Assembly: GCA_004298505.1 (NCBI GenBank)
Contig: SCRO01000065.1
Coordinates: 1-61,150 of the forward strand
Reading direction: 5' to 3'
Source: Rhodanobacter sp.
GTDB lineage: Bacteria > Pseudomonadota > Gammaproteobacteria > Xanthomonadales > Rhodanobacteraceae
Length of the DNA: 61,150 bases
Part shown: positions 1 through 61,150 of the stretch, piece by piece
Layout of the letters: the number at the start of each line of letters is the position of its first letter
How positions within the stretch are numbered: position 1 is the first letter of the stretch
Made by a program: the position numbers and the translations under genes
The notes under the pieces: generated by a model
The model's input: only the letters and a program-made list of their open reading frames with translations
What the model was told of the DNA's origin: nothing
The model's database searches: none

Positions 1-1512
1 GTGATCGCGACCGGAAAACGTGCCCAGTTCGGTTTCGATGCGCGCGCAACTCTCCGCGCCGAGCGGTTCCAGACGTACCCGCAGCAGGCCGTCGCCAGTT
101 TGCCGCTCGACCATCGCCGCGGGGTCGGACTGCAGCGCCAGCGCTTCGCCGAGCAGGGCCAGGAACAAGCGGAACGCGTGGCGGTCCAGCGTACCCAGTG
201 CAGACAAGGTGGTGGTTTTGCCGCTGGCCAGGCGCGCGCGTGCGGCCTCGACCTGGGTATGTTCATCGGCCAGTTGGCGCGCCAGCAATTCGCGTTCGTG
301 GTTGCGTTCGCGCACCCGCGGTGGTGGCCCTTTCGGCGTGGCCGAACCGTATTCGCGCAAGCGCGGATGGATTGCGATCGCCGGCGCGTCGGGCCAGTGC
401 GTGGAGGCAGGCACCTCATCATCGCCCACGCACAGGCTCAGATGCCGTGCCGGGTTGAGTGCAAACGCGGCGCGCCACAGGCGCTGCGCATCGGCCTCGT
501 CGGCGCAGTCGCTGAACCAGCGCGCGAGCAGGCGGAAATCGGCGGAACGATCGCTGCGCCCGCTGCGGCGGTCATTGAGATTGGCCACCGCGGTCATCAG
601 TTGCGGGATCGCCGCCAAGGCACGACTGCGCAGCAACTCGGCCTGGGCGACTTCGCCCTCGGCGCCGGCGAACCAGCGCGACAGACCGTGCCAGCGTTGC
701 CGCCACGCGGTCATGCGTTCTTCCAGCGCGCGGCGTTGGCCGGCATCGTCGGGTGCGGCGTCGCGCGCCTCGCGCTGGGCGGCCAGCCACAGCAATGCGT
801 CGACCTTCGGCTGCAGCAGCGCGATGCGCTCGGCAATCACCGCCGAGCGTGCCACCAGGTCGCTGATGAAGCGCTCCAGGTAGCCGATCAGGCGCTGCTT
901 CCACGCCAGCAACGCGTTCATGTCCGCTTGCTGCAAATCGATGCCGCGTGCCACGCCGGCCATGAATGCCTGTGCGTTGTCGGCCAAATCGCCCAGGCGC
1001 TGGGCCAGATCGCGCAAGACTTCGTGCACCTTGGCGGCATCGGGCGTCGGCGCGGCGGCCAGGGTGCGCAGCGCTTCCAGGCGCGTGGCGATGTCTTCCA
1101 GCGCCACGCTTTGCAATTCGGCGCGGCGGCGCAAGGCGTGGGCGAACGCGGTCAACGCGGTTTCGACCGCCTCGCCGCCCTCGGTCAGGCGATACAGAAA
1201 GCGGGCGCGATAGAAATCCTCGATGCTCGCCACCCGTGCGGTGTCGGGCTGTGAATCTACGTTGCCCCACTCCGCCAGCTGCGCCAACGCGGCCTGCACT
1301 TCGTCCAGTGTCGGCAGCGCGCCAGCAGCCCCTTCGCCAGCGGCGCCTTCCTCGCTGCGGGAAATGCGCGCCAACACCTCGTCCGGCCGCAAGTACGGCA
1401 CGAACTCTCGCTTGGCCGCGGCAAACGCGTCCATGACTGCGCGATACAGCGGCGCCTTGTCGGCACTGACATGGCGGAACAGGTTGCCTTGTGCAGAAAC
1501 GGGATCGGTCAT
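1..1512 (-). CDS. DUF2397/TIGR02677 protein, JetA-like subunit of a Wadjet-type SMC system (3' end cut by window)
   Basis: Reading leftward from an ATG at 1512, 504 codons stay open to the window edge. The N-terminal part has the family signature: LFRHV near residue 11, an LxxLAEWGN block at 77-84, then PDTARVASIEDFYRARFLYRL and GGEAVE. The last visible residues, FSGRDH, resemble the end of the family, so only a few codons should be missing. DUF2397 is the first gene of a four-gene set (DUF2397, DUF2398, a TIGR02680 SMC-like ATPase, a DUF2399 TOPRIM protein) that I recall being called Wadjet type III, which restricts small circular plasmids; this subunit would be the kleisin-like part. It follows mnmG on the same strand after about 115 bases. 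The partner genes are not visible, so completeness of the system is inference. Confidence 0.8.
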   Translation of the reverse strand, partial: MTDPVSAQGNLFRHVSADKAPLYRAVMDAFAAAKREFVPYLRPDEVLARISRSEEGAAGEGAAGALPTLDEVQAALAQLAEWGNVDSQPDTARVASIEDFYRARFLYRLTEGGEAVETALTAFAHALRRRAELQSVALEDIATRLEALRTLAAAPTPDAAKVHEVLRDLAQRLGDLADNAQAFMAGVARGIDLQQADMNALLAWKQRLIGYLERFISDLVARSAVIAERIALLQPKVDALLWLAAQREARDAAPDDAGQRRALEERMTAWRQRWHGLSRWFAGAEGEVAQAELLRSRALAAIPQLMTAVANLNDRRSGRSDRSADFRLLARWFSDCADEADAQRLWRAAFALNPARHLSLCVGDDEVPASTHWPDAPAIAIHPRLREYGSATPKGPPPRVRERNHERELLARQLADEHTQVEAARARLASGKTTTLSALGTLDRHAFRLFLALLGEALALQSDPAAMVERQTGDGLLRVRLEPLGAESCARIETELGTFSGRDH

Positions 1513-1595
1513 GCGGGATCGGATCAATGCGTGTCGGATGCCGTGCGCAGGCGGTTCGACGTATCCAGATGGGAGAGTGTAGCGTGCCGCCGCGT

Positions 1596-1614
1596 GACCG
1601 GCTGCGTCCCGGTC
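1596..1614. terminator. weak hairpin between mnmG and the JetA-like gene
   Basis: GACCGG at 1596-1601 pairs with CCGGTC at 1609-1614 across a 7-base loop. There is no T-run on either side, so at most it is a weak or Rho-assisted stop after mnmG. Readthrough from mnmG into the defence gene is possible. Confidence 0.2.
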
Positions 1615-1627
1615 ATTGCCCAGGCTG

Positions 1628-3505
1628 CTAGGCGGCGTTCCGGCGCTTCAGGTGCACCAGCAGCAACGAGATCGCGGCGGGGGTTACCCCGCTGATGCGC
1701 GCAGCCTGGCCGAGCGTGGCCGGTTGTGTGCGCTTGAGCTTGAGCAGTACCTCGGCCGACAGGCCGCGGACCCGGTCGTAATCGAAACCGTCGGGAATGG
1801 CGGTGTGCTCGTGTCGGCGCTGGCGTTCGATCTCCTCGCGCTGGCGCTCGAGATAGCCGGCGTACTTCACCTGTACCTCGACCTGCGCGGCCACGTCGTC
1901 ACGCTCGACCGGCGGGCCGAAGACATCGATGCGGGTAAGCCCAGCGTAGTCCAGCTCGGGCCGGCGCAACAGCTCGATGGCGCTGGTTTCGCGGCTGACC
2001 ACCATGCCAAGCTCGCGCTGCAATGCGTTGCCCAGGGCGTTGTTCGGCGCGGCCCACAGTGCGCCCAAGCGCTGCGTTTCGCGTTCTACGGCGTCGCGCT
2101 TGGCGCGCAGCGCGTCGTAACGGGCTTGCGCTACCACGCCGAGTTCGAAACCCTTGTCGGTCAGGCGCAGGTCGGCATTGTCCTCGCGCAGATGCAGCCG
2201 ATACTCGGCGCGCGAGGTGAACATGCGGTACGGCTCGATCGTGCCGTTGCTGGTGAGGTCGTCGATCAGCACGCCGATGTAGGCTTCACCGCGGCGCGGG
2301 TACCACGGTGCCTTGCCCTGCACGGCGCGGGCGGCGTTGAGCCCGGCGAGCAGGCCCTGCGCGGCGGCCTCCTCGTAACCGGTGGTGCCATTGATCTGGC
2401 CGGCGAAGTAGAGACCGGTGATGGCCTTGGTCTCCAGCCAGGGGTTGAGCCCGCGTGGATCGAAATAGTCGTATTCGATAGCGTAGCCGGGGCGGGTGAT
2501 GTGGGCGCGCTCGAAGCCGGGAATCGACTGCACCAGCGCAAGCTGCACATCGTAGGGCAGCGAGGTGGAGATGCCGTTGGGATAGATTTCGAACGTGTCC
2601 AGTCCCTCCGGCTCGATGAAGATCTGGTGCGAGTTCTTCTCGGCGAAGCGCACTACCTTGTCCTCGATCGAGGGGCAATAGCGCGGTCCGACGCCCTCGA
2701 TCTGGCCGGTGTACAACGGCGAGCGATGCAGCGCACCACGGATGATCTCGTGGGTGCGCTCGCTGGTGTGGGTGATCCAGCAGCTGACCTGGCGCGGATG
2801 CTCGTCGCGCGAGCCGAGGTAGGAGAACACCGGCGCCGGGGAGTCGCCTGGTTGCTCCTGCAGTCCGCTGCAATCGATGCTGCGCAGGTCGATCCGCGGC
2901 GGCGTGCCGGTCTTCAAGCGGTCGGCGGCCACCGGCAGCTCGCGCAGCCTTTGCGCCAGCGTGATGGCCGGCGGGTCGCCCGCCCGACCTCCGGCGTATT
3001 GCGCCGCGCCAATATGAATCTTGCCGGCGAGGAAGGTGCCGGCAGTGAGCACCACCGTACGTGCGCCGAACGAAAGCCCCATCTGGGTCATCACGCCGGT
3101 GACGCGGCCACCTTCGATGATCAGGTCGTCTACCGCTTGCTGGAACAGCTCCAGATTCGGCTGGGTTTCCACGAGGTGGCGGATCGCTGCCTTGTACAAG
3201 GCGCGGTCGGCCTGGCAGCGAGTGGCGCGGACGGCCGGGCCCTTGGAGGCGTTGAGCGTGCGCCACTGGATGCCGGCGCGGTCGGCGGCGTGCGCCATGG
3301 CGCCACCCAGCGCATCGATCTCCTTGACCAGATGCCCCTTGCCGATGCCGCCGATGGCCGGGTTGCAGCTCATCTGGCCGATCGTCTCGATGTTGTGGCT
3401 GAGCAGCAAGGTGCGTGCACCCGCGCGTGCTGCAGCGAGCGCGGCCTCGGTGCCGGCGTGGCCGCCGCCGATCACGATGACGTCGTAGTGGGTCGGGTGA
3501 CGCAT
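1628..3505 (-). CDS. mnmG: tRNA uridine-5-carboxymethylaminomethyl modification enzyme MnmG (GidA)
   Basis: This 625-residue cytoplasmic flavoprotein works with MnmE to install cmnm5U at the wobble position of several tRNAs. The FAD-binding GGGHAG motif is at residues 13-18 directly after the DVIVI strand, and the [15 protein letters not shown] block typical of MnmG follows. Length matches the family (about 630). The ATG at 3505 is chosen because it puts the Rossmann strand at the usual distance; an in-frame start 30 bases upstream would only add a non-conserved tail. The gene stands alone, and its 3' end borders the accessory JetA-like gene, which suggests an insertion point for foreign DNA. 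Confidence 0.97.
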
Positions 3506-3702
3506 GTTGTGCCCTAAGCGCGCAAAAAGTGACAAAACGGGTCGCTATGGTAATGCCAGCACGCTTTCGCCGAAGGGTACGCGGCGCTGGCACAGATCCT
3601 GCTTCATCCGACTGGCACTTTCATGGGCAGACGCTGCGCCAGGAATGCGCGCCGAGGTCGAGCGGACAGGGGTTCGATCGTGCACCGTGAGAGGAAGCAA
3701 GG

Positions 3703-3722
3703 CGGCACCCTTCGGGGTGCCG
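3703..3722 (+). terminator. TTCG-tetraloop hairpin upstream of mnmG
   Basis: CGGCACCC and GGGTGCCG form a perfect 8-bp stem closed by TTCG, with A-rich sequence before it and TCGTCTTT after it on the + strand. It has the shape of an intrinsic terminator for + strand transcription, but no + strand gene precedes it; it may instead be part of the mnmG leader. Confidence 0.45.
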
Positions 3723-3772
3723 TCGTCTTTGCGCACTGCGTCTGTATCCGCCTTCCCGGTCGCGCCGGCTTC

Positions 3773-3886
3773 AAAAACACGAAGCCCCGCGGCTTGGCGG
3801 GCGCGGGGCTTCGTGCTGATAGATCTGGCGCCAGGCGGTCTCAGGAACAGGGGGAATCCAGGATGACCGTATTGCCTGGCGCCAGA
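3773..3886 (-). ncRNA. candidate small structured RNA with its own intrinsic terminator
   Basis: Read on the minus strand, a perfect 13-bp stem (TCTGGCGCCAGGC at 3824-3836 with its complement at 3874-3886, 37-base loop) is followed by a perfect 14-bp stem (3802-3815 with 3778-3791, 10-base loop) and then TTTTT (3777-3773), the layout of an RNA ending at a Rho-independent terminator. The frames through it carry stops or no protein-like run. It lies about 270 bases upstream of mnmG, so it could be an independent sRNA or a terminated leader of mnmG. I could not match it to 6S, 4.5S or a known riboswitch. Transcription is inferred from structure only. Confidence 0.5.
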
Positions 3887-4046
3887 AAGCGATAGTGCGG
3901 GCGTCTGCCTCACGTATTGCAGCGGGACTTGAAATTGATTTTCACCGCCAATGCGTGAACAAGGTGTGACTGCAAGGGGATTTTGTGCCGGGCCACGGCA
4001 ACAGCTGACGCGGGACGTCACTGTTGCGAAGGGATCGGCAATCGAC

Positions 4047-4062
4047 TGTGACAGGTGTCACA
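4047..4062. promoter_or_regulatory. perfect CRP/Clp-type operator
   Basis: TGTGA-CAGGTG-TCACA matches the CRP consensus TGTGA-N6-TCACA exactly; in Xanthomonadales the CRP-like regulator is Clp. Its centre is 65 bases upstream of the ATG at 4120, which would allow class II activation with a start near 4096. Confidence 0.65.
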
Positions 4063-4119
4063 CATTGGCATGGGTGATGCATCTACCCAATCACCCAGCC
4101 ACTCATCGAGAAATTCGCC

Positions 4120-4305
4120 ATGGACATGAGCTTCGACTTCCAGCCCGTCTACCCGCATCACGACCTGCTGGTCGAGCTTGGCGAGGTGGAGATGGCGCTG
4201 GATCATCTGCGCGACTACGCCGACGACGACCACAACTCGCAGCAGCCTGAGCTGGAGACGCGCATGCAGAGCCTGCTCGAAGCACTCGATCACCTGGCCG
4301 TGTGA
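4120..4305 (+). CDS. small acidic protein of unknown function (61 residues)
   Basis: A 61-residue, His/Asp/Glu-rich protein beginning MDMSFDFQPVYPHHDL, with a predicted helical second half (LETRMQSLLEALDHL). There is no signal peptide, membrane segment or recognised domain. A perfect CRP/Clp box lies just upstream and an inverted repeat lies just downstream, which together support a real monocistronic gene. The ribosome-binding site is weak (GAGAAATT). Its function is unknown. Confidence 0.6.
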   Translation: MDMSFDFQPVYPHHDLLVELGEVEMALDHLRDYADDDHNSQQPELETRMQSLLEALDHLAV

Positions 4306-4306
4306 A

Positions 4307-4380
4307 TGAAACGTCCTGCACGTGCAGGCGCGGGAAGCTTGGCTGTTGTTGACCGCGCCCACCTTGAGTGCCACGTTTCA
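4307..4380. terminator. inverted repeats between convergent genes
   Basis: TGAAACGT at 4307-4314 pairs with ACGTTTCA at 4373-4380, and a 14-base palindrome CCTGCACGTGCAGG occupies 4315-4328. The structure separates the small gene from the convergent pepN stop and could stop transcription from both sides. No long T-run is present. Confidence 0.4.
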
Positions 4381-7029
4381 GTGAGTCAGCACGGTGCCGA
4401 TGATTTCGCTCAGGTTGCGCGACAAGCCGGCGTGTCCGGCCAGCTCCATGATCGCTGCCTGCGCCAGCGCACACCGCCCCGGTTCCAGCCGTTGCCAGCC
4501 GTTGAACGCGGTGGCCAGCCGCGCCGCCACCTGTGGGTTCAGCGAGTCCAGCGTCACCAGGCGCTCGGCCAGGTAGCGGTAGCCGGCACCGTCCGGGCGA
4601 TGGAACCCGCTCGGGTTTCCACGCACGAATGCCCCCAGCAGCGACTGCACCCGGTTCGGGTTGTGCAAGGTGAAGGCAGCATCCTTCTCCAGTCGCATCA
4701 CGCGCGGCAGCGCCACCTTGCCGGGGTTCTGCGCCTGCACCGCAAACCACTTGTCCAGTGCCAGCGCATTGCTTGCGTAACGCTGGCGATAGTCCAGCAG
4801 CACCTGGTCGCCCGCGGCGGCTTGCCCGCGCACCAGCACGGCCAGCGCCGCGAGCCGGTCGGTCATCCCGAGCGCGCTACGGTACTGCGTCGCGGCCAGT
4901 TGGTGCGCCTGCTCGTTGTCGCACAACTGCAGCAACTCCAGTACCCGATGCTTGAGCCGGCGGCGTGCCTGGCTTGGTGCGTCGAGCGCGATCGTGGCCT
5001 GCGCGGCCAACGCTCGATAGCGTTGTTCCAGCGCGTCGGCGCCGAGCCGTTCGGCCAGCACACGCTGCAGCGCCTGGCGCAGTTCGTGGATGCGCGCGGG
5101 GTCGACGTCGCTCTCGCGTTCGGCCAGTTCGATCTCGCCCGGCGGGGTGAGCAGGTCGGCCAGCAGCGCATCCTCGAGGTCGCCGGCATTGAACAGCCGT
5201 GCGAGCGCGTCGCACCACGCTTGCCGGGCATCGCCGGCGGCGCCGTCACGCAGGTTCTCGTAGGCGCGTGTGGCCAGTAGTTGGCCCGCTTCCCAGCGAT
5301 TGAAGCCGTCCGGATCGTGGGCCAGCAGCAGCGCCATCTCGGCCGGCGTGTAGTCGCACTCCAGGATCACCGGGGCGGAGAACCCGCGCAGCAGCGACGG
5401 CACCGGCGCACGATCGATGTCGCCGAAGACCAGGCTCTGCCCGGCCTGCGCCAGCACCACCACGCGTTCGCGCGTATCGCTGGCCGGTGTGCCGTCCAGC
5501 CGCAGCGGCAGCAGGTCGCCGTGGCGTGAAAACAGCGCAAGCTTGACCGGGATCGGCAGCGGCGCTGGCGCGAGCGTCCCGGCGCTGCCGGGTGTTTGCT
5601 GGCTCAGTGTCAGCGTGTATTCGCGCTGCGCCGCGTCGTAATGGCCGTGCGCGCGCAGTCGCGGCGTGCCAGGGTGGGCATACCAGGCGAGGTAGGGCAT
5701 CAGGTCGGTGTCGGTGGCCTCGCCCAGCGCGGTGAGGAAATCCTCCAGCGTGGCGGCGCGACCGTCGTTGCGTTCGAAGTAGCGATCCATGCCGCGGCGA
5801 AAGCCGTCCGCGCCGAGCCGCCCGGCCAGCATGCGCACCAGCTCGGCGCCCTTCTCGTACACCGTGGCGGTGTAGAAATTGTTGATCTCGCGGTACTGCG
5901 CCGGGCGCACCGGATGCGCCAGCGCACCGGCATCCTCGGGGAACTGCGCACGGCGCAGCAGGGATACATCCTCGATGCGCTTGAGCGAAGCGGAGTTCAT
6001 GTCGGCCGAGAAGCACTGCTCGCGGAACACCGTGAGGCCTTCCTTCAAGCTGAGCTGGAACCAGTCGCGGCAGGTCACCCGGTTGCCGCTCCAGTTGTGG
6101 AAATACTCGTGTGCCACCACGGCCTCGATATGGCGGTATTCCTCGTCCGTGGTCGAGTCCGGGTCGGCCAGCAGGTACTTCGCGTTGAAGATGTTGAGGC
6201 CCTTGTTCTCCATCGCGCCCATGTTGAAATCGTGGGTGGCGACCACGTGGAACACGTCAAGATCGTAGTTGCGCCCGTAGACCTGCTCGTCCCAGCGCAT
6301 CGCGCGCTCCAGTGCGTCCAGCGCGTAGTGGCAGCGGTCGATCGCATCCGCCTCGGCCCAGATGTTGAGCTTCACCGCACGCCCGTCTGCGGTGACGTAG
6401 TCGCGCTCGATCCGCTCAAGACGCCCGGCGACCACGGCGAACAGGTAACTCGGCTTCGGGTGCGGGTCCACGAAGCGGGCCCAGTGCCGACCGCCTTCCA
6501 GCGCGCCGGCGCCGTCCGGATTGCCACCCGCGAGCAGCACCGGGAAGCGTTCGCGATCCGCGCGCAGCGTCACCGTGTAGCGCGAAAGCACATCGGGCCG
6601 GTCGGGGAAGAACGTGATATGGCGAAAGCCCTCGGCCTCGCACTGGGTGAGCAGGAACCCGGTCTCGTGCGGGCCGGAAAGATACAGGCCCTCCAGTGCC
6701 GTGTTGGCCGCGGGCCGCACCCGCACCCGCGTTTCCAGCACGCTGCCGTCGCGCACGCCATCCACCTCCAGCACCGTACCGTCGTAACGGTAGGCGCTGG
6801 CGGACAGCTGCTCGCCATCGAGCCTGATCGACAGCAGTTGCAGGTTCTCGCCGTCCAGTTGCAGCGGGGCTTGTTGCGCGGGATCGCGGCGCAGCTGCAG
6901 GCGCGCGGAAATTTCGCTGGCGTCGATGCCGAGGTCGACATCCATTTCGATGGTTTCGACGCTCCAGGCGGGTGCGCGATAGTCGCGCAGCCGGATCAGC
7001 GCGGGGCTTTGTTCCGAAACTGCATGCAT
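4378..7029 (-). CDS. pepN: aminopeptidase N (M1 metallopeptidase)
   Basis: This 883-residue cytosolic zinc aminopeptidase removes N-terminal residues from peptides in the last steps of protein turnover. The exopeptidase motif GAMEN is at residues 271-275 and the zinc motif HEYFH at 307-311, followed by the distal Glu in the NRVTCRDWFQLSLKEGLT block. Length and motif spacing match E. coli PepN (870 residues). It is divergent from the aldose epimerase relic with a 66-base intergenic promoter region. Confidence 0.97.
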   Translation of the reverse strand: MHAVSEQSPALIRLRDYRAPAWSVETIEMDVDLGIDASEISARLQLRRDPAQQAPLQLDGENLQLLSIRLDGEQLSASAYRYDGTVLEVDGVRDGSVLETRVRVRPAANTALEGLYLSGPHETGFLLTQCEAEGFRHITFFPDRPDVLSRYTVTLRADRERFPVLLAGGNPDGAGALEGGRHWARFVDPHPKPSYLFAVVAGRLERIERDYVTADGRAVKLNIWAEADAIDRCHYALDALERAMRWDEQVYGRNYDLDVFHVVATHDFNMGAMENKGLNIFNAKYLLADPDSTTDEEYRHIEAVVAHEYFHNWSGNRVTCRDWFQLSLKEGLTVFREQCFSADMNSASLKRIEDVSLLRRAQFPEDAGALAHPVRPAQYREINNFYTATVYEKGAELVRMLAGRLGADGFRRGMDRYFERNDGRAATLEDFLTALGEATDTDLMPYLAWYAHPGTPRLRAHGHYDAAQREYTLTLSQQTPGSAGTLAPAPLPIPVKLALFSRHGDLLPLRLDGTPASDTRERVVVLAQAGQSLVFGDIDRAPVPSLLRGFSAPVILECDYTPAEMALLLAHDPDGFNRWEAGQLLATRAYENLRDGAAGDARQAWCDALARLFNAGDLEDALLADLLTPPGEIELAERESDVDPARIHELRQALQRVLAERLGADALEQRYRALAAQATIALDAPSQARRRLKHRVLELLQLCDNEQAHQLAATQYRSALGMTDRLAALAVLVRGQAAAGDQVLLDYRQRYASNALALDKWFAVQAQNPGKVALPRVMRLEKDAAFTLHNPNRVQSLLGAFVRGNPSGFHRPDGAGYRYLAERLVTLDSLNPQVAARLATAFNGWQRLEPGRCALAQAAIMELAGHAGLSRNLSEIIGTVLTH

Positions 7030-7095
7030 GGGGGGAATGACTTGGATTGGGGATGGATCAGGCTAACATGGGTGCTTTAAGCGAGGGAGAATCCG

Positions 7096-7593
7096 GTGAC
7101 CGGATCAGGCCTGACGCGATATGGCGTGGCGCAGTCCCGACTGGGCGACCAAGGCGTCGTGGTGCTGCACGACCGGGATGATCGGTGCCGCGTACGGATT
7201 GCCCTGCATGGGGCCGCCCTGCTCGGCTTCGAGGTGCCGCTCGGCGGTGGCCTGCATGACCTGGCCGCACTGGACTTTCGCCAGCCGCGCCGCGTCGGCG
7301 ACAGCATCCTCGATCAGAGTTACGCCAGCCTCGCGGCTGATCCCGATGGACGCATCCGCACGCATCTGCGCGATCCGGCCAGTGGCTTGGGTCTGGCGGT
7401 TTGGCAGGAACGCGGCGTGATGCATGCCTTCACTGCCGACACCTTGAGTCGCGATGCGCGCCGTGCGATCGCGCTGGAACCGATGGAATGCATGGCTGAT
7501 GCGTTCAACCGGCCCGAGTGCGCCGACGCGATCCGGCTGGAAGCGGGCGCCGAACGACGTTTTCGGTGTGGCGTGGAGGTTGCCCGCGCATGA
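7096..7593 (+). pseudogene. aldose 1-epimerase with a large internal deletion
   Basis: A GTG start with a good GAGGGAG site opens a 165-residue frame. Residues about 1-55 look like the N-terminal strands of an aldose epimerase, and residues about 60-165 like the C-terminal half, including LDFRQPRRVGDSILDQSY and IALEPMECMADAFN with the catalytic Glu. The roughly 120 residues that should lie between, with the catalytic His, are absent; intact enzymes have about 280-300 residues. The frame is open, so a short protein may still be made, but mutarotase activity is unlikely. Its stop overlaps the start of the threonine dehydratase fragment. Confidence 0.65.
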
Positions 7594-7741
7594 ACAAGCC
7601 GATGGACCGCCTGCCCGTTATCGAACAGATCCGCGCTGCCGCGATGCGCATCGCACCATATGCGCAGGTGGCGCCGGTCATGCGCAGTGCCGCGCTGGAT
7701 GTGTTGAGTCGATCTGCAGGCGCTGCCCTGGTAAACCGGTG
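7590..7741 (+). pseudogene. 5' fragment of a threonine/serine dehydratase gene
   Basis: An ATG overlapping the upstream stop starts MNKPMDRLPVIEQIRAAAMR and continues with IAPYAQVAPVMRSAALDVL. This resembles the first 50 residues of PLP-dependent threonine dehydratases (RI.P....TPV..S..LD). The similarity stops before the PLP lysine, exactly where the convergent desaturase gene ends. The remainder of the gene is missing, so this is a truncated relic. Confidence 0.6.
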
Positions 7742-8845
7742 TCAGCCGGCTGCAGCTTCCGCCGTCGTGTGGGCGGTGGCTACCGGTGGCGTTGCATCGG
7801 GCGCATGGCTGAACGCATTGAGGTCCAGCTGGCTGACCGGGATCGGCCGGTAGTCTTCGTCAAACGCCACCTCGCCCGGCTTCCACCCGGCCGGCCGCCG
7901 CACCGCACCCCAGAAGCGTTTCAGTGCGACCCAGTGCAGGCCGATCAGACCGTAGTTGTTGTCCGCATCGACCATCGGATCACCCACCCCGGTCGGTCGC
8001 GGCGCCATGCCGTACAGCGCAGTGCCGAAGATCACGTCCCAGACCGACAGCACCTGGCCGTAGTTGCAGTTGTGCAGGGTCGGTCGCTCTGGGTCGACCC
8101 GCATGTGGTGCAACCGGTGGAACTTCGGATCGACGAAGACGCGCTCGAAAAACCGGCCGAAGCCGATCCGCGCATTGGTGTGCGAAAAATTTTGCACCAG
8201 CTCGCCGATCAGCATCAGCCAGGCGAACTCGTCCGGATCGACGCCGATCGTCAGTCCCACCGTGGCCAGGATCATCGACTGGATGAAGCCGTCGACCAGG
8301 CTGCCGCGGTCGTTGGTCCAGCAGCTCATCTGGCGCGTGCTGTGATGCATGCTGTGCAGCGCCCACCACCACGGGATCGCGTGTTGGGTGCGGTGCATCC
8401 AGTAGTAGACAAAGTCGTAGACCAGGTAATACAGCGCGAACAACAGGTACGGATGCTGGTTGAACCAGGGCATCCAGTGGGTCAGCGCCAGCGGCGAACC
8501 GGTGCTCGAGGTGGCCGTGTCGACGCCGCCGAACAGATGGCTGAACGGGGTCAGCACCAGGTAGGTGAACAGCGGAAAGATGCCCAGCAGCATCAGCAAG
8601 GTGTAGTTGCGATCGACCAGGGTGAGCTTGCGGTCCGTCCACTTTTCCGCCGGGAACCAGGTTTCCAGCGGGCGGAAGATCAGGCCGATGATGCCGACCT
8701 GCAGCGCCGCGATCAGCAGCGAGGCCGCGATGTCAGCGGGGTTGCCGGAGAGGCCGCGCAAGTGCAGCAGGTCGAGCAGCGGCACCACGGCATGCGTGCT
8801 GAGCCAGCCGACCAGATGTTGCCAGAGCAAGGGGAGATCAAACAT
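7742..8845 (-). CDS. sterol desaturase / fatty acid hydroxylase family membrane protein
   Basis: A 367-residue integral membrane di-iron enzyme. It carries the full histidine signature: H151-X3-H155, H164-X2-H167-H168, H222 and H243-X2-H246-H247, between several hydrophobic segments (about 38-60, 80-100, 132-150, 190-215). Members hydroxylate or desaturate lipids; the substrate cannot be told from sequence. A 45-residue Ala/Thr-rich tail follows the catalytic core. Its 3' end abuts the dehydratase relic and its 5' end lies 69 bases from the EamA gene on the same strand. Confidence 0.88.
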   Translation of the reverse strand: MFDLPLLWQHLVGWLSTHAVVPLLDLLHLRGLSGNPADIAASLLIAALQVGIIGLIFRPLETWFPAEKWTDRKLTLVDRNYTLLMLLGIFPLFTYLVLTPFSHLFGGVDTATSSTGSPLALTHWMPWFNQHPYLLFALYYLVYDFVYYWMHRTQHAIPWWWALHSMHHSTRQMSCWTNDRGSLVDGFIQSMILATVGLTIGVDPDEFAWLMLIGELVQNFSHTNARIGFGRFFERVFVDPKFHRLHHMRVDPERPTLHNCNYGQVLSVWDVIFGTALYGMAPRPTGVGDPMVDADNNYGLIGLHWVALKRFWGAVRRPAGWKPGEVAFDEDYRPIPVSQLDLNAFSHAPDATPPVATAHTTAEAAAG

Positions 8846-8914
8846 CGACGCGTATTCGGACCTGGTGAGAGGGCATGATATCGCCCACGGCGACCCCGCG
8901 GGCTGAATGGCTGC

Positions 8915-9802
8915 TCAGCCGCGTCGTCGGGCCCTGATGCCACTGACCGCCAGCAAGCCCAGCAGCACCAGCACGATGCCCGCCCCTTCGAGCGCGGACG
9001 GCCGTTCACGCAGGATCAGCCAGGCCAGCAGCACGCTGAGCACCGGCACGCCGAGGCTGGAGACGCTGGCCACCGTCGTGGACAACCGTTGCAGCACGAT
9101 CGACCACAACCACCAGGCCACCGCCGACGCCAACACTGCGCTATATGCCAGTCCGCCGATGAAGGCCCGGTTCCAGGCGATCGGTCGCTGCGGCACGACC
9201 AGCGCGACCAGGCCCAGCGCCAGGCCACCGGCCAGCATCTGCCACGCGGTGAGGTTCAGCACGTTGAGGGCGTGGCGGCGGAACAGGCGTTTGCTCAACA
9301 CGGTACCGGCCGCCCACGCCAGTCCACCGATGAGCGCCAGTGTAGTGCTCAGCATGCTGCCCAGCGCATGCCAGGGTTCGATGATGCACAGCAGGCCGGT
9401 CGCCGCCAACGCTAGCCCCAGCCAGTGCCGTGCCGTCGGCCTGTCGCCGAGTAGCAGCCACGCCAGCAGCACCGCCCAGAACGGCATCGTGTAGGCGAGC
9501 AGGGCGACATGGCCGGCGCCGCCATGGAGCAAGGCCAACTGCTCAAGCCCCTGGAACGCCGCGGTCTGGCACAGCCCGATCAGGATCGTCGGCAGCAGCG
9601 GTGGCGGCCGCAACGATTGGCGCAAGACCAGCAGCACCGCGAACAGCACCGCCGCACCGATCAGGTAGCGCAGCGCGGCGAAGTCGAGCGGCCCGGCGTA
9701 CGCCAGCACCTGCTTCATCACGACCCAGCTGTAGGCCCACAGCACGATGGTGGCGAGCAGTGCCAGCGCCGCGCCGCGCTGCGGTGATGAAGAGGGCGAC
9801 AT
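8915..9802 (-). CDS. EamA/DMT-superfamily transporter
   Basis: 295 residues with about ten hydrophobic helices arranged as two EamA repeats. The first opens with LLATIVLWAYSWVVMKQ and the second with ALIGGLAWAAGTVLSK. This inner-membrane drug/metabolite transporter family exports amino acids, nucleotides or other metabolites; the substrate is unknown. The start at 9802 is preferred because helix 1 begins 13 residues later; no purine-rich ribosome site precedes it, so the transcript may be leaderless. It is divergent from tag. Confidence 0.85.
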   Translation of the reverse strand: MSPSSSPQRGAALALLATIVLWAYSWVVMKQVLAYAGPLDFAALRYLIGAAVLFAVLLVLRQSLRPPPLLPTILIGLCQTAAFQGLEQLALLHGGAGHVALLAYTMPFWAVLLAWLLLGDRPTARHWLGLALAATGLLCIIEPWHALGSMLSTTLALIGGLAWAAGTVLSKRLFRRHALNVLNLTAWQMLAGGLALGLVALVVPQRPIAWNRAFIGGLAYSAVLASAVAWWLWSIVLQRLSTTVASVSSLGVPVLSVLLAWLILRERPSALEGAGIVLVLLGLLAVSGIRARRRG

Positions 9803-9880
9803 CGGGAGGGGCCAGAAGAGGGGCGACAAGTGTAGCGACGTCGGTTGCGGTTTGCGGCAAGTCACCTGCATGATGCCGTC

Positions 9881-10537
9881 ATGAGCCAGAGCGCCGTACC
9901 GATCCGTTGTCATTGGGCCCGCGAAAGCGATGCACTGATGTGTGCCTACCACGACACCGAGTGGGGCGTGCCCCTGCGCGACGATCGTGGGCTGTTCGAG
10001 TTCCTTTGCCTCGAAGGCGTCCAGGCCGGCTTGTCCTGGCGCACCGTGCTGGCCAAGCGCGCGCATTACCGCAAGGTATTTCATGACTTCGAGATTGCCC
10101 GCGTGGCCGCCATGGCTGATCGCGAGCTCGATGAATTGCTGCTCGATCCGGGCATCATCCGCAACCGGCTCAAGGTGTCGTCGAGCCGCGACAATGCGAT
10201 TGCCGCGCTCGGGGTGATCGAGGAATTTGGAAGTCTGGGCATCTATTTGTGGTCGTTCGTCGATGGCAAGACGGTGCTCAATCGCTGGCGTGACCAGGCG
10301 CAAGTGCCGGCCAGCACCGAGCTGTCCGACCGCATGAGCAAGGCGCTCAAGCGGCGCGGCTTCCGCTTCGTCGGCAGCACGATCTGCTATTCGCTGATGC
10401 AGGCGACCGGCATGATCAATGACCATCTGGTCGGTTGCTTTCGGCATCGGGCGTGCGCCGATGCCGTGTTCGACCTCACTTGTTTCCGCCTTGGAGCGCC
10501 GCAATGGCCCGGTCGAGGGCGGCGCGCGCGGTCTTGA
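9881..10537 (+). CDS. tag: DNA-3-methyladenine glycosylase I
   Basis: This 218-residue cytosolic base-excision repair enzyme removes 3-methyladenine from alkylated DNA. Visible hallmarks are IRCHWA (zinc Cys), YHDTEWGVP (zinc His), LEGVQAGLSWRTVLAKR, and the C-terminal DHLVGCFRH that supplies the remaining zinc ligands. The ATG at 9881 gives the usual N-terminus. The last 60 bases overlap the 3' end of the convergent sedolisin gene, making the C-terminal tail (GRGRRARS) longer than usual. Confidence 0.94.
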   Translation: MSQSAVPIRCHWARESDALMCAYHDTEWGVPLRDDRGLFEFLCLEGVQAGLSWRTVLAKRAHYRKVFHDFEIARVAAMADRELDELLLDPGIIRNRLKVSSSRDNAIAALGVIEEFGSLGIYLWSFVDGKTVLNRWRDQAQVPASTELSDRMSKALKRRGFRFVGSTICYSLMQATGMINDHLVGCFRHRACADAVFDLTCFRLGAPQWPGRGRRARS

Positions 10538-12020
10538 GTTCATCCAGCACCGATGAACCACCGGGTGCGGGAGGCGTTGGCGTCGGCGTGGGTGCGGAGA
10601 ACGCGGCAGCGGTATGGGTGTCGGGTACGCCCAGGCCCGTGGCGGGATCCCAGCCCGGTCCGGCCTGCCAGGCGCCGTTGTTGCCCTGCGTGATGTCGCG
10701 TGTATGTGGCGCCGCCTTGCCGGCGGCCACGCCTGCGTACAGGCCGGTTTGTGCCAACCCGATGCGCGTGCCGGACAGCTGCACGATGCGCGCCACCAGC
10801 CCGGCCCACAGCGGCGCCACCGCGCTGGTGCCGCCGATCACCATTTGCTGTCCATCGACCAGCACCTGGTAGCCGGTTTGCGGATCGGCTACGGCGGCGA
10901 TGTCCGGCACGCCACGCCCGCTGCTGCCGCCTGCCGTCCGCTTCGGCACGCCCACGTTTTGTTGCCACGCCGGCAGGGCAAACACGTCACTGACACCGCC
11001 GCCGGTGGCACCGCCCTGGCCGCCATCGTTCCATACGGTTTCCGAGCTCACCTGCCCGCTCGCGGTGAGCTTGAGCGAGGTTCCGCCACAGCCGAGCACG
11101 TGCGGACTCGACGCCGGGAAATCAGCGTGCACGGCCGTGCCATCACTGTCGCTGCTGCCGCTGTCGCCTGCTGCGGCAGTGACGGTCACCCCCATGGCGA
11201 CCGCGTCCGCGAAGGCCGCGTCCATGGCGGTACGCGCCGGCGCCGTCCACTTGTCTTCACTCTCGCCCCAGCTGATGCTCAGTGCGACCGGCGCCGGGCT
11301 GGCGTGCGCTGCGGCACTGACGGCGTCAAGAAAGCCCGCGTCGGTGTTGGGCGCGAAATAGACGAGGAAACTGGCCTTGGGCGCAATCGCCCCGGCTACC
11401 TCGATGTCCAGCAACACCTCGCCGTCCGCGCCCGTCGGATCCTGGCCCGGCTGGTTCTTGGCGCCATCGACGCTGATCGCCTTCACGCTCGGCGCCTTCA
11501 GGCCGAGTCCCTTGAAGTAATTGCGCAGGTCGCTTTGCGCGAAACCGCCACCCAGTTCGATGATGGCGATGATCTGCCCCGACCCATCGGCAGCCGGCAT
11601 GCCGTAAACGTCGGCAAGTTGCAGCGGCGTATAGCTCACGTTGCCGGCACGTGGCTGCGCCACGACGGCGCGTGGCCGCGCCTGCGGTGCGGCACTGCCG
11701 AGCACCGCGGTCACGATGCCGGCCAGATCGTTCGGAATATGCGCAACCCACGCGCGGATCGTGGCGGCCGGACCCTCGACCTGAACCCGGCGCGAGGCGG
11801 GATGCACTGCGACCACCTTCAATCCGGCCGACGTGGCAATCTTGCGGACGGCCCGGATGTCCACGGGATCAGCGCCGAAACGCGCTGCGAGTTGCGCCGA
11901 CGTGAGCGCGCTGGCAGCGGGCGACAGCTGCGTCAACGGCGCCCGTCGGCGCACCACGATGGTGGCCGCTGCTGCGGGCCGCCCTTTCGACGTCGTGCCG
12001 TGTGGTTTCGAAGTGGCCAT
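10476..12020 (-). CDS. S53 sedolisin (kumamolisin-like) serine-carboxyl peptidase
   Basis: 514 residues. An N-terminal prodomain (about 30-125) precedes the peptidase domain with the catalytic Glu201 and Asp205 (GEVLLDIEV), the oxyanion Asp286 (AAAGDSGSSD) and the nucleophile Ser399 in GGTSAVAP. A Ca-site-like DITQGNN...GWDPATGLG follows. Sedolisins are secreted, acid-active, self-processing endopeptidases. No Sec signal peptide is visible; the N-terminus is basic and Ala-rich, as in some kumamolisins. A Pro/Thr linker and a short helical tail end the protein. Confidence 0.88.
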   Translation of the reverse strand: MATSKPHGTTSKGRPAAAATIVVRRRAPLTQLSPAASALTSAQLAARFGADPVDIRAVRKIATSAGLKVVAVHPASRRVQVEGPAATIRAWVAHIPNDLAGIVTAVLGSAAPQARPRAVVAQPRAGNVSYTPLQLADVYGMPAADGSGQIIAIIELGGGFAQSDLRNYFKGLGLKAPSVKAISVDGAKNQPGQDPTGADGEVLLDIEVAGAIAPKASFLVYFAPNTDAGFLDAVSAAAHASPAPVALSISWGESEDKWTAPARTAMDAAFADAVAMGVTVTAAAGDSGSSDSDGTAVHADFPASSPHVLGCGGTSLKLTASGQVSSETVWNDGGQGGATGGGVSDVFALPAWQQNVGVPKRTAGGSSGRGVPDIAAVADPQTGYQVLVDGQQMVIGGTSAVAPLWAGLVARIVQLSGTRIGLAQTGLYAGVAAGKAAPHTRDITQGNNGAWQAGPGWDPATGLGVPDTHTAAAFSAPTPTPTPPAPGGSSVLDELKTARAALDRAIAALQGGNK

Positions 12021-12640
12021 GACCGGATGATGAGCCTCGCTCGGGCCGCGCGACAGCTACAGCGCTGTCTCATGCCTGGCGAGTTTGAGCGCGGTCACGT
12101 GACTCCAACGTCAAATTAAGTCTGAAGAGGGATAGCGGGTCGTCGATGATCAGACGATGATCCTGGGGTCAAATGGCCCACGCGGATTGCTCGCGACACC
12201 CACTCCCGTGCAGGCGGGTTCGGCGGGATTCGGTGTTGGCGGCGGCGCGGCGCTACTGTAGTCGCGTAGGGTGCGGCCAAGCGTATCGAGCACGTCCAGC
12301 ATCACCGGCGCCGTCACCGATTTCGGCAAGGCATGGGCGCAGACGCATGGGCGATTAGCCTGCGCTGGGCAAGGTTCAAGTATTCAGTGGAGGGCGCGTT
12401 GGTATGCGGCGCTGGTTGGTCGAAAATCACGGGTGCCGATCCGGGAATGCTGTGTTCGGTGCTTCTTCGCCGGTCGCGGAACCGGAATACGGCAACTTGC
12501 GGGCATTGCACGGGGCTATGCCCCTTCCGTCGCTGCCTGATCAGACTGCCGAAACCGGCAGTTCAGCGGTTTCACACGGTGCATCGTTGCGCTCACGTAT
12601 AATGAAGGCTTATTCATGCTGCGAGCGTTTACGGGTCGCC
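12021..12640. other. 620-base stretch without a convincing gene
   Basis: No frame gives a recognisable complete protein. A minus-strand stretch ending near 12163 (including VTAPVMLDVLDTLGRTLRDY) looks protein-like and may be a relic, but I could not identify it. The palindrome GTCACGTGAC lies near 12097. The 3' part is more AT-rich and presumably carries the promoter for the KaiC-like operon. Confidence 0.4.
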
Positions 12641-13066
12641 ATGCAAGCTGATGCATCCGGGATCCAACCGATGTTTGCGCGTCTCGTCGCCGGGAGCGAC
12701 GACGCTGGGCAGATCGCGGACGTAGCCGTCTCGATCTGGCGCGACGTGGCCGCGGCGCTGGCACCGATCATCGGCCAATCCGGTGTGACCGCGCTGCTCA
12801 AGCGCAGCATTCATCTCACTCGCGCCGCGCATCCGTGCCTGTCAGCCGCCAACGATGGCGCGTTGCCCACCAACGAGCTGGCGATGTTGCAGGCGGTGCT
12901 GTCGCAACAGGACCGCATCGAGGCGATCGCGACGAATGCCGCGTTGCTGCAGCACTTCCATGAAGTGCTGATTACCCTGATTGGCGCGTCGCTCACCGAG
13001 CGGCTGCTGCGTCCCGTATGGGACATCACCTCACGCGGCGACGCCGTACCGGAAGCCATCACATGA
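12641..13066 (+). CDS. hypothetical protein coupled to the KaiC-like gene
   Basis: A 141-residue, mostly helical, soluble protein of unknown function. Notable stretches are IADVAVSIWRDVAAALAPII, GVTALLKRSIHLTRAAHP and a C-terminal LLQHFHEVLITLIGASLTERLL. No enzymatic motif is visible. Its TGA overlaps the ATG of the KaiC-like gene (ATGA), so the two are translationally coupled and probably act together. Start uncertain: an in-frame ATG at 12602 would add 13 residues; neither has a good ribosome site. Confidence 0.7.
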   Translation: MQADASGIQPMFARLVAGSDDAGQIADVAVSIWRDVAAALAPIIGQSGVTALLKRSIHLTRAAHPCLSAANDGALPTNELAMLQAVLSQQDRIEAIATNAALLQHFHEVLITLIGASLTERLLRPVWDITSRGDAVPEAIT

Positions 13067-14550
13067 CCATTGCCAAAGCCACCATCAACCGGCTGAGCAC
13101 GGGCGTGCCCGGATTGGACGAGGTGCTTGGCGGCGGCCTGCCCGAATTTTCGTTCAACGTCATCGCCGGTCCACCCGGCAGCGGCAAGACCACGCTGGCG
13201 CACCAGATGATGTTTGCGCTGGCCACGCCGGCGCGCCCGGCGCTGTACTTCACCGTGCTGGGCGAGCCACCGCTGAAGATGCTGCGTTACCAGCAGCAGT
13301 TCGACTTTTTCGACAGCGAGAAGGTCAATCACACGATTCACTTCATCAACCTCGCCGAGGAGATGGCTACGGGTGACTTGACCCGGGTGCTGGCGCGGAT
13401 CGTGGCCGAGGTCGAGGCGCGCGGGCCTGGCCTGGTGTTTGTCGATTCGTTCCGCTCGGTGATACTGGCCGGGCTGGCTGAGGGCAGCCAGTTCATCAGC
13501 TTGCAGCAGTTTGTCCAACAATTGGGCATGCTGATGACCAGCTGGCAGGCCACTACCTTCCTGATCGGCGAGTATTTCAGTGACACGGACCCCAGCCCGG
13601 TGTTTACCGTGGCCGATGGCTTGATCTGGCTGCGCCAGGACATGCAGCGCGATTCGATGGTACGCAAGCTCAACATCGACAAGATGCGTGGTCAGGCCAC
13701 GATGCCAGGTTTGCATACCTTCCGGATCGGCACGGCCGGTCTGCGCGTGTTCGCTCCATCGCTGGCGATGAGCGTGTCCGCGCCTCCCACAGACTCGCCG
13801 ATCAAGGAGCGAATGTCGATAGGGGTGGCTGCACTGGATGCCATGATGGGTGGCGGCCTGCCGCGCGGTTACTCGCTGCTGGTGGCCGGACCGTCCGGGT
13901 CGGGTAAAAGTATCCTGGCGGCGGCGTTTCTGATCGAGGGTGCCAGCCGCGGCGAGACCAGCGTGATTGCCGCGTTCGAGCAGCGTGCCACCCAATCGCG
14001 CGGCAAGCAGATCGCCGAACTGATCGAATCCGGTCAGATTGGTGTGGTCGACACGCGCGAGCCCGGGCTGTCGGTCGACGAGGTCTCCGTGCTGCTGATG
14101 GCCGAGGTGGATCGGCTCAAGGCCAGCCGCGTGGTGATCGATTCGCTGTCGGGTTTTGAATTGTCGCTGGCGCCCAGCTTCCGCGCGGACTTCCGTGAGG
14201 CGATGGCGCGGATGGTGTCGGCCCTGGGCAGCACCGGCGTGAGCGTGCTGATGACCTCGGAGCTGGAGGATCGCTACACCGAACTGCGCTTCAGCCCCTA
14301 TGGCACGGCGTTTCTCACCGACGCGATCATCGTGCAGCGCTACATCGAGGTGAAAAGCCGCCTGCTGCGCGTGATGGCGGTACTGAAGATCCGGGCCAGC
14401 GTTCACTCGAGCGAATTACGCCTGTTCCACATCGATGACAACGGCATCCAGATCGACGGGATGCTGAGCAACTACGAGGGCCTGCTGGGCGGCAGGCCGA
14501 CCCGCAGCCAGCCTGGACTGCCGCAACGGTTGGGCCCCGACGATGGATGA
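13063..14550 (+). CDS. double-domain KaiC-like RecA-fold ATPase
   Basis: 495 residues with two tandem KaiC/RadA-type domains. Each opens with a substrate loop (STGVPGLDEVLGGGLP near 12, SIGVAALDAMMGGGLPRG near 250) followed by a Walker A (GPPGSGKTT at 36-44; GPSGSGKS near 275). Walker B-like strands are GLVFVDS and RVVIDS. Outside cyanobacteria such proteins are linked to stress and signalling rather than clock output. No KaiA or KaiB is present. It lies between a small coupled protein and a GGDEF/histidine kinase, which suggests a dedicated signalling unit. Whether it autophosphorylates cannot be read from the sequence. Confidence 0.88.
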   Translation: MTIAKATINRLSTGVPGLDEVLGGGLPEFSFNVIAGPPGSGKTTLAHQMMFALATPARPALYFTVLGEPPLKMLRYQQQFDFFDSEKVNHTIHFINLAEEMATGDLTRVLARIVAEVEARGPGLVFVDSFRSVILAGLAEGSQFISLQQFVQQLGMLMTSWQATTFLIGEYFSDTDPSPVFTVADGLIWLRQDMQRDSMVRKLNIDKMRGQATMPGLHTFRIGTAGLRVFAPSLAMSVSAPPTDSPIKERMSIGVAALDAMMGGGLPRGYSLLVAGPSGSGKSILAAAFLIEGASRGETSVIAAFEQRATQSRGKQIAELIESGQIGVVDTREPGLSVDEVSVLLMAEVDRLKASRVVIDSLSGFELSLAPSFRADFREAMARMVSALGSTGVSVLMTSELEDRYTELRFSPYGTAFLTDAIIVQRYIEVKSRLLRVMAVLKIRASVHSSELRLFHIDDNGIQIDGMLSNYEGLLGGRPTRSQPGLPQRLGPDDG

Positions 14551-14571
14551 TTGCCAAGCGGGCCTGACGCC

Positions 14572-16185
14572 GTGACTGAGCGGTCCGATTCTGCCGAGGT
14601 TGTGGCGAGGCGTGCGACGGCGCTGCTCGACAAGGAGGCAATCCGCCTGCGCCACGAACTGGTGGAACTGCAGCAACAGCTTTCCAGCGCGCGGCAAGAT
14701 CTCAGTGCCCAGCGTGCCACCCAGTTGCGAGAAGCCAACCAGAAACTGGTACTGGCCGCGCTGCAGGCTGACCAGGTCGCCGAACAGGCCCTCACCGACC
14801 TGGCGACCCTGAGGGGCACCTACCAGCGCGATGGGTTGACCGGCGCGATCAATCGTGCGCCGATGCTGGATCGGGTTCAGCAGGCTCTGCTGATGGCCCG
14901 ACGCGACCAGCGACGGATGGCCCTGGTGTTTGTCGATCTGGACGATTTCAAGCAGATCAACGACCGCCTCGGCCATGCCGCGGGCGACGAGGTGTTGCAA
15001 ATCGCGGCGCGCTCGCTGCAGTCGGTGCTGCGCGAATCAGATGCCGTGTCCCGTTATGGGGGCGACGAGTTTCTGGTGTTGCTGGCGGAAATCTCGGCAC
15101 CTGCCGATGCCGGCCGGGTTGCCGCCTCGATGTTGGCGGCGCTCAGCGTGCCGGTGAGCGTCGGCGGGCAGTTGCTGGAGCTCTCGGCCAGCCTGGGCAT
15201 CGGCATTTATCCCGATGACGGGGAGGACATGGCCACCCTCATCGATCGTGCCGACAGCGCCATGTATCGGCACAAACGCCACGGGCTCGGCAATTTTCGG
15301 CTTCAGGGTGAGGCCTGGTACCAGGAGCGGAACCCAACGGAGGGCGTGCGCCAGCGGCATGCGCCTGAGCGCACATCGGAACCCTTGCAGGAGTCACCAC
15401 TGCAGAATTTGCGCGAGGCCAACGCGCAACTTGTGCTGGCCGCATTGCAAGCGCAGCAATCCACGCTCGACGCGACCGCAGCACAGCGCCGGCAGGTGAA
15501 CTTCATGGCGATGGTCGCCCATGAATTGCGCAACCCGCTGACGCCGCTGCGCATCGCTACCGATCTGTTGATCAACCGCTCCACCGACGACATACCGGTC
15601 GCGCGGCTGCAGGCGATCATCGATGGCGAGGTTACCCACCTTACCCGTCTGATCGACGACCTGGTCGACGGCTCACGCTTGAGTACCGGCAAGCTGCGGA
15701 TTGATCGCAGCGATTTCGACCTGCAGGATATTCTCAACCAAGTGGTGGATTTCTGTCGGCCTGGCATGGAGCTTCGCCACCAGCACCTGAGCATGCACGC
15801 GTTGCCCGAGCCGGCCGGGATACACGGTGACCCGGTGCGGATGACGCAGATCTTCCGCAACCTGCTGGACAACGCCAGCAAGTACACGCCGGAAAACGGC
15901 GAGATAGCGATCGAGCTGCTGGTGCTGGATGGCTCCGCCGTCATCAGCGTGCGCGACAACGGCATCGGCATTTCCGCCGAGGCGCTGCCGGCGGTATTCG
16001 ACCTGTTTGTGCAGGATGAATCTGCCTTGCCACATTCCAACGGCGGGCTGGGTATCGGCCTGGCGGTGGTGCGTGACCTGGTACAGGCGCATGGCGGACA
16101 GGTGGTTGCCCACAGCGCCGGTCGCGGTCGCGGTAGTGAATTCGTGGTGACGCTGCCGCTGGCGAAGCCGGATGTGACCCATTGA
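14572..16185 (+). CDS. GGDEF diguanylate cyclase fused to a histidine kinase
   Basis: 537 residues: N-terminal coiled coil (about 20-80), GGDEF domain (about 85-245) with an intact GGDEF at 163-167 and an I-site RESD five residues before it, a second coiled coil, then HisKA (His317 in AHELRNPLTP) and HATPase_c (NLLDNASKY, DNGIGIS, GGLGIGLAV). It has no membrane or sensory domain. The coiled-coil motif LREANxxLVLAALQAxQ occurs twice, before each catalytic unit. A GTG at 14572 is taken as start; a TTG at 14551 is possible. It follows the KaiC-like gene by about 20 bases. GGDEF plus kinase in one chain would link c-di-GMP synthesis and phosphotransfer. Confidence 0.88.
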   Translation: MTERSDSAEVVARRATALLDKEAIRLRHELVELQQQLSSARQDLSAQRATQLREANQKLVLAALQADQVAEQALTDLATLRGTYQRDGLTGAINRAPMLDRVQQALLMARRDQRRMALVFVDLDDFKQINDRLGHAAGDEVLQIAARSLQSVLRESDAVSRYGGDEFLVLLAEISAPADAGRVAASMLAALSVPVSVGGQLLELSASLGIGIYPDDGEDMATLIDRADSAMYRHKRHGLGNFRLQGEAWYQERNPTEGVRQRHAPERTSEPLQESPLQNLREANAQLVLAALQAQQSTLDATAAQRRQVNFMAMVAHELRNPLTPLRIATDLLINRSTDDIPVARLQAIIDGEVTHLTRLIDDLVDGSRLSTGKLRIDRSDFDLQDILNQVVDFCRPGMELRHQHLSMHALPEPAGIHGDPVRMTQIFRNLLDNASKYTPENGEIAIELLVLDGSAVISVRDNGIGISAEALPAVFDLFVQDESALPHSNGGLGIGLAVVRDLVQAHGGQVVAHSAGRGRGSEFVVTLPLAKPDVTH

Positions 16186-16260
16186 GGCTCTGATCCGGTC
16201 ATCGATGGCGCCGGCTCCGTGTCCCCCCACCGGCGCCCGCTACCGTTGCGCGATCCACCG

Positions 16261-16391
16261 TGTAGCAGCCACCGGCCGGATCGATTTCGATCACCGTCAT
16301 GTCCGGCTGGATGCCGAAGAACTGCAGGGTCTGGACCGGGGGTCGATAGGTGTTGCGCGCGATGTTCGCGGCGGAGCGCGAGGCGCCGTTG
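16261..16391 (-). pseudogene. decayed internal fragment of the periplasmic methyltransferase gene
   Basis: These 131 bases align without gaps to 17905-18035 inside the intact methyltransferase gene, about 85% identical by eye. On the minus strand they encode a degenerate NGASRSAANIARNTYR and TLQFFGIQPDMTVIEIDP, matching residues of the intact protein, with the glycine motif damaged (PAGGCY for PGGGWY). There is no signal peptide or downstream catalytic region, so it is non-functional. Confidence 0.8.
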
Positions 16392-16552
16392 ACCGCTAAA
16401 GAATCGCCACGCGAACGGTGGGCCATCGCCGCGTCGTCCAGCAGCGGTATCGCCATGTTCCTTGCGGGTTTCAGCTATCGGTGATTTAACGGTTTTGACA
16501 TCGATACGCCGGGCGTATTACGGTAGACCAATCGATCATCTGGAGACGATCT

Positions 16553-16759
16553 ATGTCCGCAGTCACGGTTTCGCCGAAATTTCAGGTGGTTATTCCGCAG
16601 GCGGTGCGCGAGTCCATGGGACTGCTGCCCGGCACCAAGTTGCAGGTGATTCACTATGAAGACCGTATCGAGATGATTCCAGTGCGCCCCAGCAAATCGC
16701 TGCGCGGGTCGCTGCGTGGCATCGACACGTCGGTGCCGCGCGATCGTGATCGCGTATGA
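16553..16759 (+). CDS. AbrB/MazE-type antitoxin
   Basis: A 68-residue swapped-hairpin AbrB protein: VTVSPKFQVVIPQAVRESMGL followed by PGTKLQVIHYEDRIEMIPV. It should bind its own promoter and neutralise the overlapping PIN toxin through its C-terminal tail. A GGAG ribosome site precedes the ATG. It overlaps the toxin gene by ATGA. Confidence 0.88.
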   Translation: MSAVTVSPKFQVVIPQAVRESMGLLPGTKLQVIHYEDRIEMIPVRPSKSLRGSLRGIDTSVPRDRDRV

Positions 16760-17130
16760 ACGTGGTCGATTCGTCCGCGTGGCTGGAGTATTTCGCGGAC
16801 GGGGCGAATGCCAAACATTTCGCCAGAGTCATTGAAAAGCCTGACGAATTGCTGGTGCCGTCAATCACGTTGCTGGAGGTGTTCAAGCGTATCAGCCAGC
16901 AACGTGACGAATCCACGGCGTTGCAATACGTGGCGGTGATGCGGCAAAGCACGATCGCCGAACTCGACGCCGCGCTGGCGTTGCGTGCGGCTGTGCTCGG
17001 GTTGCGGCACAAACTGCCACTGGCCGACAGTATCATCTACGCCACCGCACAAGCCGCCGATGCCCTGGTGTGGACGCAGGATGCCGATTTCGAAGGCCTG
17101 GCCGGGGTGAAGTTCTGGCGCAAAGGGTAG
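16756..17130 (+). CDS. vapC: VapC-family PIN-domain toxin ribonuclease
   Basis: 124 residues with the PIN acidic set: Asp5 (VDSSAWLEYF), Glu41 (LLEVFK), Asp91 (PLADSIIYATA) and Asp109/Asp111 (TQDADFE). VapC toxins cleave tRNA or rRNA with Mg2+ when the antitoxin is degraded. The start overlaps the antitoxin stop. The pair sits between a decayed fragment and an intact copy of the methyltransferase gene. Confidence 0.9.
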   Translation: MNVVDSSAWLEYFADGANAKHFARVIEKPDELLVPSITLLEVFKRISQQRDESTALQYVAVMRQSTIAELDAALALRAAVLGLRHKLPLADSIIYATAQAADALVWTQDADFEGLAGVKFWRKG

Positions 17131-17353
17131 CTTGGCTGGACATGGCCGCACGCGCCGCATGCACCAACGGGAATGCTCGCCGCTGACGTCGGGGGAGTCG
17201 GATACGCCTTGTGCAAGCCGTCTCTTCGGCTTGAAACGTAATATCCCCGGACCTCAGACGCCGATCACCACTGTCGATCCCGACACTGGTGCAGCGACCA
17301 TGCCGCCGGAGTGGCGCTGAAGCCGCCGTCCGCGGGACTGCGTGGCCCCAGGT

Positions 17354-18151
17354 TCAGGGCTTCACGAAGCGCAACGTCATCCGGTCCGATTCGCCCACTT
17401 GCTCCAGCTTGGCGTGTTCGCTTGCGGGGCCGGCCAGATTGGGTGGCAGACGGTGCACGTTGATGTCTTCGGGGTCCTTTGGGTTGGCGTTGATCGCGGA
17501 TACGCCATCGAGGCGAAAGCCGGTATTCAAGCCCAGTGCGATCAGGTAATCCTCGGGGATGCGGTGCAGCTTTTTCGAACTTTCCACCGCGTCGGAGAAT
17601 GGTTTGGCGCGATGCTCGACCACACCAAATACGCCGCCGGGTTTGAGCACGTCGAACGCCGACTTGAACACGGCCGCCAGCGTGTCAGGACTGTGGTTGA
17701 GCCAGTCGTGCGTGTTGCGAAAAGTCAGCACCATGTCGGTCGAGTTCGGTGCGCCGAGGTTTACCTGGAACGGCGGCGCGAACGGCACGACTTTCTCGAT
17801 GTGGCCGAACACGGCCGGATTGGCCTTGATCTTGTCGGCGAACTTGGGCGAGCCCGCTTCGATCAGATGGCCATGCTTGTACAGGAATGGCGCCAGGATT
17901 TCACTGTACCAGCCGCCGCCCGGGTCCAGTTCAATCACCGTCATGTCCGGCTTGATGCCGAAGAACTGCAGAGTCTTGACCGGGTGCCGATAGGTGTCGC
18001 GCGCCTTGTTCGCGGCGGAGCGCCAGGCGCCGTCGGCGGCCTTTTGCAACTGAGGGGTGACGTTGCTGACGGGTGGCGTGGCGGCGCAGGCCAGGCCGGG
18101 CAGCAGGCTGCCGGCCAGCAGGAGCAGGAGCTTGCAGGTGGGATGGGACAT
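17354..18151 (-). CDS. periplasmic class I SAM-dependent methyltransferase-like protein
   Basis: 265 residues. The ATG at 18151 gives a clear Sec signal peptide (LLLLLAGSLLPGLACA, cleavage after about residue 23). The mature part has the Rossmann strand and glycine loop VIELDPGGGWYSEIL, then MVLTFRNTHDWL and VLKPGGVFGVVEHR. Proteins of this exported COG4798-type group are annotated as methyltransferases, although a periplasmic SAM enzyme is odd and the true substrate is unknown. The open frame continues upstream of the ATG for about 380 bases, but the signal peptide fixes this start. Confidence 0.85.
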   Translation of the reverse strand: MSHPTCKLLLLLAGSLLPGLACAATPPVSNVTPQLQKAADGAWRSAANKARDTYRHPVKTLQFFGIKPDMTVIELDPGGGWYSEILAPFLYKHGHLIEAGSPKFADKIKANPAVFGHIEKVVPFAPPFQVNLGAPNSTDMVLTFRNTHDWLNHSPDTLAAVFKSAFDVLKPGGVFGVVEHRAKPFSDAVESSKKLHRIPEDYLIALGLNTGFRLDGVSAINANPKDPEDINVHRLPPNLAGPASEHAKLEQVGESDRMTLRFVKP

Positions 18152-18532
18152 GGCTCGGGCCTCCCGGGTGAGGTGTTCAAGCCTACTCCTGCATGCGTAC
18201 GCTGGCAGCTGCCTTCCTTGGAGCTGGTGTGACTTCAATGCGGTGTTGGTCTTCGCCAGCGGCCCGTGCTGGAACGTGGTGAAGGCTTGCTGCACGTCGC
18301 CGAGCTCGCGGGTCAGGGCGTCGAGGTAGGTCAGTTGATCGTCGGTGAGGCGTCCTTCCCACGACGTGATGGCGCCGTACCAATCGTCGGTGTGTTCGCG
18401 CAGGCGCTCCTCGCCGGTGATCGCGATGCGCCAGCCCAGCACGTGGATCGCCTCGCCAGGGTGTTCGCCGCGCGCATGCGTCGCGACTTGCCCACCGTCA
18501 CCGCGTTGCGCCAGCACGCTGGGAGTGGTCAC
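18152..18532 (-). other. possible unidentified gene relic upstream of the methyltransferase
   Basis: The minus-strand frame in phase with the methyltransferase stays open here and contains a protein-like stretch (EERLREHTDDWYGAITSWEG, then LTDDQLTYLDALTRELGDVQQAF) resembling the helical C-terminus of a small regulator. No complete domain or start can be defined. It may be a gene remnant or chance in GC-rich DNA. Confidence 0.25.
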
Positions 18533-18728
18533 GCGGATCGTTCATGCATCTCTCGTTGCCGGATCGGTCGCTGAACTGAAATTCACCTCACCGCGACATG
18601 GACACGGCTAAATTGTAACAACTTCAACATCTAAGATTATTGGCGTCGCAGCGCCAGCCTTCGTACCAGCCAGGGGTTGGTCGATTCCAAGTAGTTGGTT
18701 TTCTGGATCAAATTGAAGAGGGGATCAA

Positions 18729-20726
18729 ATGAACAATTTCCGGAAATACGCCAGATACCTGACTTGGTCCCTGGTCCTGACGTTGGGCACGCTGCTTGCG
18801 GGGTGTGGCGGTGGCGGGGGCGGCAGTCAAGGGCGATCCCCCATCCTTGGTGCGGGCAGTGTTGCCCTTGCACCCACGGTGACTGCGGTCGCGCCGGTCA
18901 ACGATGCCACCGGGGTGACGATCAACAACACGGTCATCAACGCGGCCTTCAGTGAACCGATGGCACCGATCACCGGCGCGGCGAGTTTCACGGTGACATG
19001 CGCGGCGCCCTGCACCAATCCCACCGGCAGCGTGAGTTTGGACAGCACCAACCGCATCGCCACCTTCAGACTGGCAGCCGGAGAGACGCTCTCGCCCCTC
19101 ACGCTCTATACCGCCACGGTCACCGGGGCCAAGAGCATCGCCACCGGCCTCGCCCTGGTCAGCCCGTATGTATGGCACTTCACGACGGGCATGGTGCCGG
19201 ACACGACCCGACCGGCTGTGGTGCTGACCGTACCTGCCACGACGAATCCCGGTCCGACGACGGGGGTGCCGACCAACACCGCCATCACCGCGGCTTTCTC
19301 GGAGGACATGGCCCCCGCGACGATCACCCCGCCCGCACCGGCGCCAGCCACCTTCACGCTGACCGGACCCGGCTCGACGGTTGTGGCAGGCAATGTGGCC
19401 TATGCCGTAGGCAGCAGGACCGCGACCTTCACGCCCAGTGCCGTGCTCGCAGCCAACACGACCTATACCGCCACGATTACCACCGCAGCCACCGATCTGG
19501 CTGGCAATGCACTGGCCGGCAATCAGGCCCCGCTGCCTGCGGCCAGCGACTATGTGTGGACCTTTACCACGGCCGCCGCCGCCGTGCCACCGGCCAATAT
19601 CACGGTCTCTTCCACCAACCCCAGCTCGGGCGCCGTCAATGTACCGACCAACGCGTCCGTCAACGCGACCTTCAACGTGCCCTCCGGCTTGCGGATGGAT
19701 CCGGCAACCGTGACCTCGACGACATTTACCGTGACCGGGCCGGCGCCAGCCCTGACTCCCGTCACGGCCGCTTCGGTGGTGCTCGATACGGCTACCGGCC
19801 ACATCGTCACGTTCACCCCGCAAAGCGCCCTTGCAGCCGGTGTCACCTATACGGCCACGATCAAGGGCGGTGCCACCGGAGTCAAGGATCTGGCCATTCC
19901 GGCCAATACGATGGTGAATGACTACAGCTGGAACTTCACCGTGGCGTCAGCGCCACCGCCGCCGCCGCCGCCGCCGACCAACATTCTTGGCTCGGCATCC
20001 ACGTTCGGGGTTTTCGGTGGCTCCGCTGGCATGACCAGTTCGGGACTGTTCACCGTGGTCAATGGCGATATCGGCACTACCGCTGTTTCCACTGCGGTAA
20101 CCGGGTTCCACGATGCCGGTCCGGGCTGCACCTATACGGAAACGCCGCTGAATGTCGGTACGGTGAATGGCCTGATCTACACGGCGCCGCCGCCGCCCAC
20201 GGTGGCCTGTCCCACGGAAGGCACCGCCGCGACCTTCGCGATCGCTACGCAGGCCCGTGCCGATGCGCTGGCTGCCTACAACGCGCTGGTCGCTCTGCCG
20301 GCGGGCGCCAACCCGGGTGGCAACCTTGCCGGGCTGACCCTCGCCCCAGGCACGTATACCGCACCTGCCGGCTCGTTCATGATCCAGGGCGGTGACCTGA
20401 CGCTTGATGCGCAGGGCAACGCCAATGCCGTCTGGGTGTTCCAGATGGCGACCACGCTCACGGTAGGCGGTCCCGGAGCGGCAGCGCCGCAGAGCATCAT
20501 TCTGGCCAATGGTGCCCAGGCCAAGAACGTCTATTGGCAGGTTGGCAGCGCCGCCACAATCAATGCGGGCGGCGGCGGGACCATGGTGGGAACCATCATT
20601 GCCCAGGCCGGTGCCGCGTTCTCCACGGCGGGCAATGTTGCACTGGTGAGGCTCAACGGCAGGGCGTTGTCGCTGGGTGCTTCAGTGACCCTCGTCAACA
20701 CAGTCATCAACGTACCTGCACCATGA
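18729..20726 (+). CDS. lipoprotein with Ig-like repeats and a C-terminal ice-binding-like (DUF3494) domain
   Basis: 665 residues. A signal peptide ends in the lipobox LLAGC, followed by a glycine-rich tether. Three SbsA-type Ig-like (Big_5) domains follow, each with the pattern P..ga..vp.N..i.a.FsepM and ending in W.FTT (about 45-155, 160-280, 290-400). A poly-Pro linker (about 410) leads to the DUF3494 beta-solenoid (about 418-665), with ILGSASTFGVFGGSAG and a terminal LNGRALSLGASVTLVNTVI. DUF3494 proteins bind ice or act as adhesins. The ribosome site AGAGGGG is strong, and a 577-base gene-poor AT-richer leader precedes it. Confidence 0.9.
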   Translation: MNNFRKYARYLTWSLVLTLGTLLAGCGGGGGGSQGRSPILGAGSVALAPTVTAVAPVNDATGVTINNTVINAAFSEPMAPITGAASFTVTCAAPCTNPTGSVSLDSTNRIATFRLAAGETLSPLTLYTATVTGAKSIATGLALVSPYVWHFTTGMVPDTTRPAVVLTVPATTNPGPTTGVPTNTAITAAFSEDMAPATITPPAPAPATFTLTGPGSTVVAGNVAYAVGSRTATFTPSAVLAANTTYTATITTAATDLAGNALAGNQAPLPAASDYVWTFTTAAAAVPPANITVSSTNPSSGAVNVPTNASVNATFNVPSGLRMDPATVTSTTFTVTGPAPALTPVTAASVVLDTATGHIVTFTPQSALAAGVTYTATIKGGATGVKDLAIPANTMVNDYSWNFTVASAPPPPPPPPTNILGSASTFGVFGGSAGMTSSGLFTVVNGDIGTTAVSTAVTGFHDAGPGCTYTETPLNVGTVNGLIYTAPPPPTVACPTEGTAATFAIATQARADALAAYNALVALPAGANPGGNLAGLTLAPGTYTAPAGSFMIQGGDLTLDAQGNANAVWVFQMATTLTVGGPGAAAPQSIILANGAQAKNVYWQVGSAATINAGGGGTMVGTIIAQAGAAFSTAGNVALVRLNGRALSLGASVTLVNTVINVPAP

Positions 20727-20920
20727 GGCTTTGATGCTTGCCGATCAGCAACGAGTGCCGACTGGCGTCAGGGCAGAGTGCGACTGACGCCAGAGGCAGC
20801 TCGACCAGTTAAGTGGAATACCCCTGCACAAGCTGCGCCGCTGCCGGAATGCCGAGTACCGCAGCTATGAGTCGATACCGATCAGGTGAGACTTTGAACA
20901 GGGTCTTTGGAGATACAGAG

Positions 20921-22030
20921 ATGAAAGCAGCAAGAACCTCAATGACGGTGAGCCTTCTGGCGCTCGCTGTATGTGCCAGCCCACTTGCAGTGGCGCAGGA
21001 CGCAGGTTGGTATGGCGGGTTCAATCTCGGCCAGTCCAGAGCCACGATTGACAATGCAAGAATCACCCAGGGTTTGTTCCAAGCGGGGTTCAACACCAGC
21101 GCGATCAGCGACGATGACCGTGATTTTGGCTACAAGGTCTTTGGTGGGTACAGCATCAACAAGTACTGGGCGTTCGAAGCGGGCTATTTCAATATGGGCA
21201 GGTTCGGGTTCACCGCGAACACGCTCCCGCAGGGCACATTGAAAGGCAATATCAAGCTCCAGGGTGCGTTCATCGATGCGGTAGGAACGCTGCCTATCAC
21301 CGACAGGTTCTCGGTGTTCGGTCGGGTCGGCGTGAACCATTCATGGGCCAGCGACAGGTTCAGTGGGACGGGAGCTGTCAATGTGCTCGACCCCCATCCC
21401 AGCACCAGCGATACAAATTACAAGTTCGGCGTGGGCTTGCAGTACGCCTTCACCTCGTCGCTGAGCATGCGCGCCGAGGCCGAGCGCTACCGGATCAACG
21501 ATGCGGTAGGCAACAAGGGCGACATGGACCTGTACTCCGTGGGCCTGATCTACCGTTTTGGCGCAAAGCCTGCCCCGGTGGCATACGCGCCGGAGCCCGC
21601 ACCTGCCGCACCTGCGCCGCCACCGGAGCCGGTGGCACCGCCCGCGCCGAGGATAGTGACTTTCTCCGCGGACTCCCTTTTCACCTTTGACAAGTCCATC
21701 GTGAGGCCTGCGGGCAAGCAGGAACTGGACAAGTTTGCAGCGGACGTCAAGAGCGCTGACTACGACACCATCACGGTCACCGGATACACCGATCGGCTTG
21801 GTCCGCAGGCCTATAACCAGGCTCTTTCCACGCGCCGTGCCGAGGCAGTCAAGGACTATCTGGTGACAGTGGGAGGCCTGCCGGCCGAAAAAATCGAAGC
21901 CAGGGGTGAGGACGGCTCCGATCCGGTGACCAAGCCCGGTGAATGCACAGGCAACAAAGCGACCAAGCAGTTGATCGCCTGCCTGCAACCTGACCGTCGC
22001 GTGGAAGTGGAAGTCCGCGGTACGAAGTAA
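20921..22030 (+). CDS. OmpA-family outer membrane protein
   Basis: 369 residues: signal peptide (cleavage after AVAQ near 25), an eight-strand OmpA-like barrel (WYGGFNLGQSRATIDNARIT to LYSVGLIYRFGAKP, about 27-210), a Pro/Ala hinge (PEPAPAAPAPPPEP) and an OmpA C-terminal peptidoglycan-binding domain (LFTFDKSIVRPAGKQELD; TVTGYTDRLGPQAYNQALS). Two Cys near the end are typical of this group. The ATG has a GGAG site. It follows the ice-binding-like lipoprotein and may anchor the same envelope patch. Confidence 0.93.
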   Translation: MKAARTSMTVSLLALAVCASPLAVAQDAGWYGGFNLGQSRATIDNARITQGLFQAGFNTSAISDDDRDFGYKVFGGYSINKYWAFEAGYFNMGRFGFTANTLPQGTLKGNIKLQGAFIDAVGTLPITDRFSVFGRVGVNHSWASDRFSGTGAVNVLDPHPSTSDTNYKFGVGLQYAFTSSLSMRAEAERYRINDAVGNKGDMDLYSVGLIYRFGAKPAPVAYAPEPAPAAPAPPPEPVAPPAPRIVTFSADSLFTFDKSIVRPAGKQELDKFAADVKSADYDTITVTGYTDRLGPQAYNQALSTRRAEAVKDYLVTVGGLPAEKIEARGEDGSDPVTKPGECTGNKATKQLIACLQPDRRVEVEVRGTK

Positions 22031-22305
22031 TGCCCGGTGGATCGCGGCTGAAACAATGTGTGAGTGATATTTCGGGATTCGTCATTCCCGTGGCTTGGTG
22101 GACAGTCGAAGGGCTGCTCAAGCGGGAACGATGGGGCGATGATCTGACGTCAGGATTCTGAACGCAGGCACCATCCATGCCTGCCATCATTGTCGTGTCG
22201 GGCAGTGTCCGGCATGGCATTGATGTCGTGTGAATGCCAGGCGCTGAAGGGGAGCACGCGCACTGCCGGCGATCGTCCAATTCGTGCTTTGGCCCGGGGC
22301 CTGCG

Positions 22306-24447
22306 ATGTCAAAACCGATCCACGATGGCACCATATCCGGCTCGTTGACCGGCACAGTGCCGAGCCTTGTCGAAGTCCGGCGCAAGGCGACCCTGCTCAA
22401 GGCGGGTGCCCTGCAGAAGGCGATTTTCAACAGCGCCAATTTTTCGAGCATCGCCACCGATGCGAACGGTGTCATCCAGATCTTCAATGTCGGCGCGGAA
22501 CGCATGCTGGGGTACTCGGCCGCCGAGGTGAAGAACAAGATCACGCCGGCCGATATTTCCGATCCGCAGGAATTGATCGCGCGTGCCAGGGCGTTGAGTG
22601 CCGAGCTCTCCACGCCGATCACGCCGGGCTTCGAGGCGCTGGTGTTCAAGGCCTCGCGCGGCATCGAGGACATCTACCAGCTGACCTACATCCGCAAGGA
22701 CGGCAGCCGCTTTCCGGCGGTGGTGTCGGTCACGGCGCTGCGCGATGCGCAGGACGTGATCATCGGCTACCTGCTGATCGGCACCGACAACACCGCCCGC
22801 AAACAGATCGAGGCGGAGCAGAAGAAGCTCGACCAGCGATTGCGCGACCAGCAGTTTTACACCCGCTCGCTGATCGAATCGAACATCGACGCGATCATGA
22901 CTACCGACCCCGCCGGCATCATCACCGACGTCAACAAGCAGATGGAGGCGCTGACCGGTTGCACGCGCGACGAGCTTATCGGCGCGCCGTTCAAGAACTA
23001 TTTCACCGATCCGGAGCGGGCCGAGGCAGCCATCACGCAGGTGCTGAGCGAAAAGACGGTCACCGACTACGAGCTCACCGCGCGCGCCAGGGACGGCAGC
23101 GAAACGGTGGTTTCCTACAACGCCACCACCTTCTACGACCGTGACCGCCGCCTGCAGGGCGTGTTCGCCGCGGCGCGCGACATCACCGAGCGCAAGCGCC
23201 TGGATCAGGTGCTGCAGGAAAAGAATGTCGAGCTGGAGCGTGCCACGGCGGTGGCCGAAAAGGCCAGCCTGGCCAAGTCGGACTTTCTCTCCAGCATGAG
23301 CCATGAGCTGCGCAGCCCGCTCAATGCGATTCTCGGGTTTGCCCAGCTGATGGAGTCCGATTCCCCGCCGCCATCGACGGGGCAGATGGAAAGCATCGCG
23401 CAGATTCTGCAGGCGGGATGGCATCTGCTGAAACTGATCAACGAGATCCTCGATCTGGCCAAGGTGGAGTCCGGGCAGGTGCTGCTGTCGGAGGAACCGG
23501 TGTCGCTGGCCGAAGTCGTGCTCGAATGCCTGGCCATGGTCGAACCGCAGGCGCAACAGCGTGGAATCGCACTGACCTTTTCCCAGTTCGGTATCCCCCG
23601 CTTCATCCGTGCCGACCGGACCCGTTTGAAGCAGGTGATGATCAACCTGCTTTCCAACGCGATCAAATACAACAGCAAGCGGGGAACGGTCGAGGTCGAC
23701 TGCACCGATAGCGGGTCGGGACGCATTCGCGTGAGCATCAGGGACATCGGCGGGGGACTGGGTGCGGAACAGCTGGCACAGCTCTTTCAGCCGTTCAATC
23801 GTCTCGGACAGGAGGCCGGCGGCGAGGAAGGCACCGGTATCGGTCTGGTGGTGGCCAAGCGGCTGGTCGAGCTGATGGGGGGCATCATTGGCGTGGAAAG
23901 CACCGTCGGGACGGGAAGCGTGTTCTGGTTCGAACTCCTCGCGGTTGTCGAGCCTCAACTTTGCATGGAGGGAGGCAACCCGACGGCATTGGCCCAATCA
24001 CATGCGGCCCGCGCAGAGCGGTTGCACACCGTGCTCTATGTGGAGGACAACCCGGCGAACATGACACTGGTCGGGCAAGTCATCGCGCGCGCCCCGGATA
24101 TCCGCCTGCTTGCCGCGGTGAACGGGACGAGCGGCATCGAAATGGCACGCGGATACCGGCCGGATGTGATCCTGGTGGATATCAATCTACCTGACATCAG
24201 CGGCTTCGAAGTTAAGAAAAGACTGTCCTCGGACCCGGCCACGGCAGACATTCCGCTGATTGCCATCAGTGCCAATGCCATGCCACTGGACATCGAGCGG
24301 GGCCTGAAGGCGGGATTCTTCCGCTACCTGACCAAGCCCATCAAGGTGCCCGAGTTCATGGAGGCAATGAACGCGGCACTGGAATTTTCGGGACCAGGGC
24401 TCGGCCAGGGCAAGATGAACGAGGACGAAGGCCGGTGCTCAACCTAG
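22306..24447 (+). CDS. hybrid sensor histidine kinase (PAS-PAS-HisKA-HATPase-REC)
   Basis: 713 residues, cytoplasmic. Two PAS domains (about 40-165 and 185-305) precede HisKA with His333 (MSHELRSPLNAI), HATPase_c (NLLSNAIKYN, GTGIGLVVAKRL) and a C-terminal receiver with Asp625 (VILVDINLP) and the conserved Lys in YLTKPIK. No membrane helix is visible, so the signal is probably internal. Its 3' end overlaps the GTG start of the HD-GYP regulator by 13 bases, so the two are co-expressed. Confidence 0.94.
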   Translation: MSKPIHDGTISGSLTGTVPSLVEVRRKATLLKAGALQKAIFNSANFSSIATDANGVIQIFNVGAERMLGYSAAEVKNKITPADISDPQELIARARALSAELSTPITPGFEALVFKASRGIEDIYQLTYIRKDGSRFPAVVSVTALRDAQDVIIGYLLIGTDNTARKQIEAEQKKLDQRLRDQQFYTRSLIESNIDAIMTTDPAGIITDVNKQMEALTGCTRDELIGAPFKNYFTDPERAEAAITQVLSEKTVTDYELTARARDGSETVVSYNATTFYDRDRRLQGVFAAARDITERKRLDQVLQEKNVELERATAVAEKASLAKSDFLSSMSHELRSPLNAILGFAQLMESDSPPPSTGQMESIAQILQAGWHLLKLINEILDLAKVESGQVLLSEEPVSLAEVVLECLAMVEPQAQQRGIALTFSQFGIPRFIRADRTRLKQVMINLLSNAIKYNSKRGTVEVDCTDSGSGRIRVSIRDIGGGLGAEQLAQLFQPFNRLGQEAGGEEGTGIGLVVAKRLVELMGGIIGVESTVGTGSVFWFELLAVVEPQLCMEGGNPTALAQSHAARAERLHTVLYVEDNPANMTLVGQVIARAPDIRLLAAVNGTSGIEMARGYRPDVILVDINLPDISGFEVKKRLSSDPATADIPLIAISANAMPLDIERGLKAGFFRYLTKPIKVPEFMEAMNAALEFSGPGLGQGKMNEDEGRCST

Positions 24448-25499
24448 CCGATATTCTCAATGCCAGCATCCTGATCGTCGACGACAAGGAAGCCGATGTG
24501 ATGCTGCTTGAGCGGATGTTGCGCGGCGCCGGCTATGGACGCATCGCGTCCACGACGGATCCGGGCGAGGTCTGCGCGCTGTATCGCAGGTACCGCCACG
24601 ATCTTGTCCTGCTCGATCTCCTGATGCCCGGCATGGATGGATTCCGGGTGATGGAAGAGCTCAAGGAAATCGAATCGGACGGCTACCTGCCGGTCCTCGT
24701 GATTACCGCGAAACCGGAATACGAGCTGCGCGCGCTGCAGGCCGGCGCGAAGGATTTCATCAGCAAGCCGTTCGAGATGGTCGAGGTGCTGGCGCGGGTC
24801 CGCAATTTGCTGGAAGTGCGCCTGTTGCACAAGACATTGCGGGAGCACAACGACGCGCTGGAACAGCGAGTGCGGGCAAGGACTGCCGAGCTCAAGGAAA
24901 GCTATATCGAAACCATTTTCGCGATAACGCGCGCGGCGGAATACAAGGACGAAGACACCGGCGCGCACGTGCAACGCATCAGCTATTACAGCCGCGAGCT
25001 TGCCGGGCTGCTCGGCATGGATGCAGAGTTCGTCGACAATATCTTTTTCGCGAGTCCGATGCACGACATCGGGAAAATAGGCATCCCCGACCACATCCTG
25101 CTCAAGCCGGGCAGCTTCACGCCCGATGAATGGGAGATCATGAAGGGGCACACCTTGATCGGTGCGAGCATCCTGGGCAACAGCAAATCGCCCTATCTGG
25201 AAATGGGCGCCGAGATCGCGCTCAATCACCACGAACGATGGGATGGCGGGGGTTATCCGAATGGCAAGCGGGGCGAGGCTGTTCCACTGTCGGCGCGCAT
25301 CATGAACATCTGCGATATCTACGACGCGCTTCGCAGCAAACGGCCCTACAAGTCCGCATTCGACCATCCGAAATCCGTGGACATCATTGCGCGCGGCGAT
25401 GGCCGCATCGCTCCGGAGCATTTCGATCCGGTCATCCTGGCGGCGTTCAGGCAAAACCATGCGTCGTTCCGCGATATCTTCGAGGCATACACGGGATAG
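24435..25499 (+). CDS. response regulator with HD-GYP c-di-GMP phosphodiesterase domain
   Basis: 354 residues. Receiver domain (about 10-125) with phospho-acceptor Asp61 (VLLDLLMPG) and Lys in FISKPFE, a coiled-coil linker (about 128-155), then HD-GYP with H210-D211 (HDIGKIGIPD) and HHERWDGGGYP near 270. HD-GYP domains hydrolyse c-di-GMP; all visible metal ligands are kept. RpfG of Xanthomonas has the same architecture. The GTG start overlaps the hybrid kinase gene, its likely partner. Confidence 0.94.
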   Translation: MLNLADILNASILIVDDKEADVMLLERMLRGAGYGRIASTTDPGEVCALYRRYRHDLVLLDLLMPGMDGFRVMEELKEIESDGYLPVLVITAKPEYELRALQAGAKDFISKPFEMVEVLARVRNLLEVRLLHKTLREHNDALEQRVRARTAELKESYIETIFAITRAAEYKDEDTGAHVQRISYYSRELAGLLGMDAEFVDNIFFASPMHDIGKIGIPDHILLKPGSFTPDEWEIMKGHTLIGASILGNSKSPYLEMGAEIALNHHERWDGGGYPNGKRGEAVPLSARIMNICDIYDALRSKRPYKSAFDHPKSVDIIARGDGRIAPEHFDPVILAAFRQNHASFRDIFEAYTG

Positions 25500-25549
25500 G
25501 TCCCGCCGTGTGTCCTGCGCCGGCTTCCGGGCGACAAGGGCGGATCGGG

Positions 25550-26755
25550 TCAGTGCACCAGCTGGTTCATCTCCATGATCGGCAGCAGGATCGCCAGCAC
25601 GATCATCAGCACCACGCCGCCCATCACCAGGATCATCACCGGCTCGAGCAGGGTGAGGAACACCGCCAGGCGTCGCTCCAGCGACTGCGTTTCCAGCTGG
25701 GCAGCGCGCTCGAGCATCTGTTCGAGCTGACCGCTCACTTCGCCGCTGGCCACCAGGTGCACCAGCAGCGGCGGGAACGCGCGGGTTTCGCCCAGTGCAC
25801 GCGCCAGGCTCGCACCTTCGCGTACCCGCTCGGTCGCATGCTCAAGGGCTTCTCTCATCACCAGGTTGGTCATCACCTGCGCGCCGGAGTCCAGAGCGGC
25901 CAGCAGCGGCACGCCGCCACCGACCAGGATCGCCAGCGTGCTGGCGAAGCGCGAGGTATTGACGCCGCGAATCAGCGAACCCAGCCAGGGCAGGCGCAGC
26001 AGCAGCGCGTGCCAGCGGCGTCGCGTGGTGGGCCGGCGCAGCGCCATGCGTGCGGCCACCGTCGTGCCGACAATGATGGAGACGAGATACGGCCAGGTCG
26101 CGCGCAGGAAATTGCTCAGAGCGATCAGCGCGCGGGTCAGCCACGGCAGGCTCTGGCGCGATTGCTGGAACACCTGCACCACCTGCGGCACGACGTAGAC
26201 CAGCAGCCCGGTGACGATCGCCAGTGCCACGATCGTCACCAGGATCGGGTACAGCAGTGCCAGGCTGGTCTTCTGCCGCAGCGCCTGACGGGTGTCGAGA
26301 TAATCGGCAAGATGCTGCAACACGGTTGGCAGCGCGCCCGACTCCGCGCCGCCGTGGACCAGCGCCCGGTAGAAGTCGGGGAAACTCTTTTCGTAGGCAC
26401 CCAGCGCAAGCGCCAGCGAGCTGCCGGCCGTCACTTCGGTCTTCACGCCGGTCAGCACCTCGCGCGTCAGCGGCTCGGCGGCCTCCTCGATCAGCGCATT
26501 GAGCGACTGCTCCAGGGTCAGACCGGAGGTGAGCAGGGTGGCCAGCTGGCGGGTCACCAGGCTCAGCTCGGTGGCGGACAGTCCGCGCGCCCACGCCTTG
26601 CCCGCGCGTTCGCGCGCAAGCACCCGGTCGACCGCCGCAGGCAGCAGGCCCTGGGCGCGCAACTGGGTGCGTGCCTGGCGCGCCGTGTCGGCCTGCAGCA
26701 CGCCGGAGACGGTGTGGCCGCTGGCGTCGAGTGCTTCGTAGCGAAAGGCTTCCAT
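25550..26755 (-). CDS. gspF: type II secretion inner-membrane platform protein GspF
   Basis: 401 residues. Two repeated GspF domains (about 70-190 and 270-395), each followed by a hydrophobic segment (LLYPILVTIVALAIVTGLLV; LEPVMILVMGGVVLMIVL). The N-terminus FRYEALDASGHTVSGVLQAD is typical. It forms the platform that the GspE ATPase acts on. It starts 8 bases after gspE and is the last gene of the leftward arm C-D-E-F. Confidence 0.96.
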   Translation of the reverse strand: MEAFRYEALDASGHTVSGVLQADTARQARTQLRAQGLLPAAVDRVLARERAGKAWARGLSATELSLVTRQLATLLTSGLTLEQSLNALIEEAAEPLTREVLTGVKTEVTAGSSLALALGAYEKSFPDFYRALVHGGAESGALPTVLQHLADYLDTRQALRQKTSLALLYPILVTIVALAIVTGLLVYVVPQVVQVFQQSRQSLPWLTRALIALSNFLRATWPYLVSIIVGTTVAARMALRRPTTRRRWHALLLRLPWLGSLIRGVNTSRFASTLAILVGGGVPLLAALDSGAQVMTNLVMREALEHATERVREGASLARALGETRAFPPLLVHLVASGEVSGQLEQMLERAAQLETQSLERRLAVFLTLLEPVMILVMGGVVLMIVLAILLPIMEMNQLVH

Positions 26756-26763
26756 GGCGGCGA

Positions 26764-28239
26764 CTATTCGCGCGTCACGCGAATCACTTCTTCGATGCTG
26801 ATCAGGCCTTGTGCGGCCCAGCGCATGCCGTCCTCGCGCAGCGAACGCATGCCGCGAGCTGTCGCATGCTCGCGCAGGTCCTGCTCGGAGGCGCGGTCAT
26901 GCACCAGTCGGCGCAGGTCGTCGTCGACCGGCAGCAGCTCGTAGATGCCGGTGCGACCGCGGTAACCGGTATTGTTGCAGGCACTGCAACCTTGTGCCGC
27001 GTAGAGCGTGCCGTCGGCCGGCACGAGGCCCAGCACACGCAGTTGCGCCGCGTCGGCCACGTAGGGTTTGCGGCATGCCGGGCACAGCCTGCGTACCAGC
27101 CGCTGCGCGACCACACCGATCAGGCTGGAGGCGAGCAGGAACGGTTCCACGCCCATGTCGACCAGCCGGGTGACCGCACTCACGGCATCGTTGGTGTGCA
27201 GCGTGGCAAACACCAGATGCCCGGTGAGGCTCGCCTGCACCGCGATCTGTGCGGTCTCCAGGTCGCGGATCTCGCCGATCATCACCACGTCCGGATCCTG
27301 GCGCAGGATGGTGCGCAGCGCGCGCGCGAAACTCATCTCGATCCGGGTGTTGACCTGGGTCTGGCTGATGCCGTCGAGGTCGTACTCGATCGGGTCCTCG
27401 ACCGTCATGATGTTGAGCGCGGCGGCATCCAGGCGCGACAGCGCGGAGTACAGCGTGGTGGTCTTGCCCGAGCCGGTGGGGCCGGTGACCAGCACGATGC
27501 CGTGCGGCTCGGCGATCAGCCGGTCCATCTGCGCCAGCGTCGCCTCGTCCATGCCCAGCCGCGTCAGATCCAGTCGGCCGGCTTGTTTGTCGAGCAGGCG
27601 CAGCACCACGCGTTCGCCGTGCCCGGTCGGGATCGTGGAGACGCGCACGTCGACCGGCTTGCCCGCCACGCGCAGCGTGATGCGGCCATCCTGCGGCAGG
27701 CGCTTTTCGGCGATGTCGAGCTGCGCCATGATCTTTACCCGCGAGACGATCGCGCCATGCAGGGCGCGTGCCGGCTCGATCAGGTCGCGCAGGGTGCCGT
27801 CGACCCGCAGTCGCACCACCGAGCGCGTCTCGAACGGTTCGATATGGATGTCCGAGGCATCTTCGCGCAGCGCCTGGGTGAACAAGGCATTGATCAGCCG
27901 GATCACCGGCGCATCGTCCTGGCTTTCGAGCAGATCCTCGATCCGCGGGATTTCCTGCAGCAGGCGGGACAGATCCATATCCTGCGCGATGTCGCCGGCC
28001 AGCGCGGCGGCGCCGCTGCCACCACCGTTGTAGGTGGCAACGATCAGTTCGTCGAATTCGCCGGCATCGATGCGCCGGGCGTATACCGGCACGCCAAGCG
28101 CGCGGCGCAATTCGGCCAGCGCACCGGCATGCGCGCCGTTGCGCACCGCCACTTCGGCGCGATCATCATGCAGCGAAGTGAGAACCACGCCATGGGTCTT
28201 GGCGAACGTGTAGGGAATCCGGTTGGCCCGCCCGTTCAT
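26764..28239 (-). CDS. gspE: type II secretion assembly ATPase GspE
   Basis: 491 residues. Walker A GPTGSGKTT at 253-261, Asp box, Walker B-like LRQDPDVVMIGEIRD and His box follow in normal order. A tetracysteine zinc module (LCPACRKPY...GCSACNNTGYRGRTG) sits near 380-425. It powers pseudopilus assembly from the cytoplasmic face. The N1 domain is short (the protein begins about 50 residues before the PVIRLINALF region typical of the core). Its ATG overlaps the gspD stop (TGATG). Confidence 0.96.
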   Translation of the reverse strand: MNGRANRIPYTFAKTHGVVLTSLHDDRAEVAVRNGAHAGALAELRRALGVPVYARRIDAGEFDELIVATYNGGGSGAAALAGDIAQDMDLSRLLQEIPRIEDLLESQDDAPVIRLINALFTQALREDASDIHIEPFETRSVVRLRVDGTLRDLIEPARALHGAIVSRVKIMAQLDIAEKRLPQDGRITLRVAGKPVDVRVSTIPTGHGERVVLRLLDKQAGRLDLTRLGMDEATLAQMDRLIAEPHGIVLVTGPTGSGKTTTLYSALSRLDAAALNIMTVEDPIEYDLDGISQTQVNTRIEMSFARALRTILRQDPDVVMIGEIRDLETAQIAVQASLTGHLVFATLHTNDAVSAVTRLVDMGVEPFLLASSLIGVVAQRLVRRLCPACRKPYVADAAQLRVLGLVPADGTLYAAQGCSACNNTGYRGRTGIYELLPVDDDLRRLVHDRASEQDLREHATARGMRSLREDGMRWAAQGLISIEEVIRVTRE

Positions 28240-30434
28240 CAGTGGCTGCCGCTGTCGGAGGACGGCCTTGTCTGGGGTTTCAGCGGCTTGGTCGACAGGA
28301 TCACCGGCGCCGTTCGCGGCGGCAGAGCGGGCAATTGCATGTCGGGCAGAATCGGGTCATGTGCCGGTTTGACTTTGTTCTGCTCGCCGAGGATGTGGTC
28401 GTAGCGTTCGCTGGTGAAGCCATCGGCATCCTCGCTGTCGCGCACCACGGTCGGCCGCAGGAAAATCATCAGGTCGGTCTTGCTGTGCGAGCGGTTCTTG
28501 TAATGGAACAGACTGCCGAGCACAGGGATGGATCCGAGTACGGGAACCTTCTGCTCACCGTCGTTGACCGTGTCCTGGATCAGGCCGCCGATCACCACGA
28601 TCTGCCCATTGTCGACCAGCACCGTGGTGTTCACCGCGCGCTTGTTGGTGATCACCCCGGCCGGGTTGTTCTTGTCCTGGATACTGGAGACCTCCGTGTA
28701 CAGTTGCAGGCGTACCGTACCACCCTCGGAGATCTGCGGTTTGATCCGCAGGGTCAGTCCGACGTCGTGCCGTTCGATGGTCTGGAACGGCGTGGGCGTG
28801 GTGGCGGCGGCGGTTACCGCGTACTGGCCGGTGATGAACGGGACATTCTGGCCGATCACGATCTGCGCTTCCTCGTTGTCCAGCGTCAGCAGCGTCGGCG
28901 TGGACAGGATATTGGCGTTGGCGTCGGTTTCCAGCGCGCGCACCAGCAAGCCCATGTTGAGGATCTGGCCCACGCCGGGAATGGTGATGCTGCCGTTGAC
29001 TACGCCAATGTTGAGGCCGGGGCCGACCGATGCCGGATTCTGTGAGATGCCGATGATGTTCTGGCCGGCGGTGCCGAAATTGGTGCCGCCAAAGGCCTGC
29101 GTGCCGGTTCTACCCAACCCGCTGAGGTTCTGCCACTGAATGCCGAACTCGGCAGCCTTGTCGGCGCTGAGCTCCACGATCGTCGCTTCGACATAGACCT
29201 GGGCCCGCCGCACATCAAGCTTCTCGATCGCGGCACGCAGGTTGTTGTAGATCGCGTCGGGCGCGTTGATGATGATCGAGTTGGTAGCCGCATCGGCCTG
29301 GATGATGCCGGGCGCGCCTGCCGCGGCCTGGTTCTGGCTGCTGCGGAAGGTCGAGACATCGCCGACCGGGTTGGCGAACCCGTCGGTCTGGCTTGCTGCG
29401 CTGCCGGTCGATGCATTGGTGCCCAGCATCGTCGGCGCAGTGCCTGATCGGGCTGTGCCGACCTGGCCTTCGTAGATGGCCCGCAGGGTCTCGGCGAGCT
29501 TCATCGCCTCGGCATTTTTCAGATAGACGACATGGATGTTGCCACCGGCGTTGGTAGGTGAATCGAGCATCGCGACGAATTTGCGCAGCTGGCTCAGCCG
29601 CGAGGGATCACCGGTGCGCACCAGCAGACTGTTCGAGCGGGCATCCGGCACGACCGTGAAGCGATCGGTGGGGTCCGTCTGGTTGCTGCCCAGGCGCGCC
29701 GCCCCTTCCACGAACAGGCGGTTGACCATCCCGGCGACATCGACCGCCGAGGCATAATGCAGCGGTATCACGACCGGACCGCTGACGCTCGGCTGGTCGA
29801 TCGACTCGATGATTCTGGCCAGGCGCTGCAGGTTGTTCGCGTAGTCGGTGATGACCAGCGTATTGTTGTTCTGGTAGGCATTGATGGTGTTGTTGGGCGA
29901 GATCAGCGGGCGCAATACGGGTACCAGTTGCGCGGCCGATTCGTACCTGAGCGTGAATACCCGCGTCTCGATCCGGTCGCCGGACGCATGTGTGCCGGTT
30001 GTGATAGCCGGTTGCTGCTTGGCATCGGCCTCGGGCACGATCTTGACGATGCCGCGATCCTCGATCGCCGCGATACCCTGCAGGCGCAAGGCCGAAACAA
30101 AAACCTCGTACACCAGCGCCCGCGGCACCGGCCGGGCGGAGACGATGTTGATCGAGCCCTTGACCCGCGGGTCGATCACGAAATTCTTGCCAGTGATCTT
30201 GCTGATCAGCTTGACTACCCCTTCGATGTTGGCGTTGACGAAGTTGAGCGTGACGACATCGTCATCCACGCGCACGGGAGGGTTGGCGCCGGTGTTGTCC
30301 GCTGGTGTGGGGCGTGCGCTGGGGCTCGTCGTCGTTCCCGCGCGGCCGGCCTGCGCATGCGCCGGCCCGGCCTGGAAAAATGCCAGGGCCAGGGTCAGGC
30401 AGAGAGGTCCGGTGTGGGACCAGGTCCGCTTCAT
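28239..30434 (-). CDS. gspD: type II secretion outer-membrane secretin GspD
   Basis: 731 residues with a signal peptide (cleavage near AHAQ, residue 28). The N0 domain (VTLNFVNANIEGVVKLISK) and N1-N3 repeats come next, then the secretin core with VEATIVELSADKAAEFGIQW and the C-terminal VPVLGSIPVLGSLFHY...TDLMIFLRPTVV. It forms the outer-membrane exit channel. The ATG at 30434 is preferred over a TTG six bases upstream. A 474-base gap holding a miniature palindrome separates it from gspC, whereas D-E-F are tightly coupled. Confidence 0.96.
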   Translation of the reverse strand: MKRTWSHTGPLCLTLALAFFQAGPAHAQAGRAGTTTSPSARPTPADNTGANPPVRVDDDVVTLNFVNANIEGVVKLISKITGKNFVIDPRVKGSINIVSARPVPRALVYEVFVSALRLQGIAAIEDRGIVKIVPEADAKQQPAITTGTHASGDRIETRVFTLRYESAAQLVPVLRPLISPNNTINAYQNNNTLVITDYANNLQRLARIIESIDQPSVSGPVVIPLHYASAVDVAGMVNRLFVEGAARLGSNQTDPTDRFTVVPDARSNSLLVRTGDPSRLSQLRKFVAMLDSPTNAGGNIHVVYLKNAEAMKLAETLRAIYEGQVGTARSGTAPTMLGTNASTGSAASQTDGFANPVGDVSTFRSSQNQAAAGAPGIIQADAATNSIIINAPDAIYNNLRAAIEKLDVRRAQVYVEATIVELSADKAAEFGIQWQNLSGLGRTGTQAFGGTNFGTAGQNIIGISQNPASVGPGLNIGVVNGSITIPGVGQILNMGLLVRALETDANANILSTPTLLTLDNEEAQIVIGQNVPFITGQYAVTAAATTPTPFQTIERHDVGLTLRIKPQISEGGTVRLQLYTEVSSIQDKNNPAGVITNKRAVNTTVLVDNGQIVVIGGLIQDTVNDGEQKVPVLGSIPVLGSLFHYKNRSHSKTDLMIFLRPTVVRDSEDADGFTSERYDHILGEQNKVKPAHDPILPDMQLPALPPRTAPVILSTKPLKPQTRPSSDSGSH

Positions 30435-30457
30435 ATTCAAAGGAAATTCACCATGGG

Positions 30458-30480
30458 CTAGGAGTCTGTCGGACTCCTAG
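30458..30480. repeat. miniature palindrome with the ends of the 31.5-kb inverted-repeat element
   Basis: CTAGGAGTC-TGTCG-GACTCCTAG is a 23-base perfect 9-bp inverted repeat bounded by CTAG on both sides. Its left 17 bases match the terminal repeat of the element at 31460-31627 with one mismatch. It may be an excision footprint, a deletion derivative, or a hairpin acting on gspD, whose ATG lies 24 bases away. Confidence 0.6.
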
Positions 30481-30908
30481 GGATGCAAGGCCCGGGAGCA
30501 GAAATCATTGCCAGGTCCCCTGGCAGATCGGCAACGCCGAAGCGCAGTCGTGCCCGCGCTGACCCACCGGGCACGGCGGGAAGCAGCCCGATGCCTTGCG
30601 CACTCCCATGGCCTGACCCAGTTGATTCGACTTCACGATGCCCCCTGCACTTCGGTTTCCAGCGCTGCCGCTGCGTTGTGTCTGTTTGCGCTTGCCGAAT
30701 GACATTCCGCGGGCGTGCGGTGGAGCTCCCATCAACCGTAAAACGGGTCCGGTGTCAGAAAGTTCACGCGATGACTTTATGTGACCGGACGTCACGACCC
30801 GGTGAATTCCGGGTCGTGTGCCTGGCGGGCAGGCGCCGCACAGCAGAGAGATTGCTGGTCGGTTCGGGACCACTTGCTGACCGTTCGAGGTGGACCCGAT
30901 CGCTCGGG
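30481..30908. other. gspC-gspD intergenic region without a gene
   Basis: About 430 bases with no convincing coding frame on either strand. It holds short dyads: GTGAC-CGGAC-GTCAC at 30781-30795 (reminiscent of, but not matching, a CRP box) and GACCCGGTGAATTCCGGGTC near 30797. Such a gap is unusual between gspC and gspD, which are normally adjacent. Confidence 0.5.
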
Positions 30909-31394
30909 TCACCGTTCCACTGCGCCGGGTTGCGCGGCAAACGGAGCCGCCACGCCTGGCTTTGGCCACGCCAGTGTTTCACGCACGCCGCCACGTTCCA
31001 GGACGACGTGATCGGTGCCGACTTTCGCGAGGCGGACACCGGGCGCAACGTCATCGCCTGCGCGCACGGCAAGCACCTCTTTCGCTCCGAGTTGCAGCAA
31101 CGCGTAGCCGCGATGTCCGTCGGTGGCGGCAACGATACCGAGCAACCGGATCGCGAGGCCGGTCGCGGCGGCAGCGTCGGAATCGCGTTGCGCGCTGCCA
31201 AACAGGCCAGCGGCGGCCGTCGCCTGCTTTGCTGTGGGCGCCGGCGCCGGAGCACGCGGTTCAGGACGCGGGGCAAGCCATTCCCAGGTCCAGTGTGCCA
31301 ATACCAGGCCGAGCAGCGCGATGGCGGCGAATGTCAACAGCGACACGATAGCCGTCGGCACGAAGTTCGATCGTTCAAATGAGATCGTATGCAT
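30909..31394 (-). CDS. gspC: type II secretion protein GspC (short form)
   Basis: 161 residues. A short cytoplasmic N-terminus, one membrane helix (about 10-32, VPTAIVSLLTFAAIALLGLV), a Pro/Ala linker, and the periplasmic homology region (IRLLGIVAATDGHRGYALL to VLERGGVRETL) that contacts the GspD N0 domain. It ends soon after, without the PDZ or coiled-coil end of classical GspC proteins (about 270 residues). The ATG at 31394 places the helix correctly; an upstream in-frame start would add 18 Cys/Pro-rich residues. It heads the leftward arm. Confidence 0.85.
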   Translation of the reverse strand: MHTISFERSNFVPTAIVSLLTFAAIALLGLVLAHWTWEWLAPRPEPRAPAPAPTAKQATAAAGLFGSAQRDSDAAAATGLAIRLLGIVAATDGHRGYALLQLGAKEVLAVRAGDDVAPGVRLAKVGTDHVVLERGGVRETLAWPKPGVAAPFAAQPGAVER

Positions 31395-31459
31395 TTTTCG
31401 CCGGGTGGGAGCTGGATGGCCTGATGGAAAACACCGACAGGAAAACAACCGGGCCGGGC

Positions 31460-31627
31460 CTAGGAGCCTGTCGGACTTTGCCGGTTGAGGCGAGAATTCA
31501 GCTGTGCGAGGACAGATTTTCGAGGCTTTGCAGGCCCATAGTGGTTCTATGGGTCAAAAAGCGGCGGAAATATGGACCGCACAGATGGATTCGCAGACCG
31601 ACCGAGTAAAGTCCGACAGGCTCCTAG
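31460..31627. mobile_element. 168-bp MITE-like inverted-repeat element
   Basis: The ends are perfect 20-bp inverted repeats, CTAGGAGCCTGTCGGACTTT, with CTAG at the outer edge of both ends (possibly a target duplication). Inside is a second hairpin, CCCATAG-TGGTT-CTATGGG at 31535-31553. It has no coding capacity. A matching partial copy lies at 54966-54999 and a miniature at 30458-30480. It sits between the divergent gspC and gspG arms and so separates their promoters. Confidence 0.8.
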
Positions 31628-31948
31628 ATCGCTGCGCTGCGACTGACGGCCCGACAAGGATGCGGCACTGGTATACGCCAAAAACCTGCTGCTTGTCGTG
31701 AATGCTCCGATGTAACAGTTTGGCCTGGTTGGATTGTGGCCGCCGGCAACTCGGCGCGCTTGCGCCTCAACGCTCAGGGGCTGGCCGTTGTCCGATGCAC
31801 ACAGGGTACTCACAAAGTCCAACTTACACTCGCCGTGTCCGCCGCGGTATTCGCCTGGGTGAACATTGGCGGGTGCTGACGACAACGGCTCCCTTTGGCT
31901 GCGGGGTAGATATCAGCCCATGCCGGATTGATCGAGTGCAAGGGACAC
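31628..31948. promoter_or_regulatory. leader region of the gspG-N operon
   Basis: About 320 bases without a gene between the inverted-repeat element and gspG. It must carry the rightward promoter of the T2SS operon, but I could not assign -35/-10 boxes with confidence. It ends in the gspG ribosome site AAGGGA at 31940-31945. Confidence 0.4.
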
Positions 31949-32380
31949 ATGATGACGACATCAAGAGAACGCGGATTCACCTTGCTCGAGGTGATGGTGG
32001 TGGTGGTCATCCTGGGCATTCTTGCGGCGTTGGTGGTGCCGAAAATCATCAGCCGCCCGGACGATGCGCGGGTGGTCGCCGCCAAGCAGGACATTGCCAG
32101 CCTGATGCAGGCGCTGAAGCTCTACCGGCTGGACAACCATCGCTATCCATCGACCGAACAGGGCCTGCAGGCCTTGGTGGTGCGGCCGGCTACCGCCCCC
32201 ATCCCGCCTGACTGGAAGGCGGGCGGCTATCTCGATCGCCTGCCCACGGACCCGTGGGGCAATCCCTATCAATATTTGAATCCGGGCTTGCACGGGGAGG
32301 TCGACATCGTCAGCTTCGGTGCCGACGGTGCGCCCGGTGGCGAGGGCAACGATGCCGACATCGGCTCGTGGATGTTGTGA
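31949..32380 (+). CDS. gspG: type II secretion major pseudopilin GspG
   Basis: 143 residues. Class III prepilin leader cleaved before FTLLEVMVVVVILGI, with Glu at mature position 5, then the GspG body (YRLDNHRYPSTEQGLQALV) and the C-terminal calcium-loop region near GADGAPGGEGNDADIG. It forms the body of the pseudopilus. The ATG at 31949 has AAGGGA six bases upstream. It is the first gene of the rightward arm. No prepilin peptidase gene (gspO) is in the window, so processing must rely on one elsewhere. Confidence 0.96.
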   Translation: MMTTSRERGFTLLEVMVVVVILGILAALVVPKIISRPDDARVVAAKQDIASLMQALKLYRLDNHRYPSTEQGLQALVVRPATAPIPPDWKAGGYLDRLPTDPWGNPYQYLNPGLHGEVDIVSFGADGAPGGEGNDADIGSWML

Positions 32381-32399
32381 TGGCCTGGCATTGCACGCC

Positions 32400-32921
32400 A
32401 TGAAATCCCCCGTCGCTGCCGCACGAACCCGTGGCTTCACGCTGATCGAAGTGCTGGTCGTGATGCTGATCATGGGCCTGATTGTCGGGCTGGCCAGCGC
32501 CATCGTGCGCCCGGATGATGCCGGCCTGCTGCGCGTCGAGGCCGATCGACTCGCGCAACTGCTGGATCTTGCCGCCTCCGAAGCGCGCCTTACCGGAAAC
32601 TCCATCGCCTGGACCGCCGACGCCACCGGCTACCGCTTCTGGCGCAAGACCGGTGATGGCGAGTGGTCCGAGGTGCGCGACAGCGATCAGCTGCGCGCCC
32701 GCACGCTGCCGCAGGGCATGGTGCTCGCGGGTCTGCGGATCGAGAACATGCCCGCGGAGGGATCCATGCGGTTGGAGTTCGTGCCGTATCGCTCGGTGCT
32801 TTCCTTCACCATCGACTTGTCTCTCGGCACAGCGCGTGACACGGTGTCGGGGGATCCGGTGGGCGAAGTGCGCGTGTTGCCGGGCGAAGGAGCATCCAGT
32901 GACCCATTGGCGCAACGCTGA
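32400..32921 (+). CDS. gspH: type II secretion minor pseudopilin GspH
   Basis: 173 residues. Leader RTRG followed by FTLIEVLVVMLIMGLIVG with Glu5, then a GspH/FimT body (EADRLAQLLDLAASEARLTG, WRKTGDGEWSEV). It starts 19 bases after gspG and overlaps gspI by 23 bases. Confidence 0.92.
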   Translation: MKSPVAAARTRGFTLIEVLVVMLIMGLIVGLASAIVRPDDAGLLRVEADRLAQLLDLAASEARLTGNSIAWTADATGYRFWRKTGDGEWSEVRDSDQLRARTLPQGMVLAGLRIENMPAEGSMRLEFVPYRSVLSFTIDLSLGTARDTVSGDPVGEVRVLPGEGASSDPLAQR

Positions 32922-33294
32922 ACCGCGCGGATTCACGCTGATCGAGGTGCTGGTGGCGCTGGCGATCGTGTCGATCGCTTTGCTGGCGGCGCTGCGTGCG
33001 GCTGGGCAGGGCACCAACAGCGTGGGCGAACTGCGCGCCCGCACGCTGGCCGGCTGGGTGGCGCAGAACCGCCTGGCCGAACATCGTGCCCGCGGCGACT
33101 GGCTGTCGCTTGGCGTGCAGCGCGGGGAGGAAAGCGAGGGCGGTATCGCATTCGATTGGCGCGAGGAGGTGCTCTCGACGCCGAACCCCGCCTTCCGTCG
33201 GATCAACGTGACGGTGTCTGCGGCGCCTGACGAATCGCATGTGCTGGCGCGTTTCAGCGGGTTTGTGGTCAACCCGCCAGCGGTCGACCAATGA
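32899..33294 (+). CDS. gspI: type II secretion minor pseudopilin GspI
   Basis: 131 residues from a GTG with a strong GAAGGAG site. Leader NAEPRG, then FTLIEVLVALAIVSIALLAA with Glu5 and the GspI signature VAQNRLAEHRARGDW. It is part of the I-J-K tip complex. It overlaps gspH by 23 bases and gspJ by 4. Confidence 0.93.
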   Translation: MTHWRNAEPRGFTLIEVLVALAIVSIALLAALRAAGQGTNSVGELRARTLAGWVAQNRLAEHRARGDWLSLGVQRGEESEGGIAFDWREEVLSTPNPAFRRINVTVSAAPDESHVLARFSGFVVNPPAVDQ

Positions 33295-33893
33295 ACACGT
33301 TCGCGCGCAGGCGGCGCAACGGCTTCACCCTGATCGAGGTGCTGGCTGCGCTGCTGATCCTGTCGGCGCTGGCGCTGATGTCGTACCGCGGACTCGGCGC
33401 CGTGCTCGATACCCGCCAGCACGTCGCCGCCGAAACCGACAAGTGGCGGCAGGTGGCTGCGTTCTTTGCACGCTTCGAGCAGGACGTGCAGATGGCCGCA
33501 CCCCGCCCGGTGCGCCGTGCGGCGGGTAGTGCGCCGGCATGGATCGGCGTGCCCACCAGCACGACCACCCAGCCACGGCTGGCATTCAGCCGCTTTGCCT
33601 CGGACGAAAACATGGACACGCCCCGTCGTGTTGCCTACACGTTGAACGGCAAGCAGCAGATCGAGCTGTGGCTGTGGCCGGGTCTGGACCTGCCGGCCGA
33701 TGTGCCGCCAGCACGCTACACGGTGCTGCGCGGCGTGACGACATTCGACCTGCAATACCTCGATGCCGATCGGGTCTGGGTCAACGCCTGGCCGACCTCG
33801 CCGCGCGATGCGGCGATACCCCGGGCGGTGCGGGTGCGCATCGTGCTGGCTAGCGGCGAACAGGTCGTGCGCGTGTTCGCGCTCAACTCATGA
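33291..33893 (+). CDS. gspJ: type II secretion minor pseudopilin GspJ
   Basis: 200 residues. Leader RRRNG, then FTLIEVLAALLILSALALMS with Glu5, followed by SYRGLGAVLDTRQH and FFARFEQDVQMAAPRPVR typical of GspJ. Tip-complex component. ATGA overlaps with both neighbours indicate tight translational coupling. Confidence 0.94.
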   Translation: MNTFARRRRNGFTLIEVLAALLILSALALMSYRGLGAVLDTRQHVAAETDKWRQVAAFFARFEQDVQMAAPRPVRRAAGSAPAWIGVPTSTTTQPRLAFSRFASDENMDTPRRVAYTLNGKQQIELWLWPGLDLPADVPPARYTVLRGVTTFDLQYLDADRVWVNAWPTSPRDAAIPRAVRVRIVLASGEQVVRVFALNS

Positions 33894-34804
33894 GAGCCCG
33901 TCAGCAAGGGGTCGCCATCGTGCTCGCGCTGACCGTGGTCGCGCTGGCCGCGCTGGCGGTGACGGCGATGATGGTGTCGCAGAGCATCTGGTCGCGGCGG
34001 GTCGCGCTGACCGCCGAGCATGCCCAGGCGCGGCAGCTGGTTCAGGCCGGGCTGGATTGGAGTCGCGCCGTATTGAGCGACGATCGCCGCACCAGCACGG
34101 TCGACTATCTCGGGGAGCCGTGGGCGCTGCGGCTGCCGCCGATTCCGGTCGAGAACGGCAGTCTCACCGGCCGCATCGAGGACCAGCAAGGCAAGTTCAA
34201 TCTCAACAACCTGCTCATCGACGGCAAGCTCGATCTCGCGCAACTCGATCACTTCCGGCACCTGCTGGCGATACTCGGCCTTCCGCCCACGCTCGCCGGC
34301 TCGCTGGCCGACTGGATCGATGCCGACAGCGAGCCGCAACCTCAGGGTGGCGCCGAAGACGCGTACTACCTTTCGTTGCCGTCGCCCTATCTTGCGGCGA
34401 ACCGGCCACTGATCGACGTGGCCGAGCTGGCGCTGGTGCGCGGCTTCGATGATGGCGTGCGCGCGCGCCTGCGTCCGTTCGTGACGACACTGCCGCGGTT
34501 CACGCCGGTGAACGTCAACACGGCGCCCCCCGAGGTCATTGCCGCCATGGTCGATGGCCTGAGCCTGGATGACGCCCGCATGCTGGTGGCGCGGCGGGAT
34601 CAAGCCTATTTTCGCAACTTGCCGGATTTCTTCGGTCAACTTCCCAAGGGACTGAGCGTGCCTGCGAAAAACCTCTCTGCAAGCAGTGATTTCTTCCTCG
34701 TGACGATGCAGGTCACCATCGGTGCGGCCCGAGCCCGCGGTGTGGCGTTGCTCGATCGCGAGAACGACGGCTGGCCGGCGATCGTCTGGCGCAAATATCC
34801 ATGA
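33890..34804 (+). CDS. gspK: type II secretion minor pseudopilin GspK
   Basis: 304 residues. Leader QQG, then VAIVLALTVVALAALAVTAM, lacking the Glu5 of other pseudopilins as is normal for GspK, the tip subunit. The large alpha domain follows (EDQQGKFNLNNLL, LADWIDADSEPQPQGGAED) and the C-terminal part has TPVNVNTAPPEVIAA. It is coupled by ATGA overlaps to gspJ and gspL. Confidence 0.95.
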   Translation: MRARQQGVAIVLALTVVALAALAVTAMMVSQSIWSRRVALTAEHAQARQLVQAGLDWSRAVLSDDRRTSTVDYLGEPWALRLPPIPVENGSLTGRIEDQQGKFNLNNLLIDGKLDLAQLDHFRHLLAILGLPPTLAGSLADWIDADSEPQPQGGAEDAYYLSLPSPYLAANRPLIDVAELALVRGFDDGVRARLRPFVTTLPRFTPVNVNTAPPEVIAAMVDGLSLDDARMLVARRDQAYFRNLPDFFGQLPKGLSVPAKNLSASSDFFLVTMQVTIGAARARGVALLDRENDGWPAIVWRKYP

Positions 34805-36012
34805 GCCTGCTGCGTATCCGGGTTTCACTTTCCGATCCACCGCTGCGGTGTCAGTGGGCGCTGCTCAATGACGGCCGTGACGTGGTGGTCGGCGAGGGGC
34901 CGCTGGCGGCACTCCCGCGCCGGGCCGAGCGCGTGCAATGGGTGATTCCCGCCGCGCAGGTGCTGATCGCGCGGGCGCGTGTGCCGCAGGCGGCCCGGCG
35001 TCATGCCGGCTCGGTACTGGCTTTCGCGCTGGAGGATCAGACGATCGGCGAACCGGATGCCAGTCAGGTCAGCTGGCTCGGTGCCGTCGGCGACAGCGAT
35101 GTGCTGGCGGTGCTCGACAAGCCGGGGCTGGTGCGCTGGGGCGCGGCACTTGGGGCCATCGGCATTCAGGGTCACGAGGTGCACGGCGAAACGCTTTTGC
35201 TGCCGCTGGCCACGGACGAGTGGAGCCTGGCCTGGAATGGCCGCGAGGGGTTCGTGCGCAACGGCGAGTTCGAAGGTGCGGCGACCGATTGCGGCGATCG
35301 CGCAACACCGCCACTGGCGCTGCGTCTGATGCTCGACGATGCGCAGGCGCAAGATGCGCGGCCGGTGTCGATTGCGCTGTACACGACGGCAGCGGATGCA
35401 CTGCCCGATATCGCGGCATGGACGCGCATGCTCGGCGTCGCCGTGCGCCCGGCCGGCAGCTGGGACTGGCGCACCGCGTCCGCCGACGCCGGTATCCGCC
35501 TGGAGCAGGAACGGCAACGCTGGCGCGCCTTCGCCGGCATGGCCGGGCGCCTTCGCCCGGCGGCCTGGATCACCGCTGCCGCGCTGGCGATTCTGGCCAT
35601 CGCGCTGGTCATCGACTGGGTCTCGCTGGCGAACCAGCAAGTTGCGCTGCGCCAGCAGATGACAGCGCGGTTTCGTGCGGTCTTTCCCACCGCGGTTGCG
35701 GTGGTGGACCCGGTGTTGCAGATGCGCCGCAAGCTCGCCGAGGCGCGGCATGCCGCCGGGCAGTCCGACAGCAGCGATTTCCTGCCGATGATCGAACAGC
35801 TGGCGGCGGCCACCCGGACACTCCCGGCCGGCACGATCCACGCGGTGTCCTATGCGAGCGGGCGCATGACCATCGAGCTTGCTGGGCTTGACGAGACTGG
35901 CGTGCGCGGCGTGATCGAGCACCTGCAACAGTCCGGCCTCAGTGTCGATCCGCTGCCGGCTTCCAGACACGTCGCTGGTGCGGCCGTGGTGTTGACGGTA
36001 CGGCCATCATGA
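34801..36012 (+). CDS. gspL: type II secretion inner-membrane protein GspL
   Basis: 403 residues. A cytoplasmic actin-like domain (about 1-240) that docks GspE, one membrane helix (WITAAALAILAIALVIDWVSLA near 256-280) and a periplasmic ferredoxin-like domain at the C-terminus. Sequence conservation is low, but the position between gspK and gspM and the architecture are diagnostic. Confidence 0.92.
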   Translation: MSLLRIRVSLSDPPLRCQWALLNDGRDVVVGEGPLAALPRRAERVQWVIPAAQVLIARARVPQAARRHAGSVLAFALEDQTIGEPDASQVSWLGAVGDSDVLAVLDKPGLVRWGAALGAIGIQGHEVHGETLLLPLATDEWSLAWNGREGFVRNGEFEGAATDCGDRATPPLALRLMLDDAQAQDARPVSIALYTTAADALPDIAAWTRMLGVAVRPAGSWDWRTASADAGIRLEQERQRWRAFAGMAGRLRPAAWITAAALAILAIALVIDWVSLANQQVALRQQMTARFRAVFPTAVAVVDPVLQMRRKLAEARHAAGQSDSSDFLPMIEQLAAATRTLPAGTIHAVSYASGRMTIELAGLDETGVRGVIEHLQQSGLSVDPLPASRHVAGAAVVLTVRPS

Positions 36013-36497
36013 AGGCGCGTGTGCTCCAGTTGTGGGAATCGCGCTCGCCGCGGGAGCGGGTGATCATCACTGCGCTGGCCGCGCTGGTGGGCGTGCTGCT
36101 GTATGTCGCACTGGTGCTGTCGGCGGAGCGTGCGACCACCGCGCTAAAACCCCGGGTGGTGGCATTGCGCGGGCAGGCGGCCCGCCTCGAACAGCAGGCG
36201 ACTACGATCGAGAGCCTGCGCGCGGCGCCGGCCATTTCGGTGTCGCAGACCGATCTGCGCGCGCTGGTGCAGGCGCAGACCGATAGCGCCGGCCTGGCGC
36301 ACGCGCTGGTGAGCATCAATGCGCCGGGTGCCAATCAGGTGGTGGCGGTGTTCGGTGCGGTGTCGTTTGCCGACTGGCTGCGCTGGGTCGCCGCGCTCCA
36401 GGTGCAGCATGTGCGGCTGGACAGCTGCCGGATCGAAGCACTGTCCACGCCGGGCCTGGTCAGTGTGACGGCGACCCTGGTGCGCCCGCAGCCGTGA
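36009..36497 (+). CDS. gspM: type II secretion inner-membrane protein GspM
   Basis: 162 residues. Short cytoplasmic LWESRSPRERVIITALAALVG leading into one membrane helix (about 17-40), a helical linker and a small periplasmic ferredoxin-like domain (VFGAVSFADWLRWVAALQVQ). It pairs with GspL. ATGA overlaps join it to both neighbours. Confidence 0.92.
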   Translation: MKARVLQLWESRSPRERVIITALAALVGVLLYVALVLSAERATTALKPRVVALRGQAARLEQQATTIESLRAAPAISVSQTDLRALVQAQTDSAGLAHALVSINAPGANQVVAVFGAVSFADWLRWVAALQVQHVRLDSCRIEALSTPGLVSVTATLVRPQP

Positions 36498-37240
36498 TGA
36501 AACGCTGGCACCTGTTCGCGTTCGGGCTGGGCATCTACCTGCTCGCCCTCGTCGTCACCGCACCGGCGACGTGGGCCGATGCGATGCTGCAGAATGTCAG
36601 CGGCGGGCGGCTGCAGCTGGCCGATGCCCGCGGTAGCCTGTGGTCGGGCAGCGCGCAGTTGCTGATCCGCGATGCGGCCGGGCGCATCGGCGTGGCCACG
36701 CCTCTGGCGTGGCGGCTGCGGCCGGCCACCTTGCTGCGGGCGCGATTGGCGTACGCCGTCGATCTCGGCGCGCCGTCGCGGTCGTTTCCGGTCACGCTTT
36801 CCTGGTCGCGGATCGAACTGGCGCATGTCGACATCGTCCTGCCGGCGGTGACGTTGGGTTATGTAGCCCCCAAACTCGCCTCGCTTGAGCTCAGTGGCGA
36901 GGTGCATCTGCAGATCCAGGACCTCGTCATCGGGCGCCACAGCTTGCGTGGTGATGCCACGCTGCAATGGCTCCATGCCGGTTCGGCGCTGTCGCCGGTG
37001 TCGCCGCTGGGCAATTACCAGTTGCGCCTGGTGGGCGCAGGGGATGGTGGTCGGGTCACCCTGACGACGCTCAAGGGACCGCTGCAACTGCGCGGCCAGG
37101 GATCGTGGGCCGAAGGCGGCGCGCCCGCCTTTGCCGTCAACGCGACCGTGCCGGCGGAATACCGCCAGCGGCTGGAACCGTTTCTACGCCTGATTGCGGT
37201 GAAGCAGGTCGACGGTAGTTTCGCGATGCAGCTGCAGTAG
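36494..37240 (+). CDS. gspN: type II secretion protein GspN
   Basis: 248 residues. One N-terminal membrane helix (WHLFAFGLGIYLLALVVTAP), then a beta-rich periplasmic domain with GRLQLADARGSLWSGSAQLL and LAWRLRPATLL, the signature of GspN. It is the last gene of the rightward operon. Its precise role in T2SS is unknown and it is absent from many systems. Confidence 0.9.
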   Translation: MMKRWHLFAFGLGIYLLALVVTAPATWADAMLQNVSGGRLQLADARGSLWSGSAQLLIRDAAGRIGVATPLAWRLRPATLLRARLAYAVDLGAPSRSFPVTLSWSRIELAHVDIVLPAVTLGYVAPKLASLELSGEVHLQIQDLVIGRHSLRGDATLQWLHAGSALSPVSPLGNYQLRLVGAGDGGRVTLTTLKGPLQLRGQGSWAEGGAPAFAVNATVPAEYRQRLEPFLRLIAVKQVDGSFAMQLQ

Positions 37241-37302
37241 GGCCGTAACGGCAACCATCGGCGGCGTGCACTGGAACGGCTGGAAGCTGGCCTTGCGCGG
37301 GA

Positions 37303-38058
37303 CTAACGCCAGCCGCCATCGCGTGCGGCGCGCTCCTGCTTCGCGTCGAAGGCATCGCCGCGGATGCGCGCGTCGACCGCGGCCTGCAACGCGGGCGGCA
37401 AGTCACTGGCGGCCTGGCGCAGTTCGCCGCCTTCGGATTTGGTATTCGTGACGACCGCGGGCAGCGACCAGCCAGCAGCAGCATGGCAGGCCAGCCCCGC
37501 CATTACCGGGGGGGTGCGGCGGACGAAGGTGCGGCAAATGTGCCCGTCCGCACCGCGAAAAGTCAGGCCGATGGTGATCGCGGCCGATGGATCGGGCGCA
37601 CTCGCCAGTGTCCGGTCGAGTGTGCGGGACAGGGCACCGGCCGCAAATAGCTGGCCGTCGTGCATGCGCACGAGGTGGCTGTCGGCATTCCACCAGAGGG
37701 CCACCGCAAGCACGGCCAGCGACGCCGCCATGGTCGCGCCCGGCAGTAGCCAGCGACGCGAAGTGCGGCGTCGACTCGCGCCAAAGCCACGATGACCCGA
37801 TGGCGCCGTGAGCGCGATGGGAGATACACGCACAGCCGGTCGTGCCGGCCGCAACAGCGCCGACAGCTGCTCGGGCACAGGCTCGTCAAGCACGGGATCA
37901 AACAGGCGTCCAAGTTGCGCGCGAATGGCGCGGGCCTGTTCCACGCGGCGGGCAAGCAACTCGTCATGCGTCAGCGCGGCGTCGATCTGTGCAGCTTCGG
38001 TCGCACCGAGTTCACCGTCCAGATAAGCCTGCAAGGTTTCTTCGCTGATTGGATTCAT
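37303..38058 (-). CDS. membrane anti-sigma factor
   Basis: 251 residues. The N-terminal helix starts ISEETLQAYLDGELGATEAA, as in zinc-finger-like anti-sigma domains but without a His-Cys cluster. One membrane helix (about 104-124, WLLPGATMAASLAVLAVALW) is followed by a periplasmic domain with two Cys (HICRTF, GLACHA). It overlaps the sigma gene by ATGA, so it should hold that sigma factor at the membrane until a periplasmic signal arrives. Confidence 0.88.
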   Translation of the reverse strand: MNPISEETLQAYLDGELGATEAAQIDAALTHDELLARRVEQARAIRAQLGRLFDPVLDEPVPEQLSALLRPARPAVRVSPIALTAPSGHRGFGASRRRTSRRWLLPGATMAASLAVLAVALWWNADSHLVRMHDGQLFAAGALSRTLDRTLASAPDPSAAITIGLTFRGADGHICRTFVRRTPPVMAGLACHAAAGWSLPAVVTNTKSEGGELRQAASDLPPALQAAVDARIRGDAFDAKQERAARDGGWR

Positions 38059-38543
38059 GACTCATTTCCAAGATGGTCCTGCAGGGTGGCGCGGGCCCGC
38101 GCCAGACGGCTGGTGATGGTGCCCACCGGCACCTCCAGCAGCTCGGCGGCCTCGGTATAAGACAGACCCTCGACCAGCACCAGGGCCACCACTTCGCGAT
38201 GATCCGGCGCCAGCGCTGCCAGCGCCGCTGCCAATTCCAGCTTCTGCGCCGGTGCGCTGGCGCCGTCGGCCGCGGTGTCACCAGCTTCCTCCGGAGCAAA
38301 CAGGTTTTGCGACCTGCCACGTGCACGCAGTTCGTCGCGCCAGGCATTGCGTGCAATCGCAAACACCCACTTGTCCAGTGCGGCATCCGGCCGCCACTGC
38401 GCCGCCCGGGTCAGCGCGCGCTCTAGCACGATCTGCACCAGGTCATCTGCATCGGCGACCTGGCCTGCCAATGCCCGCGCCAGGCGGCGTAGGCGCGGCA
38501 ACAGCGGGAGCAATCCTTCGCGCACGGTTTGGCTCGGATCCAC
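38055..38543 (-). CDS. ECF-type RNA polymerase sigma factor
   Basis: 162 residues from a GTG. Sigma region 2 (LLPLLPRLRRLARALAGQVA, DADDLVQIVLERALTR, KWVFAIARNAWRDELR) and region 4 (LAPDHREVVALVLVEGLSYT, EAAELLEVPVGTITSRLARA). It lacks the anti-sigma-independent extensions of other groups. It is coupled to the anti-sigma gene and divergent from the secreted subtilase across 122 bases, so the subtilase cluster is a plausible regulon; this is inference. Confidence 0.93.
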   Translation of the reverse strand: MDPSQTVREGLLPLLPRLRRLARALAGQVADADDLVQIVLERALTRAAQWRPDAALDKWVFAIARNAWRDELRARGRSQNLFAPEEAGDTAADGASAPAQKLELAAALAALAPDHREVVALVLVEGLSYTEAAELLEVPVGTITSRLARARATLQDHLGNES

Positions 38544-38665
38544 GGCTTACCTTTCCAGTACGTTTGAGGGCAGCGATTCCTTCCCTCGCGCACAACGACA
38601 CGGTTCGGAAGGATAAACCCACTCAATGCTAGCATCCGCATTCCACGCTTCCGGGCCGTTCTGCC

Positions 38666-39949
38666 ATGACGCTGCAACGCCTGCCTTCCACGCTGATTTC
38701 CTTGCTGTCCATCGCGCTTGCCCTGGTTGGCGCGACGCCGGCGCGGGCACAGTTGCGCGGTCCGCCGCCGGGTTTGCCTGCCATGCACGTTCCCGGCGTG
38801 GGCATACCCCGCGTACCCGACATGCCGCACGTGCCCGACCTACCTTCGACGGCGTCGATACGGCGCGCCGACGACTTGCTGCATGGGCCGCTGGCCGTGG
38901 CGCGCCGAGCGCAGATCACCACCTTGCTGCGCGCGGAACCCGGGCGGGTGACGGTCGATCCCCGAGGCGAGCCGGTTCTGCGCGGTGAGTTTCTCGCCCT
39001 GGGTCTCTCGGGCGGGCAACTCGATGCCGTGCGGGCACAGGGGTTTGCCGCGGACCGCCAGGCGTCAGCGGACGCGACGCTGGGACTGGACCTGGTGGTT
39101 CTGCGCGACACCCGCGGACGCAGCGAAGCCGATGCGCTGCAGGCGCTGCAGCAGCTGGCACCGAAAGTGACCTTCACCTACCAGCATCTCTACCTGCCCG
39201 CGGGCGTGGGCGGCGATGGCGATGCCATCCAGAATGATGCGCTGGCGACAGGGGCAGGCGGCAGCATGCCGCGCCGCGTGGGGCTGATCGACGGCGGCGT
39301 GGACCCGGCCGATCCGGCACTCGCACACGCCCGCATCGAGCCATTTGGCTGCAAGACGGCAAGCGTGTCGCGGCATGGTACCGCCGTGGCGGCACGCCTC
39401 GTCGATGGCGATCCCGATACGCTGTATGCGGCCAACCTGTGGTGCAGTGATGCCGTGGGTGGCGCCACCTCCAATCTGGTGCGCGCGCTGGCGTGGATGG
39501 CGCGCGAAGGCGTGCCGGTAATCAACATCAGCCTGGTCGGCCCCGACAATCCGGTCCTTGCGCGCGCGGTGCAGGCAATGATTGCGCGTGGCCATGTGCT
39601 GGTCAGCGCGGTCGGCAACGACGGGCCCGCTGCGCCACCGCTGTTCCCGGCGGCCTACCCGGGGGTGATCGGCGTCAGCGCGGTTGACGCGCATGATCGC
39701 GTGTTGCCCGAATCTGTCAGTGGCATCCAGGTGGCTTTCTGCGCATCCGGCGTGGTCGGCCACGGCCGCGACGCCATGCGCGGTACGTCATTCGCGTCGC
39801 CGATCGTGGCGCGAAGGGCGGCCCAGTTGCTGGACGCGCCGCGTAAGGGCGCCGCCGCGCAGGTTGAGCAGCGCCTGGCCCGCGAGGCCCGCGACCTCGG
39901 GCCCCCGGGTCGCGATCCGCGCTACGGATACGGCTTGCTGTCGCCCTGA
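38666..39949 (+). CDS. secreted S8 subtilisin-like serine peptidase
   Basis: 427 residues. Signal peptide (cleavage near ARAQ, residue 29), a Pro-rich segment with VPDMPHVPDLP, a propeptide-like region (about 65-195) and a subtilase domain with Asp209 (VGLIDGG), His237 (SRHGTAVA), oxyanion Asn318 (AVGNDG) and Ser375 (GTSFASPIVA). All catalytic residues are present, although the catalytic domain is short (about 225 residues). It opens the surface-protein cluster opposite the sigma/anti-sigma pair. Confidence 0.92.
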   Translation: MTLQRLPSTLISLLSIALALVGATPARAQLRGPPPGLPAMHVPGVGIPRVPDMPHVPDLPSTASIRRADDLLHGPLAVARRAQITTLLRAEPGRVTVDPRGEPVLRGEFLALGLSGGQLDAVRAQGFAADRQASADATLGLDLVVLRDTRGRSEADALQALQQLAPKVTFTYQHLYLPAGVGGDGDAIQNDALATGAGGSMPRRVGLIDGGVDPADPALAHARIEPFGCKTASVSRHGTAVAARLVDGDPDTLYAANLWCSDAVGGATSNLVRALAWMAREGVPVINISLVGPDNPVLARAVQAMIARGHVLVSAVGNDGPAAPPLFPAAYPGVIGVSAVDAHDRVLPESVSGIQVAFCASGVVGHGRDAMRGTSFASPIVARRAAQLLDAPRKGAAAQVEQRLAREARDLGPPGRDPRYGYGLLSP

Positions 39950-40055
39950 ACCTGAACGTACGCCGAACCCGATCCGGCAGCAGGGAAGGATCCCCTGACC
40001 CCGAACGTAATGGACCTTGCAAGCCGCGGAATCACCGCCGGCAGGAGGTCCCCTC

Positions 40056-40706
40056 ATGCGAAACACCACCTTCAATACCAAGACCCTCAACAAGACCCTG
40101 ATTGCCGGCGCCCTCGCCCTGGCGATCATCGCTCCGCTGCAGGCCCAGGTGCTGGGCGGGCCGGTCATTTCCACAATGGGCCAGATCGGCGGATCCGTGC
40201 ACGGCGCAGGCAATATCAATGTACCCGACATCAAGCCGCCGGGTGCCACACCGGGTGCGGCACTGCCGGATCAGGCTGCTTCGAAGGTCGCTGCGGGCGC
40301 AGCCCATGCAACACAAGCTGCCCGTCTGGCGAAACAGGCGAACGGCTCCGCTGCCACCCATGCATTGAGCGGACTCGCGAGGGCGAAGGGCGCCGCTGAT
40401 GCCAACGCCGTTGGTGGGCTCACGACCGCGACCGGCGCCACCGCTGGCGATGCCGGCAACGTGGGCAGCGCAGTGCTTAAGGGTGCCGCCGGCATGGGCA
40501 GCTCGGCGTCGGGCGCGGTCGACGCCTCGGGCTCAGGTTCGGCCCGTGGCAATGCGAACACCAGCACTGGCAGTGCTTCCGGGACGAACGGCTCGGCCCA
40601 TGCCAACGGCGGGGCTGGCGCCCGCGGCTCGGCGCGCGACGGCATCTCGGCCTCTGCGCAGACAGAGGGCGGCGCGAGTGCCGGCGCGAATTCACAGACA
40701 CACTGA
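40056..40706 (+). CDS. secreted low-complexity Gly/Ala/Ser-rich protein
   Basis: 216 residues with an excellent AGGAGGT site and a signal peptide ending LQAQ (about residue 31). A short Pro-rich stretch (NINVPDIKPPGATPG) precedes an Ala-rich helical part and about 100 residues dominated by Gly, Ala, Ser, Thr and Asn, with repeats of the type ASGSGSARGNANTSTGSASG. No enzymatic motif is visible. It could be a matrix, amyloid-like or adhesive surface protein. Function unknown. Confidence 0.82.
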   Translation: MRNTTFNTKTLNKTLIAGALALAIIAPLQAQVLGGPVISTMGQIGGSVHGAGNINVPDIKPPGATPGAALPDQAASKVAAGAAHATQAARLAKQANGSAATHALSGLARAKGAADANAVGGLTTATGATAGDAGNVGSAVLKGAAGMGSSASGAVDASGSGSARGNANTSTGSASGTNGSAHANGGAGARGSARDGISASAQTEGGASAGANSQTH

Positions 40707-40707
40707 T

Positions 40708-40752
40708 CCGCGAGGAACAGGGTGGCTGCGGGCATACCCTCGCGCGGGTTTT
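40708..40752 (+). terminator. terminator-like hairpin after the Gly/Ala-rich gene
   Basis: CGCGAGG at 40709-40715 pairs with CCTCGCG at 40738-40744, followed by CGGGTTTT. The 22-base loop is long and contains a competing GGGT/ACCC pair, so termination may be partial. Confidence 0.45.
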
Positions 40753-40836
40753 CCGGCGCAGCCATCGAGCGCAACGACGACGATATCTGTTGGGCAAGGC
40801 AATCTGCCCTTCGCCGTATCCCCGAAGGAGACACCC

Positions 40837-41694
40837 ATGCAAACCCGGCAACTTACACTCACACTCGTTTGTGCCGCCGTGATGGTCGCGCTGGCGGCTA
40901 CGCCAGCCATGGCGCAGAGCACGACGACATCCGACACCAGTACCACATTGACTACCACCAACCACGAGTCGACCCGACTGAGCGACGAGTTCTCCACCTT
41001 CGCCGGTTCGGATACGAACTCGCAGGCGCTGGTGAACGGCTTGCGTGATGGCACCGCCATCACGCTGACCGAGGTGACCCAGAATGCGGACGGCACCAGC
41101 GCTGGTACCGACACCACGATCCAGCCGATCGCCGGCAAGATGGGCTACGGCAACGTGAAAATCGCGCTGTCGCTGGCCGAGGCCAGCCTGGCCAAGGCGG
41201 GCATCACCGACCCGACCGCCGAGCAGATTGCCGCCGCGCTCAATGGCGGCAGCTTGACCCTGGCCGACGGCAGCACGGTCGATCTCCAGGGCGTGCTGGC
41301 TGCACGGGCTTCCGGCGAAGGCTGGGGCCAGATCGCCAACAGCATGGGCTTCAGGCTGGGTGACCTGATGCGTTCTGCGCAAGCGACAGGGGCCGCGGCC
41401 CACGGGGAAGCGAATGCCCATGTCGCAGCCGATGGTCATGCTCAAGTCGGCGTGGATGCTCATGCCAACGCCAGCGGTGATTTCGGCAAGAGTCAGATCA
41501 CGGACCACCCCACCGCCGACAATAGCGCTTTCGGCCAGGCCCAGATCAGCGGCCACCCGACCGGAATGAGCGGGCTGGATCACCCTGATGTTCCCCAGCG
41601 TCCCAGCGTACCGGATCGCCCGCGGGTTCCGGATCGCCCGCAGGTTCCGGATCGCCCGCAGATTCCGGATCATGCGGGTCGCCCGGGCGGCTGA
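40837..41694 (+). CDS. secreted protein with a C-terminal VPDRPQ repeat
   Basis: 285 residues; ribosome site GAAGGAG; signal peptide ending AMAQ (about 27). A Thr-rich start is followed by a conserved-looking middle (PIAGKMGYGNVKIALSLAEA, EQIAAALNGGSLTLADG, ASGEGWGQIANSMGFRLGDLM), a His/Ala-rich stretch (AHGEANAHVAADGHAQVGVD) and a tail of four VPDRP(R/Q)-type hexads. The middle segment recurs in exported hypothetical proteins of Proteobacteria, but I know no function. It is downstream of the subtilase and the Gly-rich protein. Confidence 0.82.
   Translation: MQTRQLTLTLVCAAVMVALAATPAMAQSTTTSDTSTTLTTTNHESTRLSDEFSTFAGSDTNSQALVNGLRDGTAITLTEVTQNADGTSAGTDTTIQPIAGKMGYGNVKIALSLAEASLAKAGITDPTAEQIAAALNGGSLTLADGSTVDLQGVLAARASGEGWGQIANSMGFRLGDLMRSAQATGAAAHGEANAHVAADGHAQVGVDAHANASGDFGKSQITDHPTADNSAFGQAQISGHPTGMSGLDHPDVPQRPSVPDRPRVPDRPQVPDRPQIPDHAGRPGG
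41608..41679 (+). repeat. 18-bp tandem repeat, four units, coding
   Basis: Units of the form GTTCCGGATCGCCCGCAG repeat four times and encode VPDRPR/VPDRPQ/VPDRPQ/IPDHAG near the C-terminus of the secreted protein. Units 2 and 3 are identical, so the array could vary in copy number between strains. Confidence 0.85.
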
Positions 41695-41710
41695 TTCGTT
41701 CCGATTCCTC

Positions 41711-41739
41711 ACGGGCCTGGCACCAGTCAGGCCCGTTTT
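41711..41739 (+). terminator. intrinsic terminator
   Basis: ACGGGCCTG at 41711-41719 pairs perfectly with CAGGCCCGT at 41728-41736, 8-base loop, followed by TTTT overlapping the stem end. It lies 17 bases after the repeat-protein stop and 29 bases before the outer-membrane gene, so the latter has its own promoter or depends on readthrough. Confidence 0.75.
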
Positions 41740-41767
41740 CCCCGATTACTCAAGGATTCCCCACGGC

Positions 41768-42604
41768 ATGAACAAGAATATGAACTGGGTGGTGTTTGGC
41801 GGCCTGCTGCTCATCGGCGCGCCGATCGCACACGCTACCGATCGCTTCAGCATTGGTACTGGTGCCAATTACAGCAGCGGCAAATACGGGACCGCCACCA
41901 CCACCGACATCTGGTCGGTCCCGTTTACTGCCGCCTACAACACCGACCGCTGGACTTTCAAGGTTACCGTTCCGTACATCAGCATCCACGGTGCGGGTAA
42001 CGTGATTCCCGGTACTGGCCCGGTCAATAACACCAATCCGCTCGCTCGCGGTCTTGGTCATGTACTGGGCGGCGGATCCAATCCGGGCGGCGGCACCTCG
42101 ACCACCACCGCTGCCACGTCGGCCTCCGGACTTGGCGATGTGGTGGCATCGGCCGGATATACCTTGTTCTCCAGTGCCGACCGCAGCTTCGCTCTTGATC
42201 TCACCGGCAAGGCGAAATTCGGTACGGCTGACGTCAACAAGGGATTGGGCACGGGCCAGAACGACTACGGCATTTCCGTGGACAGCTACAAGGTCTTCGG
42301 TCAGTGGACGCCGTTCGGCGGCGTGGGCTGGATGAGCTATGGCAGCTCGCAATACATCAAGCTCAAGAACGGAATCAATGCGAACGCCGGCGTTGACTAC
42401 CGGGTTGCGAGCAACGACCACGTAGGCATGTATTACAACTACCGCCAGCGCATCGCCGTGGGCGGTGCACCGCAAAGCGAGGTCGCGGCGTACTGGAATC
42501 ACAAGTTCAGCGACAGTTTCCGCTTGCAGAGCTACGCGCTCGGTGGCATGGCCAATGGCAGCCCGGACTATGGCGTCGGCGCCTCGGTCAATTACACGTT
42601 CTGA
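41768..42604 (+). CDS. outer-membrane beta-barrel (transporter-like) protein
   Basis: 278 residues with a signal peptide (cleavage after AHA, about 24). The mature protein is all amphipathic beta strands (FSIGTGANYSSGKYG, IWSVPFTAAYNTDRWTFKVT, VPYISIHGAGNVIPG) and ends in the outer-membrane signature with C-terminal Phe (GASVNYTF). It resembles uncharacterised porin-like transporters found near secreted peptidases. It may export or anchor the two secreted proteins upstream; that is inference. Confidence 0.82.
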   Translation: MNKNMNWVVFGGLLLIGAPIAHATDRFSIGTGANYSSGKYGTATTTDIWSVPFTAAYNTDRWTFKVTVPYISIHGAGNVIPGTGPVNNTNPLARGLGHVLGGGSNPGGGTSTTTAATSASGLGDVVASAGYTLFSSADRSFALDLTGKAKFGTADVNKGLGTGQNDYGISVDSYKVFGQWTPFGGVGWMSYGSSQYIKLKNGINANAGVDYRVASNDHVGMYYNYRQRIAVGGAPQSEVAAYWNHKFSDSFRLQSYALGGMANGSPDYGVGASVNYTF

Positions 42605-42647
42605 TACACGTTCTACCTGAGTATTCGCGGTCGCGGCGCATCGCAGA

Positions 42648-43532
42648 TCAGCTCGGGCGCCGCCGCGACCCGCGCAGCTTGTCGATCGAGAAGCTGGCGA
42701 TCTCGCTGCCGCCGACGCGACGCGGTTGGCCCATGGGTGGGCCCCAGGCGTGCGCGCTGACCACTTCCCAGGTGGCCGGGATGTGGCCATCCACACGCAT
42801 CGCCTCGTAGGCTGCCAGCATGCGCTGGTAACGATGCTTGCCGGTAAGACCACGTTCGCGGGCGCGATCGGCATTGGTCGCGCCCAACCCCTGCAACTCC
42901 TTCAGCAACTTGCGTGGATCGCTGTAGGTGAGGGTGTAGCGGAACACGTCGAGCACCGGGTCGCGCAGGCCGGAGGCGAGCATCGCATCGCCGACATCGT
43001 GCATGTCGAGGAAGCGGCTGACGTGCGGTTGCTGATCGGCTTCGGCCCAGGCGGCACGCAGCTCCGTCAGGGTGTCCGGGCCGAAGCTGGAGAACACCAT
43101 CAGGCCACCGGGCTTCAGCACGCGCATGCATTCGCCGAACAGGGTGGCCAAGTCGTCGATCCACTGGAAGCAAAGGTTGGAGTACAGCACATCGATGCTG
43201 TGGTCGGGCAAGGGCAGTGCGCTGGCCTCGGCGCAGACGCGGCGGAACGGCTTCAGCCACCCGCTGTGGTGTTTCGCCGCGCGCAGCATCGGCAGCGCCA
43301 GGTCGACCGCGATCACTTCGGCCTTGGGGTAGCGCAGCTTCAGCAGCGCGCTGCCGCGACCCGTGCCGGCACCGACGTCGAGTACGCGTTGCGGCGTTTC
43401 CAGATAGAAGGTGAGGCGCTCCAGCAGATGCGCCTGCACCTCGCGCTGCAGCGCGTCGTGCTGTTCGTAGGTGGCTGCCGCGCCACCGAAATTGCGGCGT
43501 ACCTGGCGGCGGTCGAGGTGGAAATCATTCAT
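42648..43532 (-). CDS. bioC: malonyl-ACP O-methyltransferase
   Basis: 294 residues, cytosolic. SAM motif VLDVGAGTGRGSALL near 50, followed by VIAVDLALPML and LPLPDHSIDVLYSNLCFQW, which is diagnostic for BioC. It methylates malonyl-ACP to start pimelate synthesis. Its ATG lies within the last 8 bases of bioH; BioH later removes the same methyl ester. Last gene of the operon. Confidence 0.95.
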   Translation of the reverse strand: MNDFHLDRRQVRRNFGGAAATYEQHDALQREVQAHLLERLTFYLETPQRVLDVGAGTGRGSALLKLRYPKAEVIAVDLALPMLRAAKHHSGWLKPFRRVCAEASALPLPDHSIDVLYSNLCFQWIDDLATLFGECMRVLKPGGLMVFSSFGPDTLTELRAAWAEADQQPHVSRFLDMHDVGDAMLASGLRDPVLDVFRYTLTYSDPRKLLKELQGLGATNADRARERGLTGKHRYQRMLAAYEAMRVDGHIPATWEVVSAHAWGPPMGQPRRVGGSEIASFSIDKLRGSRRRPS

Positions 43533-44328
43533 CGGAAAGACTCAGAGCGGCGGAGCGACCGGATTGCTGCTCAAACAGGGGTTGCAGCGCCTGCACCAGC
43601 GCCTCGACGTGGCCGAAGAACGGGGCGTGACCGGCCTGCGCCAGCTCGTGGTAGTCGCCGCCGCATTGGCGGGCCGACCACGCCATCGCCTGCGGCGGCA
43701 CCAGCCGGTCGCGACGGCCGGCGATCCATGCACTGTGTACGCCGAGGTCGGGCAGGGCGGCGCGGCGGTCGCTGTCTTCGAGAATGCGGATGCCTTCCTG
43801 CAGCACGCGCAAATCCGGTTCGCCACGGGTGAACACCAGTTCGCGCAGACGGCGCAGCTCGGCGCGCGGGTCGGCGCTGCCCATCGCTTCCAGTGCCAGG
43901 AAACGTTCGATGGTTGCGTGGTAATCCGTTTCCAGGTCGGTCGCCAGCCGATGCACCAGGGTGGCATCGCCGCCATGCGGCCAATCGGCCGCGCGCACGA
44001 ATCGCGGCGTGGCACACAGCATGGCCAAGCCGCGCACCTGCCGCGGCAGATCCAGTGCAGCGGTGAGCGCGATCAATCCGCCCAGCGACCAGCCGAGCCA
44101 GATCGCCGGTGGCGTCACCGCAGCGATCGCGGCGGCACACGCGTGCGGTTCCAGCGGCAGTCCGCAAGCGCGCGAGTAGCCGTGTCCGGGAAGATCGACC
44201 ACATGCATCGTGCAGTGATCGACCAGCGCATCGACCAGCGGTTGCAGCACGCCGCCGTGCATCGCCCAGCCATGCAGCAATACCAGCGGAATCGGGCCGT
44301 GACCGCGCTTGTCGATGTACAGACTCAC
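43525..44328 (-). CDS. bioH: pimeloyl-ACP methyl ester carboxylesterase
   Basis: 267 residues from a GTG at 44328. Alpha/beta hydrolase: oxyanion LLHGWAMHGGV, nucleophile elbow GWSLGG (Ser), acid Asp in IAGRRDRLV and His in AGHAPFFGH. It demethylates pimeloyl-ACP methyl ester. The GTG puts the first strand at the N-terminus; the open frame extends upstream only because it runs through the trhO relic. Confidence 0.93.
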   Translation of the reverse strand: MSLYIDKRGHGPIPLVLLHGWAMHGGVLQPLVDALVDHCTMHVVDLPGHGYSRACGLPLEPHACAAAIAAVTPPAIWLGWSLGGLIALTAALDLPRQVRGLAMLCATPRFVRAADWPHGGDATLVHRLATDLETDYHATIERFLALEAMGSADPRAELRRLRELVFTRGEPDLRVLQEGIRILEDSDRRAALPDLGVHSAWIAGRRDRLVPPQAMAWSARQCGGDYHELAQAGHAPFFGHVEALVQALQPLFEQQSGRSAALSLSDE

Positions 44329-44329
44329 G

Positions 44330-44531
44330 TCGGGGTGGCCTCGTCTTTCGCGGGAAGCAGGAAAGCCGGTGAAGCTGGCGAGACAATAGTCGAGCGCCCG
44401 CGGAAACTTGCCCAGATCGGTTTCGTACCTTTCAAGGCCAGCGCCTCGCAGCGCGCGAGCAGCCGCACGCGCAGCGCCGGGAGCTCGTCCAGGCTGATGA
44501 ATTTGTAGGCGGAGATATTGACGATCGACAT
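44330..44531 (-). pseudogene. trhO (rhodanese-like tRNA uridine hydroxylase) relic with internal deletion
   Basis: The minus strand starts as an intact TrhO/UPF0176 protein (MSIVNISAYKFISLDELPAL ... ALALKGT). It then jumps, with a frame change, to a segment from the middle of the same family (YETDLGKFPRALDYCLASFTGFPA) in the frame that continues into bioH. About 100 codons between, and all of the rhodanese Cys region after, are missing. This is a deletion relic inside the biotin operon; transcription of bioH and bioC must pass through it. Confidence 0.7.
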
Positions 44532-44579
44532 GCACGGTATCGCGGTAGCTAGCGGGTAATTATACGCGGCATGCCTGGA

Positions 44580-45818
44580 TCAGCTGGCTTGCGCTGGCAG
44601 GCGCAGTGTTTCCAGGGCGGCCAGCAGACGATCCACATGCGTCTCCTGGTGCGCCGCAGACAGGGTGATGCGCAGTCGCGCTTGTCCCGCGGGCACCGTG
44701 GGCGGCCGGATCGCCGTGACTAGCAGGCCTTGTTGCTGCAGATTCCGCATCGCCTTCATCGCGGCCTCGGCGCTGCCGAGCCGCAGTGGTTGAATCGCGC
44801 TGGTGGAGGCCAGCAACGGCAGGCCAAGTTCGCTGGCGCCGCGGCGGAAGCGTGTGATCAACATGGCGAGCCGCTCGCGCCGCCAGGCTTCGGTTTGCGC
44901 CAGACGCACGGCCACCAGTGCGGCCGCCGCCAGCGCCGGTGGCATCGCGGTGGTGTAGATGTACGGTCGCGCGAACTGGATCAGGCCATCGACAAGTGAC
45001 GCCGGGCCGGCGACGAAGGCGCCGCTGCAGCCCAGCGCCTTGCCCAGGGTAGCCATCAGGATCGGGACCTCGTGCTGCCCCAGCGCGGCGGCGTCGAGGC
45101 TGCCGGCACCGTGGGTTCCGAGTACGCCCAGGCCATGCGCATCATCGACCATCAGGCAGGCGCCTTCGCTGGTGCACAGCGCGGCCAGCTCGGGTAGCGG
45201 CGCAACATCACCGTCCATGCTGAACACGCCATCGGTAGCCAGCAGCGCGGCAGCGCCCGGGCGACTGCGCATTTGGCGTGCGGCGGCGTCGACGTCGGCG
45301 TGTGGATAGCGCTTCAGTTCCGCGCCGCCGAGCTTCGCGCCGTCGAGCAGACAGGCGTGGTTGAGCTTGTCCTGCATGCAAATATCGCCCGGTGCCAGCA
45401 GCGCCTGCAGCACGCCCAGGTTGGCCATGTAGCCGGTAGAGAAAAGCAGCGCGCGTGCGCGACCGGTCCATGCGGCCAAGGCCTCTTCCAGGGCGGCGTG
45501 TTCGGCGCGATGGCCGCAGATCAGGTGTGCCGAGGTGCTGCCGACGCCTTGCTGATGCGCGGCGCGGGTGAGCGCACCGATCAGGGCAGGGTGCTGCGCC
45601 AGGCCGAGATAGTCGTTGCTGCAGAACGCCAACAGGCGACGCCCGGCAACATCAAGCCATGGGCCATCGACATGCGCAACCGTGCGCAGCCGGCGCAGCA
45701 GTCCGGCATGCTCGCGTTCGGCCGTCTCGACGGCCAGACGTTGCAGCAGGTCAGGCCGCGCGGGAGCAGCCACAACCGGCTCCACAACCGTTCTCTGCGG
45801 TCGCCAGGATGCCCGCAT
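44580..45818 (-). CDS. bioF: 8-amino-7-oxononanoate synthase
   Basis: 412 residues, PLP-dependent. [13 protein letters not shown] near 65, [20 protein letters not shown] near 91, [11 protein letters not shown] near 224 and the PLP lysine Lys260 in MATLGKALG. It condenses pimeloyl-ACP with alanine. The ATG at 45818 overlaps bioB by 68 bases; GTG codons at 45785 or 45773 give a more usual N-terminus and may be the true start. Confidence 0.95.
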
Positions 45819-46794
45819 GCACGGTGCCAGACGGCTCGCTCACTTCCATCGGATGCAGGTCGAGCCGGCGGAACAATGCGCGGTCGGCTTCGACGTCGGG
45901 ATTGCCGGTCGTTAGCAGCTTTTCGCCGTAGAAGATCGAGCCGGCACCGGCGTAAAAGCACAGCGCCTGCACCGCGTCGTCCATCTGCTGTCGACCAGCC
46001 GAGAGCCGCACGATCGACAGTGGCATCAACAGGCGGGCTACCGCGATCGTGCGCACGAACTCAAATGGATCGAGCGGCTCCGCATTGGCCAGCGGCGTGC
46101 CTGGCACCGGCACCAGCTGGTTGATCGGCACCGACTGCGGGTGCGCCGGCAGGTTGGCCAGCGCCTGCAACAGGCCGGCGCGCTGGTCGCGCGTCTCGCC
46201 CATGCCGACGATACCGCCGCAGCAGGTTTTCAGGCCCGCGTCGCGCACCTGTTCCAGCGTTACCAGGCGGTCCTGGTATTCACGGGTATGGATGATCTCG
46301 CCGTAAAACTCCGGCGCGCTGTCGATATTGTGGTTGTAGTAATCCAGTCCGGCGTTCTTCAACGCCTGCGCGTGGCCATCGCCAAGCAGGCCCAGGGTGG
46401 CGCAGGTTTCCAGGCCGAGGTCCTTCACCGCGCTGACGATGGCGGCGACCTTGGAAATATCGCGATCCTTGGGGCCGCGCCACGCCGCGCCCATGCAAAA
46501 CCGGCTGGCGCCGGCGGCCTTGGCCGCGCGGGCGCGCTCCAGCACCTCCTCGACCTCCATCAGCTTCTGCGCCGTCACGCCGGTGTCGTAGCGCGCCGCC
46601 TGCGGACAGTAGGCGCAATCCTCGGGACAGCCGCCGGTCTTGATCGAGAGCAGGGTGGACACCTGCACCGCGTTCGGATCGTGCTGCGCGCGATGCACTT
46701 CGTGCGCCTGGTGCAGCAATTCGTTGAACGGCAGGTCGAATAGCCTGCGCACCTCGTCGCGGCTCCAGTCGTGGCGGAGAATGGTGTTGGCCAT
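45751..46794 (-). CDS. bioB: biotin synthase
   Basis: 347 residues, radical SAM enzyme inserting sulfur into dethiobiotin. The radical SAM cluster is Cys56-X3-Cys60-X2-Cys63 ([12 protein letters not shown]); [12 protein letters not shown] and [13 protein letters not shown] support BioB. The tail is Cys-rich ([13 protein letters not shown]). First gene of bioB-F-H-C; bioA and bioD are elsewhere. A BirA-type operator lies 53 bases upstream. Confidence 0.97.
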
Positions 46795-46846
46795 GGAATA
46801 CGTACTCGGGAGAGTGAGGCGGAAAGTGTGAAAGGCGCCCTGCTAC

Positions 46847-46879
46847 GTGTCAACTGGAATGAGATAAACAAGGTTGACG
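46847..46879. promoter_or_regulatory. candidate BirA (biotin repressor) operator
   Basis: TGTCAAC at 46848-46854 and GTTGACG at 46873-46879 form an inverted repeat with an 18-base spacer, the same half-site layout and spacing as the E. coli bio operator (TGTAAAC-N18-GTTTACA). It lies between divergent bioB and comF, so it could control both. Confidence 0.7.
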
Positions 46880-46935
46880 GAGCACGGCACCCGCAATCCC
46901 GTTACGATCAGGTCTCGGCGGCCGGCGGAGCTGGG

Positions 46936-47664
46936 ATGGCGATGAATCACAAGGACGTTTGGCGACAAGTCTGGTGCGACCTGCACCGCTTCGTGCTGCC
47001 GTGGCGCTGCCTGCTGTGCGACGCCGCCGGTGCAAATGGCATCGACCTGTGCGCCGATTGTGCCGCCGAGTTGCCGCGCAACCACAGCTGTTGTGCACGC
47101 TGTGCGCTGCCACTGGCGGCACCCGCGGCGCTGTGCGGTGAATGCCAGCGACACCCGCCACCCTGGGATGCCGCGTGGACGCCATTCCGCTATGGCTGGC
47201 CGCTGGATCGATTGGAGTCGCGCTACAAGTTCGGCCACGACCTCGCGGCCGGTCGGGTGCTTTCGACCCTGTGGCGGCGGGAGCCCCGTCCGCTCGCGCT
47301 GCCATCACTGTTGCTGGCGGTACCGCTGCATCACGGTCGCTTGCGCCAGCGCGGCTACAACCAGGCGCTGGAATTGGCCAGGCCGCTGGCGCGCGCACTG
47401 CAAGTATCGCTGAGACACGACGTGCTGAAGCGTGTGCGTCACACCGATGCGCAGACCGAGCTTGATGCGGTCCACCGCCGCCGCAACGTACACGGTGCTT
47501 TCATGCGGCGCGAGGGAATCGCCGTGCCGGCGCATGTCGCGATTCTGGACGACGTGATGACTACTGGCGCCACCCTGGCCGAGTGCGTGCGCGTGCTCAA
47601 GTGGGCCGGCGCGAAGCGGGTCGATGTATGGGCGCTGGCGCGGGCACCGTCGCCGCGCGGTTAA
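46936..47664 (+). CDS. comF: ComF family protein (amidophosphoribosyltransferase-like)
   Basis: 242 residues. Two N-terminal zinc Cys pairs (CLLCDAAG, CADCA; CCARCALP, CGECQ) precede a phosphoribosyltransferase fold with the PRPP loop VAILDDVMTTGATLAECV near 200. ComF acts in natural transformation, after DNA uptake, and has a homolog in most bacteria (GntX). A GGAG site supports the ATG at 46936. It is divergent from bioB. Confidence 0.92.
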   Translation: MAMNHKDVWRQVWCDLHRFVLPWRCLLCDAAGANGIDLCADCAAELPRNHSCCARCALPLAAPAALCGECQRHPPPWDAAWTPFRYGWPLDRLESRYKFGHDLAAGRVLSTLWRREPRPLALPSLLLAVPLHHGRLRQRGYNQALELARPLARALQVSLRHDVLKRVRHTDAQTELDAVHRRRNVHGAFMRREGIAVPAHVAILDDVMTTGATLAECVRVLKWAGAKRVDVWALARAPSPRG

Positions 47665-47880
47665 CCACGATGACGTCCGACCGGCTCCTGGTCCGCCGGT
47701 TCGGCGAGTGCGTCGAGAAAGTGGGTGACGCGCCATGAGAGACGCCCGAGTGCAGTGAAGTGGCCTGGATCGAGATGCCCGTCGTTCTGTTCGATCTGGC
47801 TGAGTTCGAAGCCCGCCAGTGCTCCGCTTCGGACGTCGTCGTAAAGTGCTGGCGACGGTGGCTGCGGGTAACCCAGGTCA
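47661..47880 (-). pseudogene. unidentified 3' gene fragment downstream of ubiA
   Basis: The minus strand carries a protein-like frame, in a different phase from ubiA, containing LGYPQPPSPALYDDVRSGAL, GFELSQIEQNDGHLDPGHF and TALGRLSWRVTHFLDAL, with a TAA shared with the comF stop. No start codon is available unless it begins inside ubiA, so it looks like the C-terminal end of a gene whose front was lost. I could not name the family. Confidence 0.35.
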
Positions 47881-48921
47881 CCGCACCGCCAACGCCAGCG
47901 CCATGCCGACCCACAGCGTCAGGCCCAGCCAGTTGTTGTGGCGGAACGCGGCCAGGCACGCGTCGCGCTGGCGGTTGCGGATCAGCCAGTGCTGCCAGGC
48001 GAACAGCCCGGCAGCGAGCAGCAGGCCGAGCCAGTACGGCCAGCCCAGGTGCGCGCGCTGGCCGACAAACAGCATCGCGAGCAGGAAGGTGCCCATCAGC
48101 ATGCCGAGGATCGGCAGGTCGGCATCGCCGAACAGGATGGCGGTGGATTTCGCGCCGGCCTTGAGGTCGTCCTCACGGTCGACCATGGCGTACTCGGTGT
48201 CGTAGATCGTCGACCACAGGATGTTGCCGATGAACAACAGCCAGCCCAGCGGCGGCACCGTGTTCGTCACCGCAGCGAACGCCATCGGAATCGACCAGCC
48301 GAACGCCGCGCCCAGCACCACCTGCGGCAGGTAGGTGTAGCGTTTGCTGAACGGGTACAGCACCGCCAGCGCGGCCCCGGCAAACGCAAGCTCGATGGTC
48401 AGCCGGTTGGTCAACAACACCAGGGCGAAGGCGACCGCGAGCAGGATGGCGAACAAGGCCACGGCCGCGCGTGGACTGACCCGGCCCGACGCAATCGGGC
48501 GGCCCGCGGTACGCGCCACCTGCGGGTCGAGCAGGCGATCGGCATAGTCGTTGATCGCGCACCCGGCCGCGCGCATCACGAATACCCCCAGGGTGAAGAT
48601 GAGCAACAGCTTCCACGCGGGAAAGTCGGCGGACGCCAGCCACAGCGCCCACCAGGTCGGCCACAGCAGCAGCAGGGCGCCGATCGGCCGGTCCATCCGG
48701 GTCAGCACGAGGTAGTCCAAGGCCTTCTCGCGCTGGTGCGGCGGCAGCTTGCGCAGCAGCCAATTCAACACGCGCGTGGCGCGCGTCGAGCTGTCCGCCG
48801 GCTGCGGCTTGGCCTTGGGCTTCGCCTTCGCCTTCGCCGCAGTCGGACTCGGCCGTGGCTGAGTGCTCGAGGCAGGTGCGTTGGTCTTGCGAGGTTCGCG
48901 TTTGTGCGGGGTGGTGGCCAT
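47878..48921 (-). CDS. ubiA: 4-hydroxybenzoate polyprenyltransferase
   Basis: 347 residues, integral membrane enzyme of ubiquinone synthesis that prenylates 4-hydroxybenzoate. Both Asp-rich motifs are present: NDYADRLLD near 124 and YDTEYAMVDREDD near 240. About eight hydrophobic helices follow. The first 45 residues are an unusual basic Lys/Ala/Pro extension (AAKAKAKPKAKPQP) absent from typical UbiA (about 290 residues); translation could instead begin further in, but no better start was found. Confidence 0.94.
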   Translation of the reverse strand: MATTPHKREPRKTNAPASSTQPRPSPTAAKAKAKPKAKPQPADSSTRATRVLNWLLRKLPPHQREKALDYLVLTRMDRPIGALLLLWPTWWALWLASADFPAWKLLLIFTLGVFVMRAAGCAINDYADRLLDPQVARTAGRPIASGRVSPRAAVALFAILLAVAFALVLLTNRLTIELAFAGAALAVLYPFSKRYTYLPQVVLGAAFGWSIPMAFAAVTNTVPPLGWLLFIGNILWSTIYDTEYAMVDREDDLKAGAKSTAILFGDADLPILGMLMGTFLLAMLFVGQRAHLGWPYWLGLLLAAGLFAWQHWLIRNRQRDACLAAFRHNNWLGLTLWVGMALALAVR

Positions 48922-49148
48922 CGGGCGAGTCTAGCGTGCGCTGCCTGTGGGCAGCGTCTGCCGGATCACCGTTTGGCGCATCGGCCAGCGCGTGCAGCGC
49001 CGGTTGCTCGCGTGGCAGCGCCAGCAGGTTCGTGGATGCGATGGCCGCGGTTGAAGCAAACAGGAGCACGGCGGACGGCAAGATGAAGCGGCGCATCATC
49101 GGATGGCCGCCATACCGAACAGCGTCCGGCTCATGCGACCATGGACAA
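48922..49148. other. ubiA-flavoprotein intergenic region with a possible signal-peptide ORF
   Basis: On the minus strand an ATG at 49096 (or 49099) begins MRRFILPSAVLLFASTAAIA, a good Sec signal peptide, but what follows (LPREQPALHALADAPNGDPA) runs into the ubiA start region with no recognisable domain. It may be a small exported protein or a relic. The region also holds the + strand promoter of the flavoprotein gene. Confidence 0.3.
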
Positions 49149-50384
49149 ATGACCTCCTCCTTCTCTCCCCGACTCGCCATCATCGGCGGCGGACCGGCCG
49201 GCCTGATGGCTGCCGAGATCGCCTGCGCAGCCGGAATCCATGTGGATCTGTACGATGCCACGGGTTCAGTCGGCCGCAAGTTTCTGTTGGCCGGCAAGGG
49301 CGGCCTCAACCTGACCCATGCGGAGCCACCGGCGCACTTCCTCGAACGCTACGGAGCACGCCAGACCGAGATCGGGCGCTGGCTCGCGGCGTTTGACGCG
49401 CAGGCGCTGCGCGCCTGGGCGCGCGGGCTGGGGGTGGAAACCTTCGTCGGCAGCTCCGGGCGGGTTTTCCCGATCGACATGAAGGCGGCGCCGCTGCTGC
49501 GTCGGTGGGTGCGGCGCCTGCGAGAATCCGGGGTGGAGTTCCACATGCACCATCGCTGGCTGGGCTGGCAGGCACATGACGCGCTGCATTTCGCCTCGCC
49601 GCAGGGTGAGCGCGCGGTGCCGGCTGATACGGTGGTGCTCGCGCTGGGCGGTGCCAGCTGGCCGCAGCTCGGCTCCGATGGTGCATGGGTGGCGCCGCTG
49701 GCACGCGCCGGTATCGACATGGCCCCGCTGCAGCCGGCCAATTGCGGCTTCGAGCTGGCCTGGAGCGAGCATCTGCGCGACCGTTTCGCCGGCGCGCCGT
49801 TGAAGCCGGTGGTGGCGCATTGGGTCGATCGCCGCGGCGTGGCACATCGGCGCCAGGGTGAGTTCGTGCTCAGCGAATACGGCATCGAGGGCAGCCTGGT
49901 CTATGCGCTCGGCGCGGAGCTGCGCGAGCAGATCGCCGAGCGCGGCGAGGCGCTGCTGCTGCTGGATCTGGTGCCGGGCTACACGCAACCGATCCTTGCC
50001 GAGCGCCTCGCCACCCCGCGCGGCAAGCACAGCATCGGTGACTGGCTGCGTCGGCGCGCCGGGCTGGATGCAGCGAAGTGTGCGCTGGTGTTTGAGCTCG
50101 TGGACAAGCCCACGCTGGCCGATCCAGCGGCTCTCGCCGGGCAACTCAAGGCGCTGCCGCTGCGCCTGCGCGCGCCACGGCCGGTCGCCGAAGCGATCAG
50201 CACCGCCGGTGGTGTGCGACTGGAGGCACTGGACGAGCACATGATGTTGCGTGATCGCCCCGGGGTGTTCTGCGCGGGAGAAATGCTGGACTGGGAGGCG
50301 CCCACCGGTGGCTATCTGCTCACTGCATGTTGCGCCAGCGGCCTACTGGCCGGGCGCGGTGCGGTACGCTGGCTGCAGCGATAG
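49149..50384 (+). CDS. HI0933/TIGR03862-type flavoprotein
   Basis: 411 residues. FAD Rossmann motif IIGGGPAGLMAAEIA at about 10-24, then the family block GSVGRKFLLAGKGGLNLTHAE and the C-terminal STAGGVRLEALDEHM and GEMLDWEAPTGGYLLTACCASG. This family of NAD(P)/FAD-dependent oxidoreductases has no established substrate. The ATG at 49149 starts directly before the FAD strand. Confidence 0.92.
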   Translation: MTSSFSPRLAIIGGGPAGLMAAEIACAAGIHVDLYDATGSVGRKFLLAGKGGLNLTHAEPPAHFLERYGARQTEIGRWLAAFDAQALRAWARGLGVETFVGSSGRVFPIDMKAAPLLRRWVRRLRESGVEFHMHHRWLGWQAHDALHFASPQGERAVPADTVVLALGGASWPQLGSDGAWVAPLARAGIDMAPLQPANCGFELAWSEHLRDRFAGAPLKPVVAHWVDRRGVAHRRQGEFVLSEYGIEGSLVYALGAELREQIAERGEALLLLDLVPGYTQPILAERLATPRGKHSIGDWLRRRAGLDAAKCALVFELVDKPTLADPAALAGQLKALPLRLRAPRPVAEAISTAGGVRLEALDEHMMLRDRPGVFCAGEMLDWEAPTGGYLLTACCASGLLAGRGAVRWLQR

Positions 50385-50403
50385 TCGGGTGCCGGTTGTC
50401 GGG

Positions 50404-51204
50404 TCAGTGCCTGCCGGGTGGCACCAGCTTGATCTCGAACAGCTTCGGCCAGTGCTTGCCGGTGACGAACAGGCGCTGGTGCCGCGCGTCCCAGGCGATG
50501 CCGTTGAGCACGTCGTTGCCCGGTACCGGCAGGGTGTTCACGTCGAACAGGCCGGTCAGGTCGATCCAGCCGACGACGTGGCCGGTGGCCGGATCGATGC
50601 GTGCGATGCGCTGGGTCAGCCAGACGTTGGCGTAGATCTCGCCGTCGACCCATTCCAGCTCGTTGAGATGGGTCACCGGCACGCCATCGGCGGTGACCAT
50701 GATGCTGCCGGTGGTGGTCAGCGTGTCCGGATCGAGGATGCGCAGCACGGATGAGCCATCGCTCATGTAGAGGTGCGTGCGGTCGCGGGTCAGCGCCCAA
50801 CCTTCACCGGGGTAGTTGAACGTGTGTCGCAGCTTGAAGTCGTCCAGGCCGTAGACGAAGCCGGTTTCGCTCTGCCAGGTGAGCTGGATCAGCTGGCCCT
50901 TCCAGTCGACGATGCCCTCGCCGAAATACTGCGCCGGCACGTGGTGCTGCTGCAGCACCTTGCCGGTGTCCAGTTGCACCTTGCGTACGCTCGAGGCGCC
51001 TTTCTCGCCGGTGCTCTCGTAAAGGAAGCCATCCTTGTAGAACAATCCCTCGGTATAGGCCGAGGTGTCGTGCGGATAGACGTGCACGATCTTGTAGCCG
51101 TCGACCGGGATGGCCGCCCGGCAGGCGGTGGTGGCAAGCAGCAGGGCGAGGATTGGAAGAAGGCGGCGCAGCGGGCTACCGGTAGGTGATGTAGATGACG
51201 TCAT
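50404..51204 (-). CDS. glutaminyl-peptide cyclotransferase (glutamine cyclotransferase)
   Basis: 266 residues with a signal peptide (LLPILALLLATTACRAA), so exported and possibly lipid-anchored through that Cys, although the lipobox is weak. Beta-propeller motifs include HDTSAYTEGLFYKDGFLYES, GEGWALTRDRTHLYMSDG, LNELEWVDGEIYANVW and NGIAWDARHQRLFVTGKHWP. These match the plant-type enzyme that converts N-terminal Gln to pyroglutamate. Its ATG overlaps the dbpA stop (ATGA), so both genes are coupled. Confidence 0.93.
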   Translation of the reverse strand: MTSSTSPTGSPLRRLLPILALLLATTACRAAIPVDGYKIVHVYPHDTSAYTEGLFYKDGFLYESTGEKGASSVRKVQLDTGKVLQQHHVPAQYFGEGIVDWKGQLIQLTWQSETGFVYGLDDFKLRHTFNYPGEGWALTRDRTHLYMSDGSSVLRILDPDTLTTTGSIMVTADGVPVTHLNELEWVDGEIYANVWLTQRIARIDPATGHVVGWIDLTGLFDVNTLPVPGNDVLNGIAWDARHQRLFVTGKHWPKLFEIKLVPPGRH

Positions 51205-52580
51205 GCCAGCGGCCGCACGCGGAAGTTCCGGCCCTTGATCTTGCCCGCGCGCAGGCGTTCCAGCGCCTTGTTTGCCAGCGCGCGGGTGATCGCGACGTAG
51301 GCGCGGGTGGCAAATACGTCGATCTTGCCGATGTCCTTCGCCTCCAGTCCGGCATCGCCGGTGAGTGCGCCGAGGATGTCGCCGGGGCGCAGCTTGTCCT
51401 GGCGGCCGGCATCGATCACCAGGGTTTTCATCGGCGCCAGGTGCAAGGTCTTGCCGCGTGGCGGCGCGATTTTCAGTGGCCGCCATGCCAGCGGCGTGCC
51501 GCTCATCTCCTCGATGTGCGCCGCCTTCGGCCGCTCGCGCGGCGTGCACAAGGTGATCGCCAGACCGGATTCGCCGGCGCGGCCGGTGCGCCCGATGCGG
51601 TGGGTATGGGTTTCCGGGTCGTGTGCGATGTCGTAGCTGAGCACCAGCGGCAGCGCTACGATGTCGAGCCCGCGCGCGGCGACATCCGTGGCCACCAGCA
51701 CCGCGCAGCTGTGGTTGGCGAAGCGCACCAGCACCTCGTCGCGGTCGCGCTGCTCCATGTCGCCGTGCAGGGCCAGCGCCGAGAAACCGCGGCGGTCGAG
51801 TTCCTGCGCCAGCGCGTCCACCTCGCGGCGCATGTTGCAGAACACCAGTGCCTGCTCCGCGAGAGCGCCAACCAGCAATTGCGCCAGCGCGTCCGGCTTC
51901 TGGGCCGCTTCGACTTCGTGGAAACGCTGCTCGATTGCCGGCTTCTCATCGGCAGCTGCCGCCACCGTGACCACGACCGGGTCGATCTGCACGCGCTGGC
52001 TCACTGCGCGGATCTCGTCCGGGTACGTCGCCGAGAACAGCAGGGTCTGATGGTGCTTCGCGATGCGCCCGATGATGTCGTCGATCGCCTCGGAGAAGCC
52101 CATGTCGAGCATGCGGTCGGCCTCGTCCAGCACCAGTACCTTGGTGGCGCCGCCGTGCAGGCTTTGCCGCTTCAGGTGTTCCTGCACCCGCCCGGGGGTG
52201 CCGACCACGATATGCGGATCATGCGTCAGCGAGGCCAGTTGCGGGCCCAGCGGCATGCCGCCGCACAAGGTCAGCAGCTTCACATTAGGGATGTTCGTCG
52301 CCAGCTTGCGGATCGCCTTGCTGACCTGGTCGGCCAGCTCGCGGGTGGGGCACAGCACCAGCGCCTGCAGCCGGATCGTGTCCACGTCGATCGTCTGCAA
52401 CAGGCTCAGCCCGAACGCCGCGGTCTTGCCGCTGCCGGTCTGTGCCTGCGCGATCACGTCGCGCCCTGCCAGCATCGGCGGCAGGCTTTGTGCCTGCACC
52501 GGGGTCATCCCGGTGTAGCCGAGCGTCTCGACGCTGGCGAGCAGGGCGGGTTTGAGCGGGAGCGTAGTGAAGGCGATCAT
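51201..52580 (-). CDS. dbpA: ATP-dependent RNA helicase DbpA
   Basis: 459 residues. DEAD-box motifs in order: Walker A AQTGSGKT, PTREL, TPGR, DEAD (VLDEADRMLDMGF), SAT, then ARGLD and HRIGRTGRAG. A C-terminal RNA-binding domain (KDIGKIDVFATRAYVAIT, KIKGRNFRVRPL) directs DbpA to hairpin 92 of 23S rRNA. The ATG at 52580 begins the conserved FTTLPLKPALLASV; an upstream start would add 13 residues. It is divergent from folB. Confidence 0.95.
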   Translation of the reverse strand: MIAFTTLPLKPALLASVETLGYTGMTPVQAQSLPPMLAGRDVIAQAQTGSGKTAAFGLSLLQTIDVDTIRLQALVLCPTRELADQVSKAIRKLATNIPNVKLLTLCGGMPLGPQLASLTHDPHIVVGTPGRVQEHLKRQSLHGGATKVLVLDEADRMLDMGFSEAIDDIIGRIAKHHQTLLFSATYPDEIRAVSQRVQIDPVVVTVAAAADEKPAIEQRFHEVEAAQKPDALAQLLVGALAEQALVFCNMRREVDALAQELDRRGFSALALHGDMEQRDRDEVLVRFANHSCAVLVATDVAARGLDIVALPLVLSYDIAHDPETHTHRIGRTGRAGESGLAITLCTPRERPKAAHIEEMSGTPLAWRPLKIAPPRGKTLHLAPMKTLVIDAGRQDKLRPGDILGALTGDAGLEAKDIGKIDVFATRAYVAITRALANKALERLRAGKIKGRNFRVRPLA

Positions 52581-52670
52581 GGGCGCATGATCGCATGGCC
52601 CGGGTGTGACGACTTGCATCCGCGCGCCAGCTCGCCGACCCTGTACGGCCTCGCCTCACTGAACATCCTC

Positions 52671-53030
52671 ATGGATATTGTTTTCATCGAAGACCTGCGC
52701 ATCGATACCGTGATCGGCATCTACGACTGGGAGCGCCGGGTGCGGCAGACGCTGTCGTTCGATATCGAGATGGCCTTCGACAACACCGTGCCCGCAGGCA
52801 GCGACGACATCGCGCTGACGTTGAACTACAAGGAGGTGTCCAAACGCCTGGTCGATTACGTGAGCGGGTCGGGCTTCGACCTGGTCGAGACGTTGGCTGA
52901 ACGTTGCGTGGCGATCATTCGCGAGGAGTTCGCGGTGAGCTGGGTGCGGCTGAAGCTGTCCAAACCAGGCGCCGTGCGTGGCGCGAAGTCGGTGGGCGTG
53001 CGTATCGAACGCGGCGAGCGGCCGCGCTGA
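52671..53030 (+). CDS. folB: dihydroneopterin aldolase
   Basis: 119 residues. MDIVFIEDLRIDTVIGIYDW and ERRVRQTLSFDIEM give the pterin-binding start; the catalytic Tyr/Glu region GFDLVETLAERC and the C-terminal VSWVRLKLSKPGAVRGAKSVGV are present. It makes 6-hydroxymethyl-dihydropterin, the substrate of FolK encoded 1.4 kb downstream. Confidence 0.94.
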   Translation: MDIVFIEDLRIDTVIGIYDWERRVRQTLSFDIEMAFDNTVPAGSDDIALTLNYKEVSKRLVDYVSGSGFDLVETLAERCVAIIREEFAVSWVRLKLSKPGAVRGAKSVGVRIERGERPR

Positions 53031-53157
53031 CGGCGGGTCTGCGTGGCGCGTGCGGTTGTATCGCGGACGCGCCGTCCCCATCCTCTGCCAAATAACTAAA
53101 CTTCGCGCCTGCATGCCGGCCCCGTGGCGCGTGCCCGCGAGATGACCGGAGCGAGCG

Positions 53158-54438
53158 ATGCAAGTCGTGCAGGACCTGATCAACCTTCCGTGGATGCGCA
53201 CTGTGCTCGGCCTGCTGGCCCTGCTGGCGCTGGCGTGGTTGGCCGGGCAGCTGGTGCAGCGCGTGTTGCTGCGACTGCTGCGCGGGATTGCGCGGCGTAC
53301 GGTCACGCGTTGGGACGATGCCTTGGTCAGTTATGGGACGTTCCGCTGGCTCGCGCGCGCGGTGCCCGCGCTCATAGTCCAGTACGGCATCGTATGGGTG
53401 CCCGATGTGCCCGATAACGTCGAGTCATTGATCGGCAATGTGATGACGGCGCTGGTGGTGTTCTTCCTGGTGATGGCGCTCAGTACGGCGCTTTCGGCTA
53501 GCGAGGACATGTACCAGCGCACGCCGCGCGGACAGCAGCGTTCGATCAAGGGCCTGGTGCAGATGGTCAAGATTGGCCTGTTCATCGTCGCCGCGCTGGT
53601 CATCATCGCGTCCGTGACGGGCAAACAAGTCGGCTTGTTGTTGTCCGGCGTGGGTGCGATGTCGGCGGTGCTGATGCTGATCTTCAAGGACACTATCCTG
53701 GGTTTCGTGGCCGGCGTGCAGTTGTCCTCGAACGACATGCTGCGGGTCGGCGACTGGATCGAGATGCCGCAATTGAACGCCGACGGCGACGTGATCGACA
53801 TCGCGCTGCATACGGTCAAGGTGCGCAACTGGGACAAGACGATCACCACCATCCCCAGCTGGCGGCTGATCTCCGATTCGTACAAGAACTGGCGCGGCAT
53901 GCAGGAGGTTGGCGGGCGGCGGATCAAGCGCGCGCTGTACATCGATGCGACCAGCGTGCATTTCCTGGATGACGCGGAGATCCAACGACTGTCGCGATTG
54001 CGTCTGCTGGCCGACTACCTGCCGGCGAAGGAGCGTGACGTGGCGCAGTGGAACCAGGCACTGGGCGACGCCGCGGCGCTGCCGGCAAACCGGCGCCGCC
54101 TGACCAATCTGGGCACGTTCCGCGCCTACGTGCAAGCCTATCTGGACCGGCATCCGCAGATCCATCGTGAGTTGACCTGCATGGTGCGCCAGCTGGACAG
54201 CGGGCCGCAGGGCATTCCGCTCGAGCTGTACTGCTTCACCACCACGGTGGTGTGGGCCGAGTACGAGGGGATCCAGGCCGACATTTTCGACCATCTGTTT
54301 GCGCTGTTGCCGGAGTTCGATCTGGCGCTGTACCAGCAGCCCTCGGGGCAGGATGTGCGAGCCGCACTGGCGGTACGCCGTGAAGCCCCGGCAGAATCGG
54401 CTGCTGGCCGTCTGGCAGTCGAACACGCTGAGGCGTAA
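53158..54438 (+). CDS. MscS-family mechanosensitive channel (YbdG-like)
   Basis: 426 residues. Four to five hydrophobic helices in the first 190 residues, the pore-lining helix VGLLLSGVGAMSAVLMLIFK, then the MscS beta domain (DTILGFVAGVQLSSNDMLRV, GDWIEMPQLNADGDVIDIAL, NWDKTITTIPSWRLISDSYK) and a long C-terminal domain as in YbdG. It releases solutes on hypo-osmotic shock. Its last bases are 4 bases from folK. Confidence 0.92.
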   Translation: MQVVQDLINLPWMRTVLGLLALLALAWLAGQLVQRVLLRLLRGIARRTVTRWDDALVSYGTFRWLARAVPALIVQYGIVWVPDVPDNVESLIGNVMTALVVFFLVMALSTALSASEDMYQRTPRGQQRSIKGLVQMVKIGLFIVAALVIIASVTGKQVGLLLSGVGAMSAVLMLIFKDTILGFVAGVQLSSNDMLRVGDWIEMPQLNADGDVIDIALHTVKVRNWDKTITTIPSWRLISDSYKNWRGMQEVGGRRIKRALYIDATSVHFLDDAEIQRLSRLRLLADYLPAKERDVAQWNQALGDAAALPANRRRLTNLGTFRAYVQAYLDRHPQIHRELTCMVRQLDSGPQGIPLELYCFTTTVVWAEYEGIQADIFDHLFALLPEFDLALYQQPSGQDVRAALAVRREAPAESAAGRLAVEHAEA

Positions 54439-54442
54439 AGCA

Positions 54443-54931
54443 GTGGCACGTGTCTACCTGAGCCTGGGCTCGAACATCGAACCGCAGCGCCATTTGCCGG
54501 CGGCGATCCGCGAGCTGCGCGAGCGTTTCGGCGCGCTCAGCGTGTCGCCGGCCTATCGCGGCGCCGCGATAGGCTTCGATGGCGCCGAGTTCGTCAATCT
54601 CGCCGTGGGACTGGATACCGGGTTGTCGCCCGAAGCCCTCAACAACTGCTTGCATGCCTTGGAGGACCGCCACGGCCGTCGCCGCGACGTGCCGCGCTAC
54701 GCCGATCGCATGCTGGACATCGATATCGTGTTCTACGACGACCAGGTACTGGACGGCCCGGGCCACCTCAAGATTCCGCGCAAGGAATTGCAGCACGCGT
54801 TCGTGCTGCGGCCGATCGCCGATATTGCGCCGGACTTTCGCCACCCGGTCAGCGGCCAGCGCATGGCCGCGTTGTGGACGGCGTTCCCGGCCCAGGCCGA
54901 ACCGCTGCGGATCGAGCCCCTGCCGGAGTGA
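54443..54931 (+). CDS. folK: 2-amino-4-hydroxy-6-hydroxymethyldihydropteridine pyrophosphokinase
   Basis: 162 residues from a GTG. HPPK motifs: VYLSLGSNIEPQRHL at the start, GRRRDVPRYADRMLDIDIVF (ATP/Mg site DIDI) and IPRKELQHAFVLRPIADIAP. It pyrophosphorylates hydroxymethyl-dihydropterin in folate synthesis. It follows the MscS gene with 4 bases between. Confidence 0.95.
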   Translation: MARVYLSLGSNIEPQRHLPAAIRELRERFGALSVSPAYRGAAIGFDGAEFVNLAVGLDTGLSPEALNNCLHALEDRHGRRRDVPRYADRMLDIDIVFYDDQVLDGPGHLKIPRKELQHAFVLRPIADIAPDFRHPVSGQRMAALWTAFPAQAEPLRIEPLPE

Positions 54932-54965
54932 ACGGCACGCACTTTCGCGCGCCGCGGCGGGCGCT

Positions 54966-54999
54966 GGGAGCCTGTCCGACTTTATTCGGTCGGTCTGCG
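54966..54999. repeat. partial copy of the 31.5-kb inverted-repeat element
   Basis: GGAGCCTGTCCGACTTTATT continuing to CGGTCGGTCTGCG matches one end of the element at 31460-31627 (read in reverse) with two mismatches over about 34 bases. The other end is missing, although GCCCGGACACGGGC about 50 bases on is a small unrelated dyad. It lies between convergent folK and folM. Confidence 0.75.
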
Positions 55000-55076
55000 G
55001 CTTCGACCAGTCGCTGCTGCAACAGGCGTTTGCACCGACGAAGAAGTAGCCCGGACACGGGCGCTGCGCCGCGCGC

Positions 55077-55832
55077 TCACACCGACAAGCTGCGCCCGCC
55101 ATCCACGCGGATGATCTGCCCGGTGACAAACGCGGCGTCGCGCAGCAGCCACAGCACCGTGTTCGCCACATCCTCCGGCGTGCCGACACGCTGCAATGGC
55201 GTGCGCGCCAGCAGCGCTTGCTGGTCGTCGTACGGCTTGCCATCACCGGGCCACAGCACGGCGCCGGGGGCCACGCCGTTGACCCGCACCTCGGGCCCGA
55301 GATCCAGCGCCAGCGAGCGCGTCATCGCCGCCAGCGCGGCCTTGGCCATGCAGTACAGCGCATGGTCGGCCAGCGGCCGCTCGGCGTAGATGTCGATCAG
55401 GTTGACGATGCTGCCACGGGCCTGGCGCAGCGCCGGCACTGCCGCCTGGCTCAGGAAGAACGGCGCCTGCGCGTTCGATGCGAACAGCTCGTTCCACTGC
55501 TGCAGGCTGGCACTTCCCACGGGCGTGGCGAAGAACGCCGAAGCGTTGTTGACCAGTGCATCGAGTCGGCCATAGTGGGCCAGCAGAGCGTCGACCATGG
55601 CGGGCAAATCATGCAGGTCCGCCAGGTTCGCCGGGAGCAGCAAGGTGCTGTCGGCGCGTTGCGACTCCAGTTCGCCGGCCAGCGCGCCGGCCGCGGCCGC
55701 CGAATGGCGATAGTGCAGCGCCAGATCGAAACCAGCGGCATGCAGCGTGCGCGCGATTACCGCACCGACGCGGCGGGCGGCGCCGGTGACCAGCACAACA
55801 GGGCGATCGTGGCGTGGCGTCATCGATGACAT
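55077..55832 (-). CDS. folM: pteridine reductase / dihydromonapterin reductase-like SDR
   Basis: 251 residues, short-chain dehydrogenase. The cofactor motif TGAARRVGAVIA has the TGxxxRxG form of pteridine reductases rather than TGxxxGxG; NNASAFF, the catalytic YCMAK and GVAPGAVLWP follow. It reduces dihydropterins or dihydrofolate. It is next to folK, with folB nearby, which supports the pterin assignment. Confidence 0.9.
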   Translation of the reverse strand: MSSMTPRHDRPVVLVTGAARRVGAVIARTLHAAGFDLALHYRHSAAAAGALAGELESQRADSTLLLPANLADLHDLPAMVDALLAHYGRLDALVNNASAFFATPVGSASLQQWNELFASNAQAPFFLSQAAVPALRQARGSIVNLIDIYAERPLADHALYCMAKAALAAMTRSLALDLGPEVRVNGVAPGAVLWPGDGKPYDDQQALLARTPLQRVGTPEDVANTVLWLLRDAAFVTGQIIRVDGGRSLSV

Positions 55833-55877
55833 CCTGGGTTGGTTTCGCGACCAGCTTGCCGCAAAGCAGGCCGTGCG

Positions 55878-56561
55878 TCATCCGCTACGGTTTTGCGTGG
55901 GCGAGCTTGCTGCCTCGGGGCGCGATGTTTCGACCGGCGCGTCGTCACTGCTCCCCTCCATCACGATGTCGCCTTCGAACATCGCGATTGCGGTGCTGGC
56001 CACCTGCCCGGTGTCGTAGAACGCGTAGGCACCGACGCCAAGCGCGCCGATCACCGGCAGCCAGCGCGCGACGCCCTTGCTCAGGGTGCGCTGGGTCAGC
56101 TTGATCCCGACTTGTTTCGCCACCCGCTCGGCCATGCCCCAGGACATGCGACGAAACACCAGCCGGTCGCCCACGCGTACCACCAGGTCGCGAAACGCCT
56201 GCGCCGCAGTGTGCCGGAACAGGCACCACATCATCTGTTCGCGCCCCAGCGTGGTGTGACGGCCATAGGCGGCGGCGATATCGCTGACCATCTGCGCCTG
56301 GATCTTCCAGATCGCAATCAACTCCGGCAGCAAGGTCAACCAGCCCAGCGGTCCCGGCGGCAGGGCCAGCGAGCCGGCGGTCACCGCGGCGCGGCGGGCC
56401 GCCCGGTCGGCCAGCCGGCGTGCCTCGCTGGCCGCGTCGGCGCTGCTGTCGATCCGGCTGGTCGGCACCTCGCCGATGAAATCGAGGATCGCCGTCGCCA
56501 TCCGTCCGTGCTCGGTCGGCGCGATGACGGCGGGAACCTGCTGGCTGCTGGACTGGGTCAT
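55878..56561 (-). CDS. EcsC family protein
   Basis: 227 residues. Conserved EcsC stretches include GSLALPPGPLGWLTLLPELI, AIWKIQAQMVSDIAAAYGRH and MAERVAKQVGIKLTQRTL, with a hydrophobic VIGALGVGAYAFYDT near 190. The family is named from Bacillus EcsC, next to an ABC exporter, but its biochemistry is unknown. A GGAG seven bases upstream supports the ATG at 56561. It is divergent from the mgtC-like gene. Confidence 0.87.
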   Translation of the reverse strand: MTQSSSQQVPAVIAPTEHGRMATAILDFIGEVPTSRIDSSADAASEARRLADRAARRAAVTAGSLALPPGPLGWLTLLPELIAIWKIQAQMVSDIAAAYGRHTTLGREQMMWCLFRHTAAQAFRDLVVRVGDRLVFRRMSWGMAERVAKQVGIKLTQRTLSKGVARWLPVIGALGVGAYAFYDTGQVASTAIAMFEGDIVMEGSSDDAPVETSRPEAASSPTQNRSG

Positions 56562-56822
56562 GCGGGGCTCCATGAAATTTGCCAGGCGCCGGGCGCCGCG
56601 GGTCTGGTGCGAGTTTAAGCGTCTTCGGATTAACGCCCGTGCACAGGGGCTGACGCACCGGCACCACGATGGCACGCCGCCCGATCCAGCGTGCGTCGCG
56701 CCGGTCGGGTGCTTTCTCGCGCGGCCGCGTTTCTTGTGGGGGAAGCCATGCTTGTACCGGGTCGGAAACAGCACAATGTAACAATCAATTTCTCGCCTAC
56801 CGATGTCGTCAGGAGCTTCCAG

Positions 56823-57530
56823 ATGATCCAACCCCATGAAATCCTGATCCGACTGTTGTTGGCAGCCTTTCTGGGCGGCGTGATCGGCGTCAATCGCGGC
56901 CGCCTGGAATGGGCGGCCGGTCTGCGCACGCACATGCTGGTGAGCGTCGGCGCGGCGCTGGCGATGATCGTCTCGGCGTTTGGCTTTGCCGACGTGCTGA
57001 CGCGACCTGACATTGTGCTCGACCCCTCGCGTATCGCGGCGCAGGTGATCAGCGGCGTCGGTTTCCTTGGCGCCGGCACCATCCTGTTCCTGCAGCGCGA
57101 GCAGGTGATCCGCGGGCTGACCACCGCGGCGGGTCTGTGGGCGGTGTCGGCGATTGGCCTGGCCGCCGGCAGTGGATTGTTCCTGGCGGCGACGATCGCC
57201 ACGGCGGTGATCTGGGTGATCCTGGCTCTGCTCAAGCCGATCGAGCGGCGTTTCATCCAGACCCGCAACCGGCGTCCGCGGGTGAGCGCGCGGCTCGGCG
57301 GCGCGCCCGCGCTGGCGGCGGTGGAGGAGGTGCTGTCGCGCCATCACCTGGCGACGTTCAAGATCATCCTGCGCCGCCAGGACAGTGGCGAGGATATCGT
57401 CGACATCCTGTTCGAGCGCAGCGTGCGTAATGAACAGATAGCTACGTTGGTGGACAGCTTGCGTCAGGTCGAAGGCCTGCGTTCCGTGTCGTATGCCGGG
57501 GCGGACGAAGCCCGTATGCCGCCGGCTTGA
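56823..57530 (+). CDS. MgtC/SapB family membrane protein
   Basis: 235 residues. MgtC core: LLLAAFLGGVIGVNRGRLEW, AAGLRTHMLVSVGAALAMIV, ISGVGFLGAGTILF, GLTTAAGLWAVSAIGLAAGS, giving about five membrane helices, then a cytoplasmic ACT-like C-terminus. MgtC inhibits F-ATPase or supports growth at low Mg2+ in pathogens; in environmental bacteria the role is less clear. AGGAG precedes the ATG. I saw no Mg2+ riboswitch in the 260-base leader. Confidence 0.9.
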   Translation: MIQPHEILIRLLLAAFLGGVIGVNRGRLEWAAGLRTHMLVSVGAALAMIVSAFGFADVLTRPDIVLDPSRIAAQVISGVGFLGAGTILFLQREQVIRGLTTAAGLWAVSAIGLAAGSGLFLAATIATAVIWVILALLKPIERRFIQTRNRRPRVSARLGGAPALAAVEEVLSRHHLATFKIILRRQDSGEDIVDILFERSVRNEQIATLVDSLRQVEGLRSVSYAGADEARMPPA

Positions 57531-57554
57531 GCCGCGAGAACCCATTCCCCATTC

Positions 57555-58331
57555 TCAGCTCCTTAGCCCCACGCCCCGCCTGAGCAACTGCAGCGCCGCC
57601 ATCGTCAGCCCGGCAATAAAAGCCAGCATCACCACGAAGGCCCCACCCACCGACACGTCGCTGATGCCGAGGATGCCGTAGCGGAACGCGTTGACCATGT
57701 ACAGGATCGGGTTGGCGTGGGAGATCGCCCGCCACGGCTCGCCCAGCATGTTGATCGAATAGAACACGCCGCCGAGGTAGGTCAGCGGGGTGATCACGAA
57801 GGTCGGTACCAGCGCGATATCGTCGAACTTGGTCGCGAATACCGCGTTGATGAAGCCGGCCAGCGCGAAGATGATCGCGCCCAGCGTGACCGCAGCCAGC
57901 GCGATCAGCGGATGCGCCACCTGCAGCGAGGTGAAGAACAACGCCACGAGCAGCACCAGCGCGCCGACCACCAGGCCGCGGGCGACCGCGCCGATCACAT
58001 AGCCGGAAAGAATCGCCCAGTTGGCCATCGGCGCCACCAGCATCTCCTCCACCGAGCGCTGGAACTTGGCGCCGTAGAACGAGCTGGAGATGTTCATGTA
58101 GCTGTTGTTGATGATGCTCATCATCACCAGCCCCGGCACGATGTATTGCATGTAGCTGAAGTCGCCCTCGATCTTGCCGATGCGGCTGCCGATCAGCTTG
58201 CCGAAGATGATGAAATACAGCGTCATCGTGATGATTGGCGGGATCAGCGTCTGCGTCCAGATGCGCAGGATGCGCACGATTTCACGCCGGGCGACGGTGT
58301 ACAGGGCGACAAGGTTGGTCGAGCGGATCAT
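57555..58331 (-). CDS. ABC-2 type transporter permease (YadH-like)
   Basis: 258 residues, six hydrophobic segments; begins LVALYTVARREIVRILRIWT and has the ABC-2 signature (FQRSVEEMLVAPMANWAILS, PLTYLGGVFYSINMLGEPWR, NPILYMVNAFRYGI). It forms the membrane part of an exporter with the ATPase encoded just upstream (ATGA overlap). Substrate unknown. Confidence 0.92.
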   Translation of the reverse strand: MIRSTNLVALYTVARREIVRILRIWTQTLIPPIITMTLYFIIFGKLIGSRIGKIEGDFSYMQYIVPGLVMMSIINNSYMNISSSFYGAKFQRSVEEMLVAPMANWAILSGYVIGAVARGLVVGALVLLVALFFTSLQVAHPLIALAAVTLGAIIFALAGFINAVFATKFDDIALVPTFVITPLTYLGGVFYSINMLGEPWRAISHANPILYMVNAFRYGILGISDVSVGGAFVVMLAFIAGLTMAALQLLRRGVGLRS

Positions 58332-59293
58332 GCCACGCGCTCCCGGCCCGGTTCGCGGCGGCCATGTTCGACCAGCCGCACGAACAGCTCCTCAAGGCGG
58401 TTGGTCTTGGTGCGCATGGAATGCACCGTGATGCCGCTGTTGGTGAGTGCGGTGAACAGCGTGTTGAGATCCTGCTTGCGCGCCATCTCCGCTTCCAGTG
58501 TGCGCTCGTCGGTGCGGTGCAAGCTGATGCCGGCCACGGTCGGCAGTTCGGCGGGCGTCGCGGTCAGGTCCAGCACGAAGGTCTCCACGTCGAGCGTGGC
58601 CAGCAGGCGCTTCATGCTGGTGTTCTCGATGATCGTGCCGTGGTCGATGATCGCGATGTTGCGACACAGCGACTCCGCTTCCTCCAGGTAATGCGTGGTC
58701 AGGATCACCGTGGTGCCGGCGGCATTGATCCCGGTGATGAAATGCCACATCGAACGGCGGATCTCGATATCCACGCCCGCGGTCGGTTCGTCGAGGATCA
58801 GCAGCCGCGGCTCGTTCATCATCGCCCGGGCGATCATCAGGCGGCGCTTCATGCCGCCGGACATCTCGCGCGCCTGCTGGAACGCCTTGTCCCACAGGCG
58901 CAGTTCCTTCAGGTATTTCTCGGCACGCTCGGCGGCGAGCTTGCGTGGGATACCGTAGAAACCGGCTTCGTTGATGCAGATGTCGAACGGCTTCTCGAAC
59001 TGGTTGAAGTTGATCTCCTGCGGCACCAGGCCGATCAGCTTCATCGCCTCGCTGCGTTGCCTGTTCACCGACACGCCAAACACTCGCGCATCGCCGCCGG
59101 TGGAGTTCACCAGCGAGGAGAGGATGCCGATCAGGGTCGACTTGCCCGCGCCATTGGGGCCGAGCAGGGCGAAGAAATCGCCCGGCTGCACCGTCAGACT
59201 GACGCCCTTGAGCGCCTCGACGCCATTGCGGTAGGTCTTGCGCAGGTTGTCGACGACCAGCGCGGGGGGCGAATCAGTGTGTGCTGCGGACAT
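58328..59293 (-). CDS. ABC transporter ATP-binding protein (YadG-like)
   Basis: 321 residues. Walker A GPNGAGKST near 45, Q-loop VPQEINFNQFEKPFDICINE, signature MSGGMKRRLMIARAMM, Walker B LLILDEPTAGVD and the H-loop LTTHYLEEAE. A C-terminal accessory domain of about 90 residues is typical of drug/polysaccharide-type ABC-2 ATPases. First gene of the two-gene operon with the permease; divergent from fpr. Confidence 0.94.
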   Translation of the reverse strand: MSAAHTDSPPALVVDNLRKTYRNGVEALKGVSLTVQPGDFFALLGPNGAGKSTLIGILSSLVNSTGGDARVFGVSVNRQRSEAMKLIGLVPQEINFNQFEKPFDICINEAGFYGIPRKLAAERAEKYLKELRLWDKAFQQAREMSGGMKRRLMIARAMMNEPRLLILDEPTAGVDIEIRRSMWHFITGINAAGTTVILTTHYLEEAESLCRNIAIIDHGTIIENTSMKRLLATLDVETFVLDLTATPAELPTVAGISLHRTDERTLEAEMARKQDLNTLFTALTNSGITVHSMRTKTNRLEELFVRLVEHGRREPGRERVA

Positions 59294-59385
59294 TAAGCTG
59301 CGCCGGAGGGGTCAAGCCCCTTATTATACGGGGCTGACCTCTGCCGTCCGGGTTCGCCCGCCGCACACACCGTTTCGGAAACCCC

Positions 59386-60147
59386 ATGGCCGCTCACTTC
59401 CAGCTCCGTCTCGTCGACAGCCACATGCTCGCCCCGACGGTACGTCACCTGGCGTTCGAACGCGTCGATGGCCAGCCGCTCGCGTTCCAGCCCGGCCAGT
59501 TCCTGCAGGTGCACTTTCATTACGACGACGGCGTCGCCACCAAGCGCAGCTATTCCGTGGCCACCCTGGGCGACGGCGGTCGTCCGGGCGCACCCGTGGA
59601 AGCCGGACGCATCGAGATCGCAGTGAGCTATGTGGAAGGTGGCGCCGCCACCCGACTGCTCGGCGAGCTGCCGGTGGGCGGCGTCATCGACGCCAGCGGC
59701 CCGTACGGCCGCTTCTGCCTGCAGGAGGCCGACACCCAGCCGCGCTACCTGCTGCTGGCCACCGGTACCGGCGTGACGCCTTATCGCGCGATGTTGCCGC
59801 AGATCGAGAAGCGGCTGGCCAGCGGTGATCGCGAGGTGGTGCTGTTGTACGGCGCACGCAACGAAGCCGAGTTGCTCTACGGCGAGCAGTTCGAGGCGTT
59901 CGCACAGACCCATCCCGGTTTCATTTTTCACGGCTGCCTCAGCCGCCAGGCGCGCACCGTGCCGCGCCCCACCGACCGCAGCGGTCACGTGCAGAATGTG
60001 CTGGCCGAACTCAAGCCCAGCGCCGAGCGCGATATTGCCTACCTGTGCGGCAACCCAAACATGGTCGACGCCGCGTACGCCATGCTGCAGGAGTTCGGCC
60101 TGCCGGTGCGGCAGATCCGGCGCGAGAAGTACATCTCGTCACGTTGA
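59386..60147 (+). CDS. fpr: ferredoxin/flavodoxin-NADP+ reductase
   Basis: 253 residues. FAD-binding KRSYSVATL (RxYS-type), VEGGAATRLL, NADP-binding LLATGTGVTPYRAM and YLCGNPNMVDAAY, C-terminal REKYISSR. It transfers electrons between NADPH and ferredoxin or flavodoxin, supporting redox homeostasis and Fe-S enzymes such as BioB. Single gene. Confidence 0.94.
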   Translation: MAAHFQLRLVDSHMLAPTVRHLAFERVDGQPLAFQPGQFLQVHFHYDDGVATKRSYSVATLGDGGRPGAPVEAGRIEIAVSYVEGGAATRLLGELPVGGVIDASGPYGRFCLQEADTQPRYLLLATGTGVTPYRAMLPQIEKRLASGDREVVLLYGARNEAELLYGEQFEAFAQTHPGFIFHGCLSRQARTVPRPTDRSGHVQNVLAELKPSAERDIAYLCGNPNMVDAAYAMLQEFGLPVRQIRREKYISSR

Positions 60148-60317
60148 TCAAGTTTGACGTAGCGCGGTCAATGACCCGTGAGCACTACTTGCCTCCCCGG
60201 AATCGCTTAGAGCGCTTGATGCCGCAGGGCCCGATTCCATGCGTTGACGAGCAAATCCAGCCATGGCGTCAAGTGCAGATCGGGCGATGCGTTTGCTCTG
60301 AATGCCCGACATCAAGA

Positions 60318-60342
60318 GCATCGCCTGCAAGCAGGCTCCTGC
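60318..60342. repeat. REP-like palindromic repeat unit
   Basis: GCCTGC-AA-GCAGGC at 60323-60336 followed by TCCTGCG resembles the GTAGGAGC...GCAGGC type of extragenic palindrome common in Xanthomonadales and pseudomonads. It lies in the 209-base gap between fpr and the glycosyltransferase; nothing else was seen there. Confidence 0.5.
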
Positions 60343-60356
60343 GCGTGCGGTCGGCG

Positions 60357-61150
60357 TCAGCCCGCCTTGTTGCCCGCGCGGTGCGCGATCCAGGCGCCGG
60401 CCACGGCCGACAGATACGGAATCGATTGCGCAGCCAGGATGATCATCCACATCGTGCCTTCGATGTAGCGCGTGCCGAACGCCTCGGCCATGCCGACGAT
60501 GCACAGCAGCAGCGCCACCGCCATCAGCAATTCCTCGCGTGCCGGTGCGAACGCGGCGAAGTTGCTGCCGCCGAGCCGCCGGCTCTTGGCGGTGACCACG
60601 AACGAGGTCTTCTTGCGCGTCAGCCCGTGCAGGATGCCGCGGGCGATCGCATGCGACAGGCTCATGCTCGCCAGCGAGGCCATCAGGGTGTCGCGCCAGC
60701 CACACGGCACGCGCGCGCGATACAGCACGATGCCGAAGATCGCCTTGGCGAAGAAGAAGCCGATCACCGGGATCAGGAACAATTGCATCGGCAGGCTGAA
60801 ATAGTGCGGAAAGGCGATCATGCCGGCGGTCCAGTACAGCGCCATCAAGGTGAAGATCAGCTGCAGTGCATCGGCGAACCAGCTGAACCAGCCGGTGAGG
60901 AAGTGGAAGCGCTGGCCGGCCGACAACGGGCCGGGCTGGACCATCCAGCTCCAGCGGCCCTTGAGGATCTGCATCGCGCCGAACGCCCAACGATAACGCT
61001 GGCTCTTGTACGCCTTGAAATCGGCCGGGGTCAGGCCCTTGCCCATCAACTCGTCGACATAGATCAGATCGTAGCCGGCATGCATCAGGCGCAGGCCCAG
61101 CTCGGCGTCCTCGCAGATCGTCCACTCCGACCAGCCACCGGTACCCTCCA
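60357..61150 (-). CDS. family 2 processive glycosyltransferase, C-terminal part (5' end outside the window)
   Basis: The frame is open to the right edge; 264 residues are visible. The first residues hold the catalytic-base motif CEDAELGLRLMHAGY, then GLTPADFKAYKSQRYRWAFG with the product-binding QxxRW, and at least four membrane helices (for example LFLIPVIGFFFAKAIFGIVL). This is a cellulose-synthase-like GT2 enzyme making a beta-glucan or similar polymer, possibly NdvB-like. An internal ATG at 61085 is not the start because conserved residues lie upstream. Confidence 0.87.
   Translation of the reverse strand, partial: EGTGGWSEWTICEDAELGLRLMHAGYDLIYVDELMGKGLTPADFKAYKSQRYRWAFGAMQILKGRWSWMVQPGPLSAGQRFHFLTGWFSWFADALQLIFTLMALYWTAGMIAFPHYFSLPMQLFLIPVIGFFFAKAIFGIVLYRARVPCGWRDTLMASLASMSLSHAIARGILHGLTRKKTSFVVTAKSRRLGGSNFAAFAPAREELLMAVALLLCIVGMAEAFGTRYIEGTMWMIILAAQSIPYLSAVAGAWIAHRAGNKAG

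Follow-up and report, generated by a model that had tools for sequence, protein, structure and literature searches.

The locus analysed here raises the question of whether a DUF2397 gene that runs off the edge of a Rhodanobacter contig is a solitary fragment or the first gene of a complete anti-plasmid system inserted behind a housekeeping gene. The window, by which we mean the whole stretch of DNA that was analysed (61,150 bases), is an entire contig (C131) of a draft genome that comprises 139 contigs and 3.78 Mb, and it is for this reason that the gene, jetA, runs off base 1. The features at the left end of the window are as follows.

1..120, no strand: overlap, identical to the last 120 bases (11927-12046) of another contig of the same genome (G000:C41, 12,046 bases long)
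1..1512, minus strand: jetA (JetA2, DUF2397/TIGR02677), ATG at 1512, first 504 of 520 codons, identified by profile matches
1513..1627, minus strand: 115-bp spacer that separates the stop of mnmG from the start of jetA and forms the left junction of the proposed insertion
3508..1628, minus strand: mnmG (gidA), tRNA uridine-5-carboxymethylaminomethyl(34) synthesis enzyme (TIGR00136, 885 bits)

The jetA frame is open on the minus strand from its ATG (1512-1510) to base 1, where it leaves the window, and its stop is found on C41 at positions 11878-11876. The protein scores 467.9 bits against PF09660 (DUF2397; cut-off 28.5), covering positions 1-482 of the 483 in the profile, 550.1 bits against TIGR02677 (cut-off 165.85) and 618.1 bits against the PADLOC model JetA2, while the DUF2397 search gave no match in any of 14 control genomes. 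The family match is therefore far beyond chance. All three profiles bear out the earlier note, which had read an outward-pointing DUF2397/TIGR02677 frame at the left edge. The same note had described the gene as complete to within a few codons; the open frame from the ATG agrees with this description, but the missing end is longer than was supposed, consisting of 16 codons plus the stop, all of which are present on C41. By analogy with studied Wadjets, the jetA product would be the kleisin subunit.

The contig with mnmG and jetA was joined to C41 by contig overlap and not by reads. A search of the genome with the 120-base overlap sequence found matches at these two contig ends only, and on C41 the reading frame of jetA goes on without a shift until its stop, which overlaps the start of the next gene. 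The partners that had been expected to the left of base 1 from family knowledge, namely DUF2398, a TIGR02680 SMC-like ATPase and DUF2399, are indeed present in this order on C41.

C41 11879..10614, minus strand: jetB (DUF2398), 421 codons (TIGR02678 371 bits, PADLOC JetB2 462 bits)
C41 10553..6381, minus strand: jetC, SMC ATPase of 1390 aa (TIGR02680 1357 bits, PADLOC JetC2 1372 bits)
C41 6378..5095, minus strand: jetD (DUF3323/DUF2399; TIGR02679 377 bits, PADLOC JetD2 425 bits)

Across the overlap, the four genes are contiguous on one strand in the order jetA-jetB-jetC-jetD with all frames open. The jetA stop and the jetB start share the bases ATGA, and jetD begins 2 bp past the jetC stop. 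Matches to TIGR02677, TIGR02678, TIGR02680 and TIGR02679 are each above the profile's own cut-off, the profile matches cover nearly the whole length of the proteins, and the Pfam families PF09660, PF09661, PF13558, PF11796 and PF09664 are matched in the four of them. We take these four TIGR profiles to define type II Wadjet, which agrees with the finding that the best PADLOC models for the four genes are JetA2, JetB2, JetC2 and JetD2. JetC keeps the motifs GNNGTGKS, LSGPASSGE and LVLLDEAF, which correspond to Walker A, signature and Walker B, respectively, and JetD keeps CEN and HGDFDW, presumably the TOPRIM-type glutamate and DxD. In an alignment of 15 operons (our own and 14 relatives taken from 21 compared loci), the lysine/serine of the first motif, LSGPASSGE, DE, CEN and D-D-W are invariant columns. 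Loci that do not hold all four genes (L070, L077, L081, L085 and L086) were excluded from this alignment, as were L080, with match coordinates and identities equal to those found for L079, and L084, which judging by its coordinates duplicates the G228 record. One of the excluded loci, L086 from Pseudorhodoferax sp. Leaf267, carries at 10001-10951 an N-terminal JetA match (residues 1-177) that passes directly into a C-terminal JetD match (residues 275-427). Neither jetB nor jetC is matched in the 20.5 kb of this locus, which looks like a decayed operon.

Our analysis indicates that the locus is very probably a complete type II Wadjet, jetABCD, present as one block between mnmG and a gene for an RDD/GYF-domain protein, with the assembly break falling inside jetA; the assignment to type II rests on the profile searches. 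The window contig taken alone would be annotated with a lone truncated DUF2397 gene, while the genome encodes a full anti-plasmid system.

JetABC has been described as a shape-sensing SMC motor and JetD as a TOPRIM nuclease, and the sections of the same paper drawn on here report that Wadjet cleavage depends on ATP and on the JetC ATPase, takes place regardless of sequence and leaves linear DNA uncut, and that in vivo circles larger than about 100 kb are not affected (PMC10586767). By analogy with studied Wadjets, JetA (kleisin), JetB (KITE) and JetC (SMC ATPase) would assemble into a dimeric motor for the extrusion of DNA loops, irrespective of sequence. Where the DNA is a small closed circle, the two units of the motor would run into each other, upon which the TOPRIM nuclease JetD would be activated and the plasmid cut, while the chromosome and linear DNA would escape because extrusion is not completed on them. 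Much of the cited mechanistic work on Wadjet concerns type I. For the type II system nvJET, the sections surveyed report cleavage of naked circular DNA, a hinge without the channel known from type I, and a failure to bypass obstacles (PMC12647877). The hinge region of JetC from our operon aligns to the solved JetC 9qe0 in a search of PDB sequences (4e-24, a comparison of sequence only), and therefore these limits of nvJET, a channel-less hinge and no bypass of obstacles, may apply to JetC here too. The expected effect of the system, again by analogy, is that circular plasmids of small and medium size are taken up or maintained less well. In practice, genetic tools based on plasmids may not work in this strain.

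We infer the activity of the operon from its sequence. The 115-bp spacer upstream of jetA is presumed to be its leader or promoter region. A simple scan of window positions 1400-1800 found no consensus sigma-70 site, promoter or terminator, and Rfam gave no match at gathering score over the window. The outcome of the scan and the existence of apparently decayed relatives such as L086 would speak for an operon that no longer defends, being silent or subtly inactivated, or that has a role in organising the chromosome, as MksBEF systems without JetD do. However, the four open frames, the near-full-length profile matches and the preserved ATPase and nuclease motifs make such a reading unlikely, and JetD is present here, unlike in the MksBEF condition as given in the sections surveyed (PMC10586767).

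Pairs of genes resembling toxin-antitoxin modules are seen at several related loci. In L071 (a Methylococcaceae MAG), an addiction-module-like pair is located between jetA and jetB on the opposite strand (11601-12218) and consists of a dnstrm_HI1420-type antidote (E 4e-25) and a Gp49-like protein below cut-off (E 3e-4). In L072 (an Oxalobacteraceae MAG), a pair of NTase_sub_bind and Polbeta nucleotidyltransferase genes, which we take to be HepT/MntA-like, is situated between jetB and jetC (12765-13555). Such a pair inside the operon is thus found in 2 of the 15 loci from relatives in which the four jet genes are all present, a count in which L084 is taken together with L088 and for which the gaps opened were the two wide ones only. 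In G011, the other carrier in the genus, the genes immediately before jetA are an AbiEi/AbiEii type IV toxin-antitoxin pair (L066:8788-10519). No toxin-antitoxin-like pair is present between mnmG and RDD in our genome. It is conceivable, at long odds, that the operon belongs to a divergent type II Wadjet lineage which, with L071, L072 and G011, forms part of a wider module where addiction pairs guard the anti-plasmid machine, and that type II might, with its channel-less hinge and no obstacle bypass, restrict a different set of plasmids from type I. On the sequence evidence, we regard the operon as an ordinary, apparently intact type II Wadjet of a known kind.

The position of this type II Wadjet can be compared with the same site in other members of the genus. 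Past jetD, C41 carries the gene for the RDD/GYF_2 protein and then Tex. Among 45 genomes of the genus, mnmG is present in all and the RDD gene in 44, and in 43 of the 44 genomes other than our own the two genes share a contig and a strand. They are separated, as measured from match end to match end and not between gene ends, by 23-117 bp in 42 of these 44 relatives and by 1025 bp in G044, G033 not being measurable. In our genome the DNA that follows the mnmG stop runs for 8,459 bp until jetD ends, and the stretch between mnmG and RDD consists of jetABCD with short spacers. The extra DNA of about 1 kb in G044 holds a frame of 170 codons without Pfam match, and this genome is devoid of DUF2397. 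Spacers of 29 of the 44 relatives contain TGGCATCATG upstream of the RDD start in 27 cases and TGGCATGATG in one, neither being found in G044. The former sequence, TGGCATCATG, is also present between jetD and the RDD start in our genome, which places jetABCD between the mnmG stop and this element. The insertion point cannot be placed to the base because the spacer varies too much between the relatives. The proposal of a defence insertion at the 3' end of mnmG thus finds support in the comparison, RDD following directly after mnmG in 42 of 44 relatives and jetABCD lying between them here, and the locus offers a clean comparison of occupied and empty sites at one chromosomal position within a genus.

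Footprints of mobility were searched for at the same site. No tRNA gene was found on C41 or in window positions 1-6000, no integrase, recombinase or other mobility gene is present between mnmG and RDD, and the longest word common to both junction spacers has 7 bases. The direct-repeat families listed for C41 are weak, with copies about 70-82% alike in GC-rich sequence, and leave no footprint. GC content in 1-kb windows is 65.7-72.5% in the jet genes of C41 and 62.9-68.9% in the first 5 kb of that contig, which gives no deviation that could serve as a sign of mobility. These results give no support to a mobile element or genomic island, as neither an integrase or recombinase between mnmG and RDD nor a tRNA target or direct repeat at the junctions was found. 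A recurrent defence slot at mnmG-RDD was likewise rejected for the genus as sampled, as extra DNA is found in only 1 of 43 measurable relatives (G044). No report of a defence hot spot at mnmG was found in the portions of the literature surveyed; a study on Stenotrophomonas places type I Wadjet at other sites, and mnmG is not mentioned in the sections consulted (PMC11680222). Upstream of mnmG, at window positions 3760-3890, a GC-rich hairpin-like stretch and a block containing CTGGCGCCAG are visible by eye, without Rfam match, and a similar stretch is seen by eye in G044 (L089, about 4640-4780).

The absence of a mobility gene between mnmG and RDD and the host-like GC content would also be consistent with an operon that is ancestral to the genus at the mnmG-RDD site and was lost in most relatives, with no insertion at all. 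However, DUF2397 is found in only 2 of the 45 genomes of the genus and in 4 of the 233 of the family, our own being counted in both. The other carrier in the genus, G011, has its operon on a different contig and at a different locus, and its own mnmG-RDD site is empty (60 bp). Its four proteins are 74% identical to those of G205, a member of another genus of the family, with which they group in the tree; our copy is 52% identical to that of G011 and 51-59% identical to the 13 others compared. Starred branches of the tree separate our copy from that of G011, and a clade of the two was rejected (AU p 9e-85), with the qualification that this pair was chosen for the clade test after the tree was seen and that three of the 15 aligned sequences are unusual in their letter composition. 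Our own branch is long (0.57) and its exact placement is weakly supported (80/75). Taken together, an ancestral operon appears very improbable. Because the copy of the other carrier sits at another place and does not group in a clade with ours, our analysis points to separate gains of Wadjet by our genome and G011, and this is a likely case of such gains by congeners. Close relatives of JetA were also searched for on plasmids, where all of the 18 plasmid records matched are below 60% identity, the best being 45.7% in Cupriavidus taiwanensis, and therefore no recent plasmid source was found. Finally, a mis-assembly in which the contigs that carry mnmG and jetBCD do not adjoin each other and the head of jetA comes from another operon copy, as might be suspected from the lack of a single contig covering the join and from a contamination estimate of 3.5%, is scarcely credible in view of the exact overlap confined to the two ends, the frame that runs in register into the jetB start, the single genomic match each to DUF2397, DUF2398 and DUF2399 (E up to 0.001; the latter two both on C41), and the presence beyond jetD of the very RDD gene that follows mnmG in relatives.

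The insertion of a complete type II Wadjet at the mnmG-RDD site can finally be set against known systems. Type I Wadjet (JetABCD-I, MksBEFG/EptABCD) has the same architecture of kleisin, KITE, SMC ATPase and TOPRIM nuclease. However, matches of our operon to its PADLOC models are marginal (JetC1 at E 9.5e-05 or weaker, JetD1 at E 9e-04), and none was found for JetA or JetB at E up to 0.001. Type I was therefore rejected, since JetC and JetD score hundreds of bits higher against the type II models and JetA and JetB are without type I match at this threshold. JetABCD-II of the same-family genomes G011, G205 and G228, where no MnmG or RDD match is found in the roughly 20 kb covered around each operon, is in each case a complete jetABCD with the same gene order as here and is 52-53% identical to our copy over the four proteins.

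Among solved structures, the chains 9qe0/9qe1 (JetA/JetC) are matched by our JetA (E 7e-25) and JetC (3e-76), from which the operon here is distant in sequence. Neither JetB nor JetD matches the sequences of solved structures at E up to 1, and for JetD this holds against PDB sequences both as a single sequence and as a 15-row profile. Our reading of 9qe0 as type II comes from the match of its JetA to the DUF2397 protein described here. With respect to type II Wadjets such as nvJET of N. vireti (PMC12647877), the operon here differs by its location at the mnmG-RDD junction, a site that is not mentioned in the portions of the literature surveyed. It shares with type II Wadjets the same four families in the order A-B-C-D, and its JetC, hinge region included, aligns to the solved JetC of 9qe0.
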